From positions 1-35,074 of the forward strand of contig JAJRWS010000118.1 in NCBI GenBank assembly GCA_024276705.1: 35,074 bases of DNA, in the 5' to 3' direction. The translations under genes were made by a program, and so were the position numbers. The notes beneath the pieces are model-generated. The model did not search any database. It was not told where the DNA came from and was given only the letters and a program-made list of their open reading frames with translations. The stretch comes from Planctomycetota bacterium (lineage in GTDB: Bacteria > Planctomycetota > Planctomycetia > Pirellulales > Lacipirellulaceae). Positions 1 to 35,074 of the stretch are shown in pieces (position 1 is the stretch's first letter; every line of letters starts with the position of its first letter).

Positions 1-1
1 C

Positions 2-115
2 CTGGATGGCCAGGCCGTTCCCAGCCCGGACCAAACCGGCAAAGCGATCGGCCTGTACGGAGTCTTCAATGAAAACGGCACCACCAACTTCTGGCGAACC
101 CGATTCCTGGAATAA
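2..115 (+). CDS. C-terminal tail of an unidentified protein (cut by window start)
   Basis: An open frame enters from the left edge and stops at a TAA at 113-115. The visible 37 residues include a GKAIGLYGVFNENGTTNFW stretch and end FLE. This is too little to assign a family. Codon use is ordinary and GC-rich, so it is probably the end of a real gene. The Gly/Asn-rich, aromatic tail would suit an exported beta-rich protein, but that is a guess. Confidence 0.4.
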   Translation: MDGQAVPSPDQTGKAIGLYGVFNENGTTNFWRTRFLE

Positions 116-161
116 CACGAAAACCGCTGGAAACCCTTTTCTTTGGCAACCTTGGGAACAG

Positions 162-221
162 ACGGCCGATTTAGGCCACAAACGGCCGATTGAAGGAATG
201 GACGGCCGATCCAGGCCATGG
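162..221. repeat. Three 20-bp direct repeats starting ACGGCCGAT
   Basis: ACGGCCGAT starts at 162, 182 and 202, exactly 20 bp apart. Units 1 and 3 also share an AGGCC at the same offset, while unit 2 has diverged there. The array lies between the partial gene ending at 115 and the remnant at 273. No function is visible; it could be a short decayed tandem repeat or a binding-site array. Confidence 0.5.
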
Positions 222-272
222 GCACCGGGCGTAACGATGCCAATCATACCAGAACCATTCCGTTCCGGTATT

Positions 273-489
273 TCAGGCCTGGCTGTTGCCCCGTGATCGG
301 AGACACTGCCGCAGGTCGGCACACAAACGGTTCAACTCATCAAGGTCAAGTTTTTCAAGTTCGGGATCAGCCATCGGCCCGTGCAGTCGCGGGCTCGAAT
401 ATCGAGGACGATCTGTTTGTTGCCGACAAATTCCTGGTAGTCGAACGAATTGCGGTATCTCCACCCATCAGGGTATAATTCTGATAGAT
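273..489 (-). pseudogene. Remnant of a PD-(D/E)XK nuclease-family transposase-like gene
   Basis: On the minus strand one frame (about 489 down to 332) reads NSFDYQEFVGNKQIVLDIRA and continues RDCTGRW. This fits the core of the PDDEXK/Rpn family, where a pattern like NPF...F..DK...LDI+A.D..GR carries the first catalytic Asp. A second frame (374 down to 273) reads MADPELEKLDLDELNRLCAD, which resembles the helical C-terminus of such proteins. The two pieces are in different frames and the catalytic middle is missing, so this looks like an internally deleted relic. The assignment rests on pattern recall, not alignment. The C-terminal piece alone could also be an unrelated short protein. Confidence 0.4.
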
Positions 490-518
490 AACAAACTATT
501 GCCAATGGAGGTCATGCC

Positions 519-746
519 ATGTTGCAATCTGTTGAAGGAATTTATCGAAACGGAATTGTCGAACTTCTTGAAGATGCACCCAACGATGCATCCGGGCGAG
601 TGATCATTACTTTCCTCGGCGCAAAGTCCATCAGCCTATCGGAACGCGACATCGACGAGCAACATGCAGCGTCTCTTCGGCATCGGTTGCAGACTTTCAG
701 CGAAGATTGGAATCGACCAGAAATGGATGTGTACGATGCAAGCTGA
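519..746 (+). CDS. Antitoxin-like small protein (first gene of a MazF-type TA pair)
   Basis: A 75-residue protein starting MLQSVEGIYRNGIVELLED, with a GRVIITFL strand, resembling the short beta-rich antitoxins of the AF2212/DUF104 type (GIYRNGKVEL...P..) often paired with PIN or MazF toxins. A good ribosome binding site (GGAGG at 506-510) sits 8 nt before the ATG. Its 3' end overlaps the toxin ATG at 736 by 11 nt, the usual translational coupling of such pairs. It would neutralise the toxin and probably repress its own promoter; neither is shown by the sequence. The frame is intact although the partner is broken. Confidence 0.7.
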   Translation: MLQSVEGIYRNGIVELLEDAPNDASGRVIITFLGAKSISLSERDIDEQHAASLRHRLQTFSEDWNRPEMDVYDAS

Positions 747-1075
747 TCGTGGAGACGTGGTACTTGTTCTCTTTCCTGATTCAAACCGCCAAGCGACGCC
801 CAGTACTCGTCGTCCAGGCGGACAATCTGCAAACCGGTTTGCATCAGGTGATCGTTGCAATGATCAGTAGCAATATGTCGCGTGCAAGCCACAATAGTCG
901 AGTTTCAATCAATTCGACTTCACACAATGGCCAGCAGATGGGACTTCGGACTAATTCGGTAATCATGACCGACAATCTGGCTACGATCCTCGAGAATGAA
1001 ATAGACCAGCTGATAGGGAAATGCCCAGTCATGAAAGAGGTGGGTAAAGCATTGCGGAATACACTTGCCCTGTAG
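736..1075 (+). pseudogene. MazF/PemK-type endoribonuclease toxin, frameshifted
   Basis: The gene begins at ATG 736 with MQADRGDVVLVLFPDSN, the MazF N-terminal RGDVV-strand signature. It then continues only in the next frame as AKRRPVLVVQADNLQTGLHQ, followed by VIVAMISSN, to a TAG at 1073-1075. Family members normally run FP.S(D/N)L.TAKRRP.LVVQ without a break. Here three codons (about L-Q-T) are missing apart from one base, so the gap is 8 nt, which fits a deletion between short direct repeats. In the original frame translation stops at 868-870, leaving a useless 44-residue peptide. The toxin (mRNA cleavage) is therefore probably inactive unless the ribosome or polymerase slips. A sequencing error is the alternative. 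Confidence 0.75.
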
Positions 1076-1086
1076 GAAAAAGGAGA

Positions 1087-1121
1087 AAAGGTGTCAGGTA
1101 CCGATTTGGCATTTTAGGCAG
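1087..1121 (+). repeat. Solo REP-like element related to the RAYT ends
   Basis: Directly after the toxin stop the sequence has GGTGTCAGGTACCGATTTGG and continues CATTTTAGGCAGG. It aligns through about 35 positions with the left end of the RAYT element at 3524-3560 (GGTGCCAGGAGCC...TGGCTGTTTAGGCA). It is probably a solo copy mobilised by that transposase family. Confidence 0.5.
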
Positions 1122-1170
1122 GACGGCAACCGGGGTGATAACAACGACCGAAGAAAACCGCCGCGCCATT

Positions 1171-1605
1171 CTACTTAGCCTTTGCAACTTCCAGGAGCCA
1201 TTGATGGTCATTCATGGCTTTCTCGCATGGAGAGTGGTTTGATGGGGCTTGCCCATCGGCCAGAGCCGCCACGGCGTCGGAGCGTGCCGGTTCGGCGGCC
1301 AGCGCAGCGAGGCTTGGCAGTTCGCTCGACACGCGTGTTACGATCCCCCGCACGAGCGTGATTTCCAACGGCGCCTGAACAAACCATTCGTGCCGATCGC
1401 TCAGGTGGCCACGAATTGCACGGGCCGAATCAGGCCCGGGCATCGGCCCGTAAGGAGGCACTTCAATCAGGGCAATACGCGCCAAACCGGGTTCCAGTCG
1501 ACTGGCAAGCTGCTTATATTTCGGCAACGCCTCCTGGCACTTGGGACAATCGTGGTGCAACAAGACCATGGTCCACCAGCAGGCAGAGCATCGTGGTCCA
1601 CAGGG
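1171..1605 (-). pseudogene. Thioredoxin-like protein, probably 5'-truncated
   Basis: The frame reads MVLLHHDCPKCQEALPKYKQ, then an IALIEVPPYGP strand, about 132 residues from the ATG at 1569 to the stop at 1171. The HHDCPKC segment is a CxxC redox motif in the position of the thioredoxin-fold active site, and planctomycete thioredoxin-like domains with DCPKCQEALP followed by EVPPYG are known to me. Upstream of the motif the frame turns into low-quality sequence around a REP-like hairpin (1605-1638). No start codon or ribosome site with a normal N-terminal strand is visible. I read it as the C-terminal part of a larger gene disrupted at its 5' side; an intact short protein starting at 1569 is less likely. 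Confidence 0.5.
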
Positions 1606-1638
1606 GTCTGGCCCCCGGAATCCTTCCGGGGACAGACC
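1605..1638. repeat. REP-like hairpin
   Basis: GGTCTGGCCCCCGGAA, a 3-nt TCC loop, then TTCCGGGGACAGACC form an inverted repeat that pairs almost completely, with a one-base length difference between arms. It lies at the 5' edge of the thioredoxin-like remnant and looks like a solo REP/BIME-type insertion. It differs in sequence from the RAYT ends at 3524 and 4349. Confidence 0.6.
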
Positions 1639-1639
1639 G

Positions 1640-2007
1640 CGTCGCACGGTATGGTTTGGATGCGACGTCACCTGTGTGGGGAGTAAGCCGGAGCAAGGAC
1701 AATACTCCCAAGTCGAGCAGAAAAGTCCACCAAGGGTTCACTGGAGGGGATTCCTCCACTTACGCAACAACCCATTCCAATTCACCAGGCCCATGGGGAA
1801 ACCACGTTACCCCGTCCGGATGCTGGATACAAATATTTTTTTCTTGACACCCCGCCGGACCATGCTTTTTTCGCCCGAAATACACGCCCCAATAGAAAAC
1901 ACACATTCATTCCCGCCGTAGCCGGAATTCGCAAGAATTCGGACTTTCGTGAAAGCATTCGAATTTCATGCAAGGCCGTGCCACGCATTCTCGGCCTCTC
2001 CACCAAG
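1640..2007. other. Stretch without a recognisable gene
   Basis: Short open frames on both strands show no family resemblance. A small hairpin with 6-bp arms (GAATTC-GCAA-GAATTC) lies near 1925-1940. The interval is AT-richer than the flanking genes, especially near 1845-1920, and is probably decayed sequence upstream of the thioredoxin-like remnant. Confidence 0.4.
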
Positions 2008-2078
2008 GTTTAACGAAACGGTCTGTCAAAGTTTTTTTCGGAAAGCTCAAATTTTCATGACAGACGCTTTCGTTAAAC
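2008..2078. repeat. Long inverted repeat (21-nt arms, 29-nt spacer)
   Basis: The left arm (2008-2028) begins GTTTAACGAAA and ends GTCTGTCA. The right arm (2058-2078) begins TGACAGAC and ends TTTCGTTAAAC. Arms match at 19 of 21 positions; the mismatches are the central CG/GC pair. The T-rich spacer contains a run of seven T. No transposase lies between the arms. It could be a transcription terminator-like cruciform, fused transposon ends, or a recombinase or replication site. Confidence 0.7.
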
Positions 2079-2564
2079 ATTTATGGACGCGGAAAAGGGC
2101 CGGCCCCCCTCTCTGAAGAGTGGTGTCATGAATTCCAATCAGAAGCCCGATTTCCCTAAGTCGTTTCTGTGTTAGACTTTAGAGAAAGTCGAAAAGGCCG
2201 CTTGTACCCAGGCTTATCTGGCGCAATTGTCGCCGATTTTCATCTGCTGACTACGATTGGCACTTTGGCGCGACCTGAGCAGCCATTTTGCGTACAGCTC
2301 CACTGACGAAAAACATTGCCATCGGTTTAAGGCTGCTAAAGCAGGTTTATTATTTTCTCGTTAGAATAGAACATGCGGCCACGTAGGTAGGCCCCTTAGC
2401 TGATTTCTAACATAAACACAGTAGTTCCAAGAATGGCCGATGAAGCCGACCTGGGCAATGTGCTAGCTGCTAATAGCGTTGGTTTCCGGGCGGCTTATCG
2501 CCCTGCTCCACGTAAGGCAACGTGACAATTGGGAAGTACTGAAACAAATTCTGGAGAAACTGCC
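2079..2564. other. Intergenic stretch upstream of the ParE-type pair
   Basis: No open frame of credible composition is seen on either strand. The sequence is AT-richer than the core genes and presumably contains the promoter of the toxin-antitoxin operon starting at 2565. No clear operator could be picked out. Confidence 0.4.
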
Positions 2565-2807
2565 ATGCCTCAACTTGAAAAGGATATTGAGGACTTCACC
2601 TGCTTTGCAAAGAAGCAACTGTCGAAGGGTGCCGCATTTTCGATAGATGAACTCTATGATCGCTGGCGGGAAGGCCATCCCGCTGCCGAGGATGCGCTCG
2701 CCGTGCAGGCCTCGCTCCGTGATATGGACAGTGGAGAGATCGGTAGACCTTTCGATGAGTTTGCCTCTGACTTTGCCAGACAGAACAAACTCACGGACGA
2801 TCGATGA
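2565..2807 (+). CDS. Antitoxin of a ParE/RelE-type TA pair
   Basis: An 80-residue protein starting MPQLEKDIEDFTCFAKKQLS, followed by IDELYDRWREGHPAAEDALA. It is acidic and helical and resembles addiction-module proteins that precede planctomycete ParE toxins, with an LYDRW helix. I chose ATG 2565 over an in-frame TTG at 2529 because GGAG at 2552-2555 is correctly spaced. The stop overlaps the toxin start as ATGA at 2804-2807, so the two genes are coupled. No clear ribbon-helix-helix or HTH domain is recognisable. Confidence 0.7.
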   Translation: MPQLEKDIEDFTCFAKKQLSKGAAFSIDELYDRWREGHPAAEDALAVQASLRDMDSGEIGRPFDEFASDFARQNKLTDDR

Positions 2808-3133
2808 GATTCAGCCTGCGAATTCTCCCTCGCGCTGAGAACGACGCGCAACATATCTTTGACTACATTGCAAACCGCTCTCCTGAAGGAGCCTTGCGTT
2901 GGTGGGATGCCTTACAGCAAGCGGCATGGAAAATAACCGAGAATCCTCAGGGCTACGGCTACGCACCCGAGAATAGCCTTTCTCATTTTGACCTTCGGCA
3001 ATTTCTCTTCAAAACTCGACGTGGAAGAACTTATCGAGGAGTCTTTGCAATCGTTAATGACCAGATCCGCATCCTTCGGATCCGCGGGCCAGGTCAAGCC
3101 CCTTTGGATGAAGATGAAATGCCTCTCGAATAG
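2804..3133 (+). CDS. ParE/RelE-superfamily toxin
   Basis: A 109-residue protein with the ParE/RelE layout: an N-terminal strand (RFSLRILPRAENDAQHIFDY), a two-helix hairpin, an ENPQGYGYAPEN loop, then a C-terminal sheet (LRQFLFKTRRGRTYRGVFAI, IRILRIRGPGQAPL). Length is typical. ParE members poison DNA gyrase and RelE members cut mRNA at the ribosome; the sequence alone does not decide which. The ILRIRGPGQ.PL ending is common in planctomycete members. It is intact, overlaps the antitoxin by 4 nt and appears functional, unlike the pair at 519-1075. Confidence 0.8.
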   Translation: MRFSLRILPRAENDAQHIFDYIANRSPEGALRWWDALQQAAWKITENPQGYGYAPENSLSHFDLRQFLFKTRRGRTYRGVFAIVNDQIRILRIRGPGQAPLDEDEMPLE

Positions 3134-3165
3134 GCTTACCCGTAATCAGAAAACAGTGGGATGCG

Positions 3166-3429
3166 ATGAATTGTCAATTGGTGGTAACACCCTCTGCCCG
3201 CTTGGCAGTACATGAGACACAAAGCAGATCACCGAGTGCATCGGCAGAATACGCTGGTCTTGCCAAGGTAATTCGCCACTTTGCGAATTCGATCCCGGAA
3301 GGGATTTTTCATTTAGCATGCACACGATTCGAGTCTTCGTTGCCACCGGATTTTGCATATTGGCAAGATTTCTCTCAAGCGTATCTGACCGTACTATCAA
3401 GAAATCCGCGGCCAAGAAGCGGGCAGTAA
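3166..3429 (+). pseudogene. Possible N-terminal-region fragment of a large ATPase/helicase-like gene
   Basis: The frame contains SIPEGIFHLACTRFESSLPP followed by DFAYWQDFSQAYLTVLSRNP. The LPP..AYW.DF...YLT.L pattern recalls the N-terminal region of some planctomycete SNF2-like helicases, but the match is from memory and weak. The frame ends after about 87 residues with no continuation in other frames, so it would be a truncated relic. It may also be non-coding. The following 3430-3520 is K/R-codon-rich sequence with GGGGACAG motifs like those around RAYT elements. Confidence 0.25.
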
Positions 3430-3523
3430 AGAACCGGCGAAAAAAGGGGACAGAAAAGGAGACGCAGCCAATAGTGTTCGGCACGGTGTGTGCTGCCAGC
3501 AATGAGAAGGCCCACGTGGATCG

Positions 3524-3560
3524 AAAAAGGTGCCAGGAGCCTTAATGGCTGTTTAGGCAA
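3524..3560 (+). repeat. Left REP-like end of the RAYT element
   Basis: AAAAAGGTGCCAGGAGCC continues to TGGCTGTTTAGGCAA. It is the imperfect inverted counterpart of 4313-4349, matching at roughly 30 of 37 positions. Together they bracket the transposase gene. Confidence 0.7.
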
Positions 3561-3651
3561 GATCGAATGGGGTACATATGGACACCATATGATTGGCATG
3601 CTAAGGTGGGATCAGGTTACTTCACTCCCTCCCTCACAAAGGGCTTCGAAA

Positions 3652-4332
3652 ATGCCCAGACCACCACGCGCTGATTTCGCCGGAGATACTTATCACGCAC
3701 TGAACCGAGGGAACTCCCGGCGGGAGATCTTCAACAAAGAGGCTGACTACAGGGCATTTGAACTGGTAGTTGCCGAAGGCTTGGAGAAATTTCCCGTTAG
3801 CCTGTTCTCTTACGAGTGGATGCCAAACCACTGGCACATGGTCCTTTCACCGCGAGAAGACGGCGCAATGTCCCTTCTTCTCTATTGGATAACAATGACC
3901 TACGCACAACGTTATCACGCTCACTACCACACCGTAGGCAATGGCCATCTGTTCCAAGGTAGGTTCAAAAGTTTTCCGATCCAGGACGATGACCATTTTT
4001 TCGTGGTTTGTCGATACGTCGAGCGCAACGCCTTGACTGCTGGACTGGTTGAACAAGCGGAGCGATGGCGTTGGGGCAGTTTGTGGAATTGGTATGGAGA
4101 GCAATCGATAATCCAACTTACCCCCTGGCCAATACCGAGACCATCAGGTTGGATTGAACGAGTCAATCAAGCGATCGGTGATAAGGAAGTAAATAAATTG
4201 CGGCAATGCGTTCGACGCGGCAGTCCCTTCGGAGACGAGCAATGGACTAAAACGACAGCCAAACGGCTGAACCTCGAATCGACTCTACGGCCTCTCGGTC
4301 GCCCTCGCAAGTTTACCCAAACAGCCAAATAG
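3652..4332 (+). CDS. REP-associated tyrosine transposase (RAYT, IS200/IS605 Y1 superfamily)
   Basis: A 226-residue protein from ATG 3652 (MPRPPRADFAGDTYHALNRG). Diagnostic blocks are YHALNRGN near the N-terminus, then YEWMPNHWHMVLSP with the HxH metal-binding pair (HWH), then GHLFQGRFKSFPI, then CRYVERNALTAGLV. The catalytic Tyr of this family usually lies in the CRYVERN region. An upstream in-frame extension to 3490 is rejected because it runs through the left REP-like end. The stop lies inside the right end (4313-4349). Such proteins bind and cut single-stranded REP DNA; they are usually single-copy domesticated relatives of IS200 rather than active insertion sequences. It appears intact. 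Confidence 0.9.
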   Translation: MPRPPRADFAGDTYHALNRGNSRREIFNKEADYRAFELVVAEGLEKFPVSLFSYEWMPNHWHMVLSPREDGAMSLLLYWITMTYAQRYHAHYHTVGNGHLFQGRFKSFPIQDDDHFFVVCRYVERNALTAGLVEQAERWRWGSLWNWYGEQSIIQLTPWPIPRPSGWIERVNQAIGDKEVNKLRQCVRRGSPFGDEQWTKTTAKRLNLESTLRPLGRPRKFTQTAK

Positions 4333-4349
4333 GCTCCTGACCCCTTTTT
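4313..4349 (-). repeat. Right REP-like end of the RAYT element
   Basis: TTACCCAAACAGCCAAATAG leads to GGCTCCTGACCCCTTTTT, the inverted copy of 3524-3560. It overlaps the last 20 bases of the transposase gene. The poly-T tract that follows (4345-4372) may also act as a weak terminator for the transposase. Confidence 0.7.
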
Positions 4350-4371
4350 TCCCTTTTTTCCCCCCCTTTTT

Positions 4372-6249
4372 TCACGACAGATCGATGCGGAAGCTGACCA
4401 CTTCGTCGGTTGGCTTGCTTTGTACGCGGTAGTGGCTTTTCTGGAAGACTCGCTGCATGGCGCGATTCTCGCGCAGCACCTCCGCCGTGAAGCCACTGAT
4501 GCCGTTGCGTTTGGCGATGGTGGCCAGATGCCGCAGCAGGAAACTGCCAATGCCCCGATTCTGCCATTCGTCACGCACCACGAAGGCAACCTCGGCCAGG
4601 TTGGTGCTCTCATCGAGATAGTAACGGCCGACGGCGACCATCTCTTCTCCTTGCGCGGCCGGCAGAGTGGCCACGATCGCGACGTCGCTGCGATGGTTGA
4701 TAAAAACGAAGTTATGGATTTCCTTCCGTGGTAGATGTTTCAGGTGCGACATGAAACGGTAGTAGATCGTTTCCTGGGAAAGGGCGTAAAAGAGCTCTTT
4801 CATCGCCGGCTCGTCGGTCGGATGGATGGGACGCAGATTCAACTGAGTACCGTCCTGCATCACGTAGGAGGTGCGGAACTCGGCCGGCCCGATGACCAGC
4901 TTGCCCTCGACCGCGGCCAGGTCAGCCCGCAGGTACTTCGCTTCGATGGCATCTTTGAGAAGCTGGCCGCGGAAATCGGGATGGGCGACCGAGATCAGGG
5001 CAATCGCCCGGTCCTGGACACTCTTGCCATGCAGGTAAGCGACCCCATATTCGGTCACCACATAGTGCACATCGCCTCGTGTCGTGACCACTCCGGCACC
5101 CGGACTGAGCCGCGTCACGATACGGGAAATAGTGCCTTTCTTCGCGGTGGCCGGCAGGGCGATGATCGCCTTACCGCCATGCGAGCGGGCAGCACCCCGA
5201 TTGAAATCAACCTGGCCGCCGATCCCTGAGTAAAACTTGGTGCCGAGCGAATCGGCGCAGACCTGGCCGGTGAGATCGATTTCCAAGGCCACGTTGATCG
5301 CCACCTGCTTGTGCTGCTGGGCGATGACGAAAAGATCGTTGACGTACTCGGTCGGATGAAAGGCAAAAGTCGGATTGTTGTCGATGTAATCATACAACTT
5401 GCGCGTGCCGATGCAGAAACTGGCCACCACTTTGCGCCGATCGACCGTCTTGCGCTCCCCCGTGATCACACCCGATTGAATCAAAGGAATGATCGCATCG
5501 GTCAGCATTTCGGTATGAATCCCCAGGTCTTTCTTGTGCATGAGGAATTCAATTACCGATTGAGGGATTTCACCGATCCCAAGCTCTACGGTCGACTCGT
5601 CTTCGACCAGCGCGGCGACGTATTGGCCGATTTTCGTGACATCTTCAGCCGGTACCAGCGGTTCAATTTCGATGAGCGCTGTCTCGACGGGGACCACATG
5701 GTCGATGTCGTAGATACTGATCAGGCTGTCCCCGTGGGTGCGTGGCATGTTCGGATTCACTTCGGCGATCACCACGCGGGCATTCTCGGCCGCGCTTTTG
5801 ACGATATCGACCGAAATGCCGAAACTGCAGTAGCCTTGGGCGTCGGGGGGGGAGACCTGAATCAGCGCCACGTCGAGTGGCAACTGGCCCGATTCAAAAA
5901 GTTTAGGGATATCCGACAGAAAAATGGGCGTGTAGTCGCCCAGCCCCTCCTGAATCGTCTCACGGACGTTGCTCGATATAAAGAAGCTGTTGACCCGGAA
6001 GCTCTCCACCAGATCACGACTGGCATACGGCGCATCGCCCAGCGTCAACAGATGAACGATTTCCGTGTCGACCAGATCACGACTGCGTGCCGTCAGGGCG
6101 CGGACGAGCGTTTGCGGCTGGGCGCAACCCGTGCCAACGAAAACTCGATGTCCGGGGCGGATTTGCAAAACGGCGACTGCCGCCGTCACAATCTGGTCCG
6201 CGTAAGTCTCCTGCCAGTTTTCGTCCCACGTGGGGGATGTATTGCTCAT
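4372..6249 (-). CDS. Acetyl-CoA hydrolase/CoA-transferase fused to a C-terminal GNAT acetyltransferase
   Basis: A 625-residue bifunctional-looking protein. Residues about 1-450 form a complete acetyl-CoA hydrolase/4-hydroxybutyrate CoA-transferase module, with VSPPDAQGYCSFGIS, VELGIGEIPQSVIEFL, IGGQVDFNRGAARSHGGKA and VVTEYGVAYLHGKSVQDRA. These enzymes move CoA between acetate and other acyl groups through a glutamyl-CoA intermediate. Residues 470-625 are a GNAT domain with the acetyl-CoA loop QNRGIG at 563-568 and the usual EV..EN..M...F end. The ATG at 6247-6249 is 3 bp after the stop of the acyl-CoA synthetase gene, so the two are co-transcribed. GNAT domains fused to acyl-CoA enzymes commonly acetylate lysines of acyl-CoA synthetases; a self-regulatory or synthetase-regulatory role is inferred. 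Cytoplasmic. Confidence 0.9.
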   Translation of the reverse strand: MSNTSPTWDENWQETYADQIVTAAVAVLQIRPGHRVFVGTGCAQPQTLVRALTARSRDLVDTEIVHLLTLGDAPYASRDLVESFRVNSFFISSNVRETIQEGLGDYTPIFLSDIPKLFESGQLPLDVALIQVSPPDAQGYCSFGISVDIVKSAAENARVVIAEVNPNMPRTHGDSLISIYDIDHVVPVETALIEIEPLVPAEDVTKIGQYVAALVEDESTVELGIGEIPQSVIEFLMHKKDLGIHTEMLTDAIIPLIQSGVITGERKTVDRRKVVASFCIGTRKLYDYIDNNPTFAFHPTEYVNDLFVIAQQHKQVAINVALEIDLTGQVCADSLGTKFYSGIGGQVDFNRGAARSHGGKAIIALPATAKKGTISRIVTRLSPGAGVVTTRGDVHYVVTEYGVAYLHGKSVQDRAIALISVAHPDFRGQLLKDAIEAKYLRADLAAVEGKLVIGPAEFRTSYVMQDGTQLNLRPIHPTDEPAMKELFYALSQETIYYRFMSHLKHLPRKEIHNFVFINHRSDVAIVATLPAAQGEEMVAVGRYYLDESTNLAEVAFVVRDEWQNRGIGSFLLRHLATIAKRNGISGFTAEVLRENRAMQRVFQKSHYRVQSKPTDEVVSFRIDLS

Positions 6250-6252
6250 GAT

Positions 6253-8352
6253 CTATGCCTCCTTCGGTGAAAGCGTAATGCGGGCGTCGGCCGCCACGGA
6301 TTCCTTGCCAACGACCCCGACAATGTACGGGTTGATATCCATTTCCTTGATCTGGGGAAAATCCTGCGCAAGCTGGCTGATTCGCTGCAAGGCGTTGGCG
6401 ATCGCCGAGAGATCGACGCTCACCTGCCCGCGCACCCCCGTGAGTAACTCGAACGATTTGGTACCGCGAAGCATCTGCATTGCCTCGTCTTCGGTGATCG
6501 GAGCGATGTGGAACGTCACATCCTTCATCACTTCCACGAAGATGCCGCCCAAACCGAACATCAGCATGGGGCCAAACTGCGGGTCGCGGGTCATGCCCAG
6601 GATGACTTCTCGCCCCCGGCTGCACATCCTTTCCACGTAGACTCCTTGGATCTGTGCATCCGGTGCCCGCTGGCCGATACGCAACATCATCAGGTCGTAC
6701 GCATCGCGAACGGCTTCCGCCGATGCCAGATTCAGCCGCACGCCACCCATGTCCGACTTGTGGATGACGTCGGGTGAGGCAATTTTCATGGCCGTCGGGT
6801 AGCCGATACGCTCTGAAATTTCAATCGCTTCCTCGGCATTCAGGGCAAGACTCCCCGCAGGAACATTAAAATCGTAGGCCCGCAATATTTCCTTGGCATC
6901 CGCCTCTCCCACCTGCATCTGACCGGTCCGGAGGTGACGATTGAGGATACGCCCCACGCGCCGATGGTTGACGGGAAAACGGGTAATCACCCGCGGCGGA
7001 CGATGTCGCCACTCGTTGTAACTGACCATCGCCCGCAGAGCCGCGACCGCCCGCTCAGGCGATGGATAGTCTGGCACGTTGGCCGCGACCAGCTCGTCGC
7101 GTCCCGGGGTAACATCCGCGCCCCCCATGAAGGAAACCAGAACCGGCTTTTCATTGCGCGCGTTCGCGACGATCGCGCGGGCCGTTTCCAGTGGATTGGT
7201 CATGGCCTGTGGTGTCAGAATCACCACGATGGCATCGACCGTCTCGTCATCCTGGGCGGCATTCAAAGCCGACACGTAACGTTCGGGGTCGGCATCGCCC
7301 AATACGTCGATGGGATTGCCGACACTGGCGGCCGCCGGGAGTTTCGCCCGCAACGCACTGGCGGTGCTGCCGGCCAGGGGAGCCACCTTCAGACCACTCA
7401 GTTCCACCGCGTCGGCCGCCATGATCCCAGGGCCACCCGCGTTGGTGATGATTGCGACGCGATCACCTTTGGGTAGTGGCTGCATGGCGAAAGCCGTGGC
7501 ATAATCGAACATGGCTTCGAACGTTTCCGCCCGAATTACCCCACAGCGGCGAAACGCAGCCGCGTAGCCGATATCGGCTCCCGCCAGGCTGCCGGTGTGC
7601 GACGAGGCCGCCCTGCCGCCCGCTTCGGTGACACCCGACTTGAAAATGACGACCGGCTTTTTCGTGGCCGCGATTTCCCCCGCCTTGAGGAACGCATTCC
7701 CTTGGGCGATGCTTTCGAGATATCCCACGATCACCCGGGTTTCGTCGTCGTCGGCAAATTCTTGTAGAAAATCGGTTTCCGACAGGTCGGCCTTGTTTCC
7801 CATGCTGATCAGTTTCGACATCCCGAGATGCCGGGCCATTGCCCAATCGAGAATTGCCGTGCAAAGCGCACCGGATTGGGAGATGACCGAAATGCCGCCC
7901 GGTTTCGGCATGTGCTTGGCGAAAGAGGCATTCATCTTATGGTGGGCATTAATCAGGCCGAGGCAGTTGGGCCCCAGCAGACGCACTCCACGAGACGCGC
8001 AGCGCGAGGCAAGATGACGTTCCAGAGCGGCGCCTTCCTCACCCACTTCCTTGAAGCCGGCCGTAATAATCACAATCGCTTTGGCCCCGGCCGCAATCGA
8101 ATCGTCCACCGCCCCTTCCACCGCACTGCGGGGAATGGCCAAAATCGACAGATCGACCGGCGTCTTCGCTTCTTGGACCGATCCGTAACAGGGCAGACCC
8201 AGGACCTGGTCGACGGTTGGGTTCACCGGGATGAGCGTGCCTTCGAAACCCGATTCGATCAAGTTGGCCAGGATTTCATGGCCCACTTTCCCGGGTGATC
8301 GGGAGGCCCCAATCACGGCCACGGCCTTTGGCCGCAACAATTTATCAAGCAT
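6253..8352 (-). CDS. Fused alpha-beta acetate/acyl-CoA ligase (ADP-forming)
   Basis: A 699-residue protein with the CoA-binding Rossmann domain first (AVIGASRSPGKVGHEIL, residues 12-28), then the two succinyl-CoA-ligase-like subdomains (GPNCLGLIN at 127; ISQSGAL at 157). The phosphohistidine loop is SHTGSLAG with His252. An ATP-grasp domain fills about 465-699 (KIASPDVIHKSDMGGV, GLGGIFVEV, EMDINPYIV). This is the order of ADP-forming acetyl-CoA synthetases with alpha and beta subunits fused. It interconverts acyl-CoA, ADP and phosphate with acid, CoA and ATP. All key motifs are present. A strong ribosome site (GGAGG) precedes the ATG, and a perfect palindrome (8366-8379) lies just upstream. 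It leads a two-gene operon with the CoA-transferase. Pat-type regulators share this architecture plus GNAT, but here GNAT is on the neighbour. Confidence 0.92.
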   Translation of the reverse strand: MLDKLLRPKAVAVIGASRSPGKVGHEILANLIESGFEGTLIPVNPTVDQVLGLPCYGSVQEAKTPVDLSILAIPRSAVEGAVDDSIAAGAKAIVIITAGFKEVGEEGAALERHLASRCASRGVRLLGPNCLGLINAHHKMNASFAKHMPKPGGISVISQSGALCTAILDWAMARHLGMSKLISMGNKADLSETDFLQEFADDDETRVIVGYLESIAQGNAFLKAGEIAATKKPVVIFKSGVTEAGGRAASSHTGSLAGADIGYAAAFRRCGVIRAETFEAMFDYATAFAMQPLPKGDRVAIITNAGGPGIMAADAVELSGLKVAPLAGSTASALRAKLPAAASVGNPIDVLGDADPERYVSALNAAQDDETVDAIVVILTPQAMTNPLETARAIVANARNEKPVLVSFMGGADVTPGRDELVAANVPDYPSPERAVAALRAMVSYNEWRHRPPRVITRFPVNHRRVGRILNRHLRTGQMQVGEADAKEILRAYDFNVPAGSLALNAEEAIEISERIGYPTAMKIASPDVIHKSDMGGVRLNLASAEAVRDAYDLMMLRIGQRAPDAQIQGVYVERMCSRGREVILGMTRDPQFGPMLMFGLGGIFVEVMKDVTFHIAPITEDEAMQMLRGTKSFELLTGVRGQVSVDLSAIANALQRISQLAQDFPQIKEMDINPYIVGVVGKESVAADARITLSPKEA

Positions 8353-8365
8353 TCCAAACCTCCAT

Positions 8366-8379
8366 ATCCGCGCGCGGAT
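8366..8379. promoter_or_regulatory. Perfect 14-bp palindrome in the divergent promoter region
   Basis: ATCCGCGCGCGGAT is its own reverse complement. It lies in the 120-bp gap between the divergent acyl-CoA ligase and AcuC genes, directly 5' of the ligase ribosome site (GGAGG, minus strand, within 8355-8364). The position suits an operator or a leader hairpin. No regulator gene is adjacent. Confidence 0.45.
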
Positions 8380-8472
8380 GGTTTATTTCTGCAACTCGCC
8401 TTGAGTGTTCGACTTTAACTTACTTGAGATAAACGGTGCATTTGAGGGAAATGGCCGTTTCTGGTAAACCTG

Positions 8473-9654
8473 ATGTTTATGCAATCCGGCAAACAATACG
8501 CACCGCAAGTGGCATCGGGCAAGCAGCGCATTTTCATCCATGACCAGGAACTGGACAAGGGCGGGTACCCACAGGAATGCCCATTCAATACCTCCCGCGC
8601 CGGAAAAACATGCAAGTTGAGCCAAAACATGGGCCTTTTCGACGAACCCGATCGTTGCCAGGCCCTTCCCGTCGCCTTGACTCGCGAGGAACTGGAAAGT
8701 TTTCACACACCTGCCTATCTTGACGCGCTCCAGGCCGCCCAGGAAGGAAAACACGATCTTGCGGCCCTCGCCATGGGGCTCGGCACCGCGGACTGCCCAC
8801 TCTTCCCAGGCATGTACGACTACGTTCGTCTTGCCGCCGGAGGCACATTGACCGGGGCTCGTCTGATTCTGCAAGGTGAAGCGGACATCGTTTTCAACCC
8901 TTCGGGCGGTTTCCATCATGCGGCCGCCGGGTCCGCCGCCGGCTTCTGTTACGTGAACGACGTGGTCATTGCGGCCGACGAGCTTGCCCGGGCCGGAAAA
9001 CGGGTGCTCGTGCTCGACATCGACGTACATCACTGCGAGGGCGTGCAAGAGGCCTTCTACGAGCGGGCGGATGTGATGACGGTCTCCATGCATGAAGGCG
9101 GAAAAGGGTTTTTTCCTGGCACCGGTTTCGAAGACGAAATCGGCACCGGTCCCGGCGAAGGATTCACCGCAAATTTGCCCCTGCCCAGGGGCACCCATGA
9201 CGCCATTTACCAGGAAGCCTTCGGCGAGACCGTTCTGCCGTTGCTGCGCGCCTTCGATCCGGATGTGATCCTTCTGGAGCTGGGCATGGACACCCTGGCG
9301 GGCGATCCGCTGGCCCATCTCCGGCTGACGAACAATACGCCGGCCGATTGCCTCGACCTGGTTCTGGCGTTGGGCAAGCCGATTCTGGCCACCGGGGGGG
9401 GCGGTTACAACGTACCCAACACCGTACGCGCATGGACACTCTGCTGGAGCGTCCTGTGCGGTGATGACCAACTGCACCAGGAACTGATGATCGGCATGGG
9501 CGGTTCGATGTTGCAAAACACCGACTGGGCAGGCGGTCTGCGCGACCCGGCCCGGACCATGGAACTGGACGGCCGCGTCGAAATTGACGCCGAGGTACGC
9601 CGCGTGGCGGCTGCCATCCGAGCAGCCCTTTTTCCCCGTTTCGGACTGAAATAA
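8473..9654 (+). CDS. acuC: AcuC-type histone deacetylase family protein (Zn-dependent lysine deacetylase)
   Basis: A 393-residue protein of the arginase/deacetylase fold. The tandem catalytic histidines are in GGFHHAAAGSAAGFCYVND (His148, His149). Zn ligands are Asp184 and His186 (LDIDVHHCEGVQ) and Asp273 (LGMDTLAGDPL). The transition-state Tyr is Tyr312 in ATGGGGYN. Every catalytic residue is present, so activity is likely. The usual HHG.G is HHCEG here. The N-terminus (GGYPQECPFNTSRAGKT) matches a bacterial subclass distinct from Bacillus AcuC, so the symbol marks family and context. Next to acetyl-CoA-forming enzymes and a GNAT domain, protein-lysine deacetylation controlling the synthetase is the best inference; small-molecule deacetylation is possible. 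ATG 8473 has no strong ribosome site, so the N-terminal few residues are uncertain. Confidence 0.88.
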   Translation: MFMQSGKQYAPQVASGKQRIFIHDQELDKGGYPQECPFNTSRAGKTCKLSQNMGLFDEPDRCQALPVALTREELESFHTPAYLDALQAAQEGKHDLAALAMGLGTADCPLFPGMYDYVRLAAGGTLTGARLILQGEADIVFNPSGGFHHAAAGSAAGFCYVNDVVIAADELARAGKRVLVLDIDVHHCEGVQEAFYERADVMTVSMHEGGKGFFPGTGFEDEIGTGPGEGFTANLPLPRGTHDAIYQEAFGETVLPLLRAFDPDVILLELGMDTLAGDPLAHLRLTNNTPADCLDLVLALGKPILATGGGGYNVPNTVRAWTLCWSVLCGDDQLHQELMIGMGGSMLQNTDWAGGLRDPARTMELDGRVEIDAEVRRVAAAIRAALFPRFGLK

Positions 9655-9939
9655 CCGCCACAGTCCCCCCGGTCCACGCAGGTGAATCGGTCGCCTGTGA
9701 AACTCTGCCAGCGGTAGGATTCTTGCGGCCCAAACCCGCCATAAAAGGTTTCGGACGTGCTGCGTCTCACACTCACCGGGTGCAAGGATCGGGTAGAGTT
9801 GTGTGGCCCCAACGATGCCCCTTCCCCTAACAATTCGCCCAGTGGTGAACCCTGCAAGCAACCTGGCTGTCTGAGATTTGTGGGCAGCCGTATCGATACC
9901 CCATTCTAGTCGAATCGAGCAACCCCGGGAAAATGCCTC
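9655..9939. other. Intergenic, no gene seen
   Basis: The 285 bp between acuC and the PilZ-like gene contain no credible reading frame, repeat or strong hairpin. The interval presumably holds the acuC terminator and the next promoter, but I could not locate either. Confidence 0.4.
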
Positions 9940-10344
9940 ATGCGTTCCACTCGTACACTGCTTGCCATGACCAACCACCTGACCAACCGCACCGAATTGC
10001 GAAATCGTCTGACCACGATGGTCGCCCATTTACGCCAGCGGGCAAGCATCGACTCGACTTGCCAGCCTGGAGGCCTCACACAGATTCATGCCCGGATCAC
10101 CACCCTCGATGCGGGCGGCACCCCGGGGCCAACGCATGCGATCCGGATCAAACGGTTCGATCGCCATGGCATCGCATTTTCCCATCGCCGTCCGCTACAC
10201 GATCGCCGGATCCTGGTCAGCATCGAAAGTCCCGCGATTGGCCGGTTTGTGGTCGAAGTTGATCTCTCCTGGTGCCATTTTTGTCGCCAGGGCGACTACA
10301 CAAGCGGTGGCCGATTCGTGCAACTTGCCAGCCGGTCGGCGTGA
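9940..10344 (+). CDS. Small PilZ-like protein (hypothetical)
   Basis: A 134-residue basic protein. The C-terminal half carries RFDRHGIAFSHRRPLHDRRI followed by LVSIESPAIGRFVVEVDLSW and CHFCRQGDYTSGGRFVQL. This resembles PilZ-like beta-barrel proteins of planctomycetes, in which a G(I/L).F.H..PL strand, a (V/L)DLSWCRF.R.G.Y.SGGRF block and a short end recur. The canonical c-di-GMP motif RxxxR...(D/N)xSxxG is not cleanly present, so nucleotide binding is doubtful. The start at 9940 follows a GGGAAAA tract; ATG 9967 is an alternative. It stands alone between acuC and a repeat-rich gap. Confidence 0.55.
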   Translation: MRSTRTLLAMTNHLTNRTELRNRLTTMVAHLRQRASIDSTCQPGGLTQIHARITTLDAGGTPGPTHAIRIKRFDRHGIAFSHRRPLHDRRILVSIESPAIGRFVVEVDLSWCHFCRQGDYTSGGRFVQLASRSA

Positions 10345-10468
10345 GGGAGAAGTGGGCAGGGGCAGGGCATGGTTCAGTGATAGCTTCCTCCGGCAGAGCA
10401 GGAGGTTTCTCGGGAAAGTCACGTACCACCCGCAGCGGATGGCGAGGAAAGTCTCTAATTCGACACAA

Positions 10469-10597
10469 TTCGACACCGCCACTTTTCCTAATACAAGGTT
10501 CGACGCGTAAGCGAGTGAACACGTTACGGCAATTTCACTCGCTAGCGCTTCGCACCTCGTATTTCGTATACTTTTACGTGAAAGTGACGCAGCCCAA
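10469..10597 (-). mobile_element. Palindromic MITE-like element, copy 1 (degenerate)
   Basis: A 129-bp element with imperfect terminal inverted repeats, TTCGACACCGCCACTTTT at the left and GAAAGTGACGCAGCCCAA at the right. The inner stem pairs AAGCGAGTGAA with TTCACTCGCT around a loop containing GTTACGGCAAT. It is homologous in inverse orientation to 19293-19422, where the ends are much better preserved. No coding capacity. A transposase supplying mobility in trans is not in the window. Confidence 0.7.
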
Positions 10598-10616
10598 CTA
10601 AAAGGGGCTGGAAAAA

Positions 10617-10797
10617 ATATCGTACTCGTACTCAGCCCAGCGGTACTCGTACTCGAATCCAAGCCCAAGGCAAGGTCGGTCATCATCAACATCCATGGCC
10701 TCCTGTTTCGTTTGCATCCAATGGTTCTATTCGAGTACGAGTACGTCAGAACGGCAGAGCCTGATGGGTACTCATCAGCGGAGTTGGTAGTTTACGG
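10617..10797 (+). repeat. Dispersed 180-bp repeat, copy 1
   Basis: It begins ATATCGTACTCGTACTCAGC and ends TTGGTAGTTTACGG, and matches 19101-19282 along its whole length with scattered substitutions and small indels. Shared blocks include AGCGGTACTCGTACTCGAA, GTCATCATCAA and GAGCCTGATGGGTACTC. GTACTCGTACTCG near the start and CGAGTACGAGTAC near 10732-10745 are inverted repeats. There is no conserved open frame, so it is probably a non-coding mobile or structural RNA-like repeat. Confidence 0.75.
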
Positions 10798-10831
10798 AAA
10801 ATTATTCGAATCGAGGTTTGGCCCTGATTTG

Positions 10832-10869
10832 GAGTAAGATTAAGAGTAAGATTAAGAGTAAGAGTAAGA
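10832..10869 (+). repeat. GAGTAAGATTAA microsatellite
   Basis: GAGTAAGATTAA occurs twice in tandem and is followed by GAGTAAGAGTAAGAA, giving hexamer-based tandem units of GAGTAA and GATTAA. It lies 45 bp upstream of the ftr start, after the dispersed repeat. It is on the leader side of ftr and could vary in length between strains. Confidence 0.7.
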
Positions 10870-10912
10870 ACACCAAGGCCCACTCCCTTTTCCATGCATC
10901 CAGGCCTTTCCC

Positions 10913-11800
10913 ATGCATCTAGGCCCCACACTCATCCTCGATTCTTTTGCTGAAGCGTTTCGGATGCGTTACGTACGGCTGCTGATCACGGCCCACGACG
11001 ACTATTGGCTCGATGCGGCCCTGCGCGAATCAACCGGTTATGGCTCCTCGGTCATTGCCTGCGATGCGGAGGTAGGGGTCGAACGCATGTTGCCAGCCGA
11101 GGAAACGCCCGACGGAAGGCCCGGCGCGGCGGTGCTCCTGTTTGGCTTTTCGACCGACGCGCTCGCCCGGGCGGTGCCAAACCGAGTAGGCCAATGCGTG
11201 ATGACTTGCCCAACGACGGCTGTCTTCAATGGTTTGCCCTCCAGCCAGGAAACGATCCCATTGGGAAAACGACTGCGATATTTTGGCGACGGCTATCAGA
11301 AAAGTAAAAAATTTGCTGATCCGAGGTATTGGCGGATACCGGTCATGGATGGTGAGTTCCTGGTCGAAGAGACCGCCGGCGTGGCCAAGGGAGTGGCTGG
11401 AGGGAATATCATTCTGCAAGCTCGCACGCAGCAGGATGGCCTCGAAGCAGCACGCCGGGCCACGACGGCAATCGCACGGCTACCGAACGTGATGACTCCT
11501 TTTCCCGCCGGCGTCGTCCGTAGCGGCAGCAAAGTCGGAGCAAAATATAAGGGACTGGTCGCCTCGACCAACGATGCCCTCTGCCCCACGCTCCGGGGTC
11601 GGGTCGAAAGCGAACTGGTCGAAGACGCCCAGTGCGTCTACGAAATCGTCATCGACGGCACGGACGAATTGGCGGTAGGCCAGGCAATGCGCGATGCCCT
11701 GCGAGTCACGGCCGGAGAAGGGGTACTGGCCATCGGCGGAGGCAACTACGGTGGCAAACTGGGGAAGTTTCACTTCCACCTCCGCGAATTGCTGGCATGA
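10913..11800 (+). CDS. ftr: Formylmethanofuran--tetrahydromethanopterin N-formyltransferase
   Basis: A 295-residue protein, full length for Ftr/FhcD. Typical blocks are GPTLI.D(S/T)FAEAF at the N-terminus, VGQCVMTCPTTAVFNGL, LGKRLRYFGDGYQ, and SGSKVGAKYKGLVASTNDAL, followed by CPTL and a C-terminal GEGVLAIGGGNYGGKLG. The enzyme transfers formyl between methanofuran and tetrahydromethanopterin in the H4MPT C1 pathway, used by planctomycetes for formaldehyde oxidation or C1 balancing. ATG 10913 fits the family N-terminus; a near-identical ATGCATC(C/T)AGGCC copy 19 bp upstream gives an out-of-frame ATG. No other C1 gene of this pathway is nearby. The upstream region is filled with repeats, so its promoter is either within them or in the last 45 bp. 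Cytoplasmic. Confidence 0.93.
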   Translation: MHLGPTLILDSFAEAFRMRYVRLLITAHDDYWLDAALRESTGYGSSVIACDAEVGVERMLPAEETPDGRPGAAVLLFGFSTDALARAVPNRVGQCVMTCPTTAVFNGLPSSQETIPLGKRLRYFGDGYQKSKKFADPRYWRIPVMDGEFLVEETAGVAKGVAGGNIILQARTQQDGLEAARRATTAIARLPNVMTPFPAGVVRSGSKVGAKYKGLVASTNDALCPTLRGRVESELVEDAQCVYEIVIDGTDELAVGQAMRDALRVTAGEGVLAIGGGNYGGKLGKFHFHLRELLA

Positions 11801-11971
11801 AAGTAGTTTATCCGGGCTCCTGGGTCGCGATTGGCAAGAGGACCGTCGATTCGGACCCAAGGGAGGCCATAACGCGTTTTGCGCAAAGCAGTTGCACGTC
11901 CTATCGCCTCGCTGGTACACTTATCTGAGCCCAATTGACATATCACGACCCTGAGTAGGATCGCAAGATCG

Positions 11972-13990
11972 ATGACCGCCGAACAAAACCCATCAGACCC
12001 TGTCCCAACCGAACCCAGCCAGGAGCATTCTTCCGGAATTACTTCTCCTGGGGTTACTGAGTCGCACGCGTCGCCAGCCGAGGTGACTCGGCCCGATACG
12101 CCCAACGACAACATGGTGGGGCAAGACCCGGCCCAATCTCCTGCAATGGAAAGGGCTCCTGCAATGGAAGGGGCTCCTGCAATGGAAGGGGCTCCTGCAA
12201 TGGAAGGGGCTCCTGCAATGGAAGGGGCTCCTGCAATGGAAGGGGCTCCTACAATGGAAACGGCTCCTGGCACCTCTAACAGTAGTGGGTCCAACGACAC
12301 CGGATCCAACGACACGGACCCCTCCAAGGATAAAGGTTACGAGGCGGCGGAACCCAACGGAACGCTTCCGAAGGAACCCGAGCGAAAGGGTACGGAGGGG
12401 AACGGTGTGGCAGTGGCCACCCCCGAACCGACCCACTGTGAGCCGGTTCAAAGTGAGTCGGCGCAATGTGTACCCGCACAAAGCAAACCGACGGGACAGC
12501 CCACCCCCACAGCGGAATCCAGCCTGGTGGAATCCTCCAACACTGAAACTACTGCCGCGGAAAATTCGCCCGAGGCAACTCCCGCACAGCCGCCCAACGC
12601 GCCGCCACCGAGCCAGCGTTTGCAAATCGGCACACAGCGCACCGGCGATGAACAGGAAGTTGCCAAGCCGCAACCGACAACGCCGGTCAGCCAGAATATT
12701 GCCGCTCCGGAAGCCGATCGCAAACATTACCCGCCGCCCAATACGCGCACCCAGCTTTCTCCCGAACTGCAGCAGGAACTGGAAGCCGCCCTGGGAGATG
12801 AATCGCTCGATTCGCTGATCGACAGCGCGGCGTCGAGCGAAAGTGCCACCGTGGAACTGGCCCCCGAGTCGAGAGTCACCGGCCGGGTGGTGAGTGTTCA
12901 TCGAGAGGATGTGTTTGTCGACCTGGGCAGCCGCACCCAGGGCATCCTGCCGGTCAAGCAATTTCCCGAGGGAGCGCCCGAAATGGGTGCCGAGCTGGAA
13001 CTGATGGTCGTCCGCTTCAACGCCGATCAAGGCCTGTACGAAGTCTCGCTCCCAACCGCGGCCGTGTCGGTCGGCAACTGGGACGAAGTCGAGGAAGGGC
13101 AAATCATCGAAGTCACCATCAGCGGCTCCAACAAGGGCGGTCTGGAATGCCAGATTGCCGGCATCAAGGGATTTATCCCGATGGGGCAAATCTCGATCTA
13201 CCGTGTCGAGAATGTCGAGGAGCTGGTGGGGCAACGGATGACCTGCGTGATCATGGAGGCGAATCGGGACCGCCGCAACCTGGTACTCAGCCATCGCGGC
13301 GTGATGGAACGGGAACGCCGGGAACAACGCGAAAAGCTTCTGGCTGAGTTGGAGCCGGGGCAAATCCGCGACGGCACCGTTCGCAGCCTGCAAGATTTTG
13401 GCGCATTTGTCGACCTGGGCGGCATCGATGGTTTGATCCACATCAGCCAGCTCAGTTGGGACCGCATTGGCCACCCGCGCGAAGTGCTCGAGGTGGGCCA
13501 GGCAATCCAGGTTCGGGTGGCCAAGGTCAACCGGGAGACGGGCAAGATCGGCCTGGCTTACCGCGATCTGGGCGAAAACCCATGGACCGACGCCGCCACA
13601 AAATACCCGGTAGGCGCGCGGGTGAAGGGCAACGTCACCAAGCTCATGCAGTTTGGCGCGTTCGTCAAACTCGAGCCGGGAGTCGAGGGCCTGATCCACA
13701 TTTCCGAGCTGGGCCACGGCCGGGTCCACCGCACGGCTGACGTGGTCAGCGAGAATCAAGAGGTGGAAGTGAAAGTACTGTCGGTCGACACCGACGCCCA
13801 ACGTATCGGCCTGTCGCTCAAAGCGTTGCTGGCTGCCCCCGAGAAACCGGCCCGCGAGAAACCGGCCGACCCTCCTCCCGAGACCGAAGCCGACAAGCAG
13901 GCCAGAGAACGCCGGAAGGAGCAGGAGAAAAACCTCAAGGGCGGCATCGGCGGCCCCAGTGGGGGCGAAAAATTTGGTTTGAAGTGGTAA
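11972..13990 (+). CDS. S1-domain RNA-binding protein (ribosomal protein S1-like) with low-complexity N-terminal region
   Basis: A 672-residue protein. Residues about 1-290 are Pro/Glu/Ser/Thr-rich and disordered, with seven 6-residue units of PAMEGA type at residues 57-98. Four S1 OB-fold domains follow, starting near 303 (GRVVSVHREDVFVDLGSR), 376 (GQIIEVTISGSNKGGLEC), 463 (DGTVRSLQDFGAFVDLGG) and 548 (KGNVTKLMQFGAFVKLEP). Repeats 3 and 4 carry the canonical GLIHISQLSW and GLIHISELGHG strands. The C-terminus is charged and ends GEKFGLKW. Bacterial S1 has four to six S1 domains and brings mRNA to the 30S subunit; this protein could be S1 itself or a Tex/RNase-E-like accessory. The long disordered N-terminus is unusual. 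It is monocistronic, with a 170-bp leader after ftr. Confidence 0.85.
   Translation: MTAEQNPSDPVPTEPSQEHSSGITSPGVTESHASPAEVTRPDTPNDNMVGQDPAQSPAMERAPAMEGAPAMEGAPAMEGAPAMEGAPAMEGAPTMETAPGTSNSSGSNDTGSNDTDPSKDKGYEAAEPNGTLPKEPERKGTEGNGVAVATPEPTHCEPVQSESAQCVPAQSKPTGQPTPTAESSLVESSNTETTAAENSPEATPAQPPNAPPPSQRLQIGTQRTGDEQEVAKPQPTTPVSQNIAAPEADRKHYPPPNTRTQLSPELQQELEAALGDESLDSLIDSAASSESATVELAPESRVTGRVVSVHREDVFVDLGSRTQGILPVKQFPEGAPEMGAELELMVVRFNADQGLYEVSLPTAAVSVGNWDEVEEGQIIEVTISGSNKGGLECQIAGIKGFIPMGQISIYRVENVEELVGQRMTCVIMEANRDRRNLVLSHRGVMERERREQREKLLAELEPGQIRDGTVRSLQDFGAFVDLGGIDGLIHISQLSWDRIGHPREVLEVGQAIQVRVAKVNRETGKIGLAYRDLGENPWTDAATKYPVGARVKGNVTKLMQFGAFVKLEPGVEGLIHISELGHGRVHRTADVVSENQEVEVKVLSVDTDAQRIGLSLKALLAAPEKPAREKPADPPPETEADKQARERRKEQEKNLKGGIGGPSGGEKFGLKW
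12140..12265 (+). repeat. 18-bp in-frame tandem repeat coding PAMEGA
   Basis: Seven 18-bp units lie within the S1-like gene and code PAMERA, PAMEGA five times, then PTMETA. The central units are identical at the DNA level (CCTGCAATGGAAGGGGCT). DNA identity beyond what the protein requires indicates recent expansion by slippage or unequal exchange. Unit number would change protein length without shifting the frame. Confidence 0.95.
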
Positions 13991-14240
13991 CGAGCGACGG
14001 CTAAGGGACGGCTCATCAATAACTTCGGCATCTCCGTGCAAAGTCGCGGCACCCTTCATTCTGGTGAGGAAGAGAATGAGTGATGCTTGATTGAGGATCT
14101 GAAGGATAGCTCCTTTTGCAGTTCATCGATCATCGATCACACTTCAAACATCCGTATGCCTGCTTCTCCAGGGTTATCCCAAAGCAGGAAGTTGTTTTTG
14201 AAGCATTCCTAAGCTATCGACACCCCTTGCCCCAACATCG
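13991..14240. other. Intergenic, no gene seen
   Basis: The 250 bp between the S1-like gene and the exported heme protein show no coding frame of interest. ATCGATCATCGATCA near 14125-14139 is a short direct repeat. A promoter for the next operon presumably lies here. Confidence 0.4.
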
Positions 14241-17200
14241 ATGAAAACATCCAAGTTTCGATTCAACTGCTCCTTTCTTCTTTTGCTTTTCCTGACCTGC
14301 TTACTGTCGGCCCGCTGTCGGATCGGGACCGTCAAAGCGCAACCAGCCGACCAAGGCCCGAAGCCAGCGAACACGACCACCCAAGGAGTGACGGAAATCC
14401 GCCAGGGTGGTTATGTCGAAAAGGTCGACCCCCATGTCGACTACAAGGACCGTCTGCCGAGCACGCCTCCCCGCCCGCCGGCCGATTCGGCGAGCGCCTT
14501 TCATGTGGTCCCCGGGTTCCAACTCGACTGCGTCGCGGCGGAACCCCTGGTACGCGACGCGGTGGATCTGGCATTTGACGAAAACGGATTCCTCTACGTT
14601 GCCGAAATCATTCCCTACGCCGAAGACAATTCGTCGAAATATGGCTCGCCCAGAGGACGCATCGCCTTACTGAAAGACACCGACGGAGATGGCACGTTCG
14701 ATACCAGCGTGGTCTTCGTCGACAACCTGGTCTGGCCCACCGGCGTCGCCTGCTACAACGGCGGACTCTACGTCGCCGCGACCCCCGACATTCTCTATTG
14801 CAAGGATACCGATGGCGACGGCAAAGCGGATGTGCGCGAGGTGGTGCTGACCGGGTTCGAAACTTCCAGCCCGAACGCCATGCCCAACAGCCTGCGTTGG
14901 GGCCTGGACCAGCACATCCATGGCATGACCAGTACCGCGGGAGGCCAGATCGAGGCCGTCAAGTGGAATCGCCAACATCCCGAGGCTCAGGTGCCAGCGA
15001 TCCAAGCGCGTGGCCGCGACTTCCGCATTGATCCGCGGACCGGGCAATTCGAGCTGGAGAGTGGCGGCGGCCAGTTCGGCATGACCTACGACCGCTGGGG
15101 GAACAAATTTGAATCGAGCAACAGCGCGCCGATCGAAATGATCATGATCGAAGACCGCTACCTGGCCCGGAATCCTTATCTGGCGGCCCCCTCGCCCCGG
15201 ATGCCCATCTGGGTCGATGGTAACACGGTCTACCCGACCAGTCCCGTCGAACCGTGGCGGATTATTCGCACCGAGATGCGCGTGGGCGGTAGTTTTTCCG
15301 GTCCGGTGGAAGGGGGCGGGACCGCCTCGGGGTATTTCACGGCCGCTTGCGGCCTGAGGATTTACCAGGGGAACGCCTGGCCCGAAGCGTATCGCGACAG
15401 CGCGCTGGTTTGCGAACCGGCTGGCCATCTGATCCACCGGATGCGGCTGGAACCCCATGGCATCGGCTTCACCGCCCACCGCACCGAAACAAAAAGCGAA
15501 TTCATCACCAGCGACGAAATCTGGTTCCGGCCGATCCAACTGTCCGGCGCGCCCGATGGCACGATGTACGTGGCGGATATGTACCGCGAGATCATCGAGC
15601 ATCCCGATGCGATCCCGCCGTCGGCCAAAAAATATCTCGATCTGACCCGCGGCAATGACCGGGGCCGCATCTACCGGATCGCCCCCAAAGGTTTCAAGCC
15701 GCCTCCTGCGCCTCGGCTCGGCACGTTGACCACGACCGAACTGGTCGCCCTGCTGGCCCACCCCAACGGCTGGCACCGCAACACGGCCAGCCGCCTGCTG
15801 TTCGAGCGGCAAGACCGTGCCGCCATCGGCCCCATGCGCCAACTGGCGACCAAATCGCCGTCGCCCCTCGGTCGCATGCACGCCATGCACGTACTTGCTG
15901 ACATGGACGCTCTGGACGAGACGCTCCTCCTGGCCCGACTCGAAGATAGCCATCCGCGAGTTCGTGAACATGCCGTCCGTCTGACGGAAAGCATCCTGGC
16001 CGATTCGCCGCTAATCCGCAGCCGGCTTTACGCGATGGCTGGCGACGAGGATCCCCGGGTCCGCTACCAGTTGGCACTGACGGTGGGAAATATTCCCGGT
16101 CCCCAAGCCACCGGCACGCTGGCAACCATTGCCCAGCACGACTCAGCCGACCGCTGGGTTCGGCTGGCCATCCTCAGTTCGTCACTCGGCCGGGCCGGTT
16201 CGCTGCTGGCCGCCATGGCCGCCGACCGGTCATGGCGGGCCACCGGGGAAGGGCAAAAAATGTTGGCCCAACTGGCCGACCAGGCCGGCCTGCAAAACCA
16301 GTCCGCGCAAGTCGCCGAAGTCCTCCAGGTTCTGGCGGGCCTGCCCGCCCAAGAGAGCACCCTGGCCGAACGCATCGTTCACGGCTTAAGCGAAGGCCTG
16401 AAAAAGTCGGGCGGCAAATTGCCGACCGGGCTGGGCACGGCCAGCAAGGTAAAAGAGATCCTGGCGAACCTGATGGAACAAGCAAAAAAAGTGGCCAGCG
16501 ACCCGTCGCAGCCGATCGGGCAGCGGGTCGAGGCGATTCGTTCGTTGAGCCTGGCTCCTTTCCAGGACGCCGCGGTCATCCTGCCTGAAGGGCTCGACAG
16601 CCGCCAGCCGCAGCAAATCCAGATCGCGGCCCTGGCCACGCTGGGCCAGTTCCAGGACAACCGCGTGGGACCGATGATCGTCGAAGCCTGGCCCAGTTTC
16701 AGTCCCCAGGTCCGAACGGTGGCGATCGAAGCTCTCTTTGCCCGCCCGCAACGCCTGGCCTGCCTGCTCGATGCGATCGAACAGCGGCAGGTCCGGGCCA
16801 GCGACTTGCCCCGGGCGCGCATCGATTTCCTGTTGGCCTACCCCGAAACGTCGCTCCGCAACCGGGCCAAGACGATCCTGGGGAGCGTACAGCATACGCC
16901 GCGCGCGAATGTGGTGGAAGCTTATCGCGACGTCCTCGCCATGCCAGGGGATCGAGTTCAAGGCAAGGCAGTGTTCAAAAAGGAATGCTCCATCTGCCAT
17001 CGGCTCGAAGGGGTCGGTTTCGACCTGGGACTGCCTTTGGCAACGGTCAAGAGCCGCGGTTACGAAGGCATCCTCTCGCAAATTCTCGACCCGAACCGGG
17101 AAGTCAACCCGACCTACATGAACTACCTGATCCTCACCGAGAAGGGCCGCGCCCTCAGCGGCATGATCAGCGCGGAGACGGCCACCAGCATCACCCTCAC

Positions 17201-17351
17201 ACGGGGCCAGGACCAAAGCGACACGGTCCTGCGCAAGGACATCGATGAAATGGAGAGTAGCGGCCAATCGATCATGCCCGAAGGGCTGGAGAAACAGCTC
17301 AGCAAGCAGCAGATGGCGGACCTGCTCGAGTACCTGATGACCCTCCCTTGA
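14241..17351 (+). CDS. PVC-type membrane-bound dehydrogenase-like protein with HEAT repeats and C-terminal heme c
   Basis: A 1036-residue exported protein. The N-terminus (MKTSKF...CSFLLLLFLTCLLSA) is a Sec signal. Residues about 85-480 form the putative membrane-bound dehydrogenase beta-propeller (PLVRDAVDLAFDENGFLYVA, DTDGDGTFD, DTDGDGKAD, FGMTYDRWGNKFESSNSAP, MYVADMYREIIEHPDAIP). HEAT-like helical repeats fill about 490-890 (HPRVREHAVRL, DPRVRYQLALTVGN). The C-terminal PVC-type heme domain has CSICH at 916-920, preceded by GKAVFKKE and followed by RGYEGILSQILDPNREVNP and IMPEGLEKQLS. Such proteins are abundant planctomycete periplasmic proteins thought to oxidise sugars or alcohols and pass electrons through heme c; the substrate is unknown. 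The aldo/keto reductase gene starts 30 bp downstream, likely in the same operon. Confidence 0.9.
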   Translation: MKTSKFRFNCSFLLLLFLTCLLSARCRIGTVKAQPADQGPKPANTTTQGVTEIRQGGYVEKVDPHVDYKDRLPSTPPRPPADSASAFHVVPGFQLDCVAAEPLVRDAVDLAFDENGFLYVAEIIPYAEDNSSKYGSPRGRIALLKDTDGDGTFDTSVVFVDNLVWPTGVACYNGGLYVAATPDILYCKDTDGDGKADVREVVLTGFETSSPNAMPNSLRWGLDQHIHGMTSTAGGQIEAVKWNRQHPEAQVPAIQARGRDFRIDPRTGQFELESGGGQFGMTYDRWGNKFESSNSAPIEMIMIEDRYLARNPYLAAPSPRMPIWVDGNTVYPTSPVEPWRIIRTEMRVGGSFSGPVEGGGTASGYFTAACGLRIYQGNAWPEAYRDSALVCEPAGHLIHRMRLEPHGIGFTAHRTETKSEFITSDEIWFRPIQLSGAPDGTMYVADMYREIIEHPDAIPPSAKKYLDLTRGNDRGRIYRIAPKGFKPPPAPRLGTLTTTELVALLAHPNGWHRNTASRLLFERQDRAAIGPMRQLATKSPSPLGRMHAMHVLADMDALDETLLLARLEDSHPRVREHAVRLTESILADSPLIRSRLYAMAGDEDPRVRYQLALTVGNIPGPQATGTLATIAQHDSADRWVRLAILSSSLGRAGSLLAAMAADRSWRATGEGQKMLAQLADQAGLQNQSAQVAEVLQVLAGLPAQESTLAERIVHGLSEGLKKSGGKLPTGLGTASKVKEILANLMEQAKKVASDPSQPIGQRVEAIRSLSLAPFQDAAVILPEGLDSRQPQQIQIAALATLGQFQDNRVGPMIVEAWPSFSPQVRTVAIEALFARPQRLACLLDAIEQRQVRASDLPRARIDFLLAYPETSLRNRAKTILGSVQHTPRANVVEAYRDVLAMPGDRVQGKAVFKKECSICHRLEGVGFDLGLPLATVKSRGYEGILSQILDPNREVNPTYMNYLILTEKGRALSGMISAETATSITLTRGQDQSDTVLRKDIDEMESSGQSIMPEGLEKQLSKQQMADLLEYLMTLP

Positions 17352-17381
17352 CACCGAAATCAACATTGGGAGAAACGTATT

Positions 17382-18392
17382 ATGCAAACCCGTCCTTTGG
17401 GAGCTAGCGGAATCGAAGCTTCGGTGATCGGATTGGGAACCTGGGTGACCGGCGGAGGCGCGGTCTGGGGAACCGAGCCGGATGACCGGGAATCGATCCG
17501 GGCGATTCAAGCGTCCCTGGATGCCGGCGTGAACCTGATCGACACAGCGCCCGGCTATGGCTGGGGGCGCAGCGAGCAGGTGGTCGGCCAGGCCATCAAG
17601 GGCAGGCGCGATTCGGTGATCATCGCAACAAAATGTGGCCTGATCTGGGATGACGACCGGGGCTCGCCCTTTGCGGAACTCAACGGCAAAATGGTCCGCC
17701 GCAGCCTTCGGCCCGATACGATTGTCGAGGAGATTGAACGCAGCCTGACCTGTCTCGACACCGACACCATCGATCTCTACCAGACCCATTGGCCGTCGGT
17801 GGAACCTGACAAGACACCGATCGAAGAGACGATGGCCGCATTGCTCAAGTTGAAGGATGCGGGCAAGATCCGCATGATCGGCGTCTGCAATTGTTCGCTC
17901 GACGAACTCGCCGAGAACGTCCAGCACGGTCCCGTGGCAAGCCATCAGTTTCGCTACAGCATGTTATGGCGCGATGCCGAGCAAGAAATCTTGCCCTACG
18001 GCCAGCAACACCATATCGCTACCCTGACGTACATGTCCCTCGAACAAGGGCTGTTGACCGGAAAAATCGGCCTGGATCGCGAGTTTGCGCAGGACGAATT
18101 CCGCGCCAACGAGGATTGGAGTCCATGGTTCCAACTGGAAAACCGAAGACGGGTTCTCGCCCTGCTGGATCGATGGGAGGAATTGACCGAAAAGTACCAC
18201 ATCAGCCTGGCCCAACTCGCCCTCGCCTGGACCGTGGCGCAACCCGGCATCACGCACGTGCTGGTTGGGGCCCGCAATACGCAACAGGCGATTGAAAATG
18301 CCGCGGCGGCCGGCGTCGAGCTCAGCAAAGCCGATCTGGAGCGAATGAACCAAGACCTTGAAACGCTCGGTCCGCCTTCTGGAGTGTCGTGA
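17382..18392 (+). CDS. Aldo/keto reductase
   Basis: A 336-residue cytoplasmic (alpha/beta)8 oxidoreductase. The catalytic tetrad is visible: Asp54 and Tyr59 in LIDTAPGYGWGRSE, Lys84 in IATKCGL, and His136 in LYQTHWPS. The C-terminal NADP-binding part (THVLVGARNTQQAIENAAA) is present. It reduces or oxidises a carbonyl or sugar with NAD(P)H; the specific substrate is not apparent. AGAAA at 17371-17375 serves as a weak ribosome site. It follows the heme propeller gene by 30 bp. Its stop at 18390-18392 directly abuts a truncated HzsA-like tail, so a deletion breakpoint lies at or just beyond its 3' end. The AKR fold itself seems complete. Confidence 0.92.
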   Translation: MQTRPLGASGIEASVIGLGTWVTGGGAVWGTEPDDRESIRAIQASLDAGVNLIDTAPGYGWGRSEQVVGQAIKGRRDSVIIATKCGLIWDDDRGSPFAELNGKMVRRSLRPDTIVEEIERSLTCLDTDTIDLYQTHWPSVEPDKTPIEETMAALLKLKDAGKIRMIGVCNCSLDELAENVQHGPVASHQFRYSMLWRDAEQEILPYGQQHHIATLTYMSLEQGLLTGKIGLDREFAQDEFRANEDWSPWFQLENRRRVLALLDRWEELTEKYHISLAQLALAWTVAQPGITHVLVGARNTQQAIENAAAAGVELSKADLERMNQDLETLGPPSGVS

Positions 18393-18717
18393 ATATGGAC
18401 CCAACCTGACCGGCACGCCGGCCGCACATTTCACCGTCTCCTACGAAAGTCTCAAACCGTGGGTCCGCTGGTACGAATGGGGCGGAGGCATTGGCGGCGA
18501 CGTCACCCGACCCGGCCACATGCCGGCCGACGAAAGTCCGCTCATGGCCATTCTTGACGATGCCCAGCACGCGGGCAAAGTCTTGCTGACCGACAGCGAA
18601 CGCCGCACCCTCTACCTCTGGCTCGATGGCAATGCTCCGTTTTACGGAACGTATGCCAAGGCGGCCGAACTGGCCCAGCAACAAGGTCAACAAGTACCGA
18701 TGCCCGAGCTTCAATAG
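18391..18717 (+). pseudogene. C-terminal remnant of an HzsA-related protein
   Basis: The frame reads NLTGTPAAHFTVSYESLKPW and continues VRWYEWGGG...TRPGHMPAD..LMAILDD, ending LYLWLDGNAPFYGTYAKAAE to a stop at 18715-18717. This matches the last ~100 residues of HzsA-related planctomycete proteins, including the one at 19508-22390 (SYNALAPWVPY..., LITWMDTNALFYGTFDPKD). The fragment has lost its signal peptide, propeller and both heme motifs and has no start or ribosome site. It begins at the stop codon of the aldo/keto reductase gene, so a large deletion joined them. Divergence from 19508-22390 shows it is not a recent partial copy of it. Confidence 0.85.
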
Positions 18718-18738
18718 CGTAACCCTCTCACAACGACG

Positions 18739-19031
18739 ATGCTGATCCTTAAACATATTCTCACGGTGGCGATGTTGATCCTGGCAGGGCAAGGGCACGG
18801 TTTGCGGGCAGCACCGGCTCCGGCCGACATGCGGGATATTGCATTCCAATCGTCATGGGATGGGGCAACCCAAAAGTATTGCAACGCATTGGCCGCGACG
18901 TCTTGGTCATCGAACGCGAGGACCAAGGCCATTCGACCCACTATGCCGACGCCCGAGCCATTTTGGAATTCGTGCTGCAAAAGGCCCCAACGGACCAAGA
19001 GGCTCCAGCCAATCGAGCAGAGAAGAGATAG
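18739..19031 (+). pseudogene. Internally deleted exported alpha/beta-hydrolase (esterase)
   Basis: ATG 18739 starts MLILKHILTVAMLILAGQGH, a signal peptide, and continues ADMRDIAFQSSWDGATQKY, typical of the first strand of exported planctomycete esterases. The rest of that frame is meaningless. In another frame from about 18855, GNPKVLQRIGRDVLVIERED continues QGHSTHYADARAILEFVL to a TAG at 19029-19031. That is the C-terminal strand and catalytic-His loop (QGHS) of the same fold. The core with the nucleophile Ser is missing, so an out-of-frame internal deletion fused both ends. It lies 21 bp after the HzsA-like remnant, with which it was probably in one operon. Confidence 0.65.
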
Positions 19032-19100
19032 ACCATTAGTCAGCGACCACCGACAGAGCCGCTAGCTTGAGGAAGGCTCCTCAAAGGAGCCGGGGAGAGA

Positions 19101-19282
19101 ATATCGTGCTCGTACTCAGCAAAGCGGTACTCGTACTCGAACCCAACTTGGCGGCAAGGTCAGTCATCATCAATATCCATGGGCTCTTGTTTCTGTTGCA
19201 TGCAATGGTTCCAGTCGAGTACGAGCACGACGGAACGGCGGAGCCTGATGGGTACTCTCCAGCAGAGCTGGTGGTTTACGGA
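19101..19282 (+). repeat. Dispersed 180-bp repeat, copy 2
   Basis: The same-strand homologue of 10617-10797, starting ATATCGTGCTCGTACTCAGC and ending GTGGTTTACGGA. Differences between copies are spread evenly and include indels that would break any reading frame, so the repeat is unlikely to be protein-coding. It lies immediately before MITE copy 2; in copy 1 the MITE comes first. Confidence 0.75.
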
Positions 19283-19292
19283 CGGGAATTAA

Positions 19293-19422
19293 TTGGACAG
19301 CGCCACTTTTACGCGGAAGCATAGGAAATACAAGCCCGAAGCGCCAGCGAGTGAAATTGCCGTAACATGTTCACTCGCTTGCGCTTCGCACTTTGTACTG
19401 CGGGAAAAGTGGCGCTGTCCAA
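19293..19422 (+). mobile_element. Palindromic MITE-like element, copy 2 (well preserved)
   Basis: A 130-bp element with 18-bp perfect terminal inverted repeats: TTGGACAGCGCCACTTTT at 19293-19310 and its exact complement at 19405-19422. Inside, CGAAGCGCCAGCGAGTGAA pairs with TTCACTCGCTTGCGCTTCG (one mismatch) around a 14-nt loop. Nearly the whole element can fold as one long hairpin. Target-site duplication is unclear (AA or TTAA-like bases on the left, CTAA on the right). It lies 85 bp upstream of the HzsA-like gene and could affect its transcription. Confidence 0.85.
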
Positions 19423-19507
19423 CTAAGGGGAAGATATTGGTGTATAACAAGAGAAGCTCCTGCTCACGACGAACCGCTCGGTCACCCGAACCCCGTTTCA
19501 CATCATC

Positions 19508-22390
19508 ATGCTATCCATTCTTTCCTTGCTCTCCATTCTGATTGTCAGCGCGAGTGCCGACCAAGATCCTGTTCCACCTCAGTTTGGGCCGGCGGTGGTC
19601 ACCTTCGGCGAAACGGCCGCGGCGCCGGCCAGTCGGCCCTCTTGCGGTTTTTCGCTGATCTCCGCCAGGGAGGATGGACCGCAAGTGGTAATCACGGCAA
19701 AACCAGTAACGATGCTGGCGGTCGTTCGTCCGAATGAAGTGGCGCAAGTTGAGATTACGATCCGCCAAATCACCGGACCGTTTGAGATTTCCGCCGACGT
19801 GCAACCGACCGCCGGCGACCAGGCCGAAGTCTGCCTGGCGCTGGGACCCGATTGGAAGGAGCATGTCGTTTCGGTTCAAGGCGGGACAACCTTGCGACTG
19901 GCCGGCCAGGCCGGTCCGCAAGGCGCGACCCTCCGACTGTCAACCCGCACCGGCAACGCGGAAGGTGCGGTCCGCTGGTCGGCCATTCGGCTGACGAGTG
20001 GTGGGCACTCGTTCGATGTACCGCTCGCTCTGCCGGTCCGCGAACTGGGTCTGGACCCACCGCCCATCTTGCCGCCGATGCGGCCGGCGGTCGAACGAGC
20101 GCTGATCGAATGGGACTGGCGCATGCAGGATGGAATCGAAACCGAGCGCGAGCCACGAACCTATGCCGCGGCCATCAAGCAAACCCTCGAACGGGGCACG
20201 AAACTGATCGAACGACTCCAGTCCCTGGAGGTGGCGATGGGAGACTGGCCCGATCGCTGGCTCCGCCTGCGGCAGCGCTGGCACGACCTTTCGGCAGACG
20301 CTGCAACGGACGCCGCGACCTGGGAGTCGCTATGGCGCGAAGTCCATCGAGCGCGGCGAGCCATCGCCCTGGCCAACCCGGCAGTCGGTGCCAACCCACT
20401 GGCTTTCATCAAGCGCGTCCCCAGCGCCTTCAGCCATCAGTTGACGCAATACTATGGCTCCGACGCCAGGCCGGGTGGCGGCCTTTTCGTGCTCGAGTCT
20501 CCGGGCGTGTCGATGCAATGCCGACAACTTACCACCGGCAAGCTGCCGCTGGGCAGTTATCAGCATCCGGAAGTCTCCTTCGACGGCCGCCACCTTCTGT
20601 TTGCGTTCTGCCCGGTTGAGAAAGCGCCGACCGACCGCGAGATGCACGGCCAGCTCCATTACCACCTGTACCAGGTGGCGGCCGATGGCACGGAATTAAA
20701 ACAACTGACCAGCGGTCCGTACGACGATTTCGCGCCCCGCTATCTGCCCTCGGGCAAGATCTTGTTCCTGTCGACCCGACGGCGTGGTTTCCACCGCTGC
20801 GGCCGCGGCCCGTGCCCGGTTTACACACTGACCGTCGCCAATGCCGATGGCTCCGATCCGCACACCATCTCCTATCACGAAACGCACGAATGGGATCCCG
20901 CCATCATGCACGATGGCCGCGTGATCTATACGCGGTGGGACTACGTCGACCGTCATGCGGTCCATTACCAGCAGTTGTGGTCGACCCGGCCTGATGGAAC
21001 CGATGTGCGCATCTTCTACGGCAACAACACCTTGAACCCAATCGGTGTCTGGGAGGCGCGACCCGTGCCCAATTCCCACCAGGTCATGGCCACGGCGGCG
21101 GCCCACCATGCGATGACGGCCGGGTCGATCATTTTAATCGACACAACCCGGGGCCTGGATGGATTGGCCCCCATCACTCGCCTCACTCCCGACGCACTCT
21201 TCCCGGAGAGCGAAGCTCCAGTCCGGCGCAAACCGGAAGGCTACTGGCACAACCCGGTCGGCGTACACGGCACACCCGACCTGCCGCCAGCAGCAGCCCG
21301 CTGGCCCGGCCATTGCTACCGCTCGCCTTATCCGCTGGCGGAGGATTTCTTTCTGGCAGCCTACAGCTTCGACCCGCTGATTGGTGAACCGACGTCCAAT
21401 GTGCCCAATATGTTCGGCATCTACCTGGTCGACCGGTTCGGCAACAAGGAGCTGCTCTATCGGGACTTGAACATCGGCAGCTTATGGCCGGTACCACTGG
21501 CTCCGCGGCCGGTGCCAATGAACATACCCTCAATTCAGGCGAAGGCGCCACAACCGGAAGGGACTTTTTTCCTGCAGAATGTCCACGCAAGCTGGCCGGC
21601 ACTGCCCGACGAACCGATCACGCACCTCCGCATTGTTCAGATCCTGCCCAAATCGACGCCCCACTACAACAATCCACCGATCGGTCTTGCGCCCGCATCG
21701 CCCGGCCGGCAAGTCCTGGGGACCGTCCCGGTGGCAGCGGACGGCTCGGCCTATTTTCGGGCTCCGGCGGGGATTCCCCTTTCGTTCCAGGCGCTCGACC
21801 GCCAAGGCCGCGCAGTCCAGACGATGCGCAGCCTCACCTACCTGCAACCGGGTGAGACCGCTTCGTGCATTGGCTGTCACGAGCCGAGGACCTCGGCCCC
21901 TCGGCAGCACGGCAGCGCAGCATCCCTGCAGCACCCACCTTCCGTCATCGAACCGGGCCCGGAAGGTTCGAAACCATTCAGCTACCCGCGGCTGGTGCAA
22001 CCGGTCCTCGACACGCATTGTGTTCGGTGCCATAACGACCAGCGTCACGACGGCGACATCGTGCTGACCGGCGAACCGCAAGGGCATTTCAGCCGATCTT
22101 ACAACGCCCTGGCGCCGTGGGTACCCTACTCAGCCTGGCCGCGCAGCGATGGTGATTTCCGCATCGTCAACAGCGAACCGTTGACACATCCCGACACGTT
22201 CGGCGCCCGTGCCAGTCGTCTCATGGAGCTGCTACTGCAAGGTCACCAGGAGGTCCGCCTCTCAGCGGCCGACCTGGAGCGACTCATCACCTGGATGGAC
22301 ACCAACGCACTGTTCTACGGCACGTTCGACCCCAAGGATCAGGCCCGGCAACAGCAGGGCAGCCTGATTGCAGGGCCAAAAATCGAATAG
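19508..22390 (+). CDS. HzsA-related diheme c-type propeller protein
   Basis: A 960-residue exported protein with an N-terminal Sec signal (MLSILSLLSILIVSASA). After a helical region, a TolB-like propeller runs from about 320 (HPEVSFDGRHLLFAF, LKQLTSGPYDDFAPRYLPSG) with the family signature GFHRCGRGPCPVYTL and HETHEWDPAIMHDGRVIYTR. The C-terminal part has two heme c sites, CIGCH at 787-791 and CVRCH at 838-842. The architecture matches proteins named for similarity to the hydrazine synthase alpha subunit, but such homologues are widespread in non-anammox planctomycetes and no HzsB/C is present, so hydrazine synthesis is not implied. Function is unknown, probably periplasmic electron transfer or oxidation. 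The sulfatase gene follows by 22 bp. A truncated relative lies upstream at 18391. Confidence 0.88.
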   Translation: MLSILSLLSILIVSASADQDPVPPQFGPAVVTFGETAAAPASRPSCGFSLISAREDGPQVVITAKPVTMLAVVRPNEVAQVEITIRQITGPFEISADVQPTAGDQAEVCLALGPDWKEHVVSVQGGTTLRLAGQAGPQGATLRLSTRTGNAEGAVRWSAIRLTSGGHSFDVPLALPVRELGLDPPPILPPMRPAVERALIEWDWRMQDGIETEREPRTYAAAIKQTLERGTKLIERLQSLEVAMGDWPDRWLRLRQRWHDLSADAATDAATWESLWREVHRARRAIALANPAVGANPLAFIKRVPSAFSHQLTQYYGSDARPGGGLFVLESPGVSMQCRQLTTGKLPLGSYQHPEVSFDGRHLLFAFCPVEKAPTDREMHGQLHYHLYQVAADGTELKQLTSGPYDDFAPRYLPSGKILFLSTRRRGFHRCGRGPCPVYTLTVANADGSDPHTISYHETHEWDPAIMHDGRVIYTRWDYVDRHAVHYQQLWSTRPDGTDVRIFYGNNTLNPIGVWEARPVPNSHQVMATAAAHHAMTAGSIILIDTTRGLDGLAPITRLTPDALFPESEAPVRRKPEGYWHNPVGVHGTPDLPPAAARWPGHCYRSPYPLAEDFFLAAYSFDPLIGEPTSNVPNMFGIYLVDRFGNKELLYRDLNIGSLWPVPLAPRPVPMNIPSIQAKAPQPEGTFFLQNVHASWPALPDEPITHLRIVQILPKSTPHYNNPPIGLAPASPGRQVLGTVPVAADGSAYFRAPAGIPLSFQALDRQGRAVQTMRSLTYLQPGETASCIGCHEPRTSAPRQHGSAASLQHPPSVIEPGPEGSKPFSYPRLVQPVLDTHCVRCHNDQRHDGDIVLTGEPQGHFSRSYNALAPWVPYSAWPRSDGDFRIVNSEPLTHPDTFGARASRLMELLLQGHQEVRLSAADLERLITWMDTNALFYGTFDPKDQARQQQGSLIAGPKIE

Positions 22391-22412
22391 GTCCCAAGAT
22401 AATGGGGAAATC

Positions 22413-23975
22413 ATGACCAGTAAAGTATCCAGCCAACAGCGACCTGATAGGGCAACCCGTAGCTTATCGCGGCGCAACACGTGGCCATGCGGGGTCCTGG
22501 CGATCTTCGTAGCCACTTTGATGTTTTGCGCTTCCGCCAGCGGTTCCAAACGGCCCAATTTTCTCTTCATCCTCACCGACGACCAATCCCCGTACACCCT
22601 GAAAGCGTATGGCAACAGCGTGTGTCAGACACCCAACCTGGACCGACTTTCCGCCGAGGGGATGACGCTGGATGCCGCCTATCACATGGGCTCCTGGTCG
22701 GGGGCCGTCTGCACGCCGTCCCGGCATATGATCATGACGGGCCGGACGGTGTGGCGAATTCCTGGCGCTGGGCGCAACCCCAAATCCAATAAATCCAATT
22801 CCAATGGGTCCGCCCACTTTCCCGGTGACCTGCCTCGCCATACGATGGCGGCCGTATTCAACCAGGCGGGCTACGACACGATGCGGACCTGCAAGAAAGG
22901 AAATAGCTACGAAGCCGCCAACCGGCAGTTCACCGTGCGTCACGATGCCTCGAAACGGGGCGGCACGGACGAGACTGGCAGCGCCTGGCACGCCCAGCGC
23001 GTGCTGGAATACCTGCAGACGCGCAAGCAGACCAAGAAGACTAGCCCGTTTTTGATCTATTTCGGTTTTTCGCATCCGCATGACCCGCGCAACGGCAAGC
23101 CGGAACTTCTGCGGAAATACGAAGCTGACAACCGCGGGGCAAGCACGAAGCCCAACCCAAAGGCGCCACCACTGCAGGTCAACTACCTCCCCGCCCATCC
23201 GTTCCCCCACGGCCATCCCGGATTGCGCGACGAAGAGAAGGTGCAGGGAGTCATGAAACGCCGCGATGAAGCCACCATCCGCAATGAACTGGGGCGCGAG
23301 TATGCCTGCATTGAAAACATTGACATCCAGGTAGGGCGCGTGCTGAAAAAGCTTGAGGAGATCGGAGAGCTTAACAATACGTACATCTTTTACACAGCGG
23401 ACCACGGTATCGCGGTGGGACGGCACGGGTTGGTCGGCAAGCAAAATCTCTACGAACATACGTGGCGTGTGCCCTACGTGGTCCGGGGACCCGGAATCGT
23501 GGCGGGCAGTCGGGCGCCCGGTAACATCTACCTGCTCGATACGCTGGCCACGCTGTGCGACCTGGCAGGCATCAAACCGCCAGCGACCAACGACGGGCTC
23601 AGTTTCCGACCGATCCTCGAGGGCCGGCAGGAGACCAGCCGGGATGTTCTGTACGGCGTCTACTGCGGTGGCACTAAGCCAGGAATGCGGTGCGTGCGCA
23701 AAGGCAAGTGGAAGCTGATCAAATACGATGTCCTGGACGGCAAGGTGCGGGAAACTCAGCTTTTCAATCTGGCGGAAAACCCGGATGAACTGCTCAGAGA
23801 GCACCACGATCCGGCGGTCATCGGGCTGACCGGGAACACGCCAGGGCCGAACCAGGTCAATCTGGCCGACGATCCGCGTTACGCCGGAAAACGCCAAGAA
23901 CTCGAGGCCCTGCTGCTGGCGGAACAGGAACGTCTGCAAGATCCCTACCGTCTTTGGGATCAACCGAAAGAATAA
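22413..23975 (+). CDS. Exported formylglycine-dependent sulfatase
   Basis: A 520-residue sulfatase starting at ATG 22413, with GGGGA 7 nt upstream; the longer frame from 22368 overlaps the previous gene and lacks a ribosome site. A basic N-region plus a hydrophobic stretch (CGVLAIFVATLMFCASASG) is a signal peptide. RPNFLFILTDDQSP supplies the metal-binding DD. CTPSR with Cys100 is the C-x-P-S-R site converted to formylglycine. FYTADHGIAVGRHGLVGKQN is the second metal site. The C-terminus has the usual W(K)LI.YDV...LFNL..NPDE block. It hydrolyses sulfate esters of polysaccharides or glycosaminoglycans in the periplasm; the substrate is not predictable. Operon with the upstream HzsA-like gene. 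Confidence 0.94.
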   Translation: MTSKVSSQQRPDRATRSLSRRNTWPCGVLAIFVATLMFCASASGSKRPNFLFILTDDQSPYTLKAYGNSVCQTPNLDRLSAEGMTLDAAYHMGSWSGAVCTPSRHMIMTGRTVWRIPGAGRNPKSNKSNSNGSAHFPGDLPRHTMAAVFNQAGYDTMRTCKKGNSYEAANRQFTVRHDASKRGGTDETGSAWHAQRVLEYLQTRKQTKKTSPFLIYFGFSHPHDPRNGKPELLRKYEADNRGASTKPNPKAPPLQVNYLPAHPFPHGHPGLRDEEKVQGVMKRRDEATIRNELGREYACIENIDIQVGRVLKKLEEIGELNNTYIFYTADHGIAVGRHGLVGKQNLYEHTWRVPYVVRGPGIVAGSRAPGNIYLLDTLATLCDLAGIKPPATNDGLSFRPILEGRQETSRDVLYGVYCGGTKPGMRCVRKGKWKLIKYDVLDGKVRETQLFNLAENPDELLREHHDPAVIGLTGNTPGPNQVNLADDPRYAGKRQELEALLLAEQERLQDPYRLWDQPKE

Positions 23976-24229
23976 CTTACAAGCAAACCGGAACCGTCTT
24001 GGCTGCTTCTCGCCAGAGACCGCCGAGTTCCTGTCGTTCGAGACGATGCGCAAGGGCAAGGAGGCTCTTGCTCGGAAACTCTGAACCTTGAGCCGGTGCA
24101 CTCGCAACTTCCCGGTGGGTCGACTATGATCGGGCATGGAGCGATGGCGGTGTTCGGTTGCGTTCGTCGTGTCGTTCCATGGACGATGTCAGCCCCATCC
24201 TGAAACGGCCAGCCTGAAGGAATCGTCGC
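23976..24229. other. Intergenic, no gene seen
   Basis: The 254 bp between the sulfatase and the next operon contain no coding sequence I can support and no strong terminator hairpin. They probably separate two transcription units. Confidence 0.4.
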
Positions 24230-26302
24230 ATGTACCGTATGCCACGCACAACTGCCGCCTCCATGGGACCGCGCCACCTATCACGTAGCTCGACCTCGCC
24301 AAGACCAAGAAGCGCGAGACTTTGCCCCGTTCCGTGCCTCGGAGAGATTCGGCAACGTGGAATACGACAAACGGTGGGTTTTCTGCTCTGTGCGTTCTTA
24401 TTAGGGCCCGGCACCGTGGCCGCCGAAACGGGCCAACCCATCGGGCCAATCGGCATCGTGGCATCACCCGATCAGAAACTCCTCTACGTGGTCGAGGCCG
24501 AAGCCGAACGAATCGACGTACTGGACGTCGCTACCGAAAAGGTGGTTCGCGGCATCGCCTGCCCGGACCGGCCGTCCGGAGTTGTCGTCAGTGCGGACGG
24601 CCACACGCTGTACGTGACTTGCGGAGGACCTCAGGGGCAGGTCTGCGTGATCGAATCGGCTACCGGAGAGATCGTCGCGACCATCCCCGTCGGCCACACG
24701 CCGTGTGGCCCCACGCTGCTGCCCGGCGGCCAGCGACTTGTGGTCTGCAATCGCTTCGACCATGACCTCTCGGTAATCGATGTGGAGACGCGCACGGAGG
24801 TAACACGCGTTCCCGTGATTCGAGAACCGGTCGCGGCTGCCGCCTCACCCGATGGAAAATGGGTTTTCGTTGCCAACCTGCTCCCCGCCGGCCCCGCCGA
24901 CGCGGCCGATGTGGCGGCGGAAGTAACGATCCTCGACATGGCCGATCTGACTACATCCTCGGTACGACTGCCCAATGGCAGTTCCAGCGTCCGCGGCATC
25001 TCCGTTTCGCCCGACGGCAAGTACGCCGAGGTCGTTCATATCCTGTCCCGCTACCAGATGCCTACGACCCAATTGGAACGCGGCTGGATGAACACCAACG
25101 CCATGAGCATCATCGACGTAGCCAACCGGTGCTTGCTCAACACGGTGCTGCTGGACGACATCGATCAGGGCGCCGCCAATCCCTGGGGCGTGGCCAGCAC
25201 GGCCGACGGCAAACAGATCCTCGTAACCCATGCCGGCACGCATGAACTGAGCGTGATCGATGCGCCGGGCCTGCTAAAAAAACTGCAAGACGTGCCGAAA
25301 GATACCGAAGAGGCCAAGGCGAAGGGACAGGGCGATCCGCAAGATGCCTACGGATCAATGACCATCGCGGATGTGCCTAACGACTTGACGTTTCTGGTCG
25401 GCTTGCGTGATCGTATCCCATTACAAAAAGGAAGTCTGGGAGGACTTGCCGGAAACGAGAGCCCCATGATCCGTGGGCCGCGCGGCTTCGCCCAGGTCGG
25501 CTCCAAGATCTTCATCGCCGTCTATTTCAGCGACCTGCTGGCAGTCGTGGATCTCACCAACAAGTCGTACGATCGGGTTCAGACCGTACGTCTCCATCGT
25601 GAAGTGGAAATAACCTCCGAGCGTATGACTCTCGAACGCATGACTCCCGAGCAACGGGGCCAAATGGCTTTTCACGATGCAACACTCTGCTTTCAGTCCT
25701 GGCAAAGCTGTGCGAGCTGCCATCCGGACGCCCGCGTCGATGGGTTGAACTGGGACTTGATGAACGACGGTTTTGGCAATCCAAAAAATGTCAGGAGCAT
25801 GCTGCTCGCGCACCGGACACCGCCGGCCATGAGCAGCGGGATCCGCCCGACAGCGGAACAAGCTGTCCGCTCGGGAATCCGGCATATCTTGTTTGCCGTC
25901 CATCCCGAAGAAATCGCCCTGGCCATCGATGCCTACCTCAAGGCACTCAGGCCGGTACCGAGTCCAACACTTGCCGACGGCAAATTGAGCGAAGCGGCCA
26001 GACGCGGCCGGAAGTTGTTTTTCAGCGACCGGATCGGTTGCGCCACGTGCCACCCCAAGCCCCTCTACACCGATTTGAAGAAACATGACGTCGACTCCAG
26101 GAGCCCTTACGATCGCCAGAGCGAATTCGACACCCCGACTCTGATCGAAGTGTGGCGAACGGCACCCTATCTGCACAGCGGTCACTACGGCACGGTGCGG
26201 GAATTGCTCGACGCTGGCAAGCACGGCAACGATGGGGGCGATGGCGAGGGGCCCACCGGCAAGGAGTTGGACGATCTGATCGAGTTCGTACTGTCGCTTT
26301 AA
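24230..26302 (+). CDS. YVTN-type beta-propeller protein with diheme cytochrome-c-peroxidase-like C-terminus
   Basis: A 690-residue protein. A hydrophobic signal (TVGFLLCAFLLGPGTVAAETG) begins only at residue ~47, so ATG 24230 may be too early, but no better in-frame start with a ribosome site is visible. Residues ~70-460 are a YVTN/NHL-like propeller (GIVASPDQKLLYVVEAEAER, SGVVVSADGHTLYVTCGG, AAASPDGKWVFVANLLP). The C-terminal ~200 residues carry heme sites CASCH (494-498) and CATCH (604-608), with FFSDRIGC before the second and DTPTLIEVWRTAPYLHSGHY after it, like MauG/cytochrome c peroxidase proteins. A periplasmic redox role is likely; whether it is a peroxidase or a carrier is unknown. The GH109-type gene starts 27 bp later. 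Confidence 0.88.
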   Translation: MYRMPRTTAASMGPRHLSRSSTSPRPRSARLCPVPCLGEIRQRGIRQTVGFLLCAFLLGPGTVAAETGQPIGPIGIVASPDQKLLYVVEAEAERIDVLDVATEKVVRGIACPDRPSGVVVSADGHTLYVTCGGPQGQVCVIESATGEIVATIPVGHTPCGPTLLPGGQRLVVCNRFDHDLSVIDVETRTEVTRVPVIREPVAAAASPDGKWVFVANLLPAGPADAADVAAEVTILDMADLTTSSVRLPNGSSSVRGISVSPDGKYAEVVHILSRYQMPTTQLERGWMNTNAMSIIDVANRCLLNTVLLDDIDQGAANPWGVASTADGKQILVTHAGTHELSVIDAPGLLKKLQDVPKDTEEAKAKGQGDPQDAYGSMTIADVPNDLTFLVGLRDRIPLQKGSLGGLAGNESPMIRGPRGFAQVGSKIFIAVYFSDLLAVVDLTNKSYDRVQTVRLHREVEITSERMTLERMTPEQRGQMAFHDATLCFQSWQSCASCHPDARVDGLNWDLMNDGFGNPKNVRSMLLAHRTPPAMSSGIRPTAEQAVRSGIRHILFAVHPEEIALAIDAYLKALRPVPSPTLADGKLSEAARRGRKLFFSDRIGCATCHPKPLYTDLKKHDVDSRSPYDRQSEFDTPTLIEVWRTAPYLHSGHYGTVRELLDAGKHGNDGGDGEGPTGKELDDLIEFVLSL

Positions 26303-26328
26303 CTCGTACTCTCAACCAAGAGATAGTC

Positions 26329-27615
26329 ATGAACCAGCGAATTCATCGACGCGATCTGCTGCGGGCCGGCGCCGCGGCCGGACTGGCTGCCGGGCTGGTG
26401 CCCTTGGCGTTAGCCCGCCCCAGGAAACCCTCGTTACGTCTGGGAATCATTGGCGTCGGCAACCGAGGCACCCACCTGCTGCGGCTTGCCCTGAATATGG
26501 ACGTTGAGATCCCGGCCCTTTGCGACATCCGGGAAGACCATTTGCAACGCGCGATGGAGATCGTCAAGAAGGCCCGAGGCAGCGCGGCCGAAGGATACGC
26601 GCGTGGCCCGCACGATTATCGGCGTCTGCTCGAACGTGAAGATCTCGATGCCGTCATCTGCGCCACCGATATGCAGGAACACGCGGCGATTTGCATTGCC
26701 GCCATGCGGACGGACAAGGACGTACTCAGCGAGGTCGCGGCCGCGATGACTCTGAAAGAGTGCTGGGGACTGGTTCACGCCCAGGAAGAGACCGGACGCA
26801 TCTACATGTTGGCCGAGAATTGCTGCTACTGGCCCCACCTATTGATGGTTCGCAAGATGGTCGAGGAGGGCCTCTTCGGCGACATCACCTATGCCCAGTG
26901 CGGTTATGTCCATGACTGCCGCGCCCTGGCGTTCGACCAGGAGGGGAAACTCACCTGGCGTGGGCGGATGGCCCGCGACTTTGCCGGCAACCTCTACCCG
27001 ACCCATGATCTTGGCCCCGTGGCGAAGTGCCTTGGCATCCATCGGGGAGACCGGCTCGTATCGCTTACCGCCATGCAGAGCCGCAGCGACTCGATCGAAA
27101 ATTACGTCCGGCAACATTTCGCCAAGGATCATCCGGCCCGTCAGGTTCGATTTCAACTGGCCGATTCGACCAACGTGCTGATTCGCACGGCCAAGGGCGT
27201 GCTGATTGACCAGCGTTTCGACATGTACTCCGCCCGCCCAGCCGAGGGACCCTACCACGCGATCCAGGGCGTGCGGGGCAGTTACGATTCGCGTTTGAAA
27301 AGCATCTGGATCGAAGGGCGCTCCGCGGCCAATGCGTGGGATCCACAAGACAAATTTGCCAAACAGTTTGAGCACCCGCTATGGACCAACCTGGCCGAGA
27401 AGGCAAAAGGTTCCGGGCATGGCGGCGCCGACTTTTTTGTCATCTACGACTTCCTCGAAACCGTTCGCAACGGCGGCCCCGCCCCGGTCGATGTCTACGA
27501 CGCGGTTGCCTGGAGTTCCATCATCCCTTTATCGGGAAAGTCCATCGCGGAAGGCAACACGGCACAGGCAATCCCGGACTTCACCGGCGGAAAGTGGAAG
27601 CAGCCGAAGAGCTGA
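26329..27615 (+). CDS. Tat-exported Gfo/Idh/MocA protein of glycoside hydrolase family 109 type
   Basis: A 428-residue protein. The N-terminus MNQRIHRRDLLRAGAAAGLA is a twin-arginine signal, which decides the start at ATG 26329 over a longer frame. A Rossmann NAD-binding motif (RLGIIGVGNRGTHLLRLAL) follows at ~37. The middle has LSEVAAAMTLKECW and YPTHDLGPVAK (Tyr223-His226). The end reads HPLW...GHGGADFFVIYDFL...PAPVDVYDAVAWSSIIPLSG, then DFTGGKWKQ. These blocks are the hallmarks of GH109, whose members cleave alpha-N-acetylgalactosaminides or related glycosides by an NAD-dependent oxidation-elimination mechanism. Specificity is not certain: many planctomycete paralogues are uncharacterised. 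Tat export fits cofactor-loaded folding before translocation. It pairs with the upstream diheme propeller gene. Confidence 0.88.
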   Translation: MNQRIHRRDLLRAGAAAGLAAGLVPLALARPRKPSLRLGIIGVGNRGTHLLRLALNMDVEIPALCDIREDHLQRAMEIVKKARGSAAEGYARGPHDYRRLLEREDLDAVICATDMQEHAAICIAAMRTDKDVLSEVAAAMTLKECWGLVHAQEETGRIYMLAENCCYWPHLLMVRKMVEEGLFGDITYAQCGYVHDCRALAFDQEGKLTWRGRMARDFAGNLYPTHDLGPVAKCLGIHRGDRLVSLTAMQSRSDSIENYVRQHFAKDHPARQVRFQLADSTNVLIRTAKGVLIDQRFDMYSARPAEGPYHAIQGVRGSYDSRLKSIWIEGRSAANAWDPQDKFAKQFEHPLWTNLAEKAKGSGHGGADFFVIYDFLETVRNGGPAPVDVYDAVAWSSIIPLSGKSIAEGNTAQAIPDFTGGKWKQPKS

Positions 27616-27637
27616 TGCCGGAGGTAAAAAGGTGGGT

Positions 27638-27668
27638 AAAAAGGTGACAGCCACCAAATTTGGCTAGG
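27638..27668 (+). repeat. Solo REP-like fragment
   Basis: AAAAAGGTGACAGCCACCAA leads to ATTTGGCTAGG, similar to the RAYT ends (AAAAAGG(T/G)G(T/C)CAGGAGCC...TTGGCTG). It lies 22 bp after the GH109-type gene. The similarity is partial and may be one half of a decayed element. Confidence 0.4.
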
Positions 27669-27760
27669 ACCTGTCGATTAGGCAGTTTGCCGAGGTTAGG
27701 CCACCCCGTAAACACTTTTTCCTCCTCCACGAAAGGAGCCAAGCTTTCCAGCATGCGTTT

Positions 27761-28213
27761 CTATCCGGTGGCCGCAGCGCCAGTCGAACCATCTCTTGGG
27801 GAATCGCCGGAGCCCTCATCGAGTTCGAATGGCACCGTCTCATTCGTGGAAGCCTCATCCAATAGGACTTCCTCGGCCAGTTCCTCGAGGGTTTCTTTTC
27901 GTTTGGGTGGCTTGGGTTGCGTCGAAGTCTGGGGACTTTTCACCGGAGTATTTTTTCTCGTCCGCTCCGGTTGCTTGATCGTTGGATTCGGATGGACGAC
28001 GATCGATTCGTCGATCGTGTACGAGTCGTGGCTATCGATGGACGCATCAACCGTCCTGGCAATAACAATCGCCTCTCGGATCGATCGTTGGATCCAGGGT
28101 TTCACCTCCTCGTCCTTAACGAGCCCCGCCGCGATATACCCGGCATAAATCCGGGCAGCGGCTTCCAAAATGATGCCTTTACTGGGCTGTAGTGTAATAT
28201 CCGGTTTGCTCAT
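27761..28213 (-). CDS. Hypothetical protein with Lys/Pro/Thr-rich tail
   Basis: A 150-residue protein from ATG 28213-28211 (MSKPDITLQPSKGIILEAAA). The first ~70 residues look folded and helical (ILEAAARIYAGYIAAGLVKD, WIQRSIREAIVIARTVD). The rest is a low-complexity linker rich in Lys, Pro and Thr, then an acidic segment (LEELAEEVLLDEAS) and a Gly/Ser/Ala end. I recognise no domain; short planctomycete proteins with an AARIYA.Y...G N-terminal helix exist. A 40-residue upstream extension in frame is rejected because it lacks a ribosome site and reads as poor protein. It is downstream of the large PQQ gene on the same strand with a 239-bp gap. Confidence 0.6.
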   Translation of the reverse strand: MSKPDITLQPSKGIILEAAARIYAGYIAAGLVKDEEVKPWIQRSIREAIVIARTVDASIDSHDSYTIDESIVVHPNPTIKQPERTRKNTPVKSPQTSTQPKPPKRKETLEELAEEVLLDEASTNETVPFELDEGSGDSPRDGSTGAAATG

Positions 28214-28452
28214 CGGAGTTCTCTTTGCGCAACAGACAACGGGCCTTGATGCAATACTTTGGATCGAGTCCAACGCGGCAGCGAGGAATACACGAAATCC
28301 ACTATGGAGACATGATCCACCCATACGGGCCAATACGAATCAAGTCCCGTACCCCCATTATAACTACCGGTTCGGGTGGCGAAATAAAAATCAGGGAAGA
28401 ATCATGGCCAGAAACGGGACAAAGCCTGGTTTTCCGCCCCAACCATGAATCA

Positions 28453-31400
28453 TTAAGGACCGATGACTTCCAGGCCGCACAGGATCGGCGCTGACCGATC
28501 CGCGCCCGCAACCGGGGGCTTGGGAACCAGTTCCACGATCAACTGATCGGTCAGCAAGATACCCGGAAAGGTCTTGACGATACCAGCCGACTGGCCGGCC
28601 GATTCGGCTGCGATGTCAAAGTCATCCAGTACCAACTGGCCCTGAATCCGCACTTCAAACCGGCGTTCTCCTGGAGCGGCGGCATCCGGTTCGGCAAAAT
28701 AGAGACGGACCGTGTAGGGACGAGGCGGCCCCGGATCGGGCATCTGGCTGACGACCTGGCGGAAATCGCCACGGCCGCCCAGAGGCCAGCGGGCGTGACC
28801 GGTAAGCCACAGTTCACGCGGACCGAAACCGGAGAAGTTCGCTACCGCGACATTCAGCAGCAGCGTATTCGGATCCAGCCCCACATCGCTCAGGTCCGCC
28901 AGGGGGATCGCCAGTTCGGCCGTCCATTGGCTGTCCTGAGTCGACACGGCGCTGCGCCATTTTCCTTGCCACTGGGTATCGGCTTCCTTGATGCGGGGAC
29001 GGTAGAGATTGTCGGACCTCGCACCATCGCGAACCACCCGATATTCAATGATTCGCTTGAGCCCCGCGTCGGTCGGGTAGACTTTCAGGTACTCGTCTTT
29101 CAGCGGCCGGGCACCGCTCGCCCCCCATGGTTTGCCGGCGGTGGTGACCGCCTGGCCCTGGCGGGTCTCGTCTTGGCGGCGGTAAGCGATGTACAGATTC
29201 TCGGCGTCACGGCAGACTTGCAGATCGAGCCGTGGCATCGACCGGTAACCGTGCAGGTCGAGTGGGATCGGCTTCAGGTTTTGCCACAATGGATCATCCA
29301 GCTTGCCATCGATTTTTGGCTCACCCGACCGAACCGGCACCTCGAGCTGCGGATGTTGTTGCAATTGGATCGTCAGTTTCGCCGCCCCGCGCAACCCGGA
29401 GCTGTAAAGCCAAGGCCGGTCCGATGATGCCAGGCTGTCACTTGCCGATTCGTAGTACCATTGGGGCGCCGGGCCGTCGGTTTGCAGCCTGTCGGTTTGC
29501 AGCCCGTCGGTTTGCAGCCCGTCGACTCGCACGGGAACCGGAGCGGCTCGCTGCATCACCGGACGAGGGAATCCCAGCCAGGCCCTCTGGTTTGCGTCGT
29601 GACGGTCGCCGGGCGCACCCAGGTTCAGATGAAGATGTTTGACTCGCGCGGTGGGCGCCGTGCCTTGCAGCGCAAACCAGGTCCCTGCTTTCTCCTTGAC
29701 CGGGGCCAACGCGACGCATGTCTGGAAGTTGTAAGAACAACTGCAACCGCCGGCCCCTTCGGGGACGAGCAACAAGCCGGCGGCCGCGACCATAGTGACC
29801 GAACAGCCTGGCCGCACGCCGCCGATGGTGGACGTACCGCCGCTGGCGAAATCAAACACGCCGACCGTTCCGGAACGGAAAAAGAGCATATTCTGACAGC
29901 CGGCCACCGGCCCGCAGCCGTAAGCCCGGGCGAATGCCCAGGGCCGAGTAACATCGGTCAGCAGATCGGTCGTCATGCGGATTTTACCCGTGCGCAGATG
30001 GTACGCATGGGGCTGGGCGATCACCCAGTCATCATGGAGCAGGGGCGGCCGCTCGTGCCAAACCGAATGCTGCCACAGTTTCTTGCCGGTCGCCGCGTCG
30101 TAGCCGGCAACGGCCCCCACCACCACCACGCCCTTGCTCCAACGAATGTCGTATTTCCCGGCGGGCACGTCATCCTGTCGCCATATTTCCTGCCCCGACT
30201 CCAAGTCCAGGGCAACCAGGGTCTGCACCACCTGACCGTCACCGCCACGTCGCTGAGCCTGACCCGCCTCGGCCGGCGCGGTGGCATCGAGCAAGATCAT
30301 TCGATCGTGACCGAGCGTGATGGCCGTATTGACCACCGTCCGTTTGGCCCGATAGGTCCAGCGTGGCTGACCGCTGGCCTTATCCAAGGCAAACACCCCA
30401 ATCCCTTCGTTGCCCCCCTCGGCGACATCAGCGCGCAACCGGCTACCCAGAATCAGATCGCCAGCGACCGACACATATCCCCACAAGCCTTGTTCGGATG
30501 CCGATTCGTCAGGTCCAGCCAGTTTGGGGACAAGATAGGTGGAACTGGGCTGGCCGGTGGCTTGATCCAGGCGCTGGCAGACGGGGCCGGAAGCCACGTA
30601 GAGGCTGCTGCCGTCAGCGACAAAGTTCGAGGCATTCTTGACAGCATATTTGCGGCCGGCACCCCGCAGTGGCTGACTCCAAAGCTGACGGCCGTTGTAG
30701 GCGTCGATGGCCAGCACGCTGTGCTGGCCCGTGACAAACAAGCGGCTACCGACGGCAAGCGGCGCGGAGACGCCCCAATGCCGCGACATCATGGGGGCGG
30801 GCCCGGGACCACCAAACCACAACATTTCAAACGGCGGCTGTACCAGACGATCCTTGCCGATGCCCGACTTGCCCGCATCCGCCCACGGATAACGCCAATC
30901 GGCCGCGCCAGGCAACGGACCACGGGCAACCACAACCATCGAGGCGTCGAAGTCGATGCCCAGATTCCGGGCGGTTTCGCCAGTAACTTCGGCCAGGCAG
31001 AGAACACCGCCAGACGGGTGGACCATGCGAAACAGGTCGGCCCGCGACACTGTGTCGACCTGATCCCCCGCGACCAGGACGAGGTCGGCAAAGTAGGATG
31101 CATAGGGCAGATGCTTGTCGTCGGCAATCACATCGACCGCGACCCGCGTTCCATACAAGCCGGCTTTGATCAATTTTGTTCGCGCTCGCTCCGCTGCCGC
31201 CACGGAGGGCACCAGGCTGAGCAGGTGCAAGTCGGTCTGCCGAGCCAACGCGGCGGCCAGTTCACAGTCCGACTGGCCCAACACCAAGGCGTAACCTTGC
31301 ACGATACCCGTTCGCTCCACGATTTCTTTCGCCAATCGGTGCTGGCCGTTACCGAGAGTCGGCTGTGGTTCGACGGGAACCGAAAGTCGGTCCACATGCG

Positions 31401-32823
31401 GACCGAGAGCAGACCCCGCTGCCGTGGCCGTGACCGATTCCGCCACGGGTTCCTCAGCCGATTTCGCAGGCGCGAAACATTCGATGGTGCCTCGGCTGGT
31501 CGTGATCATCAATCGCCCATCGGCAATGGCCAGCCCGCGCACCTGGCCATCGGCGGGACTCGACCAGAGAAGTGACCCGTTGTCCGCGTGAAACGCCCCA
31601 ATCGACTTCTTCCCACCAATCAGAATAGCCCCTTGAGAGGCTGCCATCGAGTACGGGCGCTCGTCCGACATCGATGCAGACCACCTCGCGGTTTTCTGGA
31701 TTCCACACTGATCCAAAGTCAGGTCGAAAGCCTCGAGCTGGCGATTACCTGCCGCAAATAGCCGTCCGCCCGCCACCAACGCGCGGTGCCGGTTGGGCAG
31801 GTTCTGCACCCGGAGGCCCTGGCCAAGCGAGTAGGCGACCAGGCCATCACCATCGCGCGGGCCCGATTCTCCCAACTCAATATCAATGTCCGGTGCCCCC
31901 CCCTGGTGCATGGGACTCAGCAACAATTTGCCTGCGAGCAGCGCCCAGGCACCACCGTTACCCCGGTTGCCCCAACCTTCGGGATCGTAAGGGAGTTGGT
32001 ACAGATAGGGTTGGTAGTAAACCAGTTTGCCGGTTTGACGATCCAAGGCCGCCGGCGTCGTTCGCCCCGAGGGGACCAGCAACAAGTCTTTCGAGGCGAG
32101 CAGATAGCCTTGAGGGCAGACACCCGTGAACGCCGACGAGCCCATGTGCGGCTGGTTGCGATAGAGGGCTCCGCTGGTGTCATTCTTCCAGATCGGCTTT
32201 CCGGTTGCGGCATTCAATGCATAGATGTAAATACCCTCGGACGGCCACATGCCGGCGGTAACGTAGACGACCCCATCAATCACCAGGGCGCCACTACGGC
32301 AGGGCCAACGCGAGATCATGCGACCATTGCCGAGCATCTGGCGACCCTCCGGGGCAGCACGAAATCGCCACTGCACGGCCCCCGTGTTGGCATCCAAGCG
32401 GCTGAGCGTGCCATCGTCGCTGGCGACGTAGAGACTGCCGTCGGCCCAGGCCGGGGCAAACCGAATGGGACCACCGGCGGTGAACTGCCATTTCAGCCGG
32501 CCATCGGTCAGAGCCAGGGCTCGGACCGTATCATCCGCCGAAGAAGCAAAGAACACCATGCCGCCCGCTACCACCGGCTGAAAAGCATAATCGAAATCGA
32601 GCCGATGTTGTTCGCGGCCAGGCTCAGGCCAGGCCGGTGCGGGAGTTTGAATCGGGTGGTAAGCCCAAATGGAATTTAGGGGAAACGCCAACTGCTCGGC
32701 CGAGCTCGACGTCCGGGCCGCATCGGCCCCATAGCAGGGCCAATCCGCAGCCACGGCCAAGTTCGTCAGAGGCCATGCCAAAAGAAACGTTGCCAACAAA
32801 CCGGTTCGAACTGCCGCATACAT
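28453..32823 (-). CDS. Giant exported PQQ-propeller protein with methyltransferase-like insert, CBM9-like and malectin-like domains
   Basis: A 1456-residue protein with a signal peptide (residues 1-26). Residues ~30-480 form a PQQ/BamB-like propeller (ADWPCYGADAARTS, LDANTGAVQWRF, LNAATGKPIWKNDTSG). Residues ~505-645 resemble a Rossmann methyltransferase (GYALVLGQSDCELAAALARQ, VIADDKHLPYASYFADLVLV, MVHPSGGVLCLAE), but the Gly-rich SAM loop is degenerate, so it may be a non-catalytic relic. A second propeller spans ~670-1060 (LAIDAYNGRQLWSQPL, GYDAATGKKLWQHSVW). From ~1163 a CBM9-like domain (PKIDGKLDDPLWQNLK, LYIAYRRQ) and from ~1369 a malectin-like domain (YTVRLYFAEP, ILCGLEVIGP) suggest carbohydrate binding. 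It is probably a cell-surface or periplasmic glycan-interacting protein. A 15-bp tandem repeat coding LQTDG lies at 29476-29520. Confidence 0.88.
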   Translation of the reverse strand: MYAAVRTGLLATFLLAWPLTNLAVAADWPCYGADAARTSSSAEQLAFPLNSIWAYHPIQTPAPAWPEPGREQHRLDFDYAFQPVVAGGMVFFASSADDTVRALALTDGRLKWQFTAGGPIRFAPAWADGSLYVASDDGTLSRLDANTGAVQWRFRAAPEGRQMLGNGRMISRWPCRSGALVIDGVVYVTAGMWPSEGIYIYALNAATGKPIWKNDTSGALYRNQPHMGSSAFTGVCPQGYLLASKDLLLVPSGRTTPAALDRQTGKLVYYQPYLYQLPYDPEGWGNRGNGGAWALLAGKLLLSPMHQGGAPDIDIELGESGPRDGDGLVAYSLGQGLRVQNLPNRHRALVAGGRLFAAGNRQLEAFDLTLDQCGIQKTARWSASMSDERPYSMAASQGAILIGGKKSIGAFHADNGSLLWSSPADGQVRGLAIADGRLMITTSRGTIECFAPAKSAEEPVAESVTATAAGSALGPHVDRLSVPVEPQPTLGNGQHRLAKEIVERTGIVQGYALVLGQSDCELAAALARQTDLHLLSLVPSVAAAERARTKLIKAGLYGTRVAVDVIADDKHLPYASYFADLVLVAGDQVDTVSRADLFRMVHPSGGVLCLAEVTGETARNLGIDFDASMVVVARGPLPGAADWRYPWADAGKSGIGKDRLVQPPFEMLWFGGPGPAPMMSRHWGVSAPLAVGSRLFVTGQHSVLAIDAYNGRQLWSQPLRGAGRKYAVKNASNFVADGSSLYVASGPVCQRLDQATGQPSSTYLVPKLAGPDESASEQGLWGYVSVAGDLILGSRLRADVAEGGNEGIGVFALDKASGQPRWTYRAKRTVVNTAITLGHDRMILLDATAPAEAGQAQRRGGDGQVVQTLVALDLESGQEIWRQDDVPAGKYDIRWSKGVVVVGAVAGYDAATGKKLWQHSVWHERPPLLHDDWVIAQPHAYHLRTGKIRMTTDLLTDVTRPWAFARAYGCGPVAGCQNMLFFRSGTVGVFDFASGGTSTIGGVRPGCSVTMVAAAGLLLVPEGAGGCSCSYNFQTCVALAPVKEKAGTWFALQGTAPTARVKHLHLNLGAPGDRHDANQRAWLGFPRPVMQRAAPVPVRVDGLQTDGLQTDRLQTDGPAPQWYYESASDSLASSDRPWLYSSGLRGAAKLTIQLQQHPQLEVPVRSGEPKIDGKLDDPLWQNLKPIPLDLHGYRSMPRLDLQVCRDAENLYIAYRRQDETRQGQAVTTAGKPWGASGARPLKDEYLKVYPTDAGLKRIIEYRVVRDGARSDNLYRPRIKEADTQWQGKWRSAVSTQDSQWTAELAIPLADLSDVGLDPNTLLLNVAVANFSGFGPRELWLTGHARWPLGGRGDFRQVVSQMPDPGPPRPYTVRLYFAEPDAAAPGERRFEVRIQGQLVLDDFDIAAESAGQSAGIVKTFPGILLTDQLIVELVPKPPVAGADRSAPILCGLEVIGP
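29476..29520 (-). repeat. 15-bp in-frame tandem repeat (LQTDG/LQTDR)
   Basis: Three 15-bp units (plus-strand GTCGGTTTGCAGCCC/T) lie in the linker between the second propeller and the CBM9-like domain of the giant exoprotein. They give DGLQTDGLQTDRLQTDG. Near identity at the DNA level points to recent slippage expansion. Confidence 0.9.
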
Positions 32824-32829
32824 GGTCGG

Positions 32830-33123
32830 TCACCTCAGGGGAAAAAGCCGATATCCAGATGCTAATATACCGGACCATCCAGGCAATGGACTACCCCAGC
32901 GAAACACGTCCGGAATAGCCGCCTTGCTGCGGGTCCACACAGTTTCCCCGCTGCGCCCATCCAGCAAGTGACCCACGTCGGAATGCATAAGCCCGGTGCG
33001 GGTGTTGACAAACAGATCGGTCTCCGTGGGAGCGCGAAAATGGCCGGGCCACCAATAAGACAAGGCTCCTGCAATGATCCCTGGTAAAAAATCCAAAGCT
33101 GCGGCTGCGCCGTAGCACTCCAC
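32830..33123 (-). pseudogene. Fragment of an exported propeller-type gene
   Basis: The minus-strand frame contains WWPGHFRAPTETDLFVNTRT followed by GLMHSDVGHLLDGRSGETVW and TRSKAAIPDVFRWG. The DLFVN.R.GLMHSD and LLDGR.GE.VWTR patterns recall an internal strand pair of PQQ/FG-GAP-like planctomycete exoproteins. Only about 98 residues remain, without signal peptide or ribosome site, and the frame ends in unrelated sequence just before the giant PQQ gene. It is likely a truncated relic, possibly of a related propeller gene. A short genuine gene is less likely. Confidence 0.45.
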
Positions 33124-33127
33124 AATC

Positions 33128-34048
33128 TCAACTCTTCACCGTAACATCCATTTGCGGGAAGGGGATGTCGATGTGAGCACGGTCCAATTCGATTTTCACC
33201 GCCCGCAGCAGAGCTTGCTTAGCAGCAGGAAAGTTGTCGTTCGTAGCCCAGGCGCGCACTTTCCAGTCGACGCTCGAAGGGCCCAGGGCGGAGAGCACCA
33301 CAGCCGAGTCAGGTTCCTGGACAAACTCCGGCACGGTGGCTATGGCCCGTTCGAGAGCCTCGCGCGTGGTGTCCACATCGGCCGCGTAAGCGGTTCCCAC
33401 TTCAACCTCCACACGACGGATCGCGTGGTGCGTCACATTCTCAATCACCGATCCGAAAATCTGACTGTTGGGAATGATCACCCGGCGATGGTCAAACGTG
33501 TCGAGGGCCGTGGTAAACAGTTCGATTTCAAACACCTTGCCCAGGTAGCCGGCAATATTGACTACATCGCCTATCTTGTAGGGTCGAAAAATCAGCAGCA
33601 TGGCTCCCGAAGCAAAATTCGACAGCGTGCCCTGGAAGGCCAGGCCAATCGCCAGGCCGGCGGCACCAATCACGGCCGCAAAACTGGTCGTCTCCACGCC
33701 AAAAGTGCTCAGGCAAGCCAGCGCCGTCAGGATTAATATGGTCCAGCGAACGAATTTGGAAATGAATTTCGTCAGAGTTTCATCGAATTTCACCCGCCGC
33801 AGAGTCGAACCTACGGCCATCGACAACCAACTCGATATAGTCCAGGCCAGAAATAGCAGAATCAGCACCAACAATGCCCGCAGACCATAGTACATACCGA
33901 TATACTGCCACTGCTCGCTCCCGAAAGAATTCCAGTCGAGCTGCCTGAATTTTTCCAGGATGATGTCCCCGGGCGATTGGGCGGGAGGTACCACCTCGAC
34001 CTCCGCGGCCACGGCTAAAATGGAAAATGGACGAAAAGGCATCGGCAA
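33128..34048 (-). CDS. mscS: Small-conductance mechanosensitive channel (MscS family)
   Basis: A 306-residue inner-membrane channel subunit. Transmembrane helices are visible at about 53-78 (ALLVLILLFLAWTISSWL), 98-115 (WTILILTALACLST) and 120-150; the last is the pore-lining TM3 with the Gly/Ala pattern (AVIGAAGLAIGLAFQGTLSN). The beta domain follows (FRPYKIGDVVNIAGYLGKV, IIPNSQIFGSVIENVT), then the cytoplasmic alpha/beta domain ending in IPFPQMDVTVK. Size and order are those of three-TM E. coli-type MscS, which opens under membrane tension during hypo-osmotic shock. A short N-terminal extension (residues 1-50) precedes TM1. It is monocistronic or leads the minus-strand group. Confidence 0.95.
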   Translation of the reverse strand: MPMPFRPFSILAVAAEVEVVPPAQSPGDIILEKFRQLDWNSFGSEQWQYIGMYYGLRALLVLILLFLAWTISSWLSMAVGSTLRRVKFDETLTKFISKFVRWTILILTALACLSTFGVETTSFAAVIGAAGLAIGLAFQGTLSNFASGAMLLIFRPYKIGDVVNIAGYLGKVFEIELFTTALDTFDHRRVIIPNSQIFGSVIENVTHHAIRRVEVEVGTAYAADVDTTREALERAIATVPEFVQEPDSAVVLSALGPSSVDWKVRAWATNDNFPAAKQALLRAVKIELDRAHIDIPFPQMDVTVKS

Positions 34049-34455
34049 GTTCCCTGGACTGATGAACGGTAACAGGAATGACAGACAACACGGGCTAAAG
34101 GATTATACCGTTGGATCACGGCAAATTTCAGTAGTTCCCATAAAACAATGCCGTCGGCACTGCTGCAGCCACTCCACGCCGCGGGCTTCAGCCCGGTTCT
34201 ACCCCCTCCGCAAGGATTCTGTCGAGAGCAACCTTTTCGCCAGATGGCCTGACAAGTGCAGGAACGCACTTCGCTCCCGGCCTCGTCTGCCCGCGCTCTG
34301 AGGCAAACCAAGATTAGACGTCAAAAACCCGTAGGGGTGTGGCCCGGTGTCGTCTGCTCGCAGAATCGAAAGACACCGAGGGGCGTGAATGCTAGCACCT
34401 GGCCTGACAATCTGCCTTTGCGATCTCCGGGAGCTGACCGTATGATTCGCGAGTC
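34049..34455. other. Divergent intergenic region with a small hairpin
   Basis: This 407-bp gap between mscS and scpB has no credible gene. CGGGCTTCAGCCCG at 34182-34195 is a small stem-loop of the GCGGGCTTCAGCCCGG type that recurs in planctomycete intergenic DNA. Promoters for both neighbours should be here, but no clear boxes could be assigned. Confidence 0.5.
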
Positions 34456-35074
34456 ATGAAAACCAACGACCCCCCAACCAACTCGCCCCCAGCGCCCACG
34501 GATTCGCAACCGCCAGAACAACAGAAATTCTCTCTTTCGCGACTCTCCGCGGCGTTTGCCCAAATGGCCAGCACGCCTAAGGAGGCCGCTTCAGCCGCCA
34601 CCTCCTCAGCGTCTGTGGAACCAGCAACGGGCGGTCTGAATCCCCAGCTCAAGATTCTTGCCGAACGTGATGCGGCCATTTCACCACGGATGATTATCGA
34701 AGCGATGCTGTTTGTTGGCAGCGAAGATTCCCAGACCGAACCAACCGTGGAAACTCGGGGATTCACCAGTCACGAACTTTCTTCCCACATTCGTGACGTG
34801 ACGCCTGCCGAAGTGGATGAATTTGTCGGCCAGCTTAACCAGTTGTACCAGAAGGAAGAGTGTCCTTACGAAATCGCCACCGCCGCGAGTGGATATAGGA
34901 TGCAATTGCGCGAACAGTTCGCACCGACACGAGACCGTTTTCGATCGCCTGGTCGGGCGATCAAGCTCACGCCGGTAGCGATGGAAGTCCTTGCCATTGT
35001 CGCCTACCGGCAACCTGTTACGGCTGAGCAGATTCAAAAATTACGTGGCGTTCGCAGTCAAACCGCGCTGAATC
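34456..35074 (+). CDS. scpB: Segregation and condensation protein B, 5' part (cut by window end)
   Basis: An open frame from ATG 34456 runs to the window edge, 206 residues so far. The first ~75 residues are a Pro/Ala/Ser-rich extension (MKTNDPPTNSPPAPTDSQPP) absent from typical ScpB. Then the winged-helix module starts: ISPRMIIEAMLFVGSEDSQT, a VGQLNQLYQKEECPYEIATA block, and LTPVAMEVLAIVAYRQPVTA followed by EQIQKLRGV. The last two are the ScpB signature (LA.IAY.QPVT..EI...RGV). ScpB works with ScpA and SMC as the bacterial condensin. No ribosome site of note precedes the ATG. The C-terminal winged helix lies outside the window. Confidence 0.92.
   Translation, partial: MKTNDPPTNSPPAPTDSQPPEQQKFSLSRLSAAFAQMASTPKEAASAATSSASVEPATGGLNPQLKILAERDAAISPRMIIEAMLFVGSEDSQTEPTVETRGFTSHELSSHIRDVTPAEVDEFVGQLNQLYQKEECPYEIATAASGYRMQLREQFAPTRDRFRSPGRAIKLTPVAMEVLAIVAYRQPVTAEQIQKLRGVRSQTALN

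Follow-up and report, generated by a model that had tools for sequence, protein, structure and literature searches.

A Non-Autonomous IS200/IS605-Type Element and a Palindromic, Probably IS701-Type MITE, Apparently Joined by Independent Insertions in a Pirellulales Relative

Two repeat families lie next to each other at two places in the window (the whole 35,074-nucleotide stretch of DNA analyzed here), and they are best explained as two separate mobile miniatures. One of them, R, appears to be a non-autonomous element of IS200/IS605 type (a PATE), and the other is a palindromic MITE, probably of IS701 type. The two would have been joined by independent insertions, probably via matching targets. 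We give this reading a probability of roughly 0.85.

In the proposed mechanism, a Y1 TnpA acting in trans, which we infer to be the enzyme that moves R in this genome, would recognize the subterminal hairpins of R. R would transpose in single-stranded form, its movement being tied to the template of the lagging strand, and would insert without duplication beside a one-sided target, which is AAT(T/A)A after R or, in the tnpA sense, YTWATT before LE. The MITE would insert via a DDE transposase and leave a 4-bp YTAR duplication. Each element would thereby meet sites of the other: the R loop CCCCTAAAAGGGG, the adjacent CTAG of some copies and the R target AATTAR all contain YTAR and may serve the MITE, while the CTAA duplication of the MITE together with its terminal TT would give CTAATT, the target of R.

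Layout of the Two Pairs in the Window

The window is contig C27 of a 698-contig, 6.36-Mb genome with a completeness of 85%. A sequence-only reading of it had described a MITE and a 180-bp repeat as adjacent at two sites, with the 180-bp repeat on the same strand at both. Both pairs are present, and the repeat pair (10610-10798 and 19094-19282, 8484 bp start to start) is 84% identical with the strand kept. The MITE pair shows 61-nt inverted arms of 90%. The 180-bp repeat proved to be the middle of R, an element of about 250 bp, and the R copies are longer than first seen, with left ends starting at 10417 and 19038 (Table 1). The MITE had also been called inverted and the order swapped. The arms are indeed inverted, but for a palindrome such as the MITE, which matches itself on the opposite strand, orientation carries little information, and the order seemed swapped because the left end of R lies upstream, which places the first MITE inside R.

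At copy 1, GTCTCTAA, the MITE and CTAAAAGGGG follow each other where uninterrupted R copies have CCCCTAAAAGGGG, so the MITE sits inside the hairpin loop of R. CTAA stands on both sides of this MITE once the 10-bp duplication at its end is allowed for; the flank-pairing script had missed the pair owing to that duplication. At copy 2, the last four bases (TTAA) of the R target double as the flank to the left of the MITE. Since AATTAA overlaps this flank, the order of events there could be either way. A short tandem array of GATTAAGA/GAGTAAGA follows directly after R copy 1 (10832-10870), and a similar array follows at least one other R copy.

Table 1. Positions in the window of the parts of the two R/MITE pairs.
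Feature	Position	Strand	Basis
Stretch directly before R copy 1 that looks like a type B (alternative) LE end belonging to another R copy	10373..10416	+	by eye
R copy 1, left part (= RE of the IS200-type element): AGTCACGTACCACC and decayed hairpin, through the first CTAA	10417..10458	+	sequence, end-model match
CTAA, first copy of the 4-bp MITE duplication	10455..10458	.	read from sequence
Palindromic MITE copy 1, in the hairpin loop of R; left end with 10-bp tandem duplication TTCGACACAA	10459..10597	-	
CTAA, second copy of the MITE duplication	10598..10601	.	
R copy 1, remainder, with GTACTC inverted-repeat core and LE hairpin	10602..10802	+	
R copy 2, putative complete non-autonomous IS200/IS605-type element (PATE)	19038..19286	+ (tnpA sense would be minus)	
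One-sided R target AATTAA (reverse complement TTAATT, then LE)	19287..19292	+	
Palindromic MITE copy 2, inverted ends TTGGACAGCGCCACTTTT	19293..19422	+	
CTAA following MITE copy 2; one mismatch to the TTAA that precedes it	19423..19426	.	

Pairing of R and the MITE Against the Intergenic Background

R was counted by patterns of its ends because just 40 of 342 first-look candidates had been scored. The left-end pattern had 139 matches in the genome (the places of 100 of them were listed), the alternative right-end patterns had 65 and 63, and the reversed-pattern controls gave 0 throughout; R copies split by contig ends were possibly counted through one end only. For the MITE, 40 of 46 first-look candidates had been scored, and a rescan of 41 stretches (761 kb) yielded no further copies.

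The double adjacency had been taken as unlikely by chance. Six of the 36 MITE loci touch R, one of them as a 36-bp fragment, whereas a uniform background would give about 0.3 MITE-R pairs. The adjacency is above expectation, but the excess is weak once both elements are confined to intergenic DNA, which makes up 14.2% of the genome (a rough ORF caller put the coding fraction at 0.858). On this background 6 MITEs lie within 50 bp of R against an expectation of 1.97 (n = 36, P = 0.015, about threefold); without the 36-bp fragment at C245, 1.91 were expected and 5 seen (n = 35, P = 0.045). An excess of this modest size is compatible with the view that there is no targeting and that the co-location reflects the crowding of both elements into the intergenic 14% of the genome, a serious but doubtful alternative. 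Against it, four MITEs lie at YTAR sites of R or of its junction where 1.05 were expected (P = 0.022), a count that falls to three (P = 0.09) when C542, which has no recognizable left R end, is dropped. Moreover, in 5 of 36 rows the two flanks of R are inverted relative to each other beyond the 99% level of mismatched flanks (0.36 expected), and lowering the threshold to 95% gives the same five rows (1.8 expected). These 36 R rows have both ends and flanks; two of them have a common right end, and one includes an inserted MITE.

We infer that target matching, rather than the common intergenic habitat, causes the pairing excess. The earlier suggestion that one element targets the other holds for insertions in both directions as events, while an active preference of one element for the other is weakly supported.

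R as a Candidate Member of the IS200/IS605 Group

The R copies, displayed with their flanks, start with AGTCA(C/T)GTACCACC and end after GTTTACGGACGGG. Hairpins recur in the listed copies, CCACC(C/G)GC..GC(C/G)GGTGG and CACCAGC..GCTGGTG, one at each end; in the window copies they are imperfect. R has no terminal inverted repeats. The single-strand fold of R copy 2 had a z of -1.95, with 7 of 200 shuffles equally good. Empty and filled pairs, one of them a base off exact, showed insertion of R without target duplication. The sequence to the right of R is AAT(T/A)A, with A in 31, A in 36, T in 28, T/A in 31 and A in 28 of the 36 rows at positions 1 to 5, and on the left side A is just mildly favored, with 17 of 36 rows at each of the final two positions.

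R ends were present in 6 of 58 relatives. IS200-type TnpA frames adjoin R ends in four fetched loci from three of the genomes (G017, G023, and G056), and the TnpA of G023 matched Pfam Y1_Tnp (1.3e-35) and scored 133 bits with the NCBIfam IS200/IS605 model (cut-off 55). In addition, 77 tnpA loci were fetched from named collections and 19 of them were examined. Both R ends flank tnpA in 8 of the 19, including Bythopirellula polymerisocia and Adhaeretor mobilis; among these eight, one locus has its far end 1.1 kb away and another has a partial end. The LE junction bears TAATTC in 7 of the examined loci. The closest tnpA genes, again among loci from the named collections, are in Pirellulales such as Bythopirellula and Adhaeretor, which places the host among the planctomycetes near these genera. 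Because its ends flank IS200-type tnpA in relatives, R is read as a member of the IS200/IS605 group that has no tnpA. In its own genome, a protein search with the TnpA of a relative found no IS200-type tnpA (no positive control was included, and the bin is 85% complete).

A second candidate for the mover is a RAYT, with R as a REP-type repeat. The hairpins of R resemble REPs, and the own genome has five Y1 genes whose best match is the REP-associated model (29.9-68.7 bits, all below the cut-off of 80). One of them, at window 3490-4332, resembles a REP-associated tyrosine transposase with 44.7 of 80 bits and has no R ends adjoining. We consider this origin improbable, as in the fetched loci none of the five Y1 genes has R ends next to it (the best match, at E = 0.03, is at chance level), yet R ends flank IS200-type tnpA in relatives.

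Strand Bias of R

The strand of R was compared with GC skew in 40 stretches and the window (761 kb), using R pieces of at least 45 bases, with R masked for the skew. The direction was opposite to the sign of the skew in 56 of 62 pieces (P = 3e-11) and ran counter to this rule in 6. By stretch, 36 of the 41 wholly agreed, 5 agreed partly and none was wholly against. Compared with the majority gene strand, the pieces divided 35 to 27.

In relatives, tnpA reads opposite to the direction of R used here, so the tnpA-sense strand is the G-rich strand. The lagging-strand template corresponds in sequence to the G-rich strand. The orientation of R would thus be the one that lagging-strand-template transposition predicts, with the direction of replication taken from GC skew and not from a mapped origin. 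The same bias would place both window copies of R on one strand. IS608 and ISDra2 use the lagging-strand template, according to excerpts of PMC6006769. The available part of PMC7290912 describes a lagging-strand bias, with IS605 in its own genome showing none (10/22).

The Core of R and the IVP Cassettes

Between its ends R has the core TCGTACTCGTACTC-N10-GGTACTCGTACTCG, a GTACTC inverted repeat that matches repeats found next to IVP genes at 79-92% over 36-43 bases. R could on this ground be a deleted four-helix-bundle (23S rRNA IVP) cassette moved by the mover of that cassette. This is very improbable: a complete set of R ends around IVP genes was not seen in the loci scanned, and R ends also carry other cores, at C175 and in the relative G045. 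The core of R looks like cargo, since the same ends carry these other cores, and cores may be exchanged between end types.

In G045, four loci (L247, L254, L258, and L266) have the same IS200-type ends as R with a REPIN-like palindrome core (CAAGCCCGACGCGCAAGCGAGGG..), which is akin to the MITE center. The IVP genes of the own genome (PF05635, L060-L079) are flanked by inverted repeats, often short tandem units that differ per gene (GTACTC, GTTCAG, GATCGG, ATTCGG, and others). Of the 20 genes, 14 had enough flank, and in 12 of these the inverted flanks beat the 99% shuffled score. From their sequence, IVP genes and their repeats look like a mobile cassette family of their own. A literature search for IVP genes with repeats in Planctomycetes found no on-point report.

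The Palindromic MITE

The MITE is about 130 bp long, with inverted ends TTGGACAGCGCCACTTTT and a palindromic center. Identical 4-bp flanks were found in 11 of 21 rows, nine of which are YTAR (CTAA, CTAG, and TTAG), and the other 10 rows have no perfect duplication. An IS630-like TA duplication was considered and dropped once the 4-bp YTAR flanks appeared. In other genomes, many related MITE ends abut CTAG, CTAA, or TTAG, and other MITE-like ends with two mismatches are not at such sites and are perhaps due to chance.

In the relative G031, a lone MITE-like end (16/18 identical) lies beside a broken IS701-type gene at L431; its far end was not seen. The gene matched the IS701 transposase model with 158.6 bits (cut-off 150), and an overlapping frame reached 104.2. 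The MITE is tentatively assigned to the IS701 type and is probably moved by a DDE transposase. The assignment depends on this one broken gene and one end, because IS5 also makes YTAR duplications, as stated in excerpts of PMC10359306. The end pattern was searched in 59 genomes (own included), with 28 fetched loci inspected together with 10 lone ends of the own genome. It gave short pairs and lone ends and no full-length autonomous partner. Frames at another locus (L438) had no match.

The contig ends C140:161 and C451:4700 have MITE-type ends with overlapping inner parts, and they may represent a further miniature in which these ends enclose a different center.

Nested Insertions and Empty Sites

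Besides copy 1 of the window, a MITE lies inside R at CTAG in C507, with R on both sides. In C542 the MITE abuts R at R position 45, and the left part of R is unrecognizable, so this is only a possible insertion of the MITE into R. C245 has a 36-bp MITE-like piece at R.

The reverse nesting was found in a pair of contigs. C201 is a MITE with GAGTGAATTAGTC in its loop (the empty site), and C175 is the same MITE holding an R-type element there, with flanks of 125 and 104 bp that are 100% identical. The core of the insert differs from that of the window R, and the junction is one base off exact insertion. From this comparison, the sampled population likely contains one locus in two forms, C201 and C175. 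Two paralogous loci are a possible reading as well, since the contigs overlap in that stretch only, the junction is inexact and the core is different. Furthermore, C237 (empty) and C547, where a decayed IVP cassette holds an R-type element, form a paralogous pair with flanks of 93% over 54 and 56 bases.

The sequence-only reading had raised the possibility, from the two adjacent pairs in one window (more are at C507, C542, and C175, with a fragment at C245), that a composite element moves as a unit, with the MITE and R as its modules. This is hardly credible: the genome search that it had suggested, within 50 bp, finds mostly single copies (30 of 36 MITE loci are without R), at most 6 of the 139 R left-end matches belong to MITE pairs, the junction differs from place to place, and at copy 1, C507, and C542 MITE duplications separate the MITE from R.

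Relation to Known Systems

With R read as an IS200/IS605-type element and the MITE as probably of IS701 type, two transposition mechanisms are legible from the sequence. Single-strand transposition would be marked by strand bias, a one-sided target and an empty site, and DDE transposition by the duplication; each element is found inside the other. Like R, the IS200 subgroup has subterminal hairpins and inserts 3' to a short sequence without inverted repeats or duplication (as described in excerpts of PMC6006769 and PMC7290912). It differs in having a Y1 TnpA, whereas R has no tnpA and has the GTACTC inverted-repeat core. The MITE shares inverted ends and a 4-bp YTAR duplication with IS701-type MITEs, but its center is a REPIN-like palindrome and a complete autonomous partner was not seen.

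The PATEs of Haloquadratum walsbyi, as the available sections of PMC3119063 describe them, are transposase-free and IS605-related, with near-terminal palindromes and no target duplication. Its Table 5 gives 79 SMR-A and 13 MITE insertions into PATEs, in the near-terminal palindromes, and shows none of PATEs into MITEs. The present system differs in that the miniature makes YTAR duplications and probably carries ends of IS701 type, in that it is hosted by a Pirellulales relative, and in that nesting was also seen the other way round, with a PATE in the loop of a MITE. MITEs inside PATE palindromes are already known from Haloquadratum, and the two-way nesting is the interesting part; a literature search, which was not exhaustive, found no earlier report of it. 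REP extragenic palindromes are hot spots for insertion sequences, according to excerpts of PMC1525189. Here, in contrast, the palindromes are themselves mobile miniatures, hosting both ways.

The two elements might go further and form a mutually hosting network of PATEs, MITEs, and IVP cassettes, in which the single-strand element would prefer the loops of extruded palindromes and the DDE miniature would prefer the hairpins and junctions of the former. The inverted flanks in 5 of 36 rows, the R-type elements in the MITE loop and in one IVP cassette, the MITEs in R, and the G045 core suggest this reading, which we regard as rather unlikely. If it is true, each insertion would create the target of the next element.

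The Block Between the Pairs

The two pairs had been proposed to recombine across the 10.8-19.1 kb block. At 84% (R) and about 81% (MITE) identity, the window copies are predicted to be poor substrates for recombination. The block consists of ordinary genes, for a formylmethanofuran-tetrahydromethanopterin formyltransferase, an S1-domain protein, a DUF7133/HEAT/cytochrome c protein, and an aldo/keto reductase, and no signs of mobility were seen among these genes of the window. An Rfam scan of the window gave no match at gathering score, and a scan of 12 loci gave a single match, to a microRNA family, far under its gathering score.

Within the S1-domain gene (11972-13990) there is an 18-bp tandem repeat in 7 registers (12120-12287). 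Directly after the second pair, window 19508-22390 encodes a protein of 960 residues with a match to the middle domain of hydrazine synthase alpha (5.8e-22).
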